NCBI RefSeq assembly: GCF_030067815.1
Contig: NZ_CP125968.1
Coordinates: forward strand, 3,092,001-3,156,000
Source: Sporosarcina thermotolerans
Lineage (GTDB): Bacteria > Bacillota > Bacilli > Bacillales_A > Planococcaceae
Direction of reading: 5' to 3'
DNA length: 64,000 nucleotides
Shown here piece by piece: positions 1-64,000 of the stretch. The notes under the pieces were generated by a model. The model saw only the letters and a list, made by a program, of their open reading frames with translations, ran no database searches and was not told the origin of the DNA. A program made the position numbers and the translations under genes. The number at the start of each line of letters is the position of its first letter. Positions within the stretch are counted from its first letter, which is position 1.

Positions 1-446
1 TCCACCATCCGCAAAAATGGTATAGGAATCCTTAATATCGACAGTAAGACTGGCGACCCCAGCATATCCTACAATTTCCCTTATGATGAGATCACCATTT
101 TCATCATAAATGAAGATATTTCCTGCTGGATAACCCGAGATTAAGTATCTTCCCTCCTGGAGGAGATTTTTATACCTTCCTTCGTAAACACACCTTGTCC
201 GATTTGTTCAATTCCTTCATTGCTCCGATCAGCTGTAGAGAAAATTTCAGGATTTATCTTCCCGATCAATTCATCTTTTTCGGATCCAATGATTTCAAAG
301 TTTTTTTCATAGTTAGCAATTTTTTCTGTCACCGATCCTTGTAATGGATGGCAACCCGTCATAATTAAGAGGCATAAGGCCACCAAAAAAACTGACCCTA
401 TTTTCCCGGCTCTATATTCAAACCAATTCCGTAGTTTAAATTCCAT
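1..446 (-). CDS. Putative lipoprotein, partial and frameshifted
   Basis: The reading frame starts at 446 with a hydrophobic signal ending in a lipobox (LIMTGC, Cys about residue 32), so the protein is probably lipid-anchored outside the membrane. It runs off the left edge of the window. Near residue 98 the frame ends early. Adding one base to the CCC run at 152-154 (GGG on the coding strand) restores an open frame to position 1 (GRYLISGYPAGN...). If the GGGG run near 460 also lacks one base, the start moves to ATG 481, which has a better Shine-Dalgarno (AGAGGAG). The gene follows an ABC permease by at most about 50 bases, so it is probably the last visible gene of the ABC operon. I do not recognise the family and assign no function. 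Confidence 0.55.
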
Positions 447-497
447 ACCAATCCACCATCCCCGATTTTCTCCTTGTGCATCGCCAACTCCTCTGCA

Positions 498-1649
498 TCA
501 GCTAACTTTTAATGCAAATTCCCTTCTACGAATATATAGAAGCATATTCCGCAAATATAAAATGACGAAAGCCATCAGATTTAATCCTATTAGCCAAATG
601 TACGAATGTTTGAAGTCCATTTTTTTATTGCCAAATTCCATTGCAGCTTCCCCACTTAAAACGGAGGCAATATCGATAAATTTCAACGGAAATAGCCAAT
701 TGGATTCAACACCTGCCACACTTAATAAATCGGGGCAAGAAGGATAACAATCAAAATCAAAATTGTCGCATACAGATTCTTTGTCAGTACATTAATCAAA
801 ACAAAAGCTATATACAGGAACAGTGCAATTAAAGCAAATGCGATAAACATGTACACGATATAGCGAATTGTCGACACTGCAATAAAATCTGCATCTTGGT
901 AAACAAGTACTGGCTTAAGAAAGTTCCCCCACTCGGTTTTACCTGCAACATAATATGCCCAACAATGATGCCCCCTAATAGGAACATCATCGCCTGAACT
1001 AAATGGATAGTTAGTTTGCCAGTAACCCTTTGCATGAAGGAAATCGGAAAACCACTAACAACGGATTGATTGTGCTGATCGACGACCAACATGCTACTTC
1101 CGCTTATTAATATGAATAGGCAAAACAATAATCCGCTGATCAAGCTTAAAGCGACCGGTAGATAGTTGCTTGCCGCAAATGGATTCGGAACAATCGAAAG
1201 CTCATGATCTTTATAGTATTGTAAAAGCGCAATTTCCTTTTGAATTTCTTCTATAGGAACGACATACTTCGGATGCAGCCCAATGTTCCCCATCGCATGC
1301 AATTCAAGTCGCAATTCACTCAACTTGATACCATCATCTATATATTTGTCATAATCACTTTTCTTCCACAAATAAAATCTCTGCATGTTAAGTAAAGAGG
1401 ATTGCTGTGTTAAATTATTGTAGGCCGCTTCCCCTTCTGTCGTCTCCCGAAGCTCTTCCGGGAAAGCATTGAAGATGGTATTGAATTGCTCTGCTTCCTC
1501 TTTTTCATTCTATGCATATCCTTAATTTCTGTTAGACTATAACTGGAATAATACAATGGGAAAAACACGATAATAGCGATTCCTAACAACCAGTTTTTCC
1601 GATTATGCAGCAATAATTTTGTCTCAAATAATAAATACTTCCAAAACAT
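498..1649 (-). CDS. ABC transporter permease, frameshifted
   Basis: This is a second membrane subunit of the ABC system, placed 27 bases after the first permease. It starts at ATG 1649 with a GAAAGGA Shine-Dalgarno and has a hydrophobic segment at residues 20-35. It then has a soluble loop of about 150 residues and a C-terminal membrane domain with several hydrophobic stretches. Three frame breaks split it. Each is repaired by one extra base in a homopolymer: the T run at 1501-1505, CCC at 958-960 and GGGG at 732-735. The repaired protein is about 384 residues, close to the 402 of its neighbour, with the same layout of an N-terminal transmembrane helix, a large outer loop and a membrane domain. 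Substrate unknown; probably an ABC-2 type exporter half. Confidence 0.7.
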
Positions 1650-1676
1650 AATCGTATCCTTTCCTATTCATTATTT

Positions 1677-2885
1677 TTATGTTTGATAGAAACGTCTTTT
1701 ATTAATAGCTTTTGAACAAATGAATAGAAGAATTTCAATAACCGCGATTGTGGCAAGCAACACAACAAGCCCTTTCGTAAATGTAATCGTCTCCACATTT
1801 AACAGAAAATTCTTCTCTCCGTCGACAATCTTTCCAAAGTCAAAATATATATGAGGGAAAAAGCTAATATCTACTCCGAATAGTTCCCTTGTCGTTCTAG
1901 TAGCAAATAGGCGATCCGAAAAGAGGATTAAAGTACTTATTAACAAGACAACCCATTCGTTTTTTACTATTAAGCCTAAAACGACATTCAATCGGATGAA
2001 AAGGAAGATTAATAATGGCACCCCGATTAATGTTTTCGCAACAAAAGTTGCAATCGAAATGACATCATAATCTTTAGCTGTAAACAATTGCTGAGCGATC
2101 ATGATAGGTACTTCCAAATCGAAGTAGCCAAAACCGAACTGCAAGCCCATTACAACGACCCCTGCAACAAGTACGGCAGCGACTATGAGCAGTGAATAAA
2201 GGAATGTCGATAAGGATTTCAAATTCAATTGCCGATACCAGGACAACGGCATCCCTTGCAGAACCGTCCGGTATTTACGATCCCTTGACAAAATATCACT
2301 GCTAAAATAGATTGCACAGAACAGAATGAATAGAATACCGTTTGTCTGTAGGAATTTTTGTAAAGCCTGCAAACCTGTCTTTTCATATATCAGGCCATAT
2401 GTAATCGGGTAATTATTTTTGAAATAATCCTCATAGCGCATCATTGTTTGCTGATATAAATGTGCCCTGTCTTTGCCTGGGAATGGTGAAAGTGAAAAAA
2501 GATTCGGATCTGCTGTGTATTCCCACACATTTCCTAAAAGGGTATAGTTCCTTAAATAAAGGAAACGTGTGTAGTCCATTTCCTCATACGCATTAAGCAT
2601 TGCATTATTTAGCATGTAATAGTATGCATTGTTGGCGTACACAAACTCGCCTGACCTTAAAACAATTCCTGTATTTCCTTTTTCCTCCCTGAACTTCTGC
2701 TCCACTTCAAGGGTTATCAAATAATCTCTAACCTCTTCGGGATAATAGGTTTCTTTTGTTTCTTCATTCGGCAATAGAATTAAACAATAACTCAATAGCA
2801 GGACTCCTATAAATAATACAAAAGGAATGTTCCGCCTGCTTCTTGATGTAATTAGAAATTCATGCTTCAAATAATTTCGATTCAT
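1677..2885 (-). CDS. ABC-2 type transporter permease
   Basis: An intact 402-residue membrane protein. It has one hydrophobic helix near residues 22-38, an extracytoplasmic region of about 150 residues, and then roughly five more hydrophobic segments from about residue 180 to the C-terminus. That is the usual layout of ABC-2/GldA-like export permeases. The start at 2885 has a GGGGAAG Shine-Dalgarno. It lies between the ATPase gene (50 bases upstream) and the second permease, all on the same strand, so it very probably forms a heteromeric exporter with them. The substrate cannot be read from the sequence. Antimicrobial peptide or lipid export would be a guess. Confidence 0.75.
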   Translation of the reverse strand: MNRNYLKHEFLITSRSRRNIPFVLFIGVLLLSYCLILLPNEETKETYYPEEVRDYLITLEVEQKFREEKGNTGIVLRSGEFVYANNAYYYMLNNAMLNAYEEMDYTRFLYLRNYTLLGNVWEYTADPNLFSLSPFPGKDRAHLYQQTMMRYEDYFKNNYPITYGLIYEKTGLQALQKFLQTNGILFILFCAIYFSSDILSRDRKYRTVLQGMPLSWYRQLNLKSLSTFLYSLLIVAAVLVAGVVVMGLQFGFGYFDLEVPIMIAQQLFTAKDYDVISIATFVAKTLIGVPLLIFLFIRLNVVLGLIVKNEWVVLLISTLILFSDRLFATRTTRELFGVDISFFPHIYFDFGKIVDGEKNFLLNVETITFTKGLVVLLATIAVIEILLFICSKAINKRRFYQT

Positions 2886-2935
2886 CCTAACTTCCCCTTT
2901 TAGTAGAAAAGTCTTTACTCATTTCTGTACACTTT

Positions 2936-3832
2936 TCATGCATTTTTCGAATAAAACTTATCATAGTATTCAACCGTCCCTAACGGTCCAACTGTCATTT
3001 CCTTTTCATTATAATCAAGCATACGTTCAATCCACTTTGTTTGATCCACCGCACTCATTCCGTTTAGTGGAATGCATAATAAGTGGTTCGCCAAATAAAT
3101 ATGGCCCTCTGGCAATGTCTCCTTTTCTTTTAGCATTTCAAACTGTTCCGGATTCACTTCGATTTTTAAGTAGACATCATTTTCGCCGGTAAATCTATGT
3201 TCATGCACAAACTTTCCGTTTTTCAGGAAAAGCACTCTATCAGCATACAAATCTAAATTTGATAGTAAGTGAGATGCGACAAAGATGAGCTTATCCTTCT
3301 TCATTTCCATTAAGCATTCCGATAATAAAGCCACATTGTCCACATCGAGTCCATTCATCACTTCATCCAAAAGGATGACAGGCGTGTCAGCTGCCATCAT
3401 CATTGCAAAGCAAAGGCGCTGCCTCATCCCTAATGAATATGTGCGAACTTTCCTTTTCACGTAGTTCCCCATTTGAAGACGCTCAATGACTGCCGGTACA
3501 TGTTTTGTCGATCCCTTCCACATATTCGCGAAGAGTTTCAGGTGATCCACTCCGGACAACTCCCCAAACAGGTCTTTTTGTTCAGGGAATGTACATAACT
3601 GCTTATGAATCAATAACTCTTCCTTTTCATTTCGGTAAGCGTATTTACCATCAAATACTACATGCCCCGAATCAGGCTTTACAAAATTCGCCATCACATT
3701 GAACATCGTTGATTTCCCGGTTCCGTTTGGAGCCGCCACACCTATGATTTCCCCTATATTAGCCGTTAACTCCAATTTATCCAAAACGGCTTTATCATTA
3801 TAGGTAATTGACACATTTGATAATTTCAACAT
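2936..3832 (-). CDS. ABC transporter ATP-binding protein
   Basis: A 298-residue nucleotide-binding subunit that powers the exporter encoded by the two following permease genes. Visible motifs in order are Walker A (PNGTGKST, about residue 35), Q-loop (FPEQKDL), signature (YSLGMRQRL; the usual SGGQ is replaced by SLGM, as in many exporter ATPases), Walker B (VILLDEVMNGLD) and the switch His (VASHLL). A roughly 90-residue C-terminal extension follows the ATPase core. It is the first gene of the operon and starts at 3832 with an AAGGGTGG Shine-Dalgarno. Confidence 0.85.
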   Translation of the reverse strand: MLKLSNVSITYNDKAVLDKLELTANIGEIIGVAAPNGTGKSTMFNVMANFVKPDSGHVVFDGKYAYRNEKEELLIHKQLCTFPEQKDLFGELSGVDHLKLFANMWKGSTKHVPAVIERLQMGNYVKRKVRTYSLGMRQRLCFAMMMAADTPVILLDEVMNGLDVDNVALLSECLMEMKKDKLIFVASHLLSNLDLYADRVLFLKNGKFVHEHRFTGENDVYLKIEVNPEQFEMLKEKETLPEGHIYLANHLLCIPLNGMSAVDQTKWIERMLDYNEKEMTVGPLGTVEYYDKFYSKNA

Positions 3833-3987
3833 CTATTCTTCCACCCTTCAGCTTGTTCTTGCCTAACGCTCTTATTTGGTAATTTCTTGATACTTTCTAC
3901 TATATACATAAGAGTCAATTAATTCAATAGTATTAAATATCACCATTCTCAAATAGGTTCAATTTATTATATATTTCATAATTTAAT

Positions 3988-4033
3988 AAAAAGCTGCCAC
4001 AGAAGTTAAAACACCTTCCATGACAGCTTTTTT
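3988..4033 (-). terminator. Intrinsic terminator after the TRAP operon
   Basis: The arms AAAAAGCTG and CAGCTTTTT flank an internally paired loop (GAAG/CTTC), and a T run follows when read on the minus strand. It lies three bases after the stop of the TRAP permease gene. Because it is A-rich on one side and T-rich on the other, it could act on both strands. Confidence 0.7.
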
Positions 4034-4035
4034 AA

Positions 4036-6081
4036 TTATGAAGCAACTGCTACTTTATTTTTATCGTCATTCCCTTTCGTTTTCCATTGAATTGCCCAAA
4101 GGATAACGAAAAGAATTAGACCGACAATATCCGTAATTGTTTCCGGGAAAATTAGCAATAACCCGGTTGCTACAATAATAATTCGCTCCAACCAATTACA
4201 TTTTCGATACCAATAACCTATCATACCTGCCCCTATTGCAATCATACCTACTATGGCCGTGAAGACGACCCAAATAATTTCCAAGAAGGATGCATCAATC
4301 ATAAGCATTGCCGGATTGAATACAAACATATATGGAATGATGAATGCTGCAATCGCAAGTTTTGAAGATACAACACCAGTTTTAATCGGATCTCCCCCGG
4401 ATATACCTGACGCAGCAAATGCAGCAAGTGCAACAGGCGGCGTAATATCTGCGATAATCCCGAAATAGAACACGAATAAGTGAGCTGAAATCGCTACAAC
4501 AAGTGGTACTGTCGTTCCTGGTCCCATTTCACCGCCCATTAGGAGTAAAATGATGGCAGGAGCTGCGATTGTCGATGTAATAACATAGTTTGCAGTTGTC
4601 GGCGACCCCATTCCAAGTACTAAAGCCGCAAGCATCGTAAAGATAAGCGTTAATAAAATATTCCCCCCTGCAGCTGAAACGAGTCCATTTGCAAGACTTA
4701 ACCCTAACCCTGTCTTAACAACAACCCCAACGATAATACCGGCACACGCGGTTGCTGCTGCAACAGCCAATGCAGTACGCGCACCATCAACAAGTGCCAT
4801 AATAATATCTTTAAATCCAAGACGTGTAGATTTATCGAAGAAACTGACGACTAAAGTAAGAACTATACCTAATAATGCCGCTTTCATCGTCGGAATTCCA
4901 AGCAATAGGAATAGGATAATCCCTAAAATCGGCAATAATAGATAAATCTTTTTCAACGTCGCCTTCCGATCCGGCATTTGATCCTCGGACATGCCTTTTA
5001 GACCGACACGCTTCGCCTCAAAATGCGTCATAATCCAAATCCCAGTAAAGTAAAGCAAAGCAGGAATAGCTGCCGCTTTGGCAATTTCCCAATAAGTTAC
5101 GCCTCCGATGAATTCAACCATCAGGAATGCAGCGGCCCCCATGATAGGTGGCATGATTTGTCCTCCAGTTGAAGCAGCTGCCTCAACCCCACCTGCAAAC
5201 TCCTTGCGATACCCTAACTTTTTCATCATAGGAATTGTATATGAACCTGAACCAACAACGTTTGCAACGGAACTTCCTGAAATCGTTCCTTGCAATGCAC
5301 TTGAGAAGATCGCTACTTTGGCAGGTCCACCGGTTAAACGACCCGCAAGGACAACTGCTAAATCATTGAAATAGTTCCCTACACCTGTTTTTACGAGGAA
5401 AGCCCCGAATAATAAGAACACGAAGATGAATGTCGCAGAAACACTGATTGGCGTCCCTAAAATACCATCTGTTGTATAGAACATTAATTGGACAATACTT
5501 TTTATATCTTGACCACGATGCGCAAGGAACCCTGGAAAATACCGTCCGAAAAATGCATATACCAAGAAAACGCTTGCAATAATAGTAATTGGTAATCCGA
5601 CGGCCCGTCGTGCAGCTTCCAATGTTAATAGTACAGCTGCGATTCCGATAAGGAGATCCCAGTCGGAAACCCGCCCAACACGGCCAATTAAATCACCATA
5701 GAATAACGGCCAATACAATCCAACTGCAATCGCAACCAAGGATAGGATTATGTCATAGAAAGGAACCTTATCTTTTTTAACTCCCGGTTTCTTTCTTGCT
5801 GGGAATAAAATAAAAATAAGTGACAATGCGAAACCTAAGTGAATGGAACGCTGAATATAGGCAGTGTACGGAGTTCCGATGGATGTGTATAATTGGAAAA
5901 GCGAAAATGCAAGTAATCCAACGAACACGATTATCTTGAAAACCCCTTTAACATTCCGAGTATTTGACTCCGGATCATACTTCTGTAAAATTTCCAACTG
6001 CTGTTCTTCTGTTAACATTTCATTACTTTCTACTTCTGAATTAAGTTGTATTTTTTCTTTCTGTTTTTTATCTTTAGCCAT
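4036..6081 (-). CDS. TRAP transporter fused permease (small plus large subunits)
   Basis: A 681-residue integral membrane protein in which the TRAP small (DctQ-like) and large (DctM-like) subunits are one chain, as is usual for TAXI-type TRAP systems. Many hydrophobic segments run from about residue 50 to the end. The DctM-type core shows glycine-rich stretches such as GSGSYTIPMMKKLG and GGQIMPPIMGAAAF. The start at 6081 overlaps the end of the DUF1850 gene, and its AAAGGAG Shine-Dalgarno lies inside that gene, which indicates translational coupling. With the TAXI receptor upstream it forms a sodium- or proton-driven uptake system for an unknown, probably organic acid or amino acid, substrate. 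Confidence 0.9.
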   Translation of the reverse strand: MAKDKKQKEKIQLNSEVESNEMLTEEQQLEILQKYDPESNTRNVKGVFKIIVFVGLLAFSLFQLYTSIGTPYTAYIQRSIHLGFALSLIFILFPARKKPGVKKDKVPFYDIILSLVAIAVGLYWPLFYGDLIGRVGRVSDWDLLIGIAAVLLTLEAARRAVGLPITIIASVFLVYAFFGRYFPGFLAHRGQDIKSIVQLMFYTTDGILGTPISVSATFIFVFLLFGAFLVKTGVGNYFNDLAVVLAGRLTGGPAKVAIFSSALQGTISGSSVANVVGSGSYTIPMMKKLGYRKEFAGGVEAAASTGGQIMPPIMGAAAFLMVEFIGGVTYWEIAKAAAIPALLYFTGIWIMTHFEAKRVGLKGMSEDQMPDRKATLKKIYLLLPILGIILFLLLGIPTMKAALLGIVLTLVVSFFDKSTRLGFKDIIMALVDGARTALAVAAATACAGIIVGVVVKTGLGLSLANGLVSAAGGNILLTLIFTMLAALVLGMGSPTTANYVITSTIAAPAIILLLMGGEMGPGTTVPLVVAISAHLFVFYFGIIADITPPVALAAFAASGISGGDPIKTGVVSSKLAIAAFIIPYMFVFNPAMLMIDASFLEIIWVVFTAIVGMIAIGAGMIGYWYRKCNWLERIIIVATGLLLIFPETITDIVGLILFVILWAIQWKTKGNDDKNKVAVAS

Positions 6082-6598
6082 TTATCTTTACTCCTTTCAT
6101 CATTTGGTAAAATGATAGGCGTTGCACTCTAAAAGAGTACGATTTTCCTCTTATTAAATGTTTTTTTAAATCTGTTTCAAATCCCTCATAGCGGAAAGCG
6201 AGATCCGCGTCGACATCGCCAACAAAAAGGACGAATGATTGGATAATGTTATGCTCAAAAGACAGCGTATACAAACCATCTTTGACAGATAGGGTCTGGC
6301 CTTTTTCCGCATATCCCGGCAAACCAATTCCAACATCTTCATATTGCATAGATAATAACTGTATGGCATTTTGATCGGTCACCTTATAGGACTCAATTAC
6401 ATCAGTTAAAAAGATGGAGTGAACATACCTTATTTGAAATTCCTGCTCATTTTTCATCTTTACATAATAGATTTCTGGATGATTTGCCCGATATTCTGTG
6501 AACGAGAACACCTTATGTATCGGCAGGAAAATAAAGGCGAGGACAACAAGGAGCGTGAATAGCAGAATGACGGGCGGAAATACTTTCTTCCATTTCAT
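6074..6598 (-). CDS. DUF1850 protein, TRAP-associated
   Basis: A small protein (174 residues) with one N-terminal membrane segment (VILLFTLLVVLAFIFL) and an outer domain containing YVHSIFLTDV and GVGIGLPGY-like stretches typical of DUF1850. This family is usually encoded between the TAXI receptor and the fused TRAP permease, as here. I chose ATG 6598 because it has a Shine-Dalgarno (AGAAGG). The longer reading from 6658 adds 20 residues before the membrane segment and has no good site. The last codons carry the ribosome site of the next gene and overlap its start. Its role is unknown; it may be an accessory of the transporter. Confidence 0.75.
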   Translation of the reverse strand: MKWKKVFPPVILLFTLLVVLAFIFLPIHKVFSFTEYRANHPEIYYVKMKNEQEFQIRYVHSIFLTDVIESYKVTDQNAIQLLSMQYEDVGIGLPGYAEKGQTLSVKDGLYTLSFEHNIIQSFVLFVGDVDADLAFRYEGFETDLKKHLIRGKSYSFRVQRLSFYQMMKGVKING

Positions 6599-6688
6599 CC
6601 GCCTTCTTCCTTTCTGGGTGGCAATTAAGAATGGGACGGATGAAGCATGTCGCTTCACCGCCCCGATTCCGAATTTACCAAGATTAAA

Positions 6689-7630
6689 TTATTTTTGTTC
6701 GTCGAAGTACTTTTTTGCACCTGGGTGAACTGGAATACCGATACCGTCAAGTCCAGTTTCTGCTTTAATCAACGCAGCTTTCGGATGCGTCAATTTAGAT
6801 GCGTTGTCATAAATCGATTTTGTGATTTTATAAGCCACATCTTCTGGAATATCATTTTGGATTACTAACATTGCACCAACTGATACTGTAGGTGTGTCAT
6901 TAGCAATTCCGTAAGTTCCTGCTGGGATAACTTCTTTTGCATAGTAACCATATTTTGCGATCAATTCGTCAGCTTTGGCATCTTCAACTGGAACGATAAA
7001 TACTTGCGCTGTTGCGTTCAAACCTTCAACAGCAGCTGTTGGAGTACCAGCAGTGATGAATGCTGCATCGATTTGACCAGCTTGCAAGCTCTCTGTAGAC
7101 TCACCGAAGTCCAAATCTTGTGCTTGGATATCATCCATTGTCAAACCATGGATTTCAAGAAGCTGTTCAGCATTCGCATACGTACCTGAACCTGGAGCTC
7201 CTACAGATACTTTTTTACCTTTTAAGTCAGCAAATGATTTAATTCCAGACTTTTCAAGAGTAACTAATTGAACTGTTTCAGGATATAGGAAACCGATTGC
7301 AGAAACAGTGTCGATGATTTCACCATCAAACATCATTTCTCCTTTAGACGCATAATAAGCGATATCCGTCTGCACGAAAGCAAGTTCAGCTTTTCCGTCC
7401 TTAAGGGCAGTCATATTCGCTGCCGATGCTTGTGAAACTTCAGCTGTTGTTTTAATACCAGTATCCTGGCCGATGTTTTCTGCAAGTGCTCCCCCAAGTG
7501 CGTAATAAGTACCTTGCGTACCACCTGTCAAAATACTTAGATATTCAACGTCTTTTTTACCGCATGCTGATAGAAGTAGCAATGTAAGCACTGACATCAA
7601 TGCAAGAATGCGTCCTACTCTCTTATTCAT
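6689..7630 (-). CDS. TAXI family TRAP transporter receptor lipoprotein
   Basis: A 313-residue extracytoplasmic solute receptor of the TAXI family. It starts with a lipoprotein signal (LTLLLLSACG, Cys about residue 23), so it is tethered to the outer face of the membrane. The mature protein begins with the family pattern SILTGGTQGTYYALGG and includes the core SVGAPGSGTYANAEQLL. It is the first gene of a three-gene operon with DUF1850 and the fused permease. The start at 7630 has an AAAGGGGAG Shine-Dalgarno. The ligand cannot be predicted. Confidence 0.9.
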   Translation of the reverse strand: MNKRVGRILALMSVLTLLLLSACGKKDVEYLSILTGGTQGTYYALGGALAENIGQDTGIKTTAEVSQASAANMTALKDGKAELAFVQTDIAYYASKGEMMFDGEIIDTVSAIGFLYPETVQLVTLEKSGIKSFADLKGKKVSVGAPGSGTYANAEQLLEIHGLTMDDIQAQDLDFGESTESLQAGQIDAAFITAGTPTAAVEGLNATAQVFIVPVEDAKADELIAKYGYYAKEVIPAGTYGIANDTPTVSVGAMLVIQNDIPEDVAYKITKSIYDNASKLTHPKAALIKAETGLDGIGIPVHPGAKKYFDEQK

Positions 7631-7769
7631 ACAATCTCTCTCCCCTTTGTATTATTATAGTTTTGCAACTTATCACCTATTCTAACACAAATAATCATTC
7701 ACTTGTCAACGTTTCTTGTGAATAGTCTGTAAATCGCAAGCGTTTTCATTCCGAATTAATAAAAAAAAA

Positions 7770-7797
7770 GAAGATGAAGCTAAACTTCTTCATCTTC
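7770..7797 (-). terminator. Intrinsic terminator of yutG
   Basis: A 10-bp stem, GAAGATGAAG/CTTCATCTTC, with an eight-base loop. Nine T residues follow on the minus strand, downstream of the yutG-like gene. Confidence 0.85.
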
Positions 7798-7807
7798 CAG
7801 GAACGCT

Positions 7808-8377
7808 TTATTCAATACTATTCTTTTCATTTTCTTTTTTGTTTAAATCAAGGTAAGTTATTCCAGCTTCATCCAAATCTCTTTTCCGGTGCGCCAACCG
7901 GGAAGCAGCACATGAAGCGATGCTTGCGACGAGGTCATCTAAAAATGTATGGACACCGATTCCTTTTTTCGTATCAAGATCATTAATAATACCGATTTTA
8001 TTTTTATCCAAGTGACCAAATGTAGTTACGGCAATGGACCCATACGTAAAAACTGCACCTAATGCAATCGTTTCATCCACACCGAACAGTCCTTCATCAG
8101 AATCAACAATCTGTTGTAAAGGGGCTGATAATTTCCCTTGCTCCGCAAGTTCATCTAACTCGATTCCGACAAGGATTGCATGCTGAAGTTCCCTCTTACG
8201 TAATACCTTTTCTACAGAGTCTACACATTCTGCAAGATCAAGGCCTTCATTATAAGGAACTTGCATTTCGTAGACAATTTTCGCCACATCTTCCAATGTG
8301 ACACCTCGCCGTAGAAGGGCTTCCTTTGTAGCTTTAGTAACAACATCGCTATGGACTATATTTTTACCAGTGAACAT
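7808..8377 (-). CDS. yutG: Phosphatidylglycerophosphatase A-like protein (YutG family)
   Basis: A 189-residue soluble protein like Bacillus YutG, annotated as a PgpA-type phosphatidylglycerophosphatase that would dephosphorylate phosphatidylglycerol phosphate. Visible family features are the N-terminal RRGVTLEDVAKIVYEMQ, the central DEGLFGVDETIALG and the C-terminal GVHTFLDDLVASIASCAASRLAH. Gram-positive YutG lacks the membrane helices of E. coli PgpA, and so does this one. The start at 8377 has an AGGAGG-like site close upstream. It has its own terminator and is divergent from yjcH. The enzymatic role is taken from family annotation, not from anything specific here. Confidence 0.75.
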   Translation of the reverse strand: MFTGKNIVHSDVVTKATKEALLRRGVTLEDVAKIVYEMQVPYNEGLDLAECVDSVEKVLRKRELQHAILVGIELDELAEQGKLSAPLQQIVDSDEGLFGVDETIALGAVFTYGSIAVTTFGHLDKNKIGIINDLDTKKGIGVHTFLDDLVASIASCAASRLAHRKRDLDEAGITYLDLNKKENEKNSIE

Positions 8378-8551
8378 TAATTATTACCTCCTTTTTCTAA
8401 TCCGTGCTTATCAGATATAATATGACCGTTGCCTTTCAATTGATTCTAAAGCATTGTCAACATCCTCAACCTAATAAGCTTTTTAAGGATTATACCTGTA
8501 GGTACCATATGATACAATCTTGATACATAAACAACAAGGGAGGACTAACTT

Positions 8552-9277
8552 ATGGAATATGGAAAAATCGAAGAGGTCAACTTTTACAGCGAAGCACTTG
8601 GTGAGGAAATGCAACTTCTCATCCATTTACCATATCAGTATTCACCGCTATATAAGTATTCCGTTCTCATTGCTTCGGACGGCAAGGACTATTTTCAATA
8701 CGGTAGAATTGGACGCGTCGCCGATGAATTAGTTAATGAGGGCGAAATCGATAATATGATCGTAGTTGGAATACCATATAAAAGTGTCAAAGAGCGAAGA
8801 AGAATGTATCATCCAGCCGGTGATCGACACAAAGATTATATCCGTTTTCTTGCGCATGAGTTAGTTCCTTATATTGACGAAAACTACCCAACCTATCAAG
8901 TCGGGGCAGGAAGAGGATTGATAGGAGATTCTTTAGCCGCAACGATTTCATTGCTTACCGCATTGAAATATCCGAATTGCTTTGGGAAGGTCATTCTTCA
9001 TTCGCCTTATGTGGATGAATATGTACTCGAACAAGTGGAAACCTTAAAAGATCCATCCAGTTTCTCCATCTATCACGTGATTGGCACCGAAGAGACGGAA
9101 GTAAAAACGACTGTGGATGGCATTCAAGATTTTCTTACTCCTAACAGGAATTTAAATAATTTAATAAAAAGTAAAGGGTTTTCATACTTCTATGAAGAAT
9201 TTAAAGGGGACCATACGTGGAAGTATTGGCAAAAGGACGTTCCACGAGCTATCAGAAAATCCTTTCAATATGAATGA
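8552..9277 (+). CDS. yjcH: Putative esterase, YjcH family
   Basis: A 241-residue alpha/beta-hydrolase-like protein of the enterochelin-esterase/YjcH type. It opens with SEALGEEMQLLIHLPYQYSPLYKY and has a nucleophile elbow GLIGDSLAA at about residue 130, in place of the classic GxSxG (here G-D-S-L-A). A late His lies in GDHTWKYW, so a Ser-His pair is present. The start at 8552 follows a strong GGGAGG site. It is the first of three same-strand genes yjcH-yjcG-yjcF, which are also neighbours in Bacillus subtilis in the opposite order. Substrate unknown. Confidence 0.8.
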   Translation: MEYGKIEEVNFYSEALGEEMQLLIHLPYQYSPLYKYSVLIASDGKDYFQYGRIGRVADELVNEGEIDNMIVVGIPYKSVKERRRMYHPAGDRHKDYIRFLAHELVPYIDENYPTYQVGAGRGLIGDSLAATISLLTALKYPNCFGKVILHSPYVDEYVLEQVETLKDPSSFSIYHVIGTEETEVKTTVDGIQDFLTPNRNLNNLIKSKGFSYFYEEFKGDHTWKYWQKDVPRAIRKSFQYE

Positions 9278-9366
9278 TGCCAATTTAGGCAAAGTGTGGG
9301 CGATTCTGCTATAATTAACGATATGAAGTAGTGTATTAAAAACATTTTACGAGGAGGTCGTTTAGG

Positions 9367-9882
9367 ATGAAATATGGTGTAGTCGCATTTCCATCAAAGA
9401 AACTCCAAGACATAGCAAACGGTTACAGGAAGCGTTATGACCCACATTATGCACTTATTACGCCCCACATGACTGTTAAGGGTGTATTCGAAGCTGATGA
9501 CAAAGAAATTGAGCAAGTGGCTGTAGCGATTCGTGAGGTAGCAAATAAGCATAAGCCTTTTGAATTAAACGTCTCAAAAGTAAGCACGTTTGCTCCTATT
9601 ACAAATACGATTTTCTTCAAAGTAACACCTAATGAGGATATACTTGCACTCCATAAAGACCTGAATGAAGATTTCTTCGGTGTAACGCCGGAATTCTCCT
9701 TCGTTCCACATATTACAATCGCTCAAAAACTCACTTCAGGTGAACATGATGATATTATCGGTCAAATTAAGATGGTGGGAGTCGATCACACCGAAATAAT
9801 TGATCGTATACACCTTCTTTACCAACTTGAAGACGGATCTTGGACAGTTTATGAAACTTTCCGTCTTGATGAGGAAAATTGA
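9367..9882 (+). CDS. yjcG: 2'-5' RNA ligase superfamily protein YjcG
   Basis: A 171-residue protein of the 2H phosphoesterase superfamily. Both signature motifs are present: HMTVKG at about residue 37 and HITIAQ at about residue 117. This fold hydrolyses or ligates 2'-5' or cyclic phosphodiester bonds in RNA or nucleotides; the substrate of YjcG itself is unknown. The start at 9367 has a GAGGAGG site. A TATAAT-like box near 9311 may give it its own promoter. The next gene starts four bases after its stop. Confidence 0.85.
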   Translation: MKYGVVAFPSKKLQDIANGYRKRYDPHYALITPHMTVKGVFEADDKEIEQVAVAIREVANKHKPFELNVSKVSTFAPITNTIFFKVTPNEDILALHKDLNEDFFGVTPEFSFVPHITIAQKLTSGEHDDIIGQIKMVGVDHTEIIDRIHLLYQLEDGSWTVYETFRLDEEN

Positions 9883-9885
9883 AGA

Positions 9886-10319
9886 TTGATTGAAGTTAAA
9901 ATTGCCGATCCGATCGGGAGCGTGAAGCAGCGTATGATGTTCGGAAAAAAGTTTTTGTGGAAGAGCAAGGAGTTCCCCTCAGTCTAGAAATGGACGAATT
10001 TGATAAAACAGCCGCACATTTCATCGTCTATGATGATGATCTACCGATTGGGGCCGGGCGTATCCGGGAAATTGATAGCGGCATCGGCAAAGTGGAAAGG
10101 GTTTGCGTTTTAAAAGAATTGCGTGGCAAGCATCTTGGTAATCTTATTATGCTTGAACTCGAAAAACATGCTAAGTCCACAGGCATGAAGAAAATCATTT
10201 TGAACGCACAGTCTTATGCAGTACCTTTCTATGAGAAACTTGGATTTACGGTCACCTCTCCGGAATTCATGGATGCCGATATCCCCCATCGGGCTATGGA
10301 AAAAGATATCAGTAATTGA
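9886..10319 (+). CDS. yjcF: GNAT N-acetyltransferase YjcF, frameshifted
   Basis: A GNAT acetyltransferase of the YjcF type, about 145 residues. Typical parts are the N-terminal AAYDVRKKVFVEEQGVPL, the acetyl-CoA loop region VCVLKELRGKHLGNLIM and the C-terminal AVPFYEKLGFTV. The frame from a TTG start at 9886 (site AGGA, eight bases upstream) reads IEVKIAD and then breaks. One extra base in the CC at 9910-9911 joins it to the conserved DREREAAYDVRKKVF frame. The gene is coupled to yjcG and followed at once by a strong terminator. The acceptor substrate is unknown. Confidence 0.75.
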
Positions 10320-10355
10320 AAAACCGCTTCAGTCAAGGTGACTGAAGCGGTTTTT
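10319..10355 (+). terminator. Strong intrinsic terminator of the yjcHGF operon
   Basis: A perfect 17-bp stem with a three-base loop (AAAAACCGCTTCAGTCA / TGACTGAAGCGGTTTTT) begins on the last base of the yjcF stop codon. It is symmetrical, so it can stop transcription on both strands. Confidence 0.95.
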
Positions 10356-10378
10356 CGTATGGAAAATGGGCTGTTGGC

Positions 10379-10462
10379 GAGATATCGGTCACTTGTCGCG
10401 AGTTATCGGTCACTTGATGCAAGTTATCGGTCACTTTGAGATAGTTATCGGTCATTTTATTA
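10379..10462. repeat. Tandem array A: four 21-bp units
   Basis: Four units start at 10379, 10400, 10421 and 10442. The constant half is GTTATCGGTCACTT and the other half varies (GTCGCGA, GATGCAA, TGAGATA, TTATTA). It lies 24 bases after the terminator of the yjcHGF operon, in the gap before a small gene on the other strand. No reading frame crosses it. It resembles arrays B and C in this window in period and location, but not in sequence. Confidence 0.9.
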
Positions 10463-10543
10463 CTTAAGACCTAACTAAGGCATGAAGTTTCCTATCCCTT
10501 TTTATGTTCGCTATGTTATTTCGGACTGCCCCTGCTCTTATTC

Positions 10544-10846
10544 TTATACGTATTGATTCACCACAAGGCCTTTCCCTACAAGGCTTGCGATTACAGGTGA
10601 TAGATTGGTTGGATTCGGGATGAAACCACTCGTCTCTCGAGAATTTGGGACAGTCGTTCCCAATTTATCATTCTCGGATATTCTTTCCATTTCTTGTTCA
10701 AGGGAGTTTTGGAATTTACTCATTAATTCGGTGTCCAATTTCACTTTTTGTACTCGATTGATATAAGCAAAGTTTTTAAACTCCACATTCATACGATTTG
10801 CATACATTTCCGATTGAATTGGCTGAATCGGCAGTTGATAGCCCAT
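10544..10846 (-). CDS. Hypothetical small protein
   Basis: A 100-residue soluble protein that I do not recognise. It has no signal, membrane segment or cysteine. The middle is rich in polar and charged residues (LDTELMSKFQNSLEQEMERIS) and may form a helix. The start at 10846 has an excellent AGAGGTGAGG site, which is the main reason to call it real. It lies among sporulation genes (spoVIF-like upstream), so a sporulation role is possible, but this is only context. Confidence 0.55.
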   Translation of the reverse strand: MGYQLPIQPIQSEMYANRMNVEFKNFAYINRVQKVKLDTELMSKFQNSLEQEMERISENDKLGTTVPNSRETSGFIPNPTNLSPVIASLVGKGLVVNQYV

Positions 10847-10918
10847 TTCCTCACCTCTTTTATATGACTATCCCCGTTTGTAGATTGTATGAAACACTTG
10901 GCTAATTGTATGTATATG

Positions 10919-10944
10919 AAAAAGGGTGGCACTAAACGCCACCC
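10919..10944 (-). terminator. Intrinsic terminator downstream of the spoVIF-like gene
   Basis: The stem GGGTGGC/GCCACCC with a seven-base loop is followed by five T on the minus strand. A dispersed repeat lies between it and the spoVIF-like gene. One arm belongs to a 26-bp sequence that is repeated next to the stop codon of that gene. Confidence 0.75.
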
Positions 10945-11078
10945 TCCGCTTTTGTTTCATCCAGCTGCGGGTGGCAGCTGCTCGGGTCGCTTCAGGTTTG
11001 AAAGTAAAGGCAAAGAACGCCTTTATTTCAAACCTTCCAGCGCCGGTCGCAGCTAAACACCACCCTCCGCTTTTGTTT
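10932..11078 (-). repeat. Dispersed repeat family 2, copy on the minus strand, with 26-bp direct repeats
   Basis: A 95-bp block (10958-11052) is flanked by 26-bp direct repeats at 10932-10957 and 11053-11078 that differ at one base. The block holds the family landmarks CATCCAGCTGCGGG, GGGTCGCTTCAG, a hairpin (GGTTTGAAAGTAAAGGC at 10995-11011 with GCCTTTATTTCAAACC at 11019-11034) and TCCAGCG. The same landmarks occur in the two copies at 26863-27176. The right-hand direct repeat contains the stop codon of the spoVIF-like gene. Confidence 0.8.
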
Positions 11079-11328
11079 AGTTATTCATCATTCGTTGTAT
11101 GTCGTTGAAGTTTACAGAGTTTCCATTGTTGACGATTGATCTTACCAATTCGTCTTCCATATGCTGTGGGACGTTTTTGTTTGCAAGCCTGCCGACTTTT
11201 TTTACGATTTTACGGACTTGCCGCTCGTCGCTGAAGTCTGCATACTGGATAGCGTTTGCTAAAGCAAAAACTTCTTCCATTGGTACACCTGTTTTGGATT
11301 CAATTTTCTTAAAAAACGAGTCATTCAT
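11077..11328 (-). CDS. Stage VI sporulation protein F-like (SpoVIF/YjcC family)
   Basis: An 83-residue protein resembling Bacillus SpoVIF (YjcC), a small mother-cell protein needed for normal coat assembly. Shared features are the opening FFKKIESKTGVPMEEVFALANAIQ, the basic middle RQVRKIVKKVGRLANK, and the end IVNNGNSVNFNDIQRMMNN. The start at 11328 has a GGGGGAGG site. It directly follows the YjcZ-like gene, so both may share one sporulation promoter. Its stop codon lies within a 26-bp direct repeat of a dispersed element that separates the gene from its terminator. Confidence 0.8.
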   Translation of the reverse strand: MNDSFFKKIESKTGVPMEEVFALANAIQYADFSDERQVRKIVKKVGRLANKNVPQHMEDELVRSIVNNGNSVNFNDIQRMMNN

Positions 11329-11345
11329 ACCCTTTTACCTCCCCC

Positions 11346-11492
11346 TTAGCAGATAAAGCTGCTGCCAACAATGATTAGCAAGATGAAGAGAACTACAATT
11401 AGAACAAAAGTGGAACCGCCATAGGAACCTTTTCCATACCCGCCATATCCACCGCAGCCGTATCCGCCGCCAGAATAGCATCCACCAAACAT
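11346..11492 (-). CDS. YjcZ family sporulation protein
   Basis: A 48-residue protein with a Gly/Tyr/Cys-rich front (GGCYSGGGYGCGGYGG) and one C-terminal membrane helix (FVLIVVLFILLIIVG). This is the pattern of YjcZ/YczN-type tiny sporulation proteins. I chose ATG 11492, which has a GGAGGG site seven bases upstream; a longer reading from 11564 runs across the promoter region and has no support. It is followed closely by the spoVIF-like gene. A sigma-K-like -10 box lies 25 bases upstream. Confidence 0.8.
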   Translation of the reverse strand: MFGGCYSGGGYGCGGYGGYGKGSYGGSTFVLIVVLFILLIIVGSSFIC

Positions 11493-11516
11493 AAAAATCC
11501 CTCCTTCCCTTCCGTC

Positions 11517-11525
11517 TATCCTATG
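11517..11525 (-). promoter_or_regulatory. Sigma-K-like -10 box upstream of yjcZ
   Basis: CATAGGATA on the minus strand fits the sigma-K -10 pattern CATAnnnTA and lies upstream of two small genes of the mother-cell type. I could not see a convincing -35, so this is tentative. Confidence 0.4.
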
Positions 11526-11566
11526 CAGATAGCGGAGAGAATGAGGGGGCGTTTGCACAATCATTT

Positions 11567-11929
11567 TTATATATTGCCCTTCGGTTTAAAAATAAATGAT
11601 GCGATGAATCCAAAAAGAATGGCTGCACTTATCCCAGAACTCGTCACTTCAAACATCCCAGTTAAGACGCCGATTAGACCGTGTTTTTCAGCTTCAGCAA
11701 GCGCTCCATGCGTTAATGCGTTACCGAATGAGGTGATTGGAATCGTGGCACCTGTTCCGGCAAAATCGATTAACGGTTCATAAAGACCAAAACCATCCAA
11801 AATGGATCCCGCAACGACCAATGTACAAAGTGTATGTGCAGGGGTCATTTTTGCTACATCAAACATCAGCTGCCCAATGACGCATATTAAACCGCCCACT
11901 ATAAAGGAAGTAATGTAAATCGAGAACAT
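11567..11929 (-). CDS. spoVAE: Stage V sporulation protein AE (SpoVAEb type)
   Basis: A 120-residue membrane protein of the SpoVAC/SpoVAEb family. SpoVA proteins sit in the spore inner membrane and move dipicolinic acid in during sporulation and out during germination. The sequence is nearly all hydrophobic segments and contains the family core GATIPITSFGNALTHGALAEAEKHG. It lies nine bases after spoVAD in the order AC-AD-AE. The start is ATG 11929. It shares the GFGNAL/GFGNAV motif with the SpoVAC encoded upstream. Confidence 0.9.
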   Translation of the reverse strand: MFSIYITSFIVGGLICVIGQLMFDVAKMTPAHTLCTLVVAGSILDGFGLYEPLIDFAGTGATIPITSFGNALTHGALAEAEKHGLIGVLTGMFEVTSSGISAAILFGFIASFIFKPKGNI

Positions 11930-11938
11930 TCAAACCAC

Positions 11939-12940
11939 TCATTTCATCGTTAATTCGACCGCGTGTGCTATACACGGAATCGTATCTCCTTGCTGGTAAG
12001 ATAACGGCGATAATAATGCACCCGTCGCAATGAGGAGAACCCTTTTATATTCCTTTTCCATAATTTTTTTATATATTTCGGAAAAATAAACTGCCGCAGA
12101 ACATCCGGAACCGCTTGCACCTGCCATGAATTCCGAGTGATTACCGTAAAATCCCTCACCCGCATCGCTAAAGTTGTTGAAAGCCTTAATTCCTTGATTT
12201 TTAGCCAACTCTTTGTAAATCGCAAAGCCGACCTTGCTTAAATCGCCTGTCATGATCATGTCATAGTCGCTTGCAGATGTATTATGACCTGCTAAATGTC
12301 GCATTAATGTATCTGCTGCTGCAGGCGCCATGGCTGCTCCCATATTCAATGGATCAGTCATGCCCATATCTACGACTTTACCAAAGGTGCCTCGCTCTAT
12401 GCATGGTACGCCTTTTTGATAAGGCGTGATGGCCGCTGCACCTGCTGCTGTAACTGTCCATTGGGCAGTATCTCCCTTTTGGGCGCCATATTCGATTGGA
12501 TATCGAAATTGCCTCTCGATTGCATTATGCTGGCTGGAGGAACCCGCAACAGCAAGTTTCGACATGCCCGACTCTGTAAGCAAGGCCGCCAATAATACAG
12601 AAGAAACTGATGTCGCACATGCCGAAAACAAGCCGATGTACGGAATACCAACTGTCGTAGCAGTAAAATTGGATGGCGTCATTTGATTGACAAGATCTCC
12701 TGTCAATAAATAATCTGCATCGCTCGGAACTTTATCAACCTTGCTTAATGCAATCATTATGGCATCTTCCATCAATTTTGCATGCCCTTGTTCATTGGTC
12801 TCCATTCCGCATCGTTCGTCATCAAACATTTTGTCGAAATTGACATGAAACGGGCTTTTTTTCTCAAGTGGACCCGCCGTTACACCGGTTGCCGCTATGG
12901 ATGGGGTTGAAGGAAATGTAATTAAACCTTTGTTCACCAT
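11939..12940 (-). CDS. spoVAD: Stage V sporulation protein AD
   Basis: A 333-residue soluble protein with a thiolase-like fold that binds dipicolinic acid as part of the SpoVA complex. Seen features are the N-terminal TFPSTPSIAATGVTAGPLE, the central GLFSACATSVSSVLLA (the Cys of the thiolase fold) and the C-terminal GASGSGCSAAVYFSEIYKK. The start at 12940 overlaps the end of spoVAC (ATGGTGA), so the two are translationally coupled. Confidence 0.93.
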   Translation of the reverse strand: MVNKGLITFPSTPSIAATGVTAGPLEKKSPFHVNFDKMFDDERCGMETNEQGHAKLMEDAIMIALSKVDKVPSDADYLLTGDLVNQMTPSNFTATTVGIPYIGLFSACATSVSSVLLAALLTESGMSKLAVAGSSSQHNAIERQFRYPIEYGAQKGDTAQWTVTAAGAAAITPYQKGVPCIERGTFGKVVDMGMTDPLNMGAAMAPAAADTLMRHLAGHNTSASDYDMIMTGDLSKVGFAIYKELAKNQGIKAFNNFSDAGEGFYGNHSEFMAGASGSGCSAAVYFSEIYKKIMEKEYKRVLLIATGALLSPLSYQQGDTIPCIAHAVELTMK

Positions 12941-13389
12941 GATGCGACACCTAACTTCACAAGGATTGTCTTAATAAGAGCAACGAGAAAAGCGGAAAAA
13001 ACACCGAATAGAATAACGGAGCCTGCCAATTTAAATATATTTCCACCGACTCCAAGGACGTATCCTTCTGACTTATGTTCAATGGCTGCAGACACAACAG
13101 CATTTCCGAATCCAGTAATCGGAACAGATGCACCTGCTCCACCTAACTGACCGATTTTCTTATATAGCCCAAATCCCGTCAAAAGCATGGAGATGAAAAT
13201 CATAGTTGCAACTGTCGGATTGTTTGCCGTTCTTTCAGTAAAGTTAAAGAAAGTCATATAGAAAAGGGCGATGAATTGGGCGATTAGACAAATAGTGCCA
13301 CCTACCAAGAATGCTTTGATGACATTTTTAAGTACCGGTGGCTTTGGAGAAATGCTTTGTTCCAGTTTCGCATATTTTTTTTTATCCAT
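12934..13389 (-). CDS. spoVAC: Stage V sporulation protein AC
   Basis: A 151-residue membrane protein. SpoVAC forms a mechanosensitive channel in the spore inner membrane that releases dipicolinic acid during germination. There are four to five hydrophobic segments after a basic N-terminus, with the family motif GGAGASVPITGFGNAVVSAA. Its ATG overlaps the stop of the upstream YhcN-like lipoprotein gene (TAATG) and its end overlaps spoVAD, so the genes are tightly coupled. Confidence 0.93.
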   Translation of the reverse strand: MDKKKYAKLEQSISPKPPVLKNVIKAFLVGGTICLIAQFIALFYMTFFNFTERTANNPTVATMIFISMLLTGFGLYKKIGQLGGAGASVPITGFGNAVVSAAIEHKSEGYVLGVGGNIFKLAGSVILFGVFSAFLVALIKTILVKLGVASW

Positions 13390-13789
13390 TATGTCTCTTC
13401 CTCCGTTAGAGAAATCAATTCGTGAATCTTTTTCTTCATCCTTTTTTCATCGTCTTTTAAAATAAGGTTATTTATTTCCGTTAAAACCTTGCTGTCCGCT
13501 GATACTAACACCGAGAGATGGGGTAAATTTCCGTCAACTTCTTTTCCAATTCCTTTGCAATCTTTCTCTTATTGAACCTATCAAAGGTTTTAACTCGGAT
13601 ACCGACAATAAGATGATCATCATGAAAGAGTGTTGCTGCGCCCTTAATACGATCGTCTTTCTTAATTAAATCTTCCGCTTCCTTCGCATCCTCCCCTGTA
13701 TGGTTTTCAACAGTAAACTCATTTGGAATACAACCCGAAAGCAGAAGGATTATACCGAAAATGGGTAGTAATCGACGAATAGTCATCAT
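13389..13789 (-). CDS. YhcN/YlaJ-type sporulation lipoprotein, frameshifted
   Basis: A spore lipoprotein gene at the head of the spoVA operon. The signal ends in a lipobox (LLLSGCIPN). The mature part has the heart-shaped YhcN/YlaJ style: VENHTGEDAKEAEDLIKKDDRIKGAATLFHDDHLIVGIRV. The frame breaks near 13520; one extra base in GGGG at 13520-13523 restores LTEIYPHLSVLVSADSKVLTEIN and carries it to a TAA that overlaps the spoVAC start. The repaired length is about 133 residues. I start at ATG 13789, because an upstream ATG at 13813 lies inside the sigma-G promoter. A lipoprotein plus spoVAC-AD-AE recalls the accessory spoVA2-type operons of Bacillus. Confidence 0.7.
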
Positions 13790-13802
13790 CCCCTTTTTTA
13801 AA

Positions 13803-13832
13803 AAGTATGGCATTGATCTTGTTTTTTATTCA
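13803..13832 (-). promoter_or_regulatory. Sigma-G type promoter of the spoVA operon
   Basis: Read on the minus strand: -35 TGAATA, a 17-base spacer, and -10 CATACTT, against the sigma-G consensus TGAATA and CATACTA. It sits just upstream of the first lipoprotein ATG, and spoVA operons are known sigma-G targets. Confidence 0.75.
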
Positions 13833-13869
13833 TAGCGTGATGTTTGCCCTGTCCCCAAGTATCGATGCG

Positions 13870-13878
13870 CATAATGTA
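13870..13878 (+). promoter_or_regulatory. Sigma-K-like -10 box upstream of cotY/Z
   Basis: CATAATGTA fits the sigma-K -10 pattern CATAnnnTA, 30 bases before the coat gene start. The short -35 element is not clear. Confidence 0.45.
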
Positions 13879-13907
13879 TAGGGAGTTGAGAAAAGGAGGT
13901 GGAATGA

Positions 13908-14488
13908 ATGGGATGTGGAAGAGATGAAGATGTCAGACATGAAAAAGAAAATCATGAAAATCGCCACAACAATTGCATTTGCGAGGTGGTTCGTGCCATA
14001 AGGCGCGTACAAAACATCCGTGAAGATATTGACTGTGACGACTGCAGAACTGACTGTTTCCTGACTCCGCTTGGTAGCCTTGTTAGCCCTTCGCGGCAAC
14101 GTGCCAATACGCGTGTATTCATGCTTTTGGACGAAAAGGTAATCCATTCAAAGCAATGTTCAACAGAAGAAGAAGAAGGTTCGATGAAATTGAGGAAACA
14201 GCGCCAGCCTCCGAAAAAGGTGGTCGTAGGGATTGTGCTTCATGTTTCTCGATTTTCTTCAGGGTGCAAAATGTTTTTGATAACTGCTGCGCTACTTTAC
14301 AAGTACTTGAACCTCGTGATATTAGAGGCAGAAGAGTCGACTTATTCAAAGGCGGCAGGCTGGACCTTGACGCAGTTTGCGAAGTTGAACGCTTCGAAGC
14401 AACAGGTACTTGCGTAACTGTTGACTTAACTTGCTTCTGTGGTATCCAATGCGTTAAGGACGTTTTTATTGATTGCGACGAAGACTGA
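13908..14488 (+). CDS. cotZ: Spore coat protein CotY/CotZ, frameshifted
   Basis: A cysteine-rich spore outer coat (crust) protein that self-assembles through disulfides. Family landmarks are CICEVVRAIRRVQ, CDDCRTDCFLTPLGSLVSPSR, SIFFRVQNVFDNCCATLQVL and ERFEATGTCVTVDLTCFCGIQCV. The frame breaks in the middle. One extra base in GG at 14138-14139 changes the reading to LLDEKGNPFKAMFN and joins both halves, giving about 193 residues. The start at 13908 follows AAAGGAGGTGG. A sigma-K-like -10 is upstream and an intrinsic terminator follows. CotY and CotZ are too alike to choose between by eye. Confidence 0.85.
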
Positions 14489-14514
14489 GGGAATAACCTG
14501 TGATGCTAACTCTG

Positions 14515-14548
14515 CCCGATCCAAAAGATCGGGTGGATTTGTTTTTGT
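14515..14548 (+). terminator. Intrinsic terminator of cotY/Z
   Basis: The stem CCCGATC/GATCGGG with a five-base loop, followed by a T-rich tract (TGGATTTGTTTTT). Confidence 0.85.
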
Positions 14549-14624
14549 CTACTAAAATTTAAGATAGTATTATGGAAAATTTTCATGCATAAACAATTTG
14601 ATTTCTACATTCTACATATAGGAT

Positions 14625-14745
14625 TGGAGTGAAGGGCGGCGACTCCTGGGGGATAAGCGGGACAGGTGAGACCCCGCAGTGTCGCGTTAGCGACCGAGGG
14701 GGCTCACCGCCCGCCCCCCGGAAAGCGTCCGCCCGAAACGGAAAT
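14625..14745 (+). repeat. Dispersed repeat family 1, copy 1
   Basis: A GC-rich block of about 120 bp in an AT-richer gap: GGCGGCGACTCCTGGGGG, GACAGGTGAGACCCCGC, GTCGCG, CGACCGAGG, GGCTCACCGCCCGC, GGAAAGCGTCCGCC. It can fold: GTGAG with CTCAC, CCCC with GGGG, and GTCGC with GCGAC. Copies 2 (36476) and 3 (39145) are closely related. It holds no credible gene. Confidence 0.9.
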
Positions 14746-14779
14746 CCCTTTGATTTCTATGTATGGCTTTATTTAAAAA

Positions 14780-14825
14780 AGGACTGTTTCAGAATGTCAA
14801 TCACACTGACATTCTGAACAGTCCT
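14780..14825. terminator. Bidirectional terminator between cotY/Z and the cotO-like gene
   Basis: A long stem, AGGACTGTT..CAGAATGTCA with TGACATTCTGAACAGTCCT, has T runs on both strands. It serves the cotO-like gene on the minus strand. Confidence 0.85.
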
Positions 14826-14833
14826 GTTTTTAT

Positions 14834-15274
14834 TTATTCCGTCTCAAACGACTGGCCTCTCCACAACACATCATCAATCTTCCCAATCTCTAACTTCGTA
14901 ACCTCATCATCCGCATCAATCCACAACAAATCATCTTCAACCCTCTGAATAGTGCCCTTCACACTCTTACCATCCACCAAAAACTGCAACGGTTTGTACG
15001 CTGCCCTTTGAAACGGCCCACTTAAATATAAAATTTTACCTAAAATAATGGGGTCGACAACTTTAGATTGCTCAACCTGGGATGAAGACGCAATTTCTAT
15101 TGTTTCCTTAACCGATTCTTCATTCAGTACAAATACCGATGTACTCTCTTCTTCAACAACGATTCTCTTCATATAAACCGGTGGCGGCCCAGACACGAAT
15201 ATCAACGGATCTTTGTAGGAAATGTTGATCCCCCCTTTTCCGTAGTATATGCGCCTATGAACAACGAAGTTCAT
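14834..15274 (-). CDS. Putative CotO-like spore coat protein
   Basis: The open frame gives 146 residues. A Val/Glu-rich middle is followed by a C-terminal domain, KILYLSGPFQRAAYKPLQFLVDGKSVKGTIQRVEDDLLWI, that resembles the C-terminus of CotO (YjbX), a coat morphogenetic protein encoded beside cotYZ in Bacillus. The match is by eye and not certain. The first ATG (15274) has no ribosome site and lies upstream of a sigma-K-like promoter at 15243-15270. The more likely start is an ATT at 15222, six bases after a GGGGGG tract, giving about 129 residues. A lost base near that tract is also possible. The gene follows mgtE on the same strand but probably has its own promoter. Confidence 0.5.
   Translation of the reverse strand: MNFVVHRRIYYGKGGINISYKDPLIFVSGPPPVYMKRIVVEEESTSVFVLNEESVKETIEIASSSQVEQSKVVDPIILGKILYLSGPFQRAAYKPLQFLVDGKSVKGTIQRVEDDLLWIDADDEVTKLEIGKIDDVLWRGQSFETE
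15243..15270 (-). promoter_or_regulatory. Sigma-K type promoter of the cotO-like gene
   Basis: Read on the minus strand: -35 dinucleotide AC (15270-15269), a 17-base spacer, and -10 CATATACTA (15251-15243), matching CATAnnnTA. It lies inside the first codons of the longest reading of the cotO-like gene, which argues for a later start. Confidence 0.5.
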
Positions 15275-15280
15275 TTGGGT

Positions 15281-16657
15281 TTATGAAAGACTACTTATGA
15301 ACGTAGTCGCCAAACCAAGGTAAATAATAATACTAATCACGTCATTCAATGTAGTGATGAACGGTCCCGATGCTACTGCGGGGTCAACTTTCATCCGATG
15401 CATGAACAATGGTATGAATGAACCTGATATAGTAGCGACGAAAATCGAAACTAAAATAGCTGCACCAACCAACAAAGCGATGATAAACTCATGCTTCCAA
15501 ATGAAAATAAGTCCAACAACAAAGACAGCACAAACCAATCCAGTGATTAAACCAGTTCCCGCCTCTCGCAAAAGAAGCTTGAATTTATTTACATCCTCAA
15601 TGTCCCGAGTTGCAATACCCGGACCGCAACCGCAAGCGCTTGAGTACCGCTATTCCCCGCCGTTCCGGCAATCAACGGAATGAAAGCTGCAAGTAAAGCA
15701 ACTTGCGAAATCGTTTCGGTAAATAAATCAATCAAATTAGCGGTCAACATACCAAGGATTAAAAGGATAATTAACCAAGGAATCCTTTTCTTTGCTGCAG
15801 AAAGAGAGTTCTTATCAATGGAATCCATATTCGAAACAGCTGCAAGTTTCGAATAGTCGTCCGAAGCTTCTTCATCGATGACGTCAATAATGTCGTCGAC
15901 TGTAATAATTCCAAGCATGTGATATTGAAAGTCAACAACCGGTACTGCAAGTAAATTATAATCCTGCGTCGTCCTGGCGACGTCTTCCTGGTCATCCGAA
16001 AACTAAGACGCTGACAACACGCTCATTCATGATGGATTGGATCAATGTGTCTTCATCTGCGATGATCAAATCACGAAGTGAAACAACCCCCGTTAGACGA
16101 TTATCTTCATCAACAACGAATATATAATAGATTGTTTCCGCGGAAGGGGCTTCATTTTTTAATATTGTCATCGCAGATCGTACGGTAGAATTCTGAGGAA
16201 TGGAAACATACTCCGTCGTCATAATTGAACCGGCTGTGTATTCTTCGTAATGTAAGAGAGACTTTATCTCAGTAGCTGCGTCCTTATTCATTAACGTCAA
16301 ATAACTAGCGATTTGTGATTTATCAAGTTCTTTCAGGACATCTACCGCATTATCGACAAACATGTATGAAATCATGTCCGCTGCATATGTCGTGTCCATC
16401 TCCTGAAGGAACTGCTTATATTCACCATCGTCGATTTCACTCGTCTCAAAGATTTCGGCCAACTCTTTTGGAGACAGAAAGAAATACATTGTTTTCCTAT
16501 GTTCCTCATCGACCTTTTCGTAGAAAATTGCACGATCATAAGGGTGAAGGATTAAATATTCTTCGCGAAAAGCTTTGATATCCTGCCTCTCAAGGGCATC
16601 AATCAATTTTTCTTCATCAATGATGATATCGTCATGAACTTCTTCATTAACAGTCAT
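15281..16657 (-). CDS. mgtE: Magnesium transporter MgtE, frameshifted
   Basis: An MgtE-family Mg2+ channel of about 458 residues after repair. Domains in order are the N-domain ([25 protein letters not shown], residues 30-130), two CBS domains ([17 protein letters not shown] and [11 protein letters not shown], about 135-260) that sense Mg2+, and a C-terminal transmembrane pore domain with [22 protein letters not shown] and [21 protein letters not shown]. Two frame breaks occur: one base must be removed from AAAA at 15999-16002, and one added to CCC at 15618-15620. The start is ATG 16657 with a GGAAGG site. No M-box riboswitch is visible in the short 93-base gap to prpE. Confidence 0.9.
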
Positions 16658-16750
16658 GGTTGCACCTTCCTTTCCATCCCAGCATGCATGTTTGTTTCCA
16701 TTCAAGGCAAAATAATATATATAACCGATCTATCAAAAGGAGATTTTCTG

Positions 16751-17488
16751 ATGAAACTGGATATTATTGGGGATATTCATGGTTGCTACGACGAGTTGCT
16801 TACACTTATAAACAAGCTTGGCTATACATTTGAATCCGATATACCCGTTCATAAGGAAAGGCAGCTTGCATTCGTTGGTGATGCTATGGATCGTGGACCC
16901 TCATCTGTAAAGACACTTGAACTGATGTTCAAATTACAGGATAAGGATAGACTTATCTATTCCCCCGGTAACCATTGCAATAAACTTTATCGATTATCGA
17001 TAGGGAGAAATGTTCAACAAACACATGGTCTCGAAACAACCGTGGCTGAATTGAATGCTTTACCACCTAAAGAAAAACGTCGTTTCTTGAATCGATACAA
17101 ACGATTTTACGAAGCCCTTCCCTTATACGCAAATTTAGATGACGGGAAAATCATTATCGCACACGCCGGAATCCGTGAACAGATGATTGGAGAACCTTTT
17201 TCAAAAAAAATAAAGTCCTTTGTCCTTTACGGTGACACTACAGGTGAAACACTTCCAGATGGGCGGCCCGTGAGAAGGGATTGGGCAAAGAAATACCATG
17301 GAGATGCATGGATTGTTTATGGCCATACTCCAGTACTTGAGGCAAGGTTTATGCACCGAACCGTCAATGTGGATACTGGATGTGTGTTTGGAGGAAAGCT
17401 GACCGCTATTCGTTATCCTGAAATGGACGTTGTTTCGGTACCATCCTCACAACCGTTCATCCCTGAAAAGTTCACTCAATTTGATTGA
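16751..17488 (+). CDS. prpE: Bis(5'-nucleosyl)-tetraphosphatase PrpE
   Basis: A 245-residue calcineurin-like metallophosphatase that hydrolyses diadenosine tetraphosphate and acts on phosphotyrosine in Bacillus, where it affects spore germination. All metal-binding motifs are visible: GDIHGCYDE (residue 7), [21 protein letters not shown] and YGHTPV. The start at 16751 has an AAAAGGAG site. It is divergent from mgtE. It ends at 17488, the base before the end of the pseudouridine synthase gene on the other strand. Confidence 0.93.
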
Positions 17489-18395
17489 CTAGCTCTGCGT
17501 TAGTTTTTTGAGGTCTATAGGAAGTTCACTGTTGAACACTAATTTCGTTCCCGTTAGAGGATGCCTGAAGCCGATGGTTGCACAATGCAACGCCTGTCTG
17601 TTGACAAGTTTACGGGAACCGCCGTACAGATCATCACCTACAAGCGGATGTCCAAGCCATTGCATATGAACCCTGATCTGATGCGTCCGTCCTGTATGAA
17701 GCTCAAGGGAAACAGAAGTAAACCTGGATCCATGCAGCTCATAATGTCCAAGTGTTTTCCCATCAGTTCTTGCATATTGACCGTCTTGTCGGACGATCCT
17801 CTCGATAATACTGCCGTCCTTCCGCCGATAGGTTGTTCTATGACAAATTCATTCTCAACAATATGTCCCTCCGCAAATGCGATATAATTGCGGTAAAAGC
17901 CTGTCTCCTGAATCTGCTCACTTAATAGATGATGGATATGCCGGTTTTTGGCAATGCATATAAGTCCCGACGTATCCGTATCCAATCTGGTTACAATATG
18001 CACGGTTGAAGGAACTTTCTCTTTCAGGAACTTACCGGCAATATAATTTGCAATTGTTCCTGCCGGATGATCACGGACGGGATTGTTCCTTGTCCCGCAG
18101 GTTTATCGATAATTATAATCGCTTCATCTTCATATAGGATATTAAGCGTTCCTGATTCGGGAATAAGTCCATCGCTTGGCTGTTCTTCTGGAAATTGAAC
18201 CGTAACCGTATCCCCTGCCCTTACTATATGCCGAACCGTTTGCTCCGTCTCATTTACTAACAACTGACCGCCGTCATACTTCACGGCGGTTAATGTTCGT
18301 TTTGAAATTCCTTTTGCATGTAAAAATTCCCTTAATAGAACTTGTTCTTCTACAATAAAATTTAACGTAAACCGGTTAGATTGCGTCTTCATCAC
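17489..18395 (-). CDS. yjbO: RluA-family pseudouridine synthase YjbO, frameshifted
   Basis: A pseudouridine synthase of the RluD/RluA family, about 302 residues when repaired. An S4-like N-terminal region (LREFLHAKGISKRTLTAVKYDGGQLLVN) is followed by the catalytic core with IIDKPAGQGTIPS and VTRLDTDTSGLICIAKN (catalytic Asp in RLDTDTSG). The C-terminal part has ELHTGRTHQIRVHMQWLGHPLVGDDLYGG. Frame breaks at 18075-18076 (GG needs one more base) and 17825-17826 (CC needs one more) separate these parts. The gene ends with TAG at 17489-17491, touching the prpE stop. It is downstream of NAD kinase on the same strand. Confidence 0.88.
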
Positions 18396-18405
18396 TCTTC
18401 ACTTG

Positions 18406-19191
18406 CTATGAATGAATCATGGACCCTTGTCCAAAATGGAAAGGACGGAATCTTCCAAATCTCACTTTCTCATCCGCAACCTTATATTCTATCGATTTCA
18501 CATCTTTATGCAATAACTGCAAATGGTCCACAGTCACCATAAAATCCGGTCCATTTACTGGCGTTAACACACAGGAATGATGTGATGGCAAAATTAGAGG
18601 GGAGCCGACCGTTCTGAATACCCGATTATTTATGGACGCCATTTCGGTCAGTTGAATGGCATCCAGGGATGGGTGGATGATCGCCCCGCCAAGAGCTTTA
18701 TTATATGCAGTGGAGCCGGAAGGTGTCGACATGCATAAACCATCCCCCCGGAATCTTTCAAATAACACACCGTTCAGTTCCACATCCATGACCAATGTTA
18801 CTTCAGGAGATTTGACTGTCGATTCATTCAACGCCAGGTATTTAGCCTCCTGATCCGAATTACGATAAGAAATCGTCACTTCAAGTAATGGATATTCAAT
18901 CACATTGTATTCTTTACGTGCAATCGACAGGACCAATTTTTCCATTTCGGACGGTTTCCAGTCGGCATAAAAACCAAGATGCCCTGTATGGATTCCGATG
19001 AATGCCGTGTCCTTCAATCGATGAATATATTTATGAAAAGCATGAAGCAACGTTCCATCTCCACCAACCGATAAAACAATATCAGGTGATTCTTCATCAA
19101 AAATAAGTCCGAAATCAGTTAAATACTCGACGGCTTCATCTCTTAATCGGTTTGAAAGTGAATCATTCCTTGTTTGAATGGCAAACTTCAT
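18406..19191 (-). CDS. ppnK: NAD kinase
   Basis: A 261-residue NAD kinase, the only known route to NADP. It shows [13 protein letters not shown] at about residue 44, the [21 protein letters not shown] substrate loop, and [15 protein letters not shown] prefer ATG 19191 ([10 protein letters not shown]), which matches the family start and has a good GGGGAG spacing; an in-frame ATG at 19197 is too close to the site. It is between the small alarmone synthetase and YjbO, with 6-15 base gaps, which implies one operon. Confidence 0.94.
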
Positions 19192-19197
19192 CAACAT

Positions 19198-19866
19198 TCA
19201 CTCCCCTTTCCTCCGTTTTTCGCCGTACCCTCTGTCTGCTGATTCTTTATAGGCAGTAAAGTATTGTTGTGCATCATGGATTTCATCACGGATGAGCGAC
19301 ATCTCCTCATCAAGTCTAAAGGCAGCCTCCGCAGCCCGTTCAAGACGATGCATGATTTCATCTGGCAATTCACTCTGGTATTTGTAATTCAATGAATGTT
19401 CAATGGACGCCCAAAAATTCATCGCCAATGTCCTGATTTGAATTTCTGCCAAAATTGTCTTTACACCGTGAATCGTTTGTACTGGATAGCCAATGATCAT
19501 ATGGAATGATCTGTATCCGCTCGGTTTTTTATTGGAAATATAATCTCTTTCCTCAATAACGTGCATATCGGTTCGCTTTCTTAACGTATCGACAACTTTG
19601 CCGATATCATCCACGAACTGGCACATGATTCGTAGTCCTGCAATATCAGGTAATTCTTCTGCAAGCTCAGCCGAAGGTTTGAATGGAATTCCTTTTTCAA
19701 GGGTTTTATCATAGATGCTGGCTAAAGGTTTCACACGCCCCGTTACAAATTCCACCGGCATATGTACGCCTTCGAGTTCATATTGTGTCCGTAACCCTTT
19801 CAGTTTCACTTTCAATTCCGAAACTGCTTGTTTATACGGCTCAAGAAATTGCTTCCATTCCTTCAT
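19198..19866 (-). CDS. relQ: Small alarmone synthetase YjbM/RelQ
   Basis: A 222-residue monofunctional (p)ppGpp synthetase without hydrolase or regulatory domains. Synthetase motifs are VEFVTGRVKPLASIYDK (G-loop), DIAGLRIMCQF, GYRSFHMIIGYPV and AEIQIRTLAMNFWASIEHSLNYK. The C-terminal basic helix (DRGYGEKRRKGE) ends the protein. The start at 19866 has a GGGAGGG site. It heads an operon with NAD kinase and YjbO, the same order as in Bacillus. Confidence 0.93.
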   Translation of the reverse strand: MKEWKQFLEPYKQAVSELKVKLKGLRTQYELEGVHMPVEFVTGRVKPLASIYDKTLEKGIPFKPSAELAEELPDIAGLRIMCQFVDDIGKVVDTLRKRTDMHVIEERDYISNKKPSGYRSFHMIIGYPVQTIHGVKTILAEIQIRTLAMNFWASIEHSLNYKYQSELPDEIMHRLERAAEAAFRLDEEMSLIRDEIHDAQQYFTAYKESADRGYGEKRRKGE

Positions 19867-20188
19867 CAGTAGCCCTCCCGACTGGTAGTTGATGCTTTTA
19901 TAGCTTATGTTTTTTGTGTTATGTAGTTTTAGGGATCCACATAGAGTAAAACGCCAATTGATATTTTACCCCAAATTGGTAAGTTTGTGATAGCCTAATT
20001 GCTGTTACAATTAACACTGGCCCATACGTCAGTAGAATGCTCTTTTACATCTCATTCAATTCTTAGTCATACGATCAGTCTACCATATGAATGGCTTTGA
20101 TGCAGTTTGTAACATGCGTTTTCGCAACTAACTTGATATACTTAATGAATATGGGCTATTAGTTTCTTCAAGGGAGGGGTGGCACTGA
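19867..20188. other. Intergenic gap between relQ and yjbJ
   Basis: This 322-base divergent gap should hold promoters for both operons. I see AT-rich stretches (TATAAA near 19900 on the minus strand, GATATACT near 20137 on the plus strand) but no -35 partner that I trust. There is no reading frame, repeat or terminator. Confidence 0.5.
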
Positions 20189-20874
20189 ATGGATGCACGA
20201 ACAGTTCGAACATTAATGGATATCCAAGCTATGCAAACATTGGGCTCCGTACAGTCTTTTTCAAGTGTGCAGGAGACAACCTCGACCTTGTTCAGTGATA
20301 TGATGACTATTGCTTTAGATGATATAAATAACAAATCTTTTAATCCCAATTCAGTTATGAATCAATCATTTGGAATGCTTGACGGGCTTCGGTCGATGGA
20401 AAGTCTACTATATAAAGGGTCGAGTAACGTCTATCTTCCAAAAGGACTGGAATTCGTGTTACAGAAAAATGATTTCAGTTCTACCGATGATTCAAGTGGA
20501 AATACTAATTTCAGCGGGTTTATTAAACGAGCCGCGGAAACATATGGACTTCCTGTAAACCTAATTACATCCGTTATTAAACAGGAATCCGATTTCAACA
20601 ACACTGCTGTAAGCGGCGCCGGGGCGATGGGTTTAATGCAACTTATGCCGGGCACCGCAAAATTTTTGGGTGTACAAGATAGCTTCGACCCAGAGCAAAA
20701 TATTATGGGCGGTGCAAAATACTTAAGGCAAATGCTTGACCAATTCGGCAATATCGAACTGGCTTTGGCTGCCTATAACGCAGGACCAGGAAATGTGAAA
20801 AATACGACGGAATTCCTCCTTTCAAAGAAACTCAAAATTACGTTTCCAAAGTATTAAACTACTATAAAACCTGA
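20189..20874 (+). CDS. yjbJ: Lytic transglycosylase (YjbJ-like), frameshifted at the end
   Basis: A protein of about 228 residues with an SLT goose-lysozyme-like domain in the C-terminal half, which cleaves peptidoglycan glycan strands. Motifs are AETYGLPVNLITSVIKQESDFNN (catalytic Glu in KQESDF), GAMGLMQLMPGTAKFLG and LALAAYNAGPGNV. There is no obvious signal peptide, and the N-terminal 100 residues are low in conserved features. The last stretch is out of frame: one extra A in the run at 20798-20802 gives VKKYDGIPPFKETQNYVSKV, the usual family ending, and moves the stop to 20872-20874. Confidence 0.85.
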
Positions 20875-20967
20875 CAATATTAATTCCTCGGAAGGCAATA
20901 TATTTGTGAAAGATTTGTTTGGTTGTTAAAATATCCATACCAGTCAGAACAAAGGAGATTGACATAC

Positions 20968-21360
20968 ATGATTCGTAGACCTTTGATTCCTTATGAAGAA
21001 ATCGGTGCTGAAAAATTATCTGAGTTAGTCGACCGTTTTTATGAAAAAGTGGCTGTCCATCCGGATTTATATCCGATTTTCCCTAATGACTTGACGGAAA
21101 CAGCTCGTAAACAGAAGCAATTTCAAACACAATTTTTAGGCGGACCGAATTTATTCACGGAGGAACATGGACATCCGATGATGAGAGCGCGTCATATGCC
21201 TTTTCCTATAACTCCGACTCCAGCGAAAGCATGGCTCGCATGCATGTACGAAGCGATGGATGATGTAGGGCTTGAAGGTACTATCCGTGACGTGTATTAT
21301 CAACGGCTCGTTATGACTGCCAATCATATGGTCAACAGAAGCGAGGAGGATGAGCTGTGA
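20968..21360 (+). CDS. yjbI: Truncated hemoglobin YjbI
   Basis: A 130-residue group II truncated hemoglobin. Family pieces are LSELVDRFYEKVAVHPDLYPIFP, QTQFLGGPNLFTEEHGHPMMRARHMPFPI (His in the proximal HxxF region) and WLACMYEAMDDVG. I start at ATG 20968 after AAGGAG; an upstream start at 20923 has no site. It is directly coupled to spxH. The pairing of this globin with SpxH is conserved in Bacillus, where YjbI has been linked to protection against oxidative and nitrosative damage. Confidence 0.9.
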   Translation: MIRRPLIPYEEIGAEKLSELVDRFYEKVAVHPDLYPIFPNDLTETARKQKQFQTQFLGGPNLFTEEHGHPMMRARHMPFPITPTPAKAWLACMYEAMDDVGLEGTIRDVYYQRLVMTANHMVNRSEEDEL

Positions 21361-22166
21361 ACCGTGATACCATTATGGAAAACAGTGTCACTTCGTCAGC
21401 AACCTTATCAAAACCCATTGAGATTTATGCATTCGTTGATCCTTTATGCAGCAAATGCTGGTCACTTCAGCCCTTGCTCCGTAAATTACAGATTGAATAT
21501 GAACGTTATTTCACATTAAGAATAGTTCTTCGCTCATCATTGCCAAAGATGAATGTAACAAACTTGAGTAATCGATGTGATGATGTTAAATCTTGCGATA
21601 AAACCCATCCGTCCTTTCCAAGCATCGCAATGAAAGCGGCGGAATTTCAAGGAAAACGGGCCGGTTTCCGTTTCCTCTCAAAACTTTTTGAGTACACTTA
21701 TTTGAAATCGAGAAACGTCTTATCGTTTTCAGTACTTGTTGAGATTGCCGAAAAATTAGGCTTGGACGTCGATGAATTCATCCTCGACTTCTCATCACAT
21801 AATGTATTGCGATCCTTGCAGGTGGATTTGTATCTTGCGAATGAAATGGAAGTGGATGATGCACCATCCTTTGTGTTTTTCAATGAAAATATTGAAGACG
21901 AAGGACTCAAGGTAAATGGACTTCACTCTTATGAAATCTATGAACAGATTTTAGAAGAAATGGTCGGTTATCCAATCGATCCGGATACTCCCCCACTACT
22001 TGATGATCTTTTCAAACGTTTTGATTCACTCGCAACAAAAGAAGTTGCTGAGATTTATCACATCTCGGAGAAATTAGCTGAACGCGAATTAAAAAAGCAG
22101 CTTCTCCTGCAAAATTTAGAAAGACAGCCGTTCAATAATGTAACGCTTTGGCGAAAACGAAAATAG
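21357..22166 (+). CDS. spxH: SpxH adaptor protein (YjbH)
   Basis: A 269-residue DsbA-like protein that binds Spx and delivers it to ClpXP. The N-terminal domain has FVDPLCSKCWSLQP with the CxxC of the family, followed by thioredoxin-like and helical parts (SVLVEIAEKLGLDVDEFI), then DDAPSFVFFN and a basic C-terminus. It starts at GTG 21357, overlapping the yjbI stop, with an AGGAGGATGA site. Its partner gene spxA lies about 5 kb away, and mecA between them, so Spx control is clustered here. Confidence 0.9.
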   Translation: MNRDTIMENSVTSSATLSKPIEIYAFVDPLCSKCWSLQPLLRKLQIEYERYFTLRIVLRSSLPKMNVTNLSNRCDDVKSCDKTHPSFPSIAMKAAEFQGKRAGFRFLSKLFEYTYLKSRNVLSFSVLVEIAEKLGLDVDEFILDFSSHNVLRSLQVDLYLANEMEVDDAPSFVFFNENIEDEGLKVNGLHSYEIYEQILEEMVGYPIDPDTPPLLDDLFKRFDSLATKEVAEIYHISEKLAERELKKQLLLQNLERQPFNNVTLWRKRK

Positions 22167-22168
22167 AT

Positions 22169-22209
22169 AAAAAGCAGGCGTCCCAGTAAAATTGGGACGT
22201 CTGCTTTTT
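22169..22209 (+). terminator. Intrinsic terminator of yjbI-spxH
   Basis: The stem AAAAAGCAG.CGTCCCA / TGGGACGTCTGCTTTTT lies three bases after the spxH stop. Array B begins at the end of its T run. Confidence 0.9.
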
Positions 22210-22210
22210 C

Positions 22211-22540
22211 GTATAACCGCTCGTTTATTGTCGTAACCGCTCGTTCATCCTCATATCCGCTCGTTTATTCCAACAACCGCTCGTTTATTCCCATATCCGC
22301 TCGTTTATTCTCATATCCGCTCGTTTATTCTCATAACCGCTCGTTTAATCTCATAACCGCTCGTTTATTCTCATATCCGCTCGTTTATTCTCATAACCGC
22401 TCGTTTAATCTCATAACCGCTCGTTTAATCTCATAACCGCTCGTTTATTCTCATAACCGCTCGTTTATTCTCATAACCGCTCGTTTATTCTCATAACCGC
22501 TCGTTTATTCTCATAACCGCTCGTTTATTCTCAGAACCAC
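22211..22540. repeat. Tandem array B: sixteen 20-bp units
   Basis: Sixteen units in exact 20-base register run from 22221 to 22540, plus a half unit at 22211. The consensus is TCGTTTATTCTCATAACCGC. The half CCGCTCGTTTA is nearly constant. Variation is mostly in the other half (TTATTG, TCATCC, TAATC; CATAA, CATAT, CAACAA). The first and last units are the most divergent and the central ones the most alike, as in a growing array. It lies between the spxH terminator and the 3' end of the RoxS-like RNA. Confidence 0.97.
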
Positions 22541-22545
22541 TCAAT

Positions 22546-22658
22546 TAAAAAGAAAAGAGCATCCGCTCCTGGGGAGAGGGATGCTCTTTTACAAAGGGAA
22601 TGGGAGAAATGTTCACGTTCAAACAAAAGGGGTGTATGTTTGGTATGTGATTTATTTC
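22546..22658 (-). ncRNA. roxS: RoxS/RsaE-like small regulatory RNA
   Basis: Read on the minus strand from 22658, this starts GAAATAAATCACATACC, then has C-rich single-stranded motifs CACCCCTTTTG and TTTCTCCCATTCCCTTTG. It ends in an intrinsic terminator (arms AAAAGAGCATCC and GGATGCTCTTTT, then CTTTTT). This order matches my recollection of RoxS of Bacillus subtilis and RsaE of Staphylococcus aureus, about 110 nt, whose CCCC/TCCC motifs pair with ribosome-binding sites of redox and central-metabolism mRNAs. Its position between spxH and pepF also fits the known neighbourhood. No protein frame here is credible. Confidence 0.8.
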
Positions 22659-22730
22659 ACATCTATAATTTATCATGAAATAGTAGTTAATGCAACATTT
22701 CACAAGAAGTTTCACATCTCTGTCACAAAT
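22645..22730 (-). promoter_or_regulatory. Promoter and Rex/ResD-like sites of roxS
   Basis: A dyad ATGTGA-TTTATT-TCACAT lies at 22645-22662, overlapping the transcript start. Further TTGTGAAA/TGTGA half-sites lie upstream near 22695-22725. A TATAGA-like -10 sits at 22667-22662. RoxS/RsaE is known to be controlled by Rex and by ResD/SrrA, whose sites have this TTGTGA/TCACAA form. Which regulator binds which site cannot be decided by eye. Confidence 0.5.
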
Positions 22731-22859
22731 AAAACCATCTACAAATCCCTTACCTAAAGACTTAAAGACTATCATCTATTAATATTTTTGTAAACAAACA
22801 GAATGTAAGCGCTTTACTATTTGTTATAGAAGTATATTGATGATTCAAAGCATCAAAAA

Positions 22860-22891
22860 ACTGACTTGGCTTTTAAAAACGCCAAGTCAGT
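22860..22891 (-). terminator. Intrinsic terminator of pepF
   Basis: An 11-bp stem, ACTGACTTGGC/GCCAAGTCAGT, followed by six T on the minus strand, just after the pepF stop. Confidence 0.9.
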
Positions 22892-22898
22892 ATCTCTT

Positions 22899-24719
22899 TT
22901 ATTGCTTGTTAAGCAATTCTTCCAACTCGTTCAATCTCTCTTCGAACACACGGCATGCCTCTTCGATTGGTGCTGTAGAAGTCATATCGACTCCTGCTTT
23001 TTTAAGAACTTCAATGGGATAGTCTGATGAACCGGCTTTCAAGAAGTTATTGATGTAACGGTCGACAGCTGGTTGGCCTTCAGTAAGAATCTGATGGCTT
23101 AATGCAACAGCTGCACTGAAACCAGTCGCGTATTGGTACACATAATAATTATAGTAGAAGTGTGGAATACGTGCCCATTCAAGAGCGATTTCCGGATCCA
23201 CCTCAACAGCATCACCAAAGTACTTCTTGTTTAGTGCACCATATTCTTCTGTTAGTTTATCAGCAGTCAATGCAACACCTTGTTGGTCAAGCTGGTAAAT
23301 TCTATGTTCGAATTCAGCGAACATTGTCTGACGGAATACTGTACCACGGAATCCTTCGAGCCAATGATTTAACAAGTAAATTCGTTTTTGCTCATCATCA
23401 ATTGTTTTTAGAAGATGGTCGTTTAAGATTGCTTCATTAACTGTCGATGCAACTTCAGCTACGAAAATTGAATAGCCGCTGTAGTTGTATGGTTGCGTTT
23501 GACGTGAATAATAGCTGTGAACACTATGGCCGAATTCATGAGCCAATGTAAACAAGTTATTCACGTTATCCTGCCAGTTCATCAAGATATATGGATTCGT
23601 ACCATATGATCCAGAGGAATAAGCTCCTGAACGCTTCCCTTTGTTTTCACGTACGTCAACCCAACGGTTTTCAAGTCCTTCTTTAACAATGGATTTATAT
23701 TCTTCACCTAGTGGATGGAAACTTTCAAGCATAGTTCCTGTTGCTTCCTCATAAGGAACTTTCATTTCCACATCTTTTACCATCGGCGCGAACATGTCCC
23801 ACATATGAAGTTCCTTTAGACCAAGTACCTTTTTGCGTAATGCAACGTAGCGATGATGCAATCCAAGGTTACTATTAATCGTGTTAACAAGGTTGTCATA
23901 TACTTGTTCCGGAATATGGTTTGCCGATAATGCAGCATTACGAGCAGAATCATACTTACGGATTCGCGCATTGACATTATTCTTTTTAACATTTCCGCTC
24001 AATGTAGATGCAAAAGTATTTTTGAACTCGCCATATTTGCTGTACATTGCTTTGAATGCTTCTTCACGTACTTTCGGATCTTGGCTTTCAAGGAAACGGA
24101 TATAACGTCCGTGTGAAAGTTCCGCTTCTTCACCGTTTTCGTCTTTCACCATTGGGAAAGTCAAATCGGCATTGTTCAGCATGCTGAACGTTTCTGCAGC
24201 GTTGCCTGTCACTTCGCCCAATTGTGCAAGGATTGACTCTTGTTCTGCAGCAAGGATGTGAGCACGGCGGGAGTTCATTTTTTCAAATTCATACTTGTAC
24301 ACTTTCAAGCTTTCATTATTCTCAGCAAGACTGTTCAATTCTTCCTCAGAAATCGTTAACAATTCCGGTGTGAAGAATGAAAGTGCTGTAGATACTTTGG
24401 AGTATAAAGATTTCGCACGACTATCCATCGCTTGATAGAAGCCATTCGTCGTGTCTTGATCAGCTTTCAAATGGGAGTACGTATATAATTTGCCCATTCT
24501 TTGGTAAACAGTATCACGGTAAGATAGAGCTTCGGATAGTGCTTCCGGACCGTTGTTCAATGTACCTTTATAGCTTTCCGCACTAGCTAAAAGCTCATCG
24601 ATTGCTTTAAACTCCTCTTCCCACGCTTCATCCGTAGGGAAAATATCTTCCAAGCGCCAAGTTTCTTCCACTTTGACTTGGTCACGAGTTAACACTTTGT
24701 TTTTAACTTCCGTCGTCAT
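22899..24719 (-). CDS. pepF: Oligoendopeptidase F
   Basis: A 606-residue cytoplasmic M3 family zinc metallopeptidase that cuts short peptides. The active site AHEFGHSVHS (HExxH) lies at about residue 385, with the downstream Glu of FVAEVASTVNEAIL. The N-terminal part has the helical M3B features (WRLEDIFPTDEAWEEEF). It is intact and full length. It lies downstream of coiA on the same strand, has its own terminator, and is convergent with spxH across the array B/RoxS region. Confidence 0.95.
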   Translation of the reverse strand: MTTEVKNKVLTRDQVKVEETWRLEDIFPTDEAWEEEFKAIDELLASAESYKGTLNNGPEALSEALSYRDTVYQRMGKLYTYSHLKADQDTTNGFYQAMDSRAKSLYSKVSTALSFFTPELLTISEEELNSLAENNESLKVYKYEFEKMNSRRAHILAAEQESILAQLGEVTGNAAETFSMLNNADLTFPMVKDENGEEAELSHGRYIRFLESQDPKVREEAFKAMYSKYGEFKNTFASTLSGNVKKNNVNARIRKYDSARNAALSANHIPEQVYDNLVNTINSNLGLHHRYVALRKKVLGLKELHMWDMFAPMVKDVEMKVPYEEATGTMLESFHPLGEEYKSIVKEGLENRWVDVRENKGKRSGAYSSGSYGTNPYILMNWQDNVNNLFTLAHEFGHSVHSYYSRQTQPYNYSGYSIFVAEVASTVNEAILNDHLLKTIDDEQKRIYLLNHWLEGFRGTVFRQTMFAEFEHRIYQLDQQGVALTADKLTEEYGALNKKYFGDAVEVDPEIALEWARIPHFYYNYYVYQYATGFSAAVALSHQILTEGQPAVDRYINNFLKAGSSDYPIEVLKKAGVDMTSTAPIEEACRVFEERLNELEELLNKQ

Positions 24720-24769
24720 TCAAATTCCTCCCCCAAACTTTCTTCGTAAATCGAATCATTATCATTCTC

Positions 24770-25951
24770 TCAATTTTGTGCTTCATTTGCAAGAAATCTT
24801 TCTGAAATTATATACAAAATTCCCTTTTCACTGAAATCTGTTTTATCCGAAGGGTTTTTTAATCCATTCCTAATAAGGAATTCGATATATTTTTTACAAG
24901 CCGACGTTTTTTCAGCAGAAGGATGATCAAAACCCCATACGAATTGTTGCAGATTATATGAAGTAACTTTATTGAAGCTCAAATTTTTTCGCTTCAAAAA
25001 ATGGAGAAGTCTTAACTGCCATTCAAAATCGGCTTCACGGAATGCATCATTCCCTGAAATCGGCACACCAATCCAGGTTGGCAGGTTAACTGGCAAGATT
25101 CGCATTTCATAACAGCATCTTAAAAATGGATCGTTAATGCCTTTTCTATTTAGCATTACCCACCGTTCAAGGTCTTCACGGCGCTTTGAACTATATAGAT
25201 TTACATATCGAATAAGATCCTCATTTGACGGTACTTTCGGGCGAATAAAAGGGAAAAATTGAAAGGTAATTGGAAGGTTGTGGTGCATGCCAATATATCT
25301 CTGGCCTGCAATATGCAACAAACTCGTAAAATAGTGAAATGTTTTCGTTTGGGGGTTAAAAGTAAGGAGGACATCTCCTTCAGGTGGGGTGCTGACGATA
25401 AACCATTCCTCGAACTTTGAAAACTGAAAAGTCCCTACGCCCTCGGGATATTCGTAAACTTTTGAGGCGTATGCAATATCCAAATTGGGGTCATACCGAC
25501 CTTTTGATACCCCTGGGTCCGCTTTTCCAACAGGGGGATCGGAATTGTACTGCACTGAAACTCGATTGGAACTTTTACGTCATTGGAAGCAATAAGCAGG
25601 TCAGGTCGCTGTGAAATTTTTTAACAACGGTTCCAATATCGCATCTTCCGAATGCGTTGAAAGCAACTGATGTAATAATAATTTACCAGTTAAATGTTGT
25701 GGCGATTCCCCCTCTGAAAAGGATGCACGGCAGGCGGTCGCCTTTCGATGAGCAAAATGGGGAATAACAATATCACCGACTTTTAAATGGACCGGACTTC
25801 TACATTGGGGACAGAAAAAACTACGAGTCTCTTTCCAACTTCTGAGCTCGTCCCTTTTTAGATCTGCTGTTAAAACGACCATCCGTCCATCCTCCGAACA
25901 GGCTGTTAAAATTCTCCTCACTCCTTTCAGAGTAATTGTAGGAATCTTCAT
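24770..25951 (-). CDS. coiA: Competence protein CoiA, frameshifted
   Basis: A CoiA-family nuclease-like protein (about 393 residues) implicated in DNA uptake or recombination during competence. The N-terminal part has FFCPQCRSPVHLKVGDIVIPHFAHRK, a Cys-based finger; the restriction-endonuclease-like core has QRPDLLIASNDVKVPIEFQCS and GYQKVGMTPIWIL; the C-terminal part is less conserved. Two frame breaks: one base too many in the T run at 25617-25622, and one too few in CCC at 25440-25442. The start at 25951 lacks a clear site. A GTG near 25921 after AAAGGA is an alternative. Confidence 0.8.
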
Positions 25952-25993
25952 TTACAATTGCAACTATTATGAGTTTATATATCTAACAATAAG

Positions 25994-26035
25994 AAAAAAA
26001 GCTGCTTCCCCTATATTTACCAATGGGGAGCAGCT
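25994..26035 (-). terminator. Intrinsic terminator of mecA
   Basis: The stem AGCTGCTTCCCC/GGGGAGCAGCT (one bulge) is followed by seven T on the minus strand, between mecA and coiA. Confidence 0.85.
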
Positions 26036-26043
26036 GATTATTT

Positions 26044-26691
26044 TTATTCGCCAAAATATTTATCAACAGTCTTCAAAACATCTGATTCCATTATAACTTT
26101 TCCATACTCTTCCAAACGATGGATGGTTACTTGGGATAATGAACCGTATTCCGAAACGATACTACAATAATCCAATTTAGCATCGTCATCCATTTCAGAT
26201 TCATCATAGATCACATGCATGTAGAATTTATTTTCGAATGAATAGAGAGATGATTGAACTGCATAAGCGGGAATTTTCTTAGCTAACGGAATGAGATTTT
26301 CGAAATCATCAAACACGAACATATCGGAAGTCCATACTACCGGCTCATCGTTTAATTCATTCATGAGCTGTTCAGGGTTTGTGAATAAACTGGGATCAGG
26401 GTCAAAGTGCTTATCAGACTCATCCACACCAAAATCAATTTCGTTATTTTCCATTTGTGCACGTGTCACTGTAACTTCGATTCCATTATTCATCGCATGG
26501 ACTTGAATCCACAATGGACCTTCAACTTCAAATTCGGTCTCATCATTGATTTCATCCATCATCTCCCAGAAGAGCTCTTCACTTTTATCTCGATTATACC
26601 AGACTTCTTCACGAGTAAAGCCACGTTCTTCTATGTCTATATACGATAAATAAAACTTTACTGTATTATCATTGATACGTTCTATTTCCAT
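26044..26691 (-). CDS. mecA: Adaptor protein MecA
   Basis: A 215-residue adaptor that targets ComK and other proteins to ClpCP and helps assemble ClpC. The N-terminal target-binding domain starts MEIERINDNTVKFYLSYIDI and includes GFTREEVWYNRDKSEELFWEMMDE. An acidic linker (DFGVDESDKHFDPDPS) leads to a C-terminal ClpC-binding domain (FEDFENLIPLAKKIP-like region to DVLKTVDKYFGE). It is intact and lies between spxA and coiA as in Bacillus. Confidence 0.94.
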   Translation of the reverse strand: MEIERINDNTVKFYLSYIDIEERGFTREEVWYNRDKSEELFWEMMDEINDETEFEVEGPLWIQVHAMNNGIEVTVTRAQMENNEIDFGVDESDKHFDPDPSLFTNPEQLMNELNDEPVVWTSDMFVFDDFENLIPLAKKIPAYAVQSSLYSFENKFYMHVIYDESEMDDDAKLDYCSIVSEYGSLSQVTIHRLEEYGKVIMESDVLKTVDKYFGE

Positions 26692-26862
26692 CCCTTTTCT
26701 CTCCCTTCCTTACAAATAGGTATATGCCTATTTTTTTATTTTCGCGATTAACCTGCAATGCTTATACTTACTATATGAGCGTCTACGAAGTTTTGAAAGG
26801 GTTACCGCTCAAGACTTCTATTGATAATAGCATTGTAGGGAACATCAGCACATATTGCAATA

Positions 26863-27054
26863 GACAAAAGCGTAGGGCGCCTTCTTAGTCCCGACAGTTT
26901 GGGAAAAGAAGACGTGCTCGTAACGCTGCGCTATTACTCGCAAAAGCCGTTCTTCGTAACGGCTTTCGCTGGGAGACATGCCACAACAAAGGCGCTTTTT
27001 GCCTTTTTGGCATGTCTGAAGCGACTCGAGGGACTGGCGCCCGTAGCTGGATGA
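26863..27054 (+). repeat. Dispersed repeat family 2, copy 1
   Basis: A 192-bp GC-rich block begins GACAAAAGCGTAGGGCGCC and ends GGCGCCCGTAGCTGGATGA, so its ends are imperfect inverted repeats. Inside are hairpins AAAGCCGTT/AACGGCTTT and AGACATGCCA(CAA)CAAAGGC / GCCTTTTTGGCATGTCT, next to CTGAAGCGACTCG. It is directly followed by copy 2. Reading frames crossing it are artefacts. The flanking stretch 26692-26862 holds the mecA promoter region and a small palindrome (AATAGGTATATGCCTATT), and otherwise nothing that I can name. Confidence 0.9.
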
Positions 27055-27176
27055 GACAAAAGCGTAGGGCGCCTTCTTAGAGGCGACAGGCATAAGGCGA
27101 AGCTGCGAAGTGGCGTTTTTTGCCACATAGCAGATTTGACTTATGACCCGAGCCTCTGGCGCCCGTAGCTGGATGC
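27055..27176 (+). repeat. Dispersed repeat family 2, copy 2 (tandem)
   Basis: A 122-bp block with the same ends as copy 1 (GACAAAAGCGTAGGGCGCC ... CTGGCGCCCGTAGCTGGATG) but a different interior. It has a GTGGC/GCCAC hairpin and CATAAG/CTTATG flanks. It is head-to-tail with copy 1 and upstream of the spxA terminator. Confidence 0.9.
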
Positions 27177-27197
27177 TAAACCCTGAAGGGAAATTAA

Positions 27198-27244
27198 AAA
27201 GCCGATAGGATTTGGCGAATGCCCGTTATCTCCCTATCAGCTTT
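27198..27244 (-). terminator. Intrinsic terminator of spxA
   Basis: The arms AAAGCCGATAGG and CCTATCAGCTTT form a stem with a long loop; a T run follows on the minus strand. Confidence 0.7.
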
Positions 27245-27257
27245 ACTATGTCTTAAA

Positions 27258-27656
27258 TTAGTTAACCATGCGCCGCGCTTCAAGCAGCTGATAGGCCCTT
27301 ACTTTACGAGGTAGGAAACGTCTGATTTCATCTTCATTATACCCTACCTGAAGCCTTTTTTCATCAAGAATGATTGGTCTTCTTAAGAGGCCTGGATGTT
27401 CCTGTATTAATTCGTATAAGCGTTGAAGTGGAAGGCTTTCCACATCTACATTAAGTTTTTGGAAGATTTTTGATCGGGTTGAAATAATTTCATCTGTCCC
27501 GTCTTCTGTCATTCGGAGAATTTGTTTGATTTCACCAATATTCAATGGCTCCGAGAAAATATTACGTTCCGTATACGGTATTTCATGCTCTTCCAGCCAC
27601 GCCTTAGCTTTTCTACATGATGTGCAACTAGGTGAGGTAAATAATGTAACTCCCAT
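27258..27656 (-). CDS. spxA: Transcriptional regulator Spx
   Basis: A 132-residue ArsC-like regulator that binds the RNA polymerase alpha C-terminal domain under disulfide stress. The redox switch CTSC is at residues 11-14 and the basic loop [23 protein letters not shown] follows. The end [15 protein letters not shown] is typical for the Spx degradation tail, though it is VN rather than the LAN of Bacillus subtilis. It is monocistronic here, with its own terminator. Its adaptor SpxH is encoded about 5 kb away. Confidence 0.95.
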
Positions 27657-27732
27657 TCGCTGACACTTCCTTTCAGTCGGCTTGCTTGTTTTATTTAAAT
27701 TAGAATGATTTTAAAGTAATTTGCTATCTTCT

Positions 27733-27761
27733 ATTATACACATATTCATTCTCAATGAATA
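27733..27761 (-). promoter_or_regulatory. spxA promoter with an overlapping palindrome
   Basis: A TATAAT -10 box lies at 27738-27733 (minus strand). A perfect 7-bp dyad, ATTCATT-CTC-AATGAAT (27744-27760), fills the spacer and touches the -35 region. The Bacillus subtilis spx promoter is repressed by PerR and YodB, so a repressor site here is plausible. The dyad does not closely match the PerR consensus. The remaining stretch from 27761 to 28008 shows no gene. Confidence 0.45.
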
Positions 27762-28008
27762 CACTTTTTCAAAAAAAAGTAATACAGATTGTTTCTTTGT
27801 CACAGTTCCGCAATAATGTAAGGGTTACAGCTCCTTTGGATTTGTACTTTCACACTTCTATACTGTTATACCCGATAGCATAAAAGTTTAAACATCATTC
27901 ACATAAAAAAATCCATTTCTCATTTAGGAATGCTTGATTGAAAAACAAATTCCTTTACTAATAGTACGAACTCACCCCAAAAAGGTTTCAAAATCCAGGC
28001 ATTTTTTC

Positions 28009-28022
28009 AAACAAAAACGTAG
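28009..28022 (+). repeat. Left terminal inverted repeat of the transposon
   Basis: AAACAAAAACGTAG, identical in inverted orientation to 34783-34796. The match continues imperfectly inward for about 40 bases. Confidence 0.7.
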
Positions 28023-28105
28023 AGGTACCCTGTAATATTAAAGACAAGTAATTGTACATGATGACTTATCTCGTCGTGGCTTGTTTATAATGTTACACAC
28101 ATTAT

Positions 28106-28150
28106 AAAAATGCACATTACTAAAAGTAAATTTTAGTAATGTGCATTTTT
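28106..28150. terminator. Perfect 20-bp hairpin at the transposon left end
   Basis: AAAAATGCACATTACTAAAA and its exact complement are separated by GTAAA, with flanking A and T tracts, so it can terminate on both strands. It would insulate tnpABC from outside transcription. It could also be a recombinase or structural site. Confidence 0.75.
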
Positions 28151-28257
28151 ATTTTGGCTAACATTTCCTCATAGTTTTATTAAAAAGTTAAACATTTTAC
28201 ACTTACGAAGAAAAGTATTAGATTAGAACTAACGTTCCTTATTGGAGGGGTTAATAA

Positions 28258-29592
28258 TTGTATTGGTATGAGTATTGTCCGAAACATGTTGAAAGTAAAT
28301 ATCAACTGTTAGTATTTAAAGATAACAAGCCCTTTCTACCTTTGACAGATTATTACCAAGATTGTTTAGGGAGAATTGATAAGAGTTCTGCAACATCTTA
28401 TTTAAAGTGCTTATTACCCTTTTTTAAGTGGATAGAGGAAAAAAGTAACTATCAGGGAAATCGAGTGCAATGGAATGAATCGGAAGGAAAGATACGCGTA
28501 GCTGTTGAGGATTATTTACAGCATGAAATGAGCTGTAAAGTTTGAGATAAAGATTCATTTCGTTTTGTGAATTTAACAAATAAAAGCCCTACTACCATTA
28601 GTCGTTTTTTATCGGCACTAAAGTCATTTTATAAGTCTATGGTTCGCTTAAACTACTATCCACATCATAACCCTTTAATTGATGGGCAAGCTATTCTACA
28701 TAGCTATAAAGAAGAAGTAAGAGGTGTTCGAGAAGATAAACCTAGAATGCCCTCAGTTGCAGGAACAGAAGATCCTGTCACTCACCGAAGATTAACAGAT
28801 TCCTATTTTAAAATCATCAATGAAGAATGGCAACCTCAAATTATTGATGATATGAATTTACCTTATCAAGTTTATCAAGCAGGGAAAAAGGTAAATTGGT
28901 CGCAACGTGAAATGATTATAGCTCGTATGTTATTCGAAACAGGAGCAAGGGCATCGGAAATTATTGAACTCACCATTGGAGATTATCGTTAGCGTAGAAG
29001 TCACCAAGAGGTTAGTACGTTTAACAAAGGGAGTCATGGTAGGAAGATCAAGTTCTTACGCTTTAGTAAAGATACTGTCAAGCGATTGTTTCACTATATA
29101 GACACCGAGAGAAAATCCTATGATGAAAATCATTTAGGATTTGAACAATTGCCTGACGATGCACCAATCTTTTTATCTGCAAATGGAAAAGCATTTACTT
29201 ATCATGCTTGGTATTATCATTGGAATCGAGCAATGAAAGTTAATGAATTAAGTTTAAACCCGCATAAAGCAAGACATTGGTTTGTTACTTCTCGCCTAAG
29301 AGAAATTTATAATATATCCAAAAGTGAAGCTGAAATTCAACAGCGTAAAAATGAATTAATTAAATATATGAAATGGAAAAATCCCGATACCATGAATATA
29401 TATGAACATCATTTTGACGAAGCAAAACATCGAGAAGCCCATGAAAACATGCTGGTACAAATGGCACAAAGAGAGGAAGATTACACTAAGCAGTATAAAT
29501 CTTCTGGAAAATCAAAGTTGGCAGTCATTGAAACAACCAAGATTGAACTAGTCGATGAAGATTTACAAGAGTTATTAGAAGGGTTGGAATGA
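28258..29592 (+). pseudogene. tnpA: tnpA, Tn554-family tyrosine recombinase with two nonsense codons
   Basis: One continuous frame from a TTG start (site GGAGGGG) encodes a TnpA-like tyrosine recombinase of about 444 codons. It contains in-frame TGA at 28543-28545 and TAG at 28990-28992. Catalytic elements are still readable: GARASEII (first Arg), HKARHWF (HxxR) and the Tyr in MNIYEHHF. The stops are substitutions rather than indels, unlike the frameshifts elsewhere in the window, so I take the gene as truly decayed. Internal restarts at GTG 28567 or later could give fragments. It overlaps tnpB by four bases. Confidence 0.8.
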
Positions 29593-31736
29593 ATTTGCCT
29601 GACGCAACACAACAAAGACCAGCAACGGTATGGTATGATAAATGGCTTGGAAAAATGGATACAAAGCTAATGTGCCTGAAAAATGGTCGAAGTGAGTTTT
29701 TAATCGACAAAGTAGATGAACGGATTCTTAAATACATTAATAATAATTGCTTAAATTTTGATTGGAAGAATCACCTTTTATTGATTATATTAATCGAAAC
29801 AGCTCAAAATAAAGATGCCGGAACTATTAAAGTAATCATCGGGACCTTAAGCACACGTCTTAAAGATATTTTCAATCATTTTAACATTACTAGATTTTTA
29901 GACTTCGATCCGAATGTTCATTTATATGGATATTTAAAAGGTGAGATTTTTCCTAACGATTCCAACAACAAAAGAAGAAGATTATTGGGAAATTATAGTG
30001 GAGCCGAGTGCACTACAAAAAAATGGGTTCATAACAACTTATCTTTTGAAGAACAAGATTATTATAAACAGTTCCTACTGCAACCTATTCCGTTTGATTC
30101 ATGCGATTTTTCATTTCAAAGGTTAGCAATAGAACAAGCTCAAACTATTCGTAAAGATGAAACAGATGCTATTGTTCCAATGCTTCCAACGATACGTGCA
30201 GAAGCAAATTTACGATGGAATCAGATGAAAAGACTACGTGATGCCTTTCATCAACAAATACAGGAGGTAGAAACTAAATCGTTATCACTACCAATTGAAT
30301 TTTTTTATGATGAACCCGAACGCATCGGAGAAAGATTTCATTTTCGTTTATGGGATAAACCATCCTTTGTATTGCATCACCAAACACAATTTTCAGAAGC
30401 TATAATAAAACAAGCAACACAGAAGAAAGTAACTTATTCTGACGAGAAAAATGCTTATTTCCTTGAGTTTATTCGTACGGAATCAATAGAGGACAATTCA
30501 GAAGGAGAAGGTCTTTGGTTTAATGAATTGATTGGATTTAATGTTCTCGGAAATTGGAATAAAAATAGACCAATTGAAGAACATGAGCGTATTTTAAAGT
30601 TTTTATCTTTATGGGGCTACGAACAAAAATATGAGCAAAAGCCCAAACCATTTTTTTCTCAACATAAAGGTATTTTAACACCGACAACTTTTGTTACTTT
30701 GCACAAAGACAAAGCACAAGGTTTATTAATTGATGTTGAGCCATTTTACGCTGCTTGTACATTTGGTTTATTAGCTATCGACATTCTAACAACCACTGGT
30801 GCAAGAATTAATGAATTACTTCAAATTAATAATACGAAAGAATGTATCCTTATAAAAAAAGTTAAAGAGAAGTTGCATTTCTCATTTAAAGCTATCCCTA
30901 AAGGACGAGATTCTTTAGAAGAGTTTTATATAAGCAAGCAGACTATGGAGCATCTTCAAACCGTAGCAAGGCTGTTAAAAGAGCATTATGCTGTCAAGAA
31001 AATTCCGAGTAATTTATATAGATATGAGAGAAAGCATCTTTTCACTAAGCCTTTGCCCTATTATTTTCAATACGAAGGTAAGGCAATGAAAGTGGATTCT
31101 ATATACAGTTCCATTCGATTCCTCCTTCATGGATTGATTTTGGAAACACAAAGCGGTAAGCCTGTAACAATCAAGACGCATCTTTTACGTCATGCTTTTG
31201 CAACAGAAGCAGTCCAGCGACAAAACGTGAATGTTGATATTGTCGCCAAGCTGTTACATCAAAGGGATTTGAATGTAACGGCTTATTACTCCGCACCAAC
31301 CCCATCACAAATATCTGAATCAATAAGTGAATTACATGATGTCATTTCAAGCTATGTCGATATTGATGATGCGTATTTAAGAAGCCCCAAAGAGTTGCAA
31401 CAGCAATTTGATGGACACGCTGAAAAAGTTGGGGTATACAACAAAGTATTAGGTGGTACTTGCGTGACCGATTTCGTGTGTCCAACTAAAATGCAATGTC
31501 TAGGTTGTAAAGCAAAAGTACCTGAACCAGACCAAGAGGATGAACTTTTAGAAGTTATTCAATTATCAAAGGATATGGAGAAACGCTTCAAGCAAATGGG
31601 GTTAGAGGTTGAAGTTCGTAAAGCAAAAGAAATGGCGAAGCAAGCTAAGATCGAACTAAAAGAGATTGACTTGATAAAACAATATAGAGAGGAACGTCAT
31701 TATGAACCAACCACCAAGCTCAATCCATTCAGATAA
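29589..31736 (+). CDS. tnpB: TnpB, Tn554-family tyrosine recombinase
   Basis: A 715-residue, intact tyrosine recombinase. The catalytic domain is in the last third: GARINELL (Arg I), HLLRHAFATEAV (HxxRH) and LLHQRDLNVTAYYSAP (His and nucleophile Tyr). After this come a Cys cluster, GGTCVTDFVCPTKMQCLGC, which may bind zinc, and a charged helical tail. The ATG overlaps the tnpA stop and the end overlaps tnpC, as in Tn554, where TnpA, TnpB and TnpC act together in site-specific transposition. Confidence 0.9.
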   Translation: MNLPDATQQRPATVWYDKWLGKMDTKLMCLKNGRSEFLIDKVDERILKYINNNCLNFDWKNHLLLIILIETAQNKDAGTIKVIIGTLSTRLKDIFNHFNITRFLDFDPNVHLYGYLKGEIFPNDSNNKRRRLLGNYSGAECTTKKWVHNNLSFEEQDYYKQFLLQPIPFDSCDFSFQRLAIEQAQTIRKDETDAIVPMLPTIRAEANLRWNQMKRLRDAFHQQIQEVETKSLSLPIEFFYDEPERIGERFHFRLWDKPSFVLHHQTQFSEAIIKQATQKKVTYSDEKNAYFLEFIRTESIEDNSEGEGLWFNELIGFNVLGNWNKNRPIEEHERILKFLSLWGYEQKYEQKPKPFFSQHKGILTPTTFVTLHKDKAQGLLIDVEPFYAACTFGLLAIDILTTTGARINELLQINNTKECILIKKVKEKLHFSFKAIPKGRDSLEEFYISKQTMEHLQTVARLLKEHYAVKKIPSNLYRYERKHLFTKPLPYYFQYEGKAMKVDSIYSSIRFLLHGLILETQSGKPVTIKTHLLRHAFATEAVQRQNVNVDIVAKLLHQRDLNVTAYYSAPTPSQISESISELHDVISSYVDIDDAYLRSPKELQQQFDGHAEKVGVYNKVLGGTCVTDFVCPTKMQCLGCKAKVPEPDQEDELLEVIQLSKDMEKRFKQMGLEVEVRKAKEMAKQAKIELKEIDLIKQYREERHYEPTTKLNPFR

Positions 31737-32175
31737 GCGGAAATGGCTTGATAAAGTGCATCAGCAACGTAAAGACCGTTCACTTACTATTGGTATTCAA
31801 ACGATTGATTTTCTCGTAGAACAAGGGATTCCCGTAACCTATCACAACATTAGTGAGCATTCAAAAGCATTTGATGAAAAAGGAAAAGGCATCCATCAAA
31901 ATACGATTAAACGCAATGAGGAACTACATTCTTATTATCAAAAGCATAGCAGAACGTATAAAGTAAAAAATACGCGTAAAAAACCTGTAATGCCCTCTAC
32001 ATTTGACGAAGCATCTTTAAGAAGGAATTCGTCTGAACGTGATGTAAACATCGCCAAAAAGAGGTATATGCAGCTTTCGAAAGAGGACTTGGTGAATAGA
32101 TTAATAGCGGTTGAAAAATACGTTGCAGAAAACCAAGAGCGATGGGTAACTAATCAATTTAAGCAGTTCAAATAG
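31702..32175 (+). CDS. tnpC: TnpC, Tn554-family accessory transposition protein
   Basis: A 157-residue basic protein like TnpC of Tn554 (DUF6262 type), which influences transposition efficiency and orientation. It has a helical N-terminal DNA-binding-like part (VTYHNISEHSKAFDEKGKGIHQNTIKRNEELHSYY) and a C-terminal coiled stretch (SKEDLVNRLIAVEKYVAENQERW). It starts inside the end of tnpB at 31702, after a GAGAGGAACG site. A strong terminator follows. Confidence 0.85.
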   Translation: MNQPPSSIHSDKRKWLDKVHQQRKDRSLTIGIQTIDFLVEQGIPVTYHNISEHSKAFDEKGKGIHQNTIKRNEELHSYYQKHSRTYKVKNTRKKPVMPSTFDEASLRRNSSERDVNIAKKRYMQLSKEDLVNRLIAVEKYVAENQERWVTNQFKQFK

Positions 32176-32193
32176 ATAATTAATAAGATACAA

Positions 32194-32232
32194 AAAATAG
32201 CCTTGTTAAACTACTTTTAACAAGGCTATTTT
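32194..32232. terminator. Bidirectional terminator between tnpC and the cargo genes
   Basis: A 17-bp stem, AAAATAGCCTTGTTAAA/TTTAACAAGGCTATTTT, with a five-base loop and A/T tracts on both sides. It serves tnpABC on the plus strand and the cargo operon on the minus strand. Confidence 0.92.
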
Positions 32233-32382
32233 AGAAACTAGATGACAACATTTTGTTGTTTTAAAATCATAGATACCCGTGAGTTCACTTTCTGCTCATA
32301 TCAATAAAATTATAGGCACAAACCATTGCTTTTGCAATATTCTTTGGCAAAAGAACGATTATGTGCGCTACTGAAACCTGAA

Positions 32383-32916
32383 TTATTTCGCTGAGAGATT
32401 TATTATTTTCTTAATTAATCTTATTTGACCTCGGTGATTTAATTCATCCTCAAATACATGGAACCATTTGAAATAGTTATTCGTAGGTTTTCCTCCCCAA
32501 AATGGAGTTTGTTCGAACAACCATGAATCCTGCAATGTTCGGAATTCCTCAATTGTCTTTTTTCTTGTTTGTTCCAATTGCTCCAAGTAGAATTCAATCG
32601 AATTCCCTTTAATTTGTTCTTGTGCTGCCTTTCCGAGATCCATTGCCGGATTCAGCATTTGTATATCCTCTTCCGTAAATTCACGTTTCTCAAATGTATC
32701 GATTTGATATGCTTTTTCAAGTGACGCCATATGAGCGATCAGCATGCCGATGGAATTTGCTTTTTCGTTAATTAAAAAATCTAATTGCTCGACTGATAAA
32801 TTCATTATTTCCGCTAATGTTGTCTCTCTTGTATAATTCATCATAGATATTAGCTTGCTGAATTCCAAACTTAAACCCTCTTTTTTATCGATTAAAAATA
32901 ACCTTTGATTTCCCAT
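32383..32916 (-). CDS. DinB-family protein (transposon cargo)
   Basis: A 177-residue four-helix-bundle protein of the DinB/YfiT superfamily. Candidate metal ligands are His in MLIAHMASLEKAY, WFHVFEDELNHRGQIR (two His). Some DinB-fold proteins are bacillithiol S-transferases that act in detoxification; others have unknown roles. The start at 32916 has an AGAAGGAAG site. It follows the RsgA-like GTPase gene by 125 bases on the same strand, so both may be expressed from the leader-controlled promoter at 34450-34478. The function is inferred from fold only. Confidence 0.75.
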   Translation of the reverse strand: MGNQRLFLIDKKEGLSLEFSKLISMMNYTRETTLAEIMNLSVEQLDFLINEKANSIGMLIAHMASLEKAYQIDTFEKREFTEEDIQMLNPAMDLGKAAQEQIKGNSIEFYLEQLEQTRKKTIEEFRTLQDSWLFEQTPFWGGKPTNNYFKWFHVFEDELNHRGQIRLIKKIINLSAK

Positions 32917-33041
32917 TTTATCTTCCTTCTATGAATGTTGCGGTTTTGGTATTTCCCGCAATTATTCTAATTATTTTTTATAACTAATGATTTAACCATT
33001 GAACATTTTGAAGAGAAGCTTACTAACTTTACTCGCCTTGA

Positions 33042-34061
33042 TTAATTTTTCGAGTAAAACTTTTTTTGCTTTTTCAATTGCTTCATATTCTCATATTTCA
33101 GTTGACCTCTTAACTTTTTTTCATAAAGAGAGTATCTTGATAGTTGTTCTGTAGATAATTCTCCATCCTCAACAGCACGAATAACAGCACATCCTGATTC
33201 ATGATTGTGAGTACAATCGTTAAACTTGCAATACTTAGCGAGATCTTGAATTTCTGCGAATAGAATGTTCCCATCAACCTCATTAGTTGTACTAATCGTT
33301 TTAAACCCAGGACTGTCAATTAAAAGTGAATCAGTTTCTTCTAAATACAACATCTTAGTTACCGTTGTTGTATGCTTACCTTTCCCATCAGTTCTGACTG
33401 AATTTGTATCTTCACTGCGATTATTTGTAAGATAGTTTATTAATGTAGATTTTCCTACTCCTGATGCCCCGATAAACATCGCTGTTTTCCCGCTATATAA
33501 AGTATCTTTAACCAGTTGTATCGATTCTCCTTGATGCATACTGACTGATGTTATTTTTACTTTTGGGTAATTTGAATGAATCGTCTCAATGATTTCTTTT
33601 GTCTCTTCAATGTAATCTGCTTTTGATATTAAAATATTCAATTCTAGTTTCTCTTGATTAAATGTCATCAGATAACGTTCTAATTTTGATAAAGTAAATC
33701 GTTGGTCAGCAGCTATTAAAATATAGAGTTGATCAACGTTTGTCGCAAGAATCTGTTCATATGATTTTACATGGTAGCTCTTAGCAGCATGACTGGAAGC
33801 TTTAGAAATAACATTTTTTCGTTGTAGTAGCTCTTCCAAATAATAATCATCATCTTGCCAATTAAACATAACAAAGTCACCGACATAAAAATCCTTATCT
33901 GTAAGTTTATGTGCAACTTTGACTCGAGGTATTATTTTATCGATTGTAGCAATTGTATATAAATGATTATTTTTTTGAATGACACGAGCAATGTCGCTAT
34001 GTGAATTTATAGGGTTTTCATTTACATACTTCTTAATTCCAAAGTTTTTTTGTTCAAACAT
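33042..34061 (-). CDS. RsgA-like circularly permuted GTPase (transposon cargo)
   Basis: A 339-residue RsgA paralogue. RsgA is a ribosome-associated GTPase that checks 30S maturation and releases RbfA. The parts are in the permuted order: an OB-like N-terminus (ARVIQKNNHLYTI...VGDFVMF), G4 (LISKADY), G1 (GASGVGKST), G3 (DSPGF), and a zinc knuckle CKFNDCTHNHESGC near the end. I start at ATG 34061 (site GAGAGGGAAG); the frame is open upstream to 34118 without a good site. Carriage on a transposon behind a leader peptide and attenuator is unusual and suggests inducible ribosome-related protection. Confidence 0.82.
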   Translation of the reverse strand: MFEQKNFGIKKYVNENPINSHSDIARVIQKNNHLYTIATIDKIIPRVKVAHKLTDKDFYVGDFVMFNWQDDDYYLEELLQRKNVISKASSHAAKSYHVKSYEQILATNVDQLYILIAADQRFTLSKLERYLMTFNQEKLELNILISKADYIEETKEIIETIHSNYPKVKITSVSMHQGESIQLVKDTLYSGKTAMFIGASGVGKSTLINYLTNNRSEDTNSVRTDGKGKHTTTVTKMLYLEETDSLLIDSPGFKTISTTNEVDGNILFAEIQDLAKYCKFNDCTHNHESGCAVIRAVEDGELSTEQLSRYSLYEKKLRGQLKYENMKQLKKQKKFYSKN

Positions 34062-34162
34062 AGAACTTCCCTCTCTATAACTTAATTTTTTGATCTTGCC
34101 TTCTTTAAAGTCCAACAATTGATAATGAATAAAGTGTTTTGATAAAAATTATTCCACCATAA

Positions 34163-34183
34163 TTAATCCATTTGGTCACCTCC
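34163..34183 (-). promoter_or_regulatory. Near-perfect Shine-Dalgarno followed by a two-codon ORF
   Basis: GGAGGTGACC at 34183-34174 is followed by ATG-GAT-TAA at 34171-34163, the strongest ribosome site in the cargo leader region but with only Met-Asp before the stop. ATG-GTG-GAA-TAA comes right after. The sequence just before it (ATTCCC..GGTTA.CTTC) can pair imperfectly with part of the 24-codon leader ORF. It could be a ribosome-parking element, or the relic of a longer GTPase N-terminus. Confidence 0.45.
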
Positions 34184-34242
34184 ATTTTTGAAGTAACCAA
34201 GGGAATCAAATATTTGTTAGCATAGCTGTATAAAATAACAAA

Positions 34243-34277
34243 AAGCCACAGGGTTATATAAAATAACCCTGTGGCTT
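34243..34277 (-). terminator. Attenuator-like terminator upstream of the RsgA-like gene
   Basis: A 15-bp perfect stem, AAGCCACAGGGTTAT/ATAACCCTGTGGCTT, followed on the minus strand by TTTTTGTTATTTT. It lies between the leader ORF and the GTPase gene and downstream of their promoter, so read-through would be needed to express the GTPase. Confidence 0.85.
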
Positions 34278-34344
34278 AAGTGTTAATTCAAAATAGAAAT
34301 GCTTCTAACAAGTCGCACATCATGATGTGATGGTAAACCATTTT

Positions 34345-34419
34345 TCAATATAAATCCGAATGAGTGAGACGCAAAAATTCAATTCCCAAGGTTAACTTCA
34401 TTAAGTTTATGAATTGCAT
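34345..34419 (-). CDS. Predicted 24-residue leader peptide
   Basis: The ATG at 34419 has a strong AAAGGGAGTGAG site and encodes MQFINLMKLT-GIEFLRLTHSDLY-like residues (24 codons) ending at TGA 34347-34345. It lies about 25 bases after a good promoter, and an intrinsic terminator and the RsgA-like gene follow. Short leader ORFs in this position control antibiotic-resistance genes such as erm and several ABC-F genes by ribosome stalling. Here the control is inferred from layout only. Confidence 0.6.
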   Translation of the reverse strand: MQFINLMKLTLGIEFLRLTHSDLY

Positions 34420-34449
34420 AATCTCACTCCCTTTCCATACATTAAGAAA

Positions 34450-34478
34450 ATAATACCACATTAACAATCAGAATTCAA
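34450..34478 (-). promoter_or_regulatory. Sigma-A promoter of the cargo leader transcript
   Basis: Read on the minus strand: -35 TTGAAT, a 17-base spacer, and -10 TATTAT. It gives a transcript start about 25 bases before the leader ORF and a 5' leader of almost 390 nt before the GTPase gene. Confidence 0.75.
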
Positions 34479-34782
34479 CAACTTTTTAATCATCTTACTA
34501 GATTGTCCTTTAGTTCAAATACAATTCCGCAATATGGCCCGTTTCTTGAAGAGCTATCTATATCATAGTACCACATTTACCCATTTAGTAGGCATCAAAA
34601 AAGTGCTACATACTAGATGTTTCTACTACATGTTATGGCCCGATACGACATAAAAGAGATCGTCAATGACAATCTCCTGTTGTTCAATTAATATAGCTCA
34701 TATAATGTTGCACATTCTATGAAGGATGCTGATGTATCAAGAGGAACATGTTATCTCTTGACTTTTAATAAAAACTTACCCC
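34479..34782. other. Non-coding right end of the transposon
   Basis: About 300 AT-rich bases without a credible gene. Visible structures are small inverted repeats GAGATCGTC/GACAATCTC (about 34650) and TCAAGAG/CTCTTGA (34738-34763), and TATAATGTTGCACA (34702-34715), which resembles TATAATGTTACACA near the left end (28086-28099) in the same orientation. These may be recombinase binding sites. Confidence 0.5.
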
Positions 34783-34796
34783 CTACGTTTTTGTTT
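34783..34796 (-). repeat. Right terminal inverted repeat of the transposon
   Basis: On the minus strand this reads AAACAAAAACGTAG, identical to the left end. Its first two bases are the last two of the TAA stop of the DUF4015 gene. Confidence 0.7.
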
Positions 34797-36000
34797 ACGG
34801 CGTATAATCTACGCCTTCTGTATATGAATTACCGGCATTCCATAGTAGGAATTCGTTAATACCGTTCTCATTCAAGGCTTTAATCTGTGCCTCGACCTCA
34901 TTTTTACCATAACGAAGATAATTCCCTGCACCTAACCAAGGTGCACTGAAATCTTGAAGCCAAGGACGAGAAATAGGTGGATTCTCAAGTTCCCCTAATT
35001 TAGCATTTTCAACCTTCGCATATTCAGTCACAAGGCGATATGGTTCAAGGTCGGGTTTCGAAATTCCGAAATAGGAGGTCCAGTGGCTTGGGTAAATCAT
35101 AGACGAAATGACATCCACATTCTCGGAAATCTTAGAAAAGTTTTGTCCGATACCTGGTGCTTCCGGCAATGTTGCAGAGTAGCCGAAAATATCTACCGAT
35201 ACATCAACGTCGTACGGCTTTAACTTTTCACGTGCATAGGCAACAAAATCCGTAACTGCCTCAACCCTTCGTTGCACAGTGTCAAGCTCCGAATCCTCGT
35301 AGTCTTCCATCGTATATCCAAGTATATCAGCTCTATTTTCAAAGCCTTCCGGGAAACGAACATAGTCAAACTGGATCTCTTGGAACCCCATCTTCGCAGC
35401 TTCTATCGCAATTTCAACGTTATGATCCCAGACTTCTTTCATAAACGGATTGACAAATGATTCTTTCCTTCCGTTCTTCCATACCTGATCCCCATCCATG
35501 AAGGATAGATCCGGTCGTTGTTCTGCGAGGACACTATCTTTGAACACAACAATTCTTGCAATTGGGTACACCCCCTCCGCTTCAAGCGTCTTGAGCATAT
35601 TTTGAGGGTCCTTAATATACGGTTTTCCAATTCCGAGATCAAACAACGGGGAAACTTCCTGAGGCTTATATGTCAAATTCCCGAAATCGTCTTTGATGTC
35701 AATAACCATTGCATTCAAATCCGTTGAACCAATCAGATTCAACAATCTTTCGAATCGGGCTCCCCCGGCAGAATGTCCAGTGACGTAAATTCCTCTAACC
35801 GCATCCGGGTATTCAAAGACTAACCCGGAATCAAAACGGTATAATTTTGAGCTCGCTACAATCGCTTCATCCATTTCTTCAAATCCATATGTACGTTCCG
35901 CAAAGTCAATATCTTTTATAGTTTCATCGGCATAGACAATCGTTGGAATCGCAACTGCAGCCGCAAGCATTAGCGAACTCAAAAACTTCATTTTCTTCAT
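34795..36000 (-). CDS. Secreted putative glycoside hydrolase (DUF4015)
   Basis: A 401-residue protein with a cleavable signal peptide (KFLSSLMLAAAVAIPTIVYADE) and a TIM-barrel-like putative glycosidase domain of the DUF4015 type. Family landmarks are GIYVTGHSAGG, VIDIKDDFGNLTY, PIARIVVFKDSVLAEQRPDL, EIQFDYVRFPEG (probable active-site region) and SSMIYPSHW. I use ATG 36000 (site AGAGGAT) instead of 36021. The substrate is unknown; it may act on cell-wall or exopolysaccharide glycans. The transposon begins exactly at its stop codon, so it may have lost its native terminator. Confidence 0.8.
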   Translation of the reverse strand: MKKMKFLSSLMLAAAVAIPTIVYADETIKDIDFAERTYGFEEMDEAIVASSKLYRFDSGLVFEYPDAVRGIYVTGHSAGGARFERLLNLIGSTDLNAMVIDIKDDFGNLTYKPQEVSPLFDLGIGKPYIKDPQNMLKTLEAEGVYPIARIVVFKDSVLAEQRPDLSFMDGDQVWKNGRKESFVNPFMKEVWDHNVEIAIEAAKMGFQEIQFDYVRFPEGFENRADILGYTMEDYEDSELDTVQRRVEAVTDFVAYAREKLKPYDVDVSVDIFGYSATLPEAPGIGQNFSKISENVDVISSMIYPSHWTSYFGISKPDLEPYRLVTEYAKVENAKLGELENPPISRPWLQDFSAPWLGAGNYLRYGKNEVEAQIKALNENGINEFLLWNAGNSYTEGVDYTP

Positions 36001-36131
36001 AGGGCACATCCTCTCTTTCATTTATTCTACCAAAGCAAAAATCTATTGAATAGAGCAAGTCTCCTATTCCCGTAATTAATTGTCGAAAAACCTCAGTTCC
36101 TCTGTTTTTTTGTCTATTCAAGTTTTCCCTA

Positions 36132-36160
36132 TTGCATTCTGTACAAAGTCGTACTATACT
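36132..36160 (+). promoter_or_regulatory. Sigma-A promoter of trpS
   Basis: TTGCAT, a 17-base spacer, and TATACT. It lies about 20 bases before the T-box leader. Confidence 0.8.
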
Positions 36161-36181
36161 TTTGACACTAATACTTTTAAA

Positions 36182-36430
36182 AAGCAAAGACGGAAAGAGT
36201 ACTCTTGTATCGACTTATCAGAGAGCCTGTGGCTGGTGTAAACAGGCAAGACGTACAAGAAGAATTGGATTCCTGAGCTTGATTGGCGAATGAGGGTTTG
36301 CTTTGTCTCCCAGTAGTCAATCACGTCTCCCGCGTTATGGGATTTGAGTGGCCTTTTACGGGCTAATTCGGGTGGTACCACGGTTGATCAACATCAGTCG
36401 TCCCTTTTTAGGGATGACTGGTGTTTTTTT
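36182..36430 (+). promoter_or_regulatory. T-box riboswitch (tRNA-Trp) of trpS
   Basis: A T-box leader, which senses uncharged tRNA and lets transcription continue. Stem I landmarks are visible (AGAGAGCC, GTGGCTGGTG, AAACAGGC), as is a plausible TGG specifier in GAATTGGATTCC. The T-box sequence AATTCGGGTGGTACCACGG is at 36365-36383, and the terminator CAGTCGTCCC/GGGATGACTG with seven T is at 36395-36430. The gene controlled is trpS, which agrees with a Trp (TGG) specifier. Confidence 0.92.
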
Positions 36431-36475
36431 GTTTTATATTATTATTTATTTTCATTAGGTATTGGTATTTATTTG

Positions 36476-36596
36476 ACTGGAGCGAAAGGCGGCGACTCCT
36501 GGGGGATTAGCGGGACAGGTGAGACCCCGCAGTGTCGCGTAGCGACCGAGGAGGCTCACCGCCCGCCCCCCGGAAAGCGTCCGTCTGTAGCGGAAG
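36476..36596 (+). repeat. Dispersed repeat family 1, copy 2, in the trpS leader
   Basis: About 120 bp, almost identical to copy 1 (GGCGGCGACTCCTGGGGG ... GACAGGTGAGACCCCGCAG ... GAGGCTCACCGCCCGC ... GGAAAGCGTCCG). It sits between the T-box terminator and the trpS Shine-Dalgarno, so it must be transcribed as part of the mRNA 5' region whenever trpS is expressed. Confidence 0.92.
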
Positions 36597-36606
36597 TCTA
36601 TTTTAA

Positions 36607-37780
<1,174 letters not shown>

Positions 37781-37818
37781 GAACATCGCCCTTTTGCTTT
37801 TTCTTATCATATGAAAAT

Positions 37819-37858
37819 AAGCTCCCCATTTAGAAGATGACCTCTAAATAGGGAGCTT
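37819..37858. terminator. Intrinsic terminator of fabF
   Basis: The stem AAGCTCCC.ATTTAGA / TCTAAATAGGGAGCTT with T-rich tails on both sides, eight bases after the fabF stop. Confidence 0.85.
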
Positions 37859-37865
37859 TTCTTAT

Positions 37866-39101
37866 TTATATTTTCTTAAACACAAGTGAAGCGTTATGTC
37901 CGCCGAAGCCTAATGAGTTGCTCATCGCATAATTGATGTCCGCTTTACGGGCAGTATTCGGAACATAGTCAAGATCACATTCAGGGTCTGTGCTCACATA
38001 ATTCATTGTTGGAGGCAGGATCCCTTCTTGTAATGCTTTCACTGTGAAGATTGCTTCCAATCCACCAGCCGCGCCTAACAAGTGACCTGTCATCGATTTA
38101 GTTGAGCTTATCGCAAGCTTATAAGCATGCTCACCGAATACAGTTTTCGCTGCCATCGTTTCGAATAGATCGTTATATGGCGTGCTTGTACCGTGTGCAT
38201 TAATATAGTCGATTTTATCCGGGCTGATTTCTGCTTCGTCGAGTGCCTGTACCATCGCACGCGCGCCGCCTTCGCCTTCCGGTGCAGGAGCTGTAATATG
38301 GTGCGCGTCTCCAGTTGAGCCGTACCCAACGATTTCCGCGTAGATTTTCGCTCCGCGTTTCACCGCATGTTCATATTCTTCCAAGATTAGGATTCCTGCT
38401 CCTTCGCCAATGACGAAGCCATCCCGTTCTTTATCGAACGGACGAGATGCGGATGCAGGGTCCGGGTTCAATGACAATGCAGTGTTTGAACAGAAGCCAG
38501 CAACAGCCATAGTTGTAATTGGTGCTTCTGCGCCTCCTGTGATCATTACATCTGCGTCGCCGCGTTTAATGACTTCAAATGCGTCTCCAATAGAGTTCGT
38601 ACCTGATGCACATGCTGTAACTGTACATGAGTTAATGCCCTTCGCTCCGAAGTGGATGGATACTTGACCAGAAGCCATGTCCGGGATCATCATCGGTACG
38701 AAGAATGGACTTACTCGGCGATATCCTTTTTCAAGGAATGTTTTGAATTGCTGTTCATGGGTTTCCATGCCACCGATTCCAGATCCAATCCAGACTCCTG
38801 TACGTAGAGCGGTCTCTTCGTCTAATTCGAGGTTTGCATCTTTCATTGCCATGATGGACGCTGCCATTGCATAATGTGTAAATCTGTCCATTTTCCGGGC
38901 GTCTTTTCTAGGGATATATTCTTCAATATCAAAATCTTTTACTTCCGCTGCAACCTTAACAGGGAATTGATCACTGTCTAATCTTGTTAGCAGGCCGATT
39001 CCCGACTTTCCATTCAATACCGCTTCCCACGATTCTTCCGCGGAATTTCCTACTGGAGAAACAGCACCTATTCCAGTAACAACGACACGACGTTTTTCCA
39101 T
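37866..39101 (-). CDS. fabF: 3-oxoacyl-ACP synthase II (FabF)
   Basis: A 411-residue condensing enzyme that elongates acyl-ACP with malonyl-ACP in fatty acid synthesis. The Cys-His-His triad is visible in [11 protein letters not shown] (about residue 163), [11 protein letters not shown] (about 303) and [13 protein letters not shown] (about 340). It is intact, starts at ATG 39101, and lies downstream of fabH on the same strand. The two genes are separated by about 220 bases that hold a dispersed repeat. Confidence 0.97.
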
Positions 39102-39144
39102 TCCTGAAAACTCCCTTTCATCATTACAAGTAATTTAAATCGGA

Positions 39145-39267
39145 TTTACGCTACAGGCGGACGCTTTCCGCGGGCGTCGCTTCAGCCTCCTCACTTCGCT
39201 ACGCTTCGTTGCGGGGTCTTCTGCTGACGCTTTTCCCGCAGGAGTCGCCGCCTTTCGCTACAATCCT
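39145..39267 (-). repeat. Dispersed repeat family 1, copy 3, between fabH and fabF
   Basis: On the minus strand: GTAGCGAAAGGCGGCGACTC, GCGGGAAAAGCGTCAGCAG, AGACCCCGCAACGAAGCG, GAGGAGGCTGAAGCGACG, CCGCGGAAAGCGTCCGCC. The ends match copies 1 and 2, while the inner stem has changed on both arms (GTGAG/CTCAC has become TCAGCAG with TTCAGC-type pairing). It lies within the presumed fabH-fabF transcript. Confidence 0.9.
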
Positions 39268-39319
39268 ATAGTTTGCAATCAATAACAATATTCTTTATCA
39301 AGTATATAGTAATCCGTGA

Positions 39320-40252
39320 TTATTTTCCCCATTTAATACATAAAGCGCCCCATGTGAGGCCTCCGCCGAAACCTACCAATACAACGATGTCGTCATCTTT
39401 GACTCTGCCTTCCTGTAAATCATCAACTAATGAAATCGGAATAGAGGCAGCTGAGGTGTTTCCGTATTTATGGACGGATTTGGACATCTTTTCTACTGGC
39501 AATCCAAGACGTTCACGTGAAGATTCCATGATTCGGATATTTGCTTGGTGAGGTACCAAATAATCCACGTCTTCAGTAGTCAAACCTGCTTTTTCCGTAA
39601 CATTGACAGCAGATTCGCCCATTTGCCTTACCGCAAACTTGAATACTTCACGTCCATTCATCCGAATGTATCTGTCTTGGTATAAATGCTTGCCACCTGT
39701 ACCGTCTGCTCCTAATTCGAACGAAAGAATTCCTCGACCTTCGCTCACTTTACTGACGATTGCAGCTCCTGCACCGTCTCCGAAAAGTACTGCAGTGTTA
39801 CGATCTTCCCAATCTGTTACCTTCGATAATTTCTCAACACCGACGACTAAGACATGCTTATACGTATCAGCTTCAACAAAATGCTTCGCCATAACAACTC
39901 CGTACATGAAACCTGCACATGCAGCGGAAACATCCATGGCTGCTGCATTTTTTGCACCTAACCGCTCTTGAAGCATCGTAGCGACAGAAGGGAAAGGACG
40001 ATCAGGAGTTACTGTAGCAACAATGATCATACCAATCTCTTCCGCATTGATACCTGCATTTTTTATAGCATCCAATGCAGCTTCATATGCCATGTCGGAT
40101 GTATCTGTATTTTCGTCCGCAATGCGTCTTTCTTCAATGCCGGTGCGTGTGCGGATCCATTCATCAGAAGTATCTATACGAGCTTCAAGATCCTTATTTG
40201 TCACTACTTTTGATGGGACAAACTTTCCTATACCAATCAACCCTGCATTCAT
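39320..40252 (-). CDS. fabH: 3-oxoacyl-ACP synthase III (FabH)
   Basis: A 310-residue initiating condensing enzyme (acyl-CoA plus malonyl-ACP). The Cys-His-Asn triad is seen in [12 protein letters not shown] (about residue 112), [10 protein letters not shown] and [12 protein letters not shown] use ATG 40252 ([15 protein letters not shown]), the family-like start with GGGG upstream, instead of 40276. It is the first gene after a FapR-type operator and a good promoter, so it belongs to the FapR lipid regulon with fabF. Confidence 0.96.
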
Positions 40253-40282
40253 AGCACATACCCCGTTCCTTATCATCTATTA

Positions 40283-40299
40283 TTAGTACCTGGTATTAA
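40283..40299 (-). promoter_or_regulatory. FapR operator
   Basis: TTAGTACCTGGTATTAA matches the FapR consensus (TTAGTACCTGRTACTAA-like, 17 bp) at almost every base and adjoins the -10 box of the fabH promoter. FapR represses fatty-acid genes and is released by malonyl-CoA. Confidence 0.9.
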
Positions 40300-40327
40300 T
40301 TATAAGATAACTGAGCTCACTTTTCAA
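40299..40327 (-). promoter_or_regulatory. Sigma-A promoter of fabH-fabF
   Basis: Read on the minus strand: -35 TTGAAA (40327-40322), a 17-base spacer, and -10 TATAAT (40304-40299). The FapR site begins on the last base of the -10 box. Confidence 0.88.
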
Positions 40328-40437
40328 TATCTGGACACGATTTCGCCAAAGAATGTGAAATCTAAAAATTATTTTGTTTGATGATTGTGCCTGCTATGGT
40401 ATGATGAATGGTGAAATAGTTTATTGAGGTGATTTCG

Positions 40438-40623
40438 ATGAAATATATTATGACTTTTTTCTGGTCCTTTCTTTTAGTGTCGATGTTGAACTATGTTGCT
40501 GGTTCAATCGCTGGAATCGCATCGTTTGACTTCATGACCGGTATTATCGCATCAGTGGTCCTATCAGTTATTATTCTTCTTATGACAACAGCTATTCCTG
40601 AAGGGGAAGTAGCGGATCATTGA
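40438..40623 (+). CDS. DUF2929 small membrane protein (YjzB-like)
   Basis: A 61-residue protein with two membrane helices (MTFFWSFLLVSMLNYVAGSI and FMTGIIASVVLSVIILLMTTA), the layout of DUF2929/YjzB proteins that are encoded next to fabH in Bacillus. The start is ATG 40438 after TTGAGGTGA. It is divergent from fabH and ends at a symmetrical terminator. The function is unknown. Confidence 0.75.
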   Translation: MKYIMTFFWSFLLVSMLNYVAGSIAGIASFDFMTGIIASVVLSVIILLMTTAIPEGEVADH

Positions 40624-40629
40624 TTCAAC

Positions 40630-40673
40630 AAAAAAGCCACGCCATCGATTCAAATCGGTGACGCGGCTTTTTT
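40630..40673. terminator. Bidirectional terminator between the DUF2929 gene and clpB
   Basis: Arms AAAAAAGCC.CG..ATCGATT and ATCGGT.ACGCGGCTTTTTT, with T runs on both strands. It separates two convergent genes. Confidence 0.85.
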
Positions 40674-40685
40674 AATTCTATAAAT

Positions 40686-42826
40686 TCACTTCTTCTCAAC
40701 CAATAGTTTCCCATCATCCATTGATAACACTAATCTCTCCCCATCTTTCAGCTCACCTTTAATGATCTCCTTGGCGACTACTGTTTCAACATGGCGTTGG
40801 ATAAACCGTTTCAACGGTCTTGCCCCGAAGTCCGCGTCTGTCCCTTCCTTTACAATCCAATCAAGGACATCATCGTTATATTCCAAGCCAACTTCCTGCT
40901 CATCCAACCGTTTGACGAGATTCTCTAACATTTTTTTCGCTATCAAACGGAATGAGTCCCCTGATAAAGAATGGAAGATGATAATATCGTCCATCCGATT
41001 CAACAGCTCAGGTTTAAAGTGGCGGCGCAATTCAGCCATAACTAAGTCTTCCGCCGCATGATCTTCCGAATCGAATTTTCCCCCCAACAAGAAGGCTGAA
41101 CCAATATTAGATGTCATGATTACAACTGTATTCGTAAAATTAACGAGTCTTCCCTGGCTATCGGTAATACGGCCATCATCCAGGACTTGAAGCAAAATAT
41201 TCGATACATCAGGATGCGCCTTCTCGATTTCATCAAGCAGTACGACTGAATACGGGTTCCGGCGCACCGCTTCCGTCAACTGGCCTCCCTCTTCATAGCC
41301 TATATAACCAGGAGGTGCACCGACGAGTCGGGATACACTGTGTTTCTCCATATACTCAGACATGTCGATTCGGATAAAATGATCTTCTGAATCGAAAATG
41401 CACGCAGCGAGAGTCTTCGCCAGTTCTGTCTTTCCGACTCCAGTCGGTCCAAGAAATAGAAATGATCCTATTGGTTTATCCGGATCCTTAATGCCTGCCC
41501 TCGCACGCCAAACAGCTTCTGTGACAAGCTGAACAGCATTATCTTGTCCGATAACCCGTTTTTCCAACGTTTCACCAAGACGTAGCAATTTCTCCCTTTC
41601 ACCTTCAACAAGTTTCGTAACCGGAATTCCTGTCCAGCGGGCAACGATCATCGCGATTTCATCTTCCGTCACTTCTTCGCGAAGCAAACGATTTTCAGAA
41701 CTGTTGGCTAACGGTCCTTCCATTGCCTGCAGTTCTTTTTCCAATTCAGGAATCTTGCCGTACTGCAACTCTGCAGCTTTATTCAAATCGAAGCGGTTCT
41801 GCGCATCTTCCAACTCTCGGCGATATCTGTCCAGCTCCTCGCGTTTCGATTGGATTTCGCGCAGTGTTTCCTTTTCTTTATTCCATTGCTGACGCATATC
41901 GGATGACGAATCCTTTAATTCCTGTAACTCCGTACGTAATGCTTCCAAGCGGGTTTGGCTGATTGCATCCTTCTCTTTCCGCAATGCCTGTTCCTCAATT
42001 TCAAGCTGCATAATCCGACGTGTGACCGAATCGAGCTCCTGAGGCATCGAGTCAATTTCCGTCCGAATCATGGCGCTCGCCTCATCAATGAGGTCGATTG
42101 CCTTGTCCGGCATGAAACGTTCTGTTAAATAACGATCCGACAATGTAGCTGCAGCGACTATTGCACGGTCATGGATACGAACACCATGGTGTAGCTCAAA
42201 TCTTTCTTTCAAACCGCGTAAAATCGAAATTGTATCTTCCACCGACGGTTCACGCACGAGCACCTGTTGGAAACGGCGTTCGAGTGCGGGATCCTTTTCT
42301 ATATACATTCGGTACTCGTCAAGTGTCGTCGCTCCGATGCAATACAACTCACCGCGTGCAAGCATCGGTTTCAACATATTCCCCGCATCCATCGCACCTT
42401 CAGTTTTCCGGCGCCTACAATCGTATGGATTTCGTCGATGAAAAGAATAATTTCCCCATCACTATCCTTCACCTGCTTCAAGACACCCTTTAAACGCTCT
42501 TCGAACTCGCCACGGTATTTGGCACCTGCGATGAGGGAGCTCATATCCAATTCAAAAATTTGCCGATCTTTCAATCCCTCAGGCACATCGCCTTTGACGA
42601 TTCGTTGAGCAAGGCCTTCGACAATTGCCGTCTTCCCTACTCCGGGCTCCCCAATAAGGACAGGATTGTTTTTTGTTTTCCTAGATAAAATTCGGATGAC
42701 ATTTCGGATTTCTTCGTCACGTCCAATAACGGGATCCATCTTTCCGTTCTTCACATCTTCAACAAGATTTCGACCAAATTGCTCAAGTGGTGTACGTTGA
42801 TCTTCTTGCATGCCGCCCATTCTCAT
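40686..42826 (-). CDS. clpB: ClpB-type disaggregase lacking the N-domain, frameshifted
   Basis: A Hsp100 AAA+ protein of about 713 residues after repair. Nucleotide-binding domain 1 has [17 protein letters not shown] and [16 protein letters not shown] long coiled middle domain ([20 protein letters not shown] to [16 protein letters not shown]) marks it as ClpB and not ClpC or ClpE. Domain 2 has [15 protein letters not shown] and [14 protein letters not shown]. The usual N-terminal Clp-N domain (about 145 residues) is absent. The gene really begins here: ATG 42826 has a GAGGTGA site and a CtsR operator upstream. One extra base in TTTT at 42404-42407 repairs the frame ([13 protein letters not shown]). 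Confidence 0.88.
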
Positions 42827-42844
42827 ATACATTCACCTCATTAG

Positions 42845-42904
42845 TTTGACTTTGACTATCTTTGATTAATTAAATTATAAGCTGATTTTTCATATAAGTA
42901 AAGT
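42845..42904 (-). promoter_or_regulatory. clpB promoter with CtsR operator
   Basis: Read on the minus strand: TATAAT at 42879-42874, then AATCAAA-GAT-AGTCAAA (42867-42851) and a further GTCAAA (42850-42845), matching the CtsR pattern RGTCAAA-NAN-RGTCAAA with one mismatch. The operator covers the transcription start. CtsR represses heat-shock clp genes. The -35 is weak (TTTACT). Confidence 0.75.
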
Positions 42905-42969
42905 GTATTGCACTTCCTCATTTCTATCCGTACCTTTCTCAAAACACATGAAACAAGCGCTATTCCCAT

Positions 42970-43006
42970 AAAAAAAAGACTGCATGACAAATAGTCAAAC
43001 AGCCTT
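42970..43006 (-). terminator. Probable terminator of the yitVW genes
   Basis: An imperfect stem, AAGGCTG..GAC/GTC..CAGTCTT, followed by eight T on the minus strand. Confidence 0.6.
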
Positions 43007-43018
43007 GATTTTCTTCTA

Positions 43019-43327
43019 TTATCGTACGCCTAACGCCATTTTTGCGTAGCGGGACATATTATCACGGGACCATGGTGGATTCCAGACGATGTTAACGTCA
43101 ACGTCCTTCACTTCTGGCAGTTCCATAAGTTCCTGCTTGATATTCGAAACTATCTGAGGTCCCATTGGACAACCCATTGATGTCAATGTCATTGTGACCT
43201 TTGCAGTACCTTCATCCACCATTTCAGCATCGTAGACGAGTCCTAAATTGACAATATCAATACCTAACTCTGGATCGATTACGTTTTCGAGAGCGCCCAT
43301 TAGGCTGCCCTTCATATCATCATTCAT
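43019..43327 (-). CDS. yitW: MIP18/DUF59 family Fe-S assembly protein (YitW-like)
   Basis: A 102-residue protein of the SufT/PaaD DUF59 family, taken as an iron-sulfur cluster assembly factor. Features are LENVIDPELGIDIVNLGLVYD, VTMTLTSMGCPMGP (conserved Cys) and VNIVWNPPWSRDNMS. I start at ATG 43327 (site AAAGGGG); the longer frame to 43387 adds 20 unconserved residues and overlaps yitV. It follows yitV as in Bacillus. Confidence 0.88.
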   Translation of the reverse strand: MNDDMKGSLMGALENVIDPELGIDIVNLGLVYDAEMVDEGTAKVTMTLTSMGCPMGPQIVSNIKQELMELPEVKDVDVNIVWNPPWSRDNMSRYAKMALGVR

Positions 43328-43379
43328 TGTAAATTCCCCTTTCCGTATTTGTTCTTCTTTCATCATATCAAAGATGGAC

Positions 43380-44146
43380 CTATTCATTCAAATAACTCGC
43401 GAACCAATCCGTAGCGCGCAACATGCCCGTTCTTGAAACGGCATGTCCTGCTGTTGGGTCGGAGATGAATTCAAAACGCTCAGGCGTCTCTTTATAATCT
43501 TTTTTGCTGCATTGAAGAAGTTAAATGTGGGTTCGAATGGAACCGTTGTATCTTGTTCACCATGCCAAAAGAATACCGGTCGCTTATTAAGTTTCTGCCT
43601 ATGTTTCGTCATATCAAATATAGCCAATGTTTCAAGCAGGGATTTTCTTTCCTCATCAGATATCGGTAATTTAAAACCTCTATTTTCAAATTGGGCAATT
43701 TGAGCTTTTGCTAGTTCTACGTATCCAGGCGCCCCCATCATGACTGTAGCCGCGTCAATCCAAGGATAGGCAGTCATGCATCCGAGTGTCGTAATGCCAC
43801 CCATCGAGGTCCCACCCATTCCAATTTTATGAACACCTTTTTCAATCAATTCCCTATGGAGAATACCCATTTCTTCAATTGATGTGAGAACGATTTCCCA
43901 GAACCGCAAGCTTAGCTGAACTTCATCCAGACCTTCATCACGAACGCCATGAAGATGGGCTTCCGGTAATATGACACGTAACCCCTTCTTCGCGATATTG
44001 TATGCATAATGAAGGTTGTGCTCCTTGGCACTCGTGAACCCATGTAGGAAAATGACTGCTGGAATGTTGCTATCTTCCAATGTTTCGTCCACAATATGCA
44101 GTAATGGTATATTGCTCCAGTTCTTCTTTGACAAGCATTCAAACAC
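43380..44146 (-). CDS. yitV: Alpha/beta-hydrolase esterase YitV, frameshifted
   Basis: A 255-residue alpha/beta hydrolase. The oxyanion region is FLHGFTSAKEHN, the nucleophile elbow is GGTSMGG (about residue 115), the acid is in GEQDTTVPF, and the base His is in TAGHAVSRTG. The last part is only readable after adding one base to the T run at 43500-43505, which gives AAKKDYKETPERFEFISDPTAGHAVSRT and the stop at 43380-43382. It is the middle gene of the yitU-yitV-yitW set. Substrate unknown. Confidence 0.85.
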
Positions 44147-44308
44147 CTTCTGTACTTTTCCTTAAATCGTATCAAAGTTTTCGTAGAAAAACAAAAGGTA
44201 CGGTTACGTGATGGAATTTTTTGACTCACCACCTCTATGAACGATAAACTGAAAATAGGGTATAAGACAAGATAGATAACGAATTCTTTAAAAAAGGGGG
44301 GCGGAACG

Positions 44309-45125
44309 ATGGAACCGCATTTAATCGTCCTTGACCTTGACGGGACATTGCTAACAGATGAAAAAATCATATCGAAAAAACAGCAAATACATTGAAACAA
44401 GCAGAGGAACAAGGCCACCAAATAATGATTGCAACGGGTCGTCCATATCGCGCAAGTGCAATGTACTACCGCGAACTTGGATTAAAGACGCCAATAGTCA
44501 ATTTCAACGGTGCATTCGTTCACCATCCAACCGACCGCTCTTGGAAAACAATCCATGAAACGATTTCACTTCCTGTCGTAAAAGATGTAGTCGATGCGAT
44601 GCAGGATTTCCGACTTCATAATATTGTGGCCGAAGTGATGGATGATGTGTACTTGCAGTATCATGACACAAAACTTTTGGATATATTCAATTTTGGAAAT
44701 CCAGTCATCAAGGAAGGCGATATCAGAACAATGTTAGAGGTCGATCCTACAAGTTTGCTTATCCAGGCTGAATCTGATTCTGTCGACCCGATACGAAGAC
44801 ATCTCGCCGAAGTGCATGCCGAAGTGATAGACCATAGGAACTGGGGAGCACCGTGGATGTCATTGAAATCGTCCGTCATGGGTTGAATAAAGCAGTCGGT
44901 ATCTCACATGTTTCCAAGTGGCTCGGTATTCCTCGCGAGCGAATTATCGCTTTCGGAGATGAAGACAATGATTTGGAAATGATTGATTACGCTGGAGTCG
45001 GGGTTGCAATGGGCAATGGTATTGACCGACTAAAATCTATTGCGGATGAAGTGACGCTTTCAAATAACGAAGACGGTATCGCAGAAGTATTGAAAGAACG
45101 ACTGTTTTTACAGAATAAAATATAA
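44309..45125 (+). CDS. yitU: HAD-superfamily phosphatase YitU, frameshifted
   Basis: A Cof-type HAD hydrolase of about 271 residues. Motif I is LIVLDLDGTLLTD at residue 5, motif II is IMIATGRPY, the Lys is in LNKAVGI, and motif IV is FGDEDNDLEMI. Related enzymes (YcsE and others) dephosphorylate the riboflavin intermediate 5-amino-6-(5-phosphoribitylamino)uracil; whether this one does is not known. Two frame breaks: the A run at 44375-44380 and GG at 44855-44856 each need one more base. The start at 44309 follows AAAGGGGGG. It is divergent from yitV. Confidence 0.87.
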
Positions 45126-45146
45126 AAAGAATGTGAGGGGTCCCTA

Positions 45147-45996
45147 ATGAGAATTTTTGCGGATAGCGGTTCAGATTTACCAAAATCATTTTTTGATGAA
45201 AATGATGTAACATTGATCCCATTAAGTGTTTTGATCGATGACAAGGAATATGATGATGTCATTGAAATCGACTCAAAGAGGTTTTCGATGCAATCCGTAA
45301 TGGTAAGCATCCGAAAACATCACAAGCATCTCCAGAGTCACTACTTTCCTTTTGGAAGGAGCTTGCGGAATCTGACGAAGAAGGCTTATATATCGCTTTT
45401 TCCTCGGAACTTTCGGGTACGTACAACACTGCCGTCATGATGAGAGACCAAGTAAAGGAAGGAAATCCGAACTTTAATTTAGTCATTATTGACTCTCGTT
45501 GCGCTTCACTTGGACACGGCTTATTAGTGAAGGAGGCAGTCCGTTTACGTGATTCGGGTGATGATGTCCGGACAATCGAGCGGAAAATCCGTAGTATGGC
45601 TGCCCATATGGAGCATCTTTTCACTGTTGAAGATCTTGATTATTTGGCAAAAGGCGGTCGAGTTTCCAAGGCGAGTGCATTCATCGGAGGTTTATTGAAC
45701 ATCAAACCTTTACTGCATGTCGAAAATGGTAAGCTTGTACCAATCGAGAAACACCGTGGCCGTAAAAAGTGTTCCGCCGAATTTTAGATTTAATGGAAGA
45801 GCGCGGAAGCGAATTGTCTGAACAAACAATTGCAATTAGTCACGGGGATGATGAGGCTACAGCAAATGAAGTGAAGACGATGATCGAAGAGAAGTTCAAA
45901 CCGAAAAATGTGGAAGTCCATATGATTGGTTCCGTTATAGGATCACATGCCGGCCCTGGAACAATCGCAATTTTCTTTTTGAATAAATTAAATTAA
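45147..45996 (+). CDS. DegV family fatty-acid-binding protein, frameshifted
   Basis: A protein of about 283 residues of the DegV (FakB-like) family, which bind a fatty acid for phosphorylation by FakA. Family pieces are IFADSGSDLPKSFF, SQASPESLLSFWKELAE, GLYIAFSSELSGTYNTAVMM, IIDSRCASLGHGLLV and GGRVSKASAFIGGLLNIKPLL. AAA at 45275-45277 and the A run at 45764-45768 each need one more base. The start follows GAGGGG, and a symmetrical terminator closes the yitU-degV pair. Confidence 0.88.
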
Positions 45997-46008
45997 TGAC
46001 TTACTAAT

Positions 46009-46057
46009 AAAATGCCTTTTCAAACACGGTTTTGTCCGTGTCATGAAAAGGCATTTT
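46009..46057. terminator. Bidirectional terminator between degV and the GH13-like gene
   Basis: The arms AAAATGCCTTTTCA and TGAAAAGGCATTTT, with inner ACACGG/CCGTGT pairing. It serves two convergent genes. Confidence 0.9.
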
Positions 46058-46068
46058 GTAATAAATGA

Positions 46069-47520
46069 TTAAGCTTTTTTACTTTCTACTTTTCTTCGTT
46101 CTCGTCCTTTTTTTATCATAATGAACAGGAATCCAAGGAAAATTACATAGACAAGAATCGATGCGATTAAGTAAGGAGTATTGAATCCTTTATCATCATC
46201 AGCGATATACACTTCCGCGATTTCCCTATCTAAAACGACTCGGAAAACACCATCATCCGATTCACGGATCAGATCGCCGTCTAAGAGGCCGCGTAACTTT
46301 TTATTTTCGCCAATCTTTTCAATCGGAATTTCCACGTTGGCAGTCTTCGATGTATTGTTAACAGCAATGAGCCATGTCTCGTCTTCGGAAGAACGTTTGT
46401 AAACGATGAATCCATCTTTGTTGTGAAGCAATTCAAATTCACCATTACGAAGTGTATCCGATTTATTACGCAACAGATTCAGATTGCCGATCAATTCCTT
46501 GAACTCCATATCTGTCTTGAAATTGAATAACGGATGGCTTTCAGGAGCTTCTTTTCCGTTCACCGCGATTTCAGTCCCATACGTCATAAGCGGAACGCCA
46601 GGAAGCGTGAAGAGTGCCGTTGCTGCCACTTTCCATCGGGTCGGCGGGAACATCCTCAATTCAACCATATCATACGTGAGACGTGGTCCTGTTAGATCAT
46701 CGAATTGAATCAATCTAGTTTCGTCATTGTCTTTGAAAGTTTCCATATTCGATGAATCCGGATCTATCGTCATGAATGTTTCACGAAGGATATCCATCTT
46801 CGTGCCACTTGGAGTAGAATCGAAATTCGCAGCGCTTTCCTCATTCGTCAAAACATATGAACCTTCCTGAGCACCGTGGATAGCGTTAATCATTTCATTC
46901 AAATAAGCATCGTCAAATCCGTCCAATTGCGTAAGACGAATACCATCCAAATCATATGTTATTACAAAATCAACTACTGCCCTGATCAAATCCTCACGAA
47001 CTTTTGGATCAGAAGTATTCCAATCGACTGTACCATCCGCGGAATGCGTGAATTTATACGTACGATCTTTGGTCCACTCATGATCTGCACCCACTTTGCC
47101 TAACGGAAAATCCGCAATCACTTTCATCTTCTGTTTATGGACTTCCTCAACCAAATCCTTAAGCTCGTCATCTGTTCCAAAATGCGGATCCAATTCGGAG
47201 TAAGACAACGCTTTTTTTCCATCATAGGACTCGGACTTAAATACCGGCCCGATGGAAATCATCGTGAAGCCCATTTCAATAATATGCTGCAATCGGGCAT
47301 GGATTCCAACAAAATCCCCACCATGGAATGCATAGTCATCATGAATATCAGCATCCAAATCATTCTTGCGATCACCGTTATTATAGCGATCCACCAATAA
47401 ATCATATATGCTTTCATCAGCAATGCTTGTATCTACTTTGGCTGAAGCATTTGCCGGTAAAACTGTTGAGATGAACAGTAAAAAACATGCAACAAAGCCA
47501 GTAAAACGTTTTCTTTTCAC
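46069..47520 (-). CDS. Membrane-anchored GH13-like protein with degenerate active site
   Basis: A 483-residue protein with a signal peptide (GFVACFLLFISTVLPANASA), an alpha-amylase-like TIM barrel, and one C-terminal membrane helix followed by a basic tail, so the domain lies outside the cell. The fold is recognisable (YDLLVDRYNNGD, YAFHGGDFVGI, GFTMISIGPVFKS). The four GH13 signature regions are altered: region I VIADFPLGKVG lacks the NH; region II DGIRLTQLD has Thr where the nucleophile Asp should be; region IV FDDLTGPR lacks the NHD triplet. An enzyme of the usual type is unlikely. Start GTG 47520 after GGGAGG. Confidence 0.75.
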   Translation of the reverse strand: MKRKRFTGFVACFLLFISTVLPANASAKVDTSIADESIYDLLVDRYNNGDRKNDLDADIHDDYAFHGGDFVGIHARLQHIIEMGFTMISIGPVFKSESYDGKKALSYSELDPHFGTDDELKDLVEEVHKQKMKVIADFPLGKVGADHEWTKDRTYKFTHSADGTVDWNTSDPKVREDLIRAVVDFVITYDLDGIRLTQLDGFDDAYLNEMINAIHGAQEGSYVLTNEESAANFDSTPSGTKMDILRETFMTIDPDSSNMETFKDNDETRLIQFDDLTGPRLTYDMVELRMFPPTRWKVAATALFTLPGVPLMTYGTEIAVNGKEAPESHPLFNFKTDMEFKELIGNLNLLRNKSDTLRNGEFELLHNKDGFIVYKRSSEDETWLIAVNNTSKTANVEIPIEKIGENKKLRGLLDGDLIRESDDGVFRVVLDREIAEVYIADDDKGFNTPYLIASILVYVIFLGFLFIMIKKGRERRKVESKKA

Positions 47521-47675
47521 AAAAAAAGCCTCCCTACCCGAGCTATCTGTAGCCATTTTATCAAAACAGAACGCTCCCCGCCATGTAATGAAATAAAAAA
47601 TGAATTGCCACTGGTAAAATGAGTCTAATTTGTGAATGGGAGGCGTGTTTTTGCAAGGACACCTTCACAAAAATA

Positions 47676-47702
47676 AAACCTCCGGCATCATTTGCCGGAG
47701 GC
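47676..47702 (-). terminator. Intrinsic terminator of yisL
   Basis: The stem CCTCCGGCA/TGCCGGAGG with a five-base loop; on the minus strand TTTTATTTTT follows. Confidence 0.88.
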
Positions 47703-47723
47703 CCAAACCTTTTCATATCATGA

Positions 47724-48101
47724 TTAAAAGAATTCAAAGCCCATCGGCAATTTGAAGCCGAAGAACATTGTCACGAAAAAGAAAACGAAGAACAAAATCC
47801 AGAACATTGTTACAGGCTTTCCTTTTGTAGAACGAACCAATACCATTTCCATCATCCCGATTGTCACTAAACCAAGAAGGAATTTGATACCGTATTCAGC
47901 ACCTCTGCCATAATCCATACCTTTGATGAAAAGCGCAACGCCTGAAATAAGGATCAGCACATAGAATAGGCGTGCGATCATATGCGTAATTTTCTTGCCT
48001 TTCGTCCCGTTAGCCATTACAGCTGCGACGAGAAAAACGATTATACCAACGACCCATGTGAAAATATGAAAATGGGTTGTATCCGACAAAAATCCCAAAC
48101 T
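47724..48101 (-). CDS. yisL: YisL family membrane protein (DUF1516)
   Basis: A 125-residue protein with four hydrophobic helices, matching YisL/DUF1516: a start with THFHIFTWVVGIIVFL, then KKITHMIARLFYVLILISG and LLGLVTIGMMEM. I prefer a TTG start at 48101, five bases after GAGGTGA, over GTG 48107. It is next to yisK as in Bacillus. The function is unknown. Confidence 0.8.
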   Translation of the reverse strand, partial: SLGFLSDTTHFHIFTWVVGIIVFLVAAVMANGTKGKKITHMIARLFYVLILISGVALFIKGMDYGRGAEYGIKFLLGLVTIGMMEMVLVRSTKGKPVTMFWILFFVFFFVTMFFGFKLPMGFEFF

Positions 48102-48169
48102 GTTCACCTCATCTATTATAATTCCTATTTATCCTATCATAGAAGGGCTTGCCAATATAGAAAAATGGT

Positions 48170-49069
48170 TTACACGAAACGATTAACAAGCGTACCGATA
48201 TTCTCGATGGAAATCTTCACTGTATCTCCCGCCTTCAGGTATTTCGGTGGGTTCATTCCCTTTCCGACCCCTGCAGGTGTTCCGGTCAGAATGACATCGC
48301 CTATCTCCAGCGTGACAAATTTCGAGATTTCAGAGATCAACTCATCTATTTTGAAAATCATATCAGCTGTATTTCCATTTTGGCGTAATTCACCATTCAC
48401 CTTTGTTGCAATCGAAAGCTGATGCGGATTCGGAATTTCATCCTTCGTCACGATATACGGACCCATTGGACAAGTACCATCCAAGCTTTTCCCAAGGAAG
48501 AACTGTTTATGGCCATATTGTATATCCCGTGCAGTCACGTCGTTTGCAATTGTATAGCCGAAAACGTGGTCATAGGCAAGTTGTTTCGGAATTTTACTCC
48601 CTTTCTTACCAATCACAATAGCCAATTCGCCTTCATAGTCCATGTTCTCCGTGAGGTCTGCGTGAATTGGAAGGTCCTGTTCGTCAGCAGCAATCGAAGT
48701 CGGTGATTTTGTGAAGATCATCAATTTTTCAGGTGGTGTGTCCGCGCCCATTTCCGCTGCATGTTCGGCGTAGTTTCTGCCGACGCACAGTACATTCTTT
48801 GGCGTCCGTGGAATTGGAGAAAGCCATTCGATATCCGTAAAAGCATGTTTGAATTGTTCCGGATTTTCACTATTCCGAGCCTGTTCGGCAAGTTTCCTCA
48901 CCTTTTCAACAAACTCCAAACCTCCTGCGATTCCCTCGATGATTGTTGAAGGGAAATCCTTTTCACCGAATGTCTCGGCAATTGATTTCACATCCCAGAC
49001 CGCTTCCTCTTTTTTCACTTTCGGACCGAATAATGTTTTGCCTTCAAACCGGAACGATAAAAGTTTCAT
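48170..49069 (-). CDS. yisK: Fumarylacetoacetate hydrolase family protein YisK
   Basis: A 299-residue FAH-fold metalloenzyme. The core motifs are LCVGRNYAEHAAEMG, MDYEGELAIVIGKKG (metal-binding Glu), GYTIANDVTARDIQ and GDVILTGTPAGVG. Bacillus YisK has been described as an oxaloacetate decarboxylase that also associates with the cell-elongation machinery; the same activity here is inferred from similarity. I use ATG 49069, with GGAAGG at proper spacing, instead of 49081. Confidence 0.9.
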   Translation of the reverse strand: MKLLSFRFEGKTLFGPKVKKEEAVWDVKSIAETFGEKDFPSTIIEGIAGGLEFVEKVRKLAEQARNSENPEQFKHAFTDIEWLSPIPRTPKNVLCVGRNYAEHAAEMGADTPPEKLMIFTKSPTSIAADEQDLPIHADLTENMDYEGELAIVIGKKGSKIPKQLAYDHVFGYTIANDVTARDIQYGHKQFFLGKSLDGTCPMGPYIVTKDEIPNPHQLSIATKVNGELRQNGNTADMIFKIDELISEISKFVTLEIGDVILTGTPAGVGKGMNPPKYLKAGDTVKISIENIGTLVNRFV

Positions 49070-49153
49070 GTACAAGCCCATCCTTCCTCATAATTTGGAT
49101 AACACTTCATTTAATCAATCATATAAGCACCTACGCTTATATATCCATTAATT

Positions 49154-50358
49154 CTACAAAACTTTCCCGTTCTCCTCTTTTTTCGGCAAATTTCTACCGA
49201 AGGCATCTCTGCCGTAGGTCCCTTTGCGCCATAACCATTCAAACGGCCCCATCCTGAACTTCATAAGCCATAGTTCCGCAAAAATCACTTGAATGGCAAA
49301 AATCCCTACAGCTATCATTGTTCCTGTCTCTATATCCACTTTCCCGTATAGTCCCAATCCGTAATTGTAAAATAGCAGTGTTCCAATGACAGATTGCATC
49401 AAGTACGTCGTCAATGACATACGTCCCGCTTTTGAAACAGGTCGGAAAATGGTCATGAAAATAGGCAATTGACATAAAAGGATAATGATTCCCGCATATC
49501 CGATTGCCAATATTGGACCTCCAATTAGTTGCTGGATCAACGTATTGTAGGACGTGTGGGTGTCCATATATGGCCATGATTTAATGAAAATCCCGATTGT
49601 TAGGCTTAAAATAGTAACGAGGGCAATTCGCCCTTTCCATTCAGAGGCACGTTCAAATAACTTCATTTTGGAGAAAGCCGCGCCAATCATAATAAGCGGA
49701 AGAATCATGAAAACTCCCATAAATGTGCCTGTCATTCCGAACAATAACCATTCTGAAATCCTGAACGCAAGCACTTCTACATATGTCCCATGCCCATAGG
49801 CAGTTATAGCCCTTTCAATCTGTTGGATATCCGAGAAACCTTCCATCAGCTGATTGGGGTCGTATATTGTCATTAAATAAATGACACCAATCAGTAATAG
49901 CGAAGGAATCAAATAGACTAAGGCTGCAATCCATAAAAGCCACTTTTTCGGTATTCTTACAGCTGCAATCATTATGAAGCCCATTATCGCGTACGTAAAG
50001 AGCACGTCCCCCGACCAAACGAATAGTGCATGAACCAAACCGAAAGCCAAGAGTATAGCAAGTCGCTTTGCCATCATCGGAGCATAATTCGCCCCGTTCG
50101 CGTTTGCCTTATCATACTGCATATTCAACCCATAACCGAACAGCATCGCAAAGATGGATAAAAGCTTGCCTCTATAAAAATATTGATTAGCTTGTAAGAC
50201 TCCTGATCACCCGGCGTCCCGAAATAGGTTTGTGCATCGATGTAGAAATATGGTGAATGGAAAATTAGCATATTTGCAATGAGAATTCCAAGAAGCGCAA
50301 AGCCCCTTAGCATATCTAATGAATCTATTCTGCTGCCAATCGTAGGTGATACTCTCAA
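49154..50358 (-). CDS. DUF418 membrane protein, frameshifted
   Basis: A polytopic membrane protein of about 400 residues of the YeiB/DUF418 type. The opening IDSLDMLRGFALLGILIANM is the usual DUF418 start, and the C-terminal domain with GRMSLTTYLMQSVIGTLLFYNYGLGLYG and GPFEWLWRKGTYG is the DUF418 signature. One extra base in GG at 50155-50156 joins the N-terminal 75 codons (FIEASFYPIFAMLFGYG). It starts at TTG 50358 with an AGGAGGAG site, overlapping the addA stop. The function is unknown; it may be related to transport or acyl transfer. Confidence 0.82.
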
Positions 50359-53300
50359 ACAGACTCCTCCTGAACTTGCATAATCCTCTCCCCGTCGAAC
50401 AAATAGAGGACCATTTCTTTTATTTGTATTTTTGCAATTGACTCTACAGCCTTCTTGTATAGGCTCAACTGGATGCCATAGCGTTTCTGCATTTCATCGA
50501 CAAGGTCAGCTTCATTTTTATAAAGCCCACGAATCCGGTCTGTCTTATAATCTAAAAGCACCCAGCCATCCGCTTCTTCGAATAAGCAATCGGCAATCCC
50601 TTGTAAAATCTGATGATCTCCGTCTTTTCCATCGAATGCATACGTAAATGGAACTTCCCGAAGAATACGATTCGATTGCGATAATCGCTTGAATATCGGC
50701 GTTTCAAAAAAATGAAAGACCATATTCACATCGACTGCTTTCGCTTCGTCCTCCGTAAGTAATTGACGTGCCGTTAATTCGGTAATAAATCGTTCAATCT
50801 CTTGTACCGAATGGGAATTAGTCATTTCGATATGCTGCATGATTGTATGCATTGCAGTCCCGATTTCCGCACCTGATAATGCCCTTGATTGCAAGAACGA
50901 AGGACGGGCATGCAAATATGGAGTACTTACTTCATCATCCTTTGAAGCAAAGAAATCATCGAAATCGTCCTCCCGCTCAAGCAGTGACACCCTTTTCAAC
51001 TCACTTACCGTCTGTTTGGATCTTTTTGAAACAGAAGCCATATACGGGTAAACATAGTCAAATCTTCGCTTTACTTCAGAAGACCAATCCGCGTCTACTG
51101 CTTCATCTACGGGAATCAGTTCCTGTATTTCAGCAGTTTCCACTGAATTGACTTCGGTATCTACAAATGAAGAAACTGGATATGCGAAAATTTCCCATTT
51201 GGATGCATCAGCGGTCAAACTACCGCCGTACATAACACCAAACTTTTCGAAATCTGAATGTCTTGCAATCGCAGGTCCGATCCAATCCAAATAACCGTTC
51301 GCCCGGGATCTTGTGTATTCCGGCAACATAGCACCCGATTCCAACAGCTGTGCATCCTGCCATTTACCGATTGCCTTTTCGATATCCTTAACAGATGCAA
51401 TGAGTTCGAGATGCTCCTTCGCCCTCGTCATTGCTACGTATAGGACCCGCATCTCCTCCGCACGCATTTCAAGTTCCTTCTTCTCTTTCATCGCGAGGAA
51501 AGGCAACGATGTATACGTAATACGAAGATCTGGATCAATCGCTTTTACGGCAAGACCGAAATGCTGGTCGAATAAATACGGTTCGTTGAAATCCATCTTA
51601 TTGAACTGCCGGCCGGCCCCTGCTATGAAAACATAAGGGAACTCCAGACCCTTTGACGAATGGATTGTCATGATACGGACGACATCCTCCGTATCGCTGA
51701 CGTAACGAGCTGCCCCAAGATCATCTCCACGCTTCTGCATCCTGTCGATGAAACGTAAAAAGCGGAACAGGCCCCGGAATGATGTCTTTTCATAGTCAAT
51801 TGCACGGTCATGCAGCGCCCTCAAGTTAGCTTGTCGTTGCTTTCCGTTCGGCATGGCCCCAACCATTTCATAATAATGGGTATCCGAAAACACTTGCCAT
51901 ATAAGCTCGGCTAATGAACCCCGCCTTGCCTGATTGCGCCAGTCCTCGAACATTAGGAAAAAGCGTTGTAGTTTCACTTGTGTTTCCGAAGCGATTCCCG
52001 CCCCGCCGGTTGCCATGAATAGCTTCAATGCCTCATAGAACGGCTTGTTCTTCGCAGCAAGTCGGACTTGGGATAACTCATTTTCTGTCATACCGACAAA
52101 TGGCGCCCGAAGTACGGACGCAAGCGGAATATCTTGATAGGGATTATCGATGACACGTAATGTATTGAGCATAATCATCACTTCAATAGCGTCAAAGTAA
52201 CCATGTGATAATTCCGCGTAAATCGGTATGTTAGCAAGCTTAAATTCTTCCGCAATTTCTCCTGACCAGCTCATTGAGCGCATTAGAATGACAATATCTC
52301 TGTATTCAAGAGGTCGACGCTTTTCAGTGAATGCATCTGTCACTTCTGCGCCAGTTGCCATTAGATCCTTAATTCGTTTAATCATATACCGTGCTTCCAC
52401 CTGTGAACTTTTCAAGCTCTGTCCAGTTAACTCTGTTGCCTCATTGTCGTCCTCAGTACCGATATCTTCTCCATCATCCGCGTAAAGCAAGGTCAACGCT
52501 GTGGCCGACTCCTTTTCCGGATAACGAGCACCGTATTTCAAGGCGGCTGCATCGTCATAGTCAACTTCTCCTACACGTTTCCCCATCACTTGAGAGAAGA
52601 TGAAATTCGTTGCATCCAACACTTCTTTTCGGCTTCTGAAGTTAGCGTTCAAATCGATTTTTAACCCATTTTCGCCATCATTCGACGTAAATCGAGTATA
52701 TTTCCCAAGAAATAACCCTGGTTCTGCCAAACGAAAACGATAAATCGACTGTTTCACATCTCCCACCATGAATAAATTCCCGTCCGCTTCGCTGCCACGC
52801 TTAACCAATTGGATAATCGCTTCTTGCAACAAGTTGACGTCCTGGTACTCATCAACAAGAACTTCCGCGAATCGATCCAAATAATCTGTCGCGATATCCG
52901 AGGGCACAAGTTCACCGTCCACTTCCCTCGCAAGAATTTGCAAGGCGAAATGCTCCAAATCCGAAAAATCCACAAGTCCTCTATCCATTTTGACTCGTCC
53001 ATAGCGTTCACCAAAATCTATGACTAACCCGACAAGCGTATGCATCGCTGGGGCCATGAGACGTATTTCATTCAATAGACGTGCAGGTGTACGGGCAAAA
53101 TAGGACTCTTTCAATGTATTGATGATTTTCTTCACTGAATCCCTTATCGCTTTTGCTCGTTTCGCCAACTCCTCATCACATGTGTTTTTCCTGATTGTAC
53201 CTGCCTTGACCCAAGTCAATGAACCGAAGAATGAATATGTTTCCTCCCAAGTACCTTCCTCAATTCGCCGCTTCGCCTCCCTAATCCATTGCAAATCAGC

Positions 53301-54083
53301 ATCTGCGGTTACTGCAAGTGGCTCGGGACCTTCTGGCATCAGTGCAATGCGTTTCATATCCTCAGTCAGGGCAATCGCTTCTTCAAGCGTATGACGAATT
53401 GCCGTTTTCAACGGTCCAACGAAATCGAGTTCATCTATCGTTATATCTTCCCCAATCTCATATTGCATCGGAATCATCCGGAGCCATCTTTCAGGAGAAG
53501 GATGAACCCTTGAATAATCATAGAGCTTATCGATTAACGTCTCGATTGACTGGTCATTGCGGTCTGATGTGAAACTGTCCGCAAGACGGTACATCGCTTC
53601 GGGATTTTCTGCATTATATGCGTCTTCAAGCACATCCCCGATTGTATCATCGCGTAGCAACGCCGCTTCCGTGCTATCCGCGATACGAAACCCCGGATCG
53701 ATGTCAAGAAGATAGGCATACTGTTTAACAACATTGAGACAGAAGGAGTGCAAAGTGGAAATCTGAGCTTTATTCAAAAGGTTTAATTGCCTGCGAAGAT
53801 GGATTGAATCCGGGTTGACTGCAATCGCTTCTTCGAGGGCCTCAGCCATCCGGTGGCGCATTTCAGCCGCAGCAGCGTTCGTAAACGTGACGACTAGCAA
53901 TTCATCAACATCAATTGGATTAGAACTGCTCAACACTTTTTCAATCATCCGTGTTATCAACACTTTCGTTTTTCCCGAACCAGCAGCTGCCGACACAAGA
54001 ATGTCTTTGCCTGTTGCCCAAATCGCCTTCCATTGCGCATCTGTAAACGTCACATCAGCCGGTTTAACTGGAATGTCCATCAT
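50355..54083 (-). CDS. addA: ATP-dependent helicase/nuclease subunit A (AddA)
   Basis: A 1242-residue intact subunit of the AddAB helicase-nuclease, which processes double-strand breaks for RecA. The UvrD-like helicase has Walker A SAAAGSGKTKVL at residue 31, VDEYQDVN, GDVKQSIYRFRLAEP and VMTIHSSKGLEFPYVF. The C-terminal RecB-like nuclease has LQGIADCLFEE and VLLDYKTDR (about 1190). Its start overlaps the end of addB and its end overlaps the DUF418 gene, so the three are coupled. Confidence 0.97.
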   Translation of the reverse strand: MMDIPVKPADVTFTDAQWKAIWATGKDILVSAAAGSGKTKVLITRMIEKVLSSSNPIDVDELLVVTFTNAAAAEMRHRMAEALEEAIAVNPDSIHLRRQLNLLNKAQISTLHSFCLNVVKQYAYLLDIDPGFRIADSTEAALLRDDTIGDVLEDAYNAENPEAMYRLADSFTSDRNDQSIETLIDKLYDYSRVHPSPERWLRMIPMQYEIGEDITIDELDFVGPLKTAIRHTLEEAIALTEDMKRIALMPEGPEPLAVTADADLQWIREAKRRIEEGTWEETYSFFGSLTWVKAGTIRKNTCDEELAKRAKAIRDSVKKIINTLKESYFARTPARLLNEIRLMAPAMHTLVGLVIDFGERYGRVKMDRGLVDFSDLEHFALQILAREVDGELVPSDIATDYLDRFAEVLVDEYQDVNLLQEAIIQLVKRGSEADGNLFMVGDVKQSIYRFRLAEPGLFLGKYTRFTSNDGENGLKIDLNANFRSRKEVLDATNFIFSQVMGKRVGEVDYDDAAALKYGARYPEKESATALTLLYADDGEDIGTEDDNEATELTGQSLKSSQVEARYMIKRIKDLMATGAEVTDAFTEKRRPLEYRDIVILMRSMSWSGEIAEEFKLANIPIYAELSHGYFDAIEVMIMLNTLRVIDNPYQDIPLASVLRAPFVGMTENELSQVRLAAKNKPFYEALKLFMATGGAGIASETQVKLQRFFLMFEDWRNQARRGSLAELIWQVFSDTHYYEMVGAMPNGKQRQANLRALHDRAIDYEKTSFRGLFRFLRFIDRMQKRGDDLGAARYVSDTEDVVRIMTIHSSKGLEFPYVFIAGAGRQFNKMDFNEPYLFDQHFGLAVKAIDPDLRITYTSLPFLAMKEKKELEMRAEEMRVLYVAMTRAKEHLELIASVKDIEKAIGKWQDAQLLESGAMLPEYTRSRANGYLDWIGPAIARHSDFEKFGVMYGGSLTADASKWEIFAYPVSSFVDTEVNSVETAEIQELIPVDEAVDADWSSEVKRRFDYVYPYMASVSKRSKQTVSELKRVSLLEREDDFDDFFASKDDEVSTPYLHARPSFLQSRALSGAEIGTAMHTIMQHIEMTNSHSVQEIERFITELTARQLLTEDEAKAVDVNMVFHFFETPIFKRLSQSNRILREVPFTYAFDGKDGDHQILQGIADCLFEEADGWVLLDYKTDRIRGLYKNEADLVDEMQKRYGIQLSLYKKAVESIAKIQIKEMVLYLFDGERIMQVQEESV

Positions 54084-57000
54084 CCATCACTTCCTTTCTC
54101 ATTTTCTCTAATGTTTCCTCAGGTTTCATATCTTCATATTGGCGGTACAATTGCTCTGGATTAGTCGGATCGAATTGGCAAACCGATCGATACGAGCAAT
54201 ATTGGCAAGGCATCTTATCCTTCAATTTATACGGATAGACCCGTGTATCGCCGGCAAGCATCCCGTCGCCAGCCTGTTGATGGCGTTGTCTGACGAACTT
54301 TCGTACAACTTGCAGATCATCCGATGCAAGTACCCTTGAAGTCTTTGAAAACGTTCCGTCCGTCTTCAAAGCAGCCGGAATAACGGTCGATGTTTTGCCA
54401 AGTTGCGCATCCATTCCCATGACAACTTCCGTGTCATCTAATAAGTACCCACGCATTTTATAGGACTTTATGATTTCCTGCTCAACCAAATCCTCGGTGA
54501 GCTCCAACTCTGTTCTGATCATCGGATTATGGATATGCAAGTAAAGGACTCCTGCGGGATCCGCCTTGAATCCAATCCATTCTTCCGCATGTTCGACCGC
54601 GACATCTAAATACGTCAACATCTGTAAAGATACGCCATAATAGACATCCGTCAAATCCAGTTGTTTGGCAGAAGATTTGTAATCTACAATCCTCAAATAA
54701 TTCTTCCCATCAATTTCAGTCGCGTCGATGCGATCTATCCGCCCACGGAGATTCATTTTATTACCACGGCGAAGCGGAATCTCTAAAGGCGGCAACTGTT
54801 CATTAGGTCCGAAGGCAGCTTCGATGGCGACCGGTCTGAACACACTTTTCGTCGCCTGCTTCCCAAGGGCGAAAATTGTCCTTGTTAGGATATGGGTCAG
54901 TTTCCGTCGGATATAATGATAGCGGCTTGTCGATAACAAGATACGATTGAAAAACATTGGTGTAATGAATTCCATTGCATCTCTCGACAGTTGCCAGCAT
55001 TGCTCTTTCGACAATTCCGTCCAAGACTTCCCTGTCCGATTCATTTCATCCGAAATCCATTTCAATGCAGCGTGAAATAGATCCCCGATAGACGGGGCTT
55101 CCAATGTATATTCCATCCGTTCCTGCAGCCCGAGCCCATAGGACGCGAAATGCTGGAATGGACAGCTGTAATACGATTCCACCCTTGAAACACTTGAAAC
55201 GAACGACTTGCCATACAGACCTTCCGTCATTTCCGGCGCGAGCCGTTCAGTCTCATTACGGCTATTCCTCGATTTCGTTATATGTTGAAGCACGGAAGAC
55301 CATAACGGATCATCCTCATAATAATCAAGAACAGCCTTCCATTCCGCCTGAAGCTGTCCCGTTTTCTCGGCTTCCTTAACCCTCATTGATACATATGGTA
55401 GAGCCGTTCTTGGATGAATGATGTAATCGATTTGCTCACCATTATCTAATAGCTCAGATGGATCCGAAACTGCCAACTGTAACCCTATATTAGGCAATAA
55501 CTGCCCAATCCGTTGAATATAAAGCGACGGTAAAAGTGATTTCCCTTCCTCATCCGCAATCGGATAGGAGATGAAAAGCTTCTCCCTTGCCGACGTGAAC
55601 GCTCTGTACGCCATATATGATTCATCCATTAGTTTCATCTTGGATGACGGTGCAAGCTCAAGTCCGCTTTTCGAGAACCATTCCCTGTCTGAATCGGACA
55701 GAAGTCCTTCAGCATCGACTCGTTGTGGAAGAACGCCATCATTGACCCCGATGATGAACCCGACTTCGATTTCCATCAAACTTGCAAGTTCAATCGTCGT
55801 TACGGTCACTTGATCGAGGGACGGTGGAATCCGGGTGAATTCGAGCGTATCAAACCCTTCATCCAAAATCCGGGCTGCCTCTTTCAGCTCCATTTCTTTA
55901 TCTCCAAACATAAGAACGAACTGATCAAGGACATTAATCCACGAATTCCATGCCTGCTCATGCTCTGTCGCATTCAATAGCCTACCGGCACGCTCTTCTT
56001 CCGCCCGCAAATCGATGATTTTATCAAATACATGCATAGATTCCAAGAATGAAAACATCGCCGCTGCGAAATCCCGTCCATTTTTAGCCCGTTTCAAGTC
56101 AGCTTCAAAATTATTCAACGGCTCACGGATCAAATCCCTTATCGCATGCAACTCCCGCTCAGCTGCAATTCCTCATCGGTTTGCACTGTCGTATGCAATT
56201 CCAAACCACGATATCGCTTCACCTTCCAGCGAACTTCATCCATCCACCGCTTCCCGTAAATTCCATTCGCAATCACATAGTTTTCAAGACGATCCGCACG
56301 TTCACGCCAAATCAGCTTATCTTCCCTATGCGGAAAGAACAAATCCGTTTTTACAGCCCGGAATATGGTCTCATACGTCCACCCCGATGTCACGGCCTCC
56401 AAAACAGAACGTGAGAACTCAATTAGAGGATGGTGGAGCATCGGCTTTTTCCTACTGATGAATACAGGGATATCGTATTGCGAAAAGATCGTTTCGATTA
56501 ATTCATCATATTTTTCCGGCTGTCTGTACAAAATCGAAATTCCTTTATATCGTTCGCCCCGCATCACTTGCTCACGGATTTTCCTTGCCACTGCATGAAT
56601 TTCCGCCCGACGATCCGTCGCTTCGATTAAAGTTATTGCACCTTCGGACGGTCTTTCCTTCGGAGGATACAACTCAAATTCCCTTTCGAAATGTCTAAGT
56701 TCCTCGTTTTTAAACCGTAGTGCTTGTCCAAGATGAACGCCTTCTTCAATATCGACCGATTCATTACGCGCAATCTCCCTAAGTCTTAAGGAAGTCCTAA
56801 CAGGATTAAAAAACAGCTCATGATCTGCATGCCCCGATAGATCAGATTCCATCGGAAGGACAACAGTCACCCGATGCCCGTACTTCAGCAATTCAGTAAT
56901 TATTTCATACTCTCTTGCCGTAAAACTCTCAAAACCATCTATATAAATATCCGCGCCTTTTATCAGTTCCGAATGCTTAATTTGCGAAGTCAATAAAGTG

Positions 57001-57554
57001 AGATGCCCTTCACTATCCACATACGCTGTCCCAAGACGCTCCTCTATTTTCGTAAGAAGTAAAGTCAAATCACTTACCTTATCTTGCAGCGTACGTGGTG
57101 CATCGCCCGCGGACAATTCCTGCTGCAAACCGATTAAGGATTCATGATCCAAGCAATACCTGCTGAACTCTTTCATAAGGTCTCCAATTTTTTCGGTGAA
57201 CCCTCTTTTATTGGCCGCCTGCCTGAACAATTTCAACTCATCACGATTCTCTTCCAAAACACTTCGCACAAGCATCCGATAACCGAACCCATCAACTTCC
57301 TTGCGCGTGATGCCTCCCGTTTCCTGCAGAACCCGCCACGCAAGCCGCTTAAATGTCGACACTTGCGCTCGAATTATTCCATTCAAACCGAAGTTAACCG
57401 ACAAACTATGTTCCATCGAATACGACATCTGATCCGGGACAATTAAAATAATCGCAGATCCAAGCGGGTCCCGTTCAAGCTCAGCTGCAATCTCCCGCTC
57501 TATCAACGTCGTCTTCCCCGTCCCGGCCCTGCCGGTTACAAAGCGTAAAGTCAT
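54064..57554 (-). CDS. addB: ATP-dependent nuclease subunit B (AddB), frameshifted
   Basis: A partner of AddA, about 1163 residues after repair, the normal AddB length. Walker A is GRAGTGKTTLI at residue 7. The C-terminal nuclease has RIDRIDATE and LRIVDYKSS, and the Fe-S cluster cysteines are in SYYSCPFQHFA and CQYCSYRSVCQF. One extra base in CCC at 56154-56156 joins the two halves (LQLSGELHAIRDLIREP). I start at ATG 57554 (TLRFVTGRAG), with AGGAGGG at suitable distance. It overlaps the addA start. Confidence 0.94.
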
Positions 57555-57660
57555 CGCCCTCATCCCTCCTATCAAAATAAAAATCCCTATCTCCCTATCT
57601 TTCATTGTACCGAAAGAATAGGACGACAGGAACTATTTGCATCATACCTTTTTAAGGTAT

Positions 57661-57834
57661 GCCTACCATCAAAAAACTTATAAAATCATCCAAAAACTTA
57701 TAAACTCGCCTATACACGCATAAATCACGTCAAAAACTCATAAATCCGCCTACTCACGCATATATCACGCCAAAAACGCATAAATCTGCCTACTCACGCA
57801 TAAATCATGCCAAACACGCATAAACGCAACCGCC
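57661..57834. repeat. Tandem array C: eight 20-bp units, alternating types
   Basis: Units start every 20 bases from 57661 to 57801, plus a partial one at 57821. The constant half is ACGCATAAATC; the other half alternates between CGCCAAAA and TGCCTACTC types, giving a 40-bp higher-order period. The units nearest addB (57661, 57681) are the most diverged. It fills the gap between the addB start and the end of the VTT-domain gene, next to the palindrome CATACCTTTTTAAGGTATG (57643-57661). Confidence 0.93.
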
Positions 57835-57835
57835 A

Positions 57836-58459
57836 TCAATCTTCATCCTCATCATAAAACATCGTACTCGATTCCTCTTCCACTTTCTTATCAAGACGCT
57901 TCTCAAAATACTTTCCTACCACCCATAACAACACGATAATCCCCACAACAATCGCAGTACGAATCGGCTGCGTCAACAACGCCTTCAAATCATACCCGAT
58001 AAATCCAATCGTGAAAATCATAACGAATTTCCCAGCAAGAAGAACCAACAAATAACTTTTCTTCTTCATATTCGACAAGCCTGCCACAAGATTCACAAGT
58101 GCGGACGGCGTAAACGGAAAGCAAAGCAATATGAACAACGGCCCGAAGCCATTCCTCTCCACCCAGCCGATCAATCGTTGCACGCGCTCATGCTTAGTCA
58201 AAAAACTCAACAAACGATTTCTACCGTACTTTCTGATAATCAGAAATACAACATAAGAGCCTACAACCGTTCCTGCCCATGATAAAATGAAGCCATACCA
58301 AATTCCATAGGCAACCGTATTCGCTATGACAAATACGAAAAGCGGTAAAAACGGCAAAAATGATTCTATGAAAGGCAGCAAAAGTCCGATTAACGGTCCA
58401 AGCGCCTTATATTGTGCAGCCAACTCACTTATTTTATCAACATCTAACCATTCACTCAT
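57836..58459 (-). CDS. VTT/TMEM64-domain membrane protein
   Basis: A 207-residue protein with about five hydrophobic segments and the VTT (SNARE-associated, DedA-like) core: FIESFLPFLPLFVFVIANTVAYG, GTVVGSYVVFLIIRKYGR and GPLFILLCFPFTPSALVNLVAGLS. Such proteins are thought to handle lipid or undecaprenyl phosphate flipping, or act as transporters; the role here is unknown. It has an acidic C-terminal tail (FYDEDED). Array C lies right after its stop codon, and I see no ordinary terminator there. Confidence 0.8.
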   Translation of the reverse strand: MSEWLDVDKISELAAQYKALGPLIGLLLPFIESFLPFLPLFVFVIANTVAYGIWYGFILSWAGTVVGSYVVFLIIRKYGRNRLLSFLTKHERVQRLIGWVERNGFGPLFILLCFPFTPSALVNLVAGLSNMKKKSYLLVLLAGKFVMIFTIGFIGYDLKALLTQPIRTAIVVGIIVLLWVVGKYFEKRLDKKVEEESSTMFYDEDED

Positions 58460-58613
58460 TCACAACACCCTCGTCATATATACAATTCCCTAAACAAACT
58501 TCCATTAATAGACTATTAGTTCAACTATTCCCTTTTCCCTTATAGAATACCACCAAAACACAAAATTTATAGTATAATTTCAAATATACATACAAGAAAG
58601 ATGTGACTATTTG

Positions 58614-59339
58614 ATGAATAATCAGTTCTTATCCGGACTGAAATCCGGACTTAGCATCGCAATCGGCTATTTTCCGATTGCTTTAACGTTCGGATTGCTT
58701 GCCAACACTGGGACAAGTGAAATGCCTGGACTTTCACTCATCGAGGCTACTGCCATGAGTATGTTCGTCTACGCAGGTGCCGCGCAATACATGTCACTCA
58801 GCCTCATCAATTCAGGAGTCGACCCATTCACAATTGTTGTTAACACATTCATCGTCAACATCCGGCACTTTCTTATGACGGCTTCCTTGAATGAAAAGAT
58901 GCATCGAGCACCAAAATGGATAAAATCGATTTACGCATTCGGCATTACAGACGAGTCCTTTTCAGTCCTCGCCATAAGGAAAGAGGAGAAAATCACTACG
59001 GCTTTCGCCTTCGGAGTTACAACTATCGCCTATGGGAGCTGGGTGATTTTCACCGTAGTTGGCTACGTCATCGGCGCCAACTTGCCTGATTTCCTACAAG
59101 TTGCCATGTCCATTGCCTTGTATGCTATGTTCATCGGACTGCTTGTCCCGGCAATGAAAGGCAATCGTAAAGTAGTCATGCTTGCCTCACTTGCAGCAGC
59201 CATTCACAGTATCATCTATTTCGGTGAACTTCTTTCAACCGGATGGGCGATTCTTGTCTCAACACTTAGCTCGGCAATTTTAGTTGAAGTTATTTATTCC
59301 CGACGAGGAAAAAATACTGACAGCGACTACATAGAATAG
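58614..59339 (+). CDS. azlC: AzlC family branched-chain amino acid exporter subunit
   Basis: A 241-residue membrane protein of the AzlC (YgaZ) family. It pairs with AzlD to export branched-chain amino acids and analogues such as azaleucine. Features are GLKSGLSIAIGYFPIALTFGLLA, YAGAAQYMSLSLI and NTFIVNIRHFLMTASL. A TATAAT-like box lies about 40 bases upstream. azlD follows after 11 bases. Confidence 0.92.
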   Translation: MNNQFLSGLKSGLSIAIGYFPIALTFGLLANTGTSEMPGLSLIEATAMSMFVYAGAAQYMSLSLINSGVDPFTIVVNTFIVNIRHFLMTASLNEKMHRAPKWIKSIYAFGITDESFSVLAIRKEEKITTAFAFGVTTIAYGSWVIFTVVGYVIGANLPDFLQVAMSIALYAMFIGLLVPAMKGNRKVVMLASLAAAIHSIIYFGELLSTGWAILVSTLSSAILVEVIYSRRGKNTDSDYIE

Positions 59340-59350
59340 GAGGTTGACTA

Positions 59351-59659
59351 ATGGGAACAACATACTGGTGGATGTTAGCTGGGATGGCAATCGTGACGTA
59401 TCTCCCAAGGATGGTGCCGCTCACATTCCTTGACGGAAAAGAATTGCCTCCAATAATCAGTGGCGTACTTAGAAACATCCCTTATGCAGTATTGGGAGCC
59501 CTAATCTTCCCTGCGATTCTTTTCGTGCAGGAAGGCAATATCCTCTTCGGTATAATCGGAGCCGCAACAGCATTCCTTATCGCGTTCCTTGGTGGTGGCG
59601 TCATGTCAGTCGTCCTTGGAACAATCGGAGTCCTCGCAATTTATGGCCTGTTTATATAA
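59351..59659 (+). CDS. azlD: AzlD family branched-chain amino acid exporter subunit
   Basis: A 102-residue membrane protein, the small partner of AzlC. It has four hydrophobic segments and the family pieces GMAIVTYLPRMVPLTFLDGKELP and VLRNIPYAVLGALIFPAIL. The start at 59351 has a GGAGG site. A terminator follows. Confidence 0.92.
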   Translation: MGTTYWWMLAGMAIVTYLPRMVPLTFLDGKELPPIISGVLRNIPYAVLGALIFPAILFVQEGNILFGIIGAATAFLIAFLGGGVMSVVLGTIGVLAIYGLFI

Positions 59660-59686
59660 TAAGGTTTATTAGTTCAATTTATACAA

Positions 59687-59733
59687 AAACAGGCATACTC
59701 TATTCAATTAAGAATAGAATATGCCTCTTTTTA
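59687..59733. terminator. Bidirectional terminator between azlCD and csbA
   Basis: The stem CAGGCATA.TCTATTC / GAATAGA.TATGCCT with T-rich tails on both strands. Confidence 0.85.
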
Positions 59734-59746
59734 TTTATATAATTTA

Positions 59747-60013
59747 TTAGCCTTCATCAACCTCTTGGCCTTTCTGTTTTGCCCTATTCACCATTCGCGT
59801 CGCATACCAAAAACCGACCGTCAGCGAAAGCGCATCCGCGACATAAAGGATCCAGTTATGCGTATAACCCGCGTAAACCGAAGCTGCAATAAGCGCAATT
59901 GTTAACGCAAGCCCGACAATGTGATGGAAGGTAACCCTTGTAAAAAATACAACGAGCAACCCTGGAAGTAATAGTGCAAGTATCAATTTCGTTTCCAATG
60001 TGGCAATATCCAT
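59747..60013 (-). CDS. csbA: CsbA-like small membrane protein (DUF2198)
   Basis: An 88-residue protein with three hydrophobic segments; LLPGLLVVFFTRVTFHHIVGLALTIALI and WYATRMVNRAK match CsbA, a general-stress membrane protein of unknown function in Bacillus. It follows minJ and ctpB on the same strand, the same neighbourhood as in Bacillus subtilis. Confidence 0.8.
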   Translation of the reverse strand: MDIATLETKLILALLLPGLLVVFFTRVTFHHIVGLALTIALIAASVYAGYTHNWILYVADALSLTVGFWYATRMVNRAKQKGQEVDEG

Positions 60014-60037
60014 TTTCCACCTATCCTTCCGAATGGA

Positions 60038-61210
60038 TTAACGGACGACTAACAGTCCCAATCGATGATGATCGTGGCGATACAGCACTTGCTGCATAAG
60101 CCGAACTTCCCCGTCACGGCCTATCACTTGCAAACGGCAATGTGCAGCATTCACCTGGATGGCATCATATAATTCCTTTTCATTCGTAACCTGGATGCCA
60201 TTTACAGTTCTGATGCATTCACCGGGAATAAGACCAAGCTTTTCACCAGGAGATTCCGGCAAGATCCCCGCAATGATAACTCCAGTTGGTTTCGGAACTG
60301 CAGCAAATCCACTTTTCCGTTCACGTATTGCGAAAAAGATGGTAATCGCTGCCCTGCCGATAAAACCGACTAACAGAGCAACCCAACCTAAAATCGGCAG
60401 CCAATAGGCAGATATACCGATAATGACGACAATCAATCCAATTATTGTAACAGCTCGTCCAATTTTAGGGAACATGATATCTGAGAAGCTTGCCCGTGCA
60501 ACCTGGGAGAATCCGATAATAATTGGCACAGGAAGAAAGCTAAAAGTCGTTCCTCCAAGTGTAAACTGCGGCCAATATGGTGTGATAGCTGACAAGAAAT
60601 CTCCAGGCACAAGAAATACAATCGGTAAAAGCCATAGCCGTTTCGACTTATAAGCAGCAGCCCGCAATCCCCGATTCGTAGATGTCAGGAAAGGGGATGC
60701 ATAGTGAACAGTATGTCGGCGAATGAGGAAACCTTCTGCAACGAGGAAAAGTCCTGCAATGACAGCTACTGTTAACGCCATGTCACCTAATAGATCCACG
60801 TTTCCTATAGTCCATCCACGAAATGTAAAATCAGGCATGAATCGTTCCAATGCATATAAACCGAAAAACGCGATCGTTGCAAAGTAAATCGGCGATGCAG
60901 TTTGATAAAGAAACGAAATCATAGACAAAATAGCGATTGCTGAAAATAGGACGATCCAAGAAACTTCTACAGTCAAACCTACGCCTGATATAAGAATCGA
61001 TAGAATCAGAGCGGGCATCCATGATTCAGCTAACAGCCGTTTCATTTCCGTCAAGCCTGGAAGTAAGCGTACTAGGAAGCTACGCCGTTCCCTTTTCACG
61101 CGAAAATACCCTAACCCGACCGCCACACCAAGGGCTATCAACCAAACAGGATTCAAGAAAAATAGTCCAACCGCTTTTAACAAATCCACTATTACGTTTT
61201 CACTCATCAA
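60038..61210 (-). CDS. minJ: PDZ-domain division protein MinJ
   Basis: A 390-residue protein with about seven hydrophobic segments and a C-terminal PDZ domain (PKPTGVIIAGILPESPGEKLGLIPGECIRTVNGIQVTNEKELYDAIQ split over residues 305-350). MinJ bridges DivIVA and MinD in Bacillus division-site selection. The assignment rests on this architecture and on synteny with csbA and ctpB. It is intact and starts at 61210. Confidence 0.82.
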   Translation of the reverse strand: MMSENVIVDLLKAVGLFFLNPVWLIALGVAVGLGYFRVKRERRSFLVRLLPGLTEMKRLLAESWMPALILSILISGVGLTVEVSWIVLFSAIAILSMISFLYQTASPIYFATIAFFGLYALERFMPDFTFRGWTIGNVDLLGDMALTVAVIAGLFLVAEGFLIRRHTVHYASPFLTSTNRGLRAAAYKSKRLWLLPIVFLVPGDFLSAITPYWPQFTLGGTTFSFLPVPIIIGFSQVARASFSDIMFPKIGRAVTIIGLIVVIIGISAYWLPILGWVALLVGFIGRAAITIFFAIRERKSGFAAVPKPTGVIIAGILPESPGEKLGLIPGECIRTVNGIQVTNEKELYDAIQVNAAHCRLQVIGRDGEVRLMQQVLYRHDHHRLGLLVVR

Positions 61211-61317
61211 CTGTCACCTTCCCATCCCCAAAACATGATTATTCTTTATTGTATCAAAAGAATCGTCATACGTGTGAGAAGCCCAAAAATTTTCTATGAA
61301 ACTACGTGTTTAACAAC

Positions 61318-61350
61318 AAAAAAGGCCCTTGTCAGAAACAAAGGGCCTTT
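61318..61350 (-). terminator. Intrinsic terminator of ctpB
   Basis: The stem AAAGGCCCTT.GTT / AACAAGGGCCTTT with six T on the minus strand. Confidence 0.88.
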
Positions 61351-61370
61351 CAGCTTGATTAATTAATTAA

Positions 61371-62812
61371 TTAATTGCTTAATAAATGATGGACATACCC
61401 AATAGCAACCTGCAGCTGGACATCATTCTTTTTATCTTTACGATAATTTTCCACTCTTTCCCTTAGTGATGCAAAGAACTTTCGATCCATTATGTTTTCT
61501 GTCGGGATCTTGGAATCCACTCGAAATGCGTGCACTGCGAGGGCTGTTGATTCATCAAAGTAGCCGTCTTCCCTGTCAACCGCATAACCAAGTCCGACCA
61601 ACAGTTTTTGGGCATATGAAATGTCCTCATGGTAATCGCCTTCTGCATACACCTCCGTCGAGAAACGGATATGTTCCGTAAATAGCTTATCCTGTTCCGA
61701 TTCAAGGTCGACATTGACACCTTTGCCATGTATCCATGTTTCTTTCGGTGTCAACCATTTATGAGTGGTAAGTTTCATCTCACCGCCATTTGATAGTTCC
61801 ATCGTATCCTGTACAGTCCCTTTTCCGAAACTCACCTTACCGATGATAAAGCCACGGCGTAAATCCTTCAAGGCACCACTTAACACTTCACTGGCCGAGG
61901 CGCTCCCTTTGTCCTGCAGTAGAACAACCGGTATATTTTTCAGTTTTTTATCATAGGAAAACTTTTCAGACGGCTCGACAACAAGAGGTGTGAGTTGACC
62001 TTGAGCGTTCTGCATATAAGCAAAGATTGAATCATCAGGCAACAAACTTCCCGCCACTTTGGCAACAGCACGTAAATACCCACCAGGATTACCTCTAACG
62101 TCAATAATAAGAGCCTCTGCACCGCCGGCAATCATATCATCGGTCGCTTTTTTCCATTCAGCGGCCGTTTCATCGCCAAACATTGTCAATGCTATGTAAC
62201 CGAATTTCTTGCCCCGCTCTTCCATTAACTCAGCCGATACGGTCTTAACCGGAATTACATCACGCATCACTTTCAACTCAAGATGCTTGCCTAAATCCGG
62301 CCGGTAGATCGTCAAACTGACGGTAGTCCCTTCCTTGCCTTTGATTTTTTTGACGACATCTTGAAGTGTCATCCCGCCTAACGGCTCGCCGTTAATACGT
62401 ACAATCTCATCGTAAGGTTGTAGGCCCGCCTTTTCTGCCGGAGATCCTTTAACTGGAGCAACAATGATATACTTTCCACCCGACCGAGTAATTTCAGCTC
62501 CGATTCCCAACTTTTCACCAGCTAACGATTCCCGATGCGAAGCGGCCTCTTCCTTAGAAGATACGTCGAATACGGATCACCGATTGTATCCGCCATTCCT
62601 CGCAATGCACCCTCAATTAGCCTGTCCCCTTCGACCTGGTACACCGTATTCTCCTGGATGATGTTATACGCCTCATTAATAACAGGGAACATTTCCTTCA
62701 TTGCCACGTCCGCATTTTTCCCTTTTTCAGATGAACAGCCGTCCAGCACCAAAAATAGACCTGTTGCTATCACAGCTAATAATGCGAACACAAAAAAACG
62801 GCTTCTGCGCAT
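61371..62812 (-). CDS. ctpB: S41 carboxy-terminal processing protease (CtpB-like), frameshifted
   Basis: A secreted or anchored serine protease of about 480 residues after repair. It has an N-terminal membrane anchor with a Cys (VLDGCSS), and a PDZ domain (ITRSGGKYIIVAPVKGSPAEKAGL). The catalytic Ser is in QDKGSASASEVLSGAL and the Lys in SFGKGTVQD. A C-terminal peptidoglycan-binding domain follows (DISYAQKLLVGLGYAVDREDGYFDE). CtpB in Bacillus cleaves SpoIVFA during sigma-K activation; CtpA is the close alternative. One extra base in AA at 62558-62559 restores TYLSKEEAASHRESLAGEK. Confidence 0.88.
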
Positions 62813-62883
62813 CGATAACTTCCCTCCTCCGTTTACTATATGAACGAAGCGGGGCTGTTACGACAACAGAAAACCGTATTTTG

Positions 62884-63477
62884 TCAATCAAGGTCTTGGA
62901 CAAGTCTTTCCATCATCGATTCATCCATTGGTCCGACAAGCACATGCGCAATCGTACCGTCCGTATTCAGAATATATGTCGTTGGAATCCTGAATGCCTG
63001 ATAAGATTCCCCGACCACACCTAATTCGTCCAACGGAATTGGAAATGTCAATCCGTATGAATCCACAAATTCCTGAACAGCTTTCACTCCACGATGTTCA
63101 TCAGTCGTCAAATTGACTGCCAAAATTTCCACATTATCCTTTTCGGCAGAATTCTTGTAGTAGTTCTGCATATGCGGCATTTCCGCTTTACATGGCGGAC
63201 ACCAAGTCGCCCAGAAATTCAGGATGACCTTCTTCCCTTTCAAGTCAGAAAGCTTAACCATATCTCCAGTCACTGTCGTCAATTCAAAATCGGGAGGCAA
63301 GTCCCCCTGCCTTAAACCGACATCTTCCATCGCGACTTCGGATCCTACTCCGGACTCAACCAAAACGCCGGCTGTAGCAATCGGGTCTACCTTCTTCAAA
63401 TTCGTACTGATCATGATCACAACCATCGAGCCAATGAGCAACGCAGCAATTATGTATCCAATCACTTTCTTATTCAA
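62884..63477 (-). CDS. ResA/TlpA-like thiol-disulfide oxidoreductase
   Basis: A 197-residue membrane-anchored thioredoxin-fold protein. The N-terminal anchor is IIAALLIGSMVVIMI and the redox site is NFWATWCPPCKAEMPHM (about residue 93). A cis-Pro loop is in RIPTTYILN. ResA-like proteins reduce apocytochrome c or other exported thiols. Its start overlaps the upstream membrane-protein gene by eight bases, so the two probably work together. Confidence 0.88.
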   Translation of the reverse strand: MNKKVIGYIIAALLIGSMVVIMISTNLKKVDPIATAGVLVESGVGSEVAMEDVGLRQGDLPPDFELTTVTGDMVKLSDLKGKKVILNFWATWCPPCKAEMPHMQNYYKNSAEKDNVEILAVNLTTDEHRGVKAVQEFVDSYGLTFPIPLDELGVVGESYQAFRIPTTYILNTDGTIAHVLVGPMDESMMERLVQDLD

Positions 63478-64000
63478 ATCCGCTCCCCCGTTCTGTTTGG
63501 ACTTTTGTAACCTTGAAAATCGCTATAAAAAATACGCCGATAATAAGCGTTATGAAAAGTGGTGGATTCAGCAATCCTTTTGGCTGAATCGTGGCCACAA
63601 AAATATGCGCCGCCATAAATAACATTGATATCAGGGCAATATGATCCCCTATTTGTTCAATTCTCCAGACAAAAAATGTTAGGGCAATAAAGATAACTAC
63701 AGTACCAATTCCAGCGATCAAACTTCCTTTATTCAACAACACCATCATTACCTGAAATATAGTCTGCACCGTAACGGCCCCTGTGAATAAAGCAACGAGA
63801 GATTCCTTATCCACTTTTCCCCTTATCCAATCAAACCAAATTCGACCGGCAACGAAAAGCAGTCCAAGACAGAACCCAGTAAATCCCCCATTGAAATAAA
63901 CAATGGAAATAGGCGCCCGGATCACCGTACTGAAATCAGTAATGATCACCGATAACTTCCAAATGATAATTATATAAAACACCGCATCACTAAACAGCGT
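63470..64000 (-). CDS. Polytopic membrane protein, partial
   Basis: At least 177 residues; the frame is open across the right edge (TLFSDAVFYIIIIWKLS...), so the start is outside the window. It has five or six hydrophobic segments. The order DAVFYIIII...RAPISIVYFNGGFTGFCLGLL faintly recalls the N-terminal part of prolipoprotein diacylglyceryl transferase, but the catalytic motifs are not seen. It is coupled by overlap to the ResA-like gene, so a role in delivering or exchanging thiols at the membrane is possible. I do not assign a function. Confidence 0.6.
   Translation of the reverse strand, partial: TLFSDAVFYIIIIWKLSVIITDFSTVIRAPISIVYFNGGFTGFCLGLLFVAGRIWFDWIRGKVDKESLVALFTGAVTVQTIFQVMMVLLNKGSLIAGIGTVVIFIALTFFVWRIEQIGDHIALISMLFMAAHIFVATIQPKGLLNPPLFITLIIGVFFIAIFKVTKVQTERGSGFE

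Follow-up and report, generated by a model that had tools for sequence, protein, structure and literature searches.

A likely ribosome-stalling attenuator upstream of an accessory RsgA GTPase operon in Sporosarcina thermotolerans

The window analyzed here is a stretch of 64,000 nucleotides of Sporosarcina thermotolerans (contig NZ_CP125968.1, positions 3,092,001 to 3,156,000), and all coordinates refer to it. On its minus strand, at 34061-33042, lies the gene for an RsgA-like GTPase of 339 amino acids, named RsgA3 (Pfam RsgA_GTPase, 1e-38; TIGR00157), which scored above the family cut-offs of both PF03193 (133 bits, cut-off 30) and TIGR00157 (141 bits, cut-off 100). The GTPase motifs of RsgA3 are circularly permuted, with KAD at residues 147-149 preceding the P-loop GASGVGKST (198-206) and DSPGF (249-253). 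Among the RsgA3 sequences of the window and the two orthologous loci described below, two of the nine P-loop positions are variable, and the residues of the zinc motif C-x4-C-x-H-x5-C (C278, C283, H285 and C291) are invariant in all three. We take the permuted motifs and the zinc motif to be the marks of the RsgA/YjeQ family. With regard to the N-terminal OB fold of the family, 12 solved sequences were matched; the alignment began at profile position 39 for one of them (1u0l), at about 105 for ten and at 225 for the last. The second gene of the operon (32916-32383, minus strand) encodes a DinB/mycothiol-S-transferase-like protein (Pfam MST, 8.8e-13), and a homologue of this ORF lies downstream of the GTPase in all three loci. 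A terminator scan between the two genes found none. The operon is followed by a terminator-like hairpin (32194..32232, scored on the minus strand), which is nearly symmetrical and may therefore equally serve the tnpC-like gene on the other strand.

The operon and its leader are carried, together with tnpA-, tnpB- and tnpC-like genes, by an inserted segment at 28033..34778, the ends of which are approximate. In the related locus L244, sequence corresponding to window positions 26262-28025 is followed after 7 bases by that of 34776-37595, and both flanks lay on one piece in 18 of the 19 loci read (L244-L262), with gaps of 7 to about 400 bases. Because the flanks adjoin in relatives, the operon and the leader can be assigned to a single insertion, about 6.7 kb long, that also holds recombinase-type genes, and the original prediction was apt in calling the GTPase gene a transposon gene. 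By eye, the insertion point falls within the loop of an intergenic hairpin. Two of the insert genes are recombinase-type, with weak matches below cut-offs, the small third ORF is without a match, and the tnpA-like frame is interrupted. We presume the segment to be Tn554-like, transposons of that kind having tnpA, tnpB (tyrosine recombinases) and tnpC in a row; none of the family models for the insert genes named Tn554. Matches to PADLOC were weak (E 2e-4 and 4e-4).

Only two orthologues of RsgA3 were found, both 75-76% identical to it, one in a genome of the same genus (G183) and one in Ornithinibacillus halophilus. The search of 261 genomes of the window's family returned the window's own genome and G183, and at orthologue level 398 class genomes held the window's own protein alone. 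A pattern-based scan of genome contigs yielded one locus, that of O. halophilus, which was also the one found among 159 genomes of its family. More distant relatives, with no leader visible, were present in two further class genomes that are streptococcal by eye. No relative of the leader DNA was found at E 0.1 in the plasmid and phage collections, none of the viral contigs encoded a relative, and the RsgA-like proteins of plasmids (184 records) were all less than 60% identical. G183 has an empty insertion site (L253), and its copy of the operon is located elsewhere. The order of leader ORF, terminator, GTPase and DinB-like gene is kept in all three loci; the gene next upstream appears to be different in each of them, judged by eye from the ORF lists. 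ORF lists covering 13 and 15 kb around the operons of these two other loci, G183 and O. halophilus, showed no gene that looked by eye like a recombinase.

All features of the leader lie on the minus strand. It is headed by a promoter-like site, TTGAAT-17-TATTAT with TG (34478-34450), which had been predicted as a promoter with a 17-nt spacer. The site is present and has counterparts in all three loci, but sites of this kind occur at chance frequency in the region (10 observed, 9.2 +/- 3.1 in shuffles); it gains some weight because a TTGA and an AT-rich -10 element (TATTAT, TAATAT and TATAAT) line up across the three loci. The 24-codon leader ORF (MQFINLMKLTLGIEFLRLTHSDLY, then a stop; 34419-34345) and its strong ribosome site were confirmed as predicted, the ORF standing at the same place in all three loci behind the Shine-Dalgarno sequence AAAGGGAGTGAG (34423..34434), of which GGGAGTGAG is invariant in the alignment. 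According to the predicted pairings, this Shine-Dalgarno sequence doubles as the 5' arm of an anti-antiterminator, the 3' arm of which, GTCTCACTC, is formed by the final codons of the leader ORF (34362..34370). The putative antiterminator strand AATGAAGTTAACCTTGGGAATTGAA (34378..34402) lies within the ORF and is predicted to pair with the 5' half of the terminator (34257..34280). The intrinsic terminator itself, a perfect 15-bp hairpin followed by a T tract and then by the GTPase gene, was located at 34277-34243 as originally described; it is kept in the three loci and was the sole match in the scan of 33001-34800 (shuffles 0.5 +/- 0.8). The 382-nt leader was more stably folded than its shuffles (z -4.86, 0/100), and at curated cut-offs no Rfam family was found at the window leader or at the leaders of ten loci tried.

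Downstream of the terminator, the sequence ATTCCC..GGTTACTTC (34190..34206), which is complementary to part of the leader, namely its ORF, overlaps a hairpin that encloses the Shine-Dalgarno-like sequence GGAGGTGA (34172..34200). The hairpin had folding energies of -14.6 kcal/mol in the window, -10.6 in G183 and -4.6 in O. halophilus. It is followed by a start-stop mini-ORF, ATG-GAT-TAA (34171-34163), which occurs in two of the three loci and is missing in G183. A second leader peptide directly before the GTPase (MEVTKW...) was considered as a candidate and rejected, as it is kept in neither G183 nor O. halophilus.

Conservation of the leader ORF in homologous elements had been set beforehand as a test, and the ORF was found in all three loci. 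Its first half reads NLMK[LI]TLG in frame in each of them; since this region doubles as the antiterminator strand, its conservation need not mean selection on the peptide. In O. halophilus the second half of the leader is frame-shifted, yet in the alignment, read by eye, the RNA sequence CTCACTCA is unchanged. This sequence is complementary to the ribosome site of the leader.

The pairing between the middle of the leader ORF and the 5' half of the terminator reached -16.0 kcal/mol in the window and -18.2 kcal/mol in O. halophilus, with none of 100 shuffles as good in either case; in G183 it reached -12.3 kcal/mol, with 16 of 100 shuffles as good, and thus did not exceed shuffles. When partners were swapped, the pairing was as good as the locus's own with 5 of 75 foreign terminators for the window, 21 of 68 for G183 and 0 of 71 for O. 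halophilus. This pairing was missing from the original prediction, which had proposed one between the leader ORF and the segment before the GTPase. The latter pairing exists in all three loci, with focused energies of -25.5 (window), -22.6 (G183) and -22.0 (O. halophilus), but it is modest against shuffles (8/200 and 14/200 in the window, 14/200 and 6/200 in G183) and weakest in O. halophilus (43/200 and 90/200).

Constrained folding was performed with a 33-nt ribosome footprint held single-stranded at 11 positions per locus, as well as without a ribosome, on RNA ending at the 5' arm of the terminator. In the absence of a ribosome, the anti-antiterminator formed (11.7 pairs in the window) and the antiterminator hardly did. 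With a ribosome at codons 1-5 of the window leader, 9.4-12.3 antiterminator pairs were obtained with practically no anti-antiterminator, and the same swap was seen in G183 with the ribosome at codons 1-4 and in O. halophilus at codons 1-2. In these foldings, the antiterminator would also be freed by a ribosome close to the stop, at codon 20. The full terminator beats the antiterminator at equilibrium in all three loci, so the choice of termination must occur during transcription. The switch appears to consist of the terminator, the antiterminator and the anti-antiterminator within the leader, and not chiefly of the pre-GTPase pairing. The original idea of a leader attenuator of the erm or ABC-F type before an RsgA-type gene is supported by the conservation, the mutually exclusive pairings and the dependence of folding on ribosome position; what had to be changed is the place of the switch.

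The same genome encodes a second accessory paralogue, RsgA2, which is 35% identical to RsgA3 over residues 60-318 and is likewise preceded by a leader ORF and a terminator. In trees, eight canonical RsgA proteins formed one group (support 100/100) without the three RsgA3 sequences, which grouped together (100/99); 13 RsgA2 sequences grouped weakly (55/95). RsgA3 stood beside the canonical group in a first tree, which included a mis-stranded row (L149) and a distant streptococcal row, and attached to RsgA2 in a second tree with L149 corrected and the streptococcal row removed.

At the thresholds used, RsgA2 occurred in 115 of 151 genomes of the family and in 181 of 388 of the class, and canonical rsgA was found in 41 of 41 family genomes. 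The regions upstream of RsgA2 were scanned at 109 of 117 places in the family, L057 (at a contig end, too short) and seven others being left out. Both a leader ORF and a terminator were found upstream of 96 of these 109 genes, of 0/30 canonical rsgA genes and in 5 of 174 shuffled upstream sequences; the terminator by itself was found in 107/109, 1/30 and 35/174, respectively. The 0/30 is partly due to canonical genes lying inside an operon (in two of three viewed by eye, rsgA began a few bases after another operon gene), which makes canonical rsgA a weak control; the shuffles are free of that flaw.

Under stricter rules, 86 loci had both parts (83 RsgA2 and 3 of the window type). The leader ORF and the terminator 5' half were complementary at no more than 5/100 shuffles in 78 of the 86, and the ribosome site and the ORF end in 64, although the RsgA2 loci are related and these counts are not independent; grouping the leaders by similarity proved too coarse for a count of independent families. 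On average, the loci's own leader-terminator pairs reached -24.0 kcal/mol and the 4634 swapped ones -13.1 kcal/mol, and in 55 of the 86 loci the own pair was better than 95% of the foreign ones, which indicates that both sides have changed together in most loci. Across 332 equal-length pairs of related RsgA2 leaders, codons 3-8 and 20-24 differed most and codons 9-19 least, and the changes in codons 3-8 were mostly non-synonymous. This pattern of variation fits an RNA switch that senses the position of the ribosome and not a special arrest peptide.

Outside the family, 65 RsgA2 places among the matches listed were sampled, 60 of them hand-chosen to spread over families and five being further loci. 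An ORF led by a ribosome site and ending 25-180 nt before the gene was present in 42 of the 65 among the matches listed and absent in the other 23; under the same rule it was found in 68 of 109 loci of the window's family, 1 of 30 canonical and 4 of 174 shuffled upstream regions. Pairing of this ORF with downstream sequence at no more than 5/100 shuffles was seen in 26/65 (again among the matches listed), 64/109, 0/30 and 1/174, respectively. Among the same listed matches, 35/65 had a terminator, 19/65 had both leader and terminator, and in 12/65 an intermediate segment complementary to the end of the leader was significantly complementary to the region around the ribosome site of the gene as well, with one locus (L149) read on the wrong strand in these counts. 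Several of these other-family leaders, as viewed by eye in the sequences of ten loci, are apparently translational attenuators. A similar layout was seen by eye in a Listeria sequence in a phage record.

The best explanation of the locus as a whole is a ribosome-stalling attenuator that controls an accessory RsgA GTPase operon, and we regard this as likely. That an attenuator switch lies before RsgA3 is very probable, and that it brings about drug-type induction of a protective factor is moderately probable. The proposed mechanism is a ribosome-dependent transcription attenuator that would control the two-gene operon of RsgA3 and the DinB-like protein. As long as no ribosome is stalled, the leader Shine-Dalgarno sequence would pair with the last part of the ORF, the terminator would form and transcription would end about 200 nt in. 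A ribosome held on the first few codons would cover the Shine-Dalgarno sequence; the middle of the ORF would then be available to bind the terminator's 5' half, and RNA polymerase would continue into the operon. The most likely signal would be a ribosome arrested while initiating or early in elongation, as happens with ribosome-targeting drugs, and the induced GTPase may keep translation going by acting on small subunits or stalled ribosomes. Comparison and computation show the anatomy, its conservation, the competing pairings and the return of the layout before RsgA2, whereas we infer that the leader is translated, what induces it, that read-through takes place in cells and that the product is protective; RsgA3 and RsgA2 may repair or protect small subunits.

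The same switch might instead respond to an internal signal, with the leader gauging the cell's own initiation capacity or the quality of its 30S subunits (cold, ppGpp or assembly defects) and lingering initiating ribosomes calling for more RsgA-type factor. RsgA is described as a 30S maturation factor in the available part of PMC9032327, which suits such a role, as does the folding, which favours antitermination with a ribosome at the very first codons. The strong, mainly non-synonymous variation of codons 3-8 in RsgA2 leaders points the same way, since the peptide being made seems to matter little there and what is sensed may be initiation itself. We nevertheless consider an internal signal unlikely. 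External drug stress agrees better with an operon that is seldom found, is carried by an inserted segment and joins the GTPase to a DinB/thiol-transferase-like partner, and with the WblC precedent described below. An amino-acid-starvation attenuator of the trp/his-leader type, with stalling where a scarce amino acid is encoded, is very improbable. The combination of leader ORF, terminator and alternative pairings defines that kind of attenuator too, but the window leader is without a run of one residue, the peptides of RsgA2 leaders vary freely over codons 3-8 and the regulated genes look non-biosynthetic. A riboswitch-like element that binds a ligand or protein, with an incidental ORF, could account for the strong RNA structure and for the post-terminator hairpin in three loci; we give it hardly any probability, because no Rfam family was detected at the window leader or the ten others at curated cut-offs, and because the pairings use the ORF's own Shine-Dalgarno sequence and codons and its first half is in frame in all three loci. 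That the terminator merely ends an upstream transcript, the ORF being there by chance and the GTPase expressed from another promoter, agrees with the chance frequency of promoter-like sites but is extremely improbable, given that leader ORF and terminator are kept in 3/3 loci despite the differing upstream gene and that shuffled RsgA2 upstream sequences rarely show the layout (5/174).

The favoured reading, an attenuator responding to ribosome arrest, has a bearing beyond the window, as attenuators with leader ORFs often mark genes used when ribosomes are blocked. That they precede two accessory RsgA paralogues but none of the 30 canonical genes examined offers a ready hypothesis for the extra RsgA genes of many Bacilli and suggests an inducible 30S-directed response alongside ABC-F, Erm and HflXr. 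We lean slightly towards the view that the accessory RsgA proteins (RsgA3 in the window, RsgA2 in much of Bacilli) are a so far unrecognised class of translation factors, 30S-side GTPases that ribosome stalling induces, analogous to ABC-F and HflXr and placed under leader-ORF attenuators that switch between transcriptional and translational forms with their logic kept. Loss of rsgA in Escherichia coli lowers the MIC of gentamicin 2- to 4-fold and that of cefotaxime, which is not a ribosome drug, 32-fold, according to the portion of PMC10295648 available; for Staphylococcus aureus, loss of rsgA is entered as giving tolerance to some drugs in the accessible part of PMC10117726. The gentamicin effect speaks for the proposed explanation, the cefotaxime and S. 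aureus observations against it.

A leader-ORF attenuator before an rsgA gene was not reported in the open-access literature searched (titles, abstract openings and passages). Among the closest known systems is vmlR of Bacillus subtilis, in which, as given in the passages available from PMC9226507, a uORF lies in an anti-antiterminator hairpin and is followed by an antiterminator and an intrinsic terminator, and a post-terminator hairpin can be opened in the read-through RNA by pairing with an upstream part. The window leader resembles it in having the uORF within the anti-antiterminator, the antiterminator, the terminator and a further hairpin behind the latter, and the pre-GTPase pairing resembles the second, translational layer described in those passages. 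In contrast, the uORF of vmlR has three codons and the window leader ORF 24; the post-terminator hairpin of the window does not contain the GTPase's own ribosome site, the gene starting about 120 nt further; and the client of vmlR is an ABC-F protein instead of an RsgA-type GTPase. For other ABC-F leaders, the excerpts available from PMC12421871 describe stalling at the start codon with lincomycin-type drugs.

The hflXr/rli80 system of Listeria monocytogenes also operates by attenuation with an anti-antiterminator, an antiterminator, a terminator and a small ORF, as far as the available text of PMC6310831 goes, and shares with the window these parts as well as a client that is a ribosome-binding GTPase. 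Its leader, in the same text, is a 14-codon ORF with an RLR motif that is missing from the window leader. The clients differ as well, RsgA being a 30S factor in the source available to us and HflX acting on the 70S and 50S. Translational attenuators of the ermC type have a likeness in some other-family RsgA2 leaders, the ends of which are complementary to an intermediate segment that is itself complementary to the gene's ribosome site; the window leader differs from them in using a terminator and in having a GTPase instead of a methyltransferase as its client.

Finally, the RsgA/EngC pair SCO6149/SCO5211 of Streptomyces coelicolor is named, in the part of PMC7157823 available, among paralogue pairs with one member that WblC activates under tetracycline; going by the order in which the sentence names them, this member is SCO6149. 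Read in this way, SCO6149 is, like RsgA3, an accessory RsgA paralogue, WblC-activated beside a non-activated one; compared by description, it differs in being induced through a transcription factor, itself uORF-controlled, and that part of the paper mentions no leader of its own. Its place in the WblC regulon, as presented there, gives independent support to the notion that RsgA genes of the accessory kind are able to respond to translation stress. Set against these systems, the type of switch is known; what appears to be new is the client family, the breadth of its occurrence and the apparent alternation of transcriptional with translational forms.

Ahead of the gene for the GTPase RsgA3, a hairpin following the terminator encloses a Shine-Dalgarno-like sequence and is succeeded by an ATG, one codon and a stop (34200-34163 for hairpin and frame together). 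This minimal frame after the hairpin was present in two of the three loci compared. No role could be found for the hairpin, because the GTPase start lies ∼100 nt further downstream.

By eye, the inserted segment that carries the rsgA3 operon (28033-34778) lies within the loop of a terminator-like intergenic hairpin. This hairpin is flanked by spx-like and glycosidase-like genes and was unbroken in L244, a relative lacking the insertion. Two other RNA elements were identified by Rfam: a T-box leader at 36178-36408 (RF00230, 125 bits), upstream of what looks like a tryptophanyl-tRNA synthetase gene (36619-37605), and a Group I intron in Ornithinibacillus halophilus (L008 3171-3494; RF00028, 78 bits).

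In the source assembly, a frame change breaks the canonical rsgA in two (G000:C1:2028548-2029395; 1049-1944 of the extracted locus L011). By eye, the preceding PASTA-domain-like frames, a ClpC-like gene (window 40686-42832) and a tnpA-like gene (window 28258-29592) are also split. As the completeness of the assembly is 83%, these interruptions look like assembly error rather than decay.

Distant RsgA-like genes were located in two genomes of the same class, streptococcal by eye (L015 4231-5187; L016 4775-5470, the latter frame apparently interrupted). Upstream of each lie a pair of ABC-transporter-like genes and one resembling a methyltransferase, and no leader was visible before either; they represent a further accessory RsgA in what may be an export or resistance setting. 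In a Listeria sequence deposited as a phage contig, which may be host DNA, an rsgA2-like gene has, by eye, a leader ORF and complementary segments ahead of its ribosome site (L151 700-1060).
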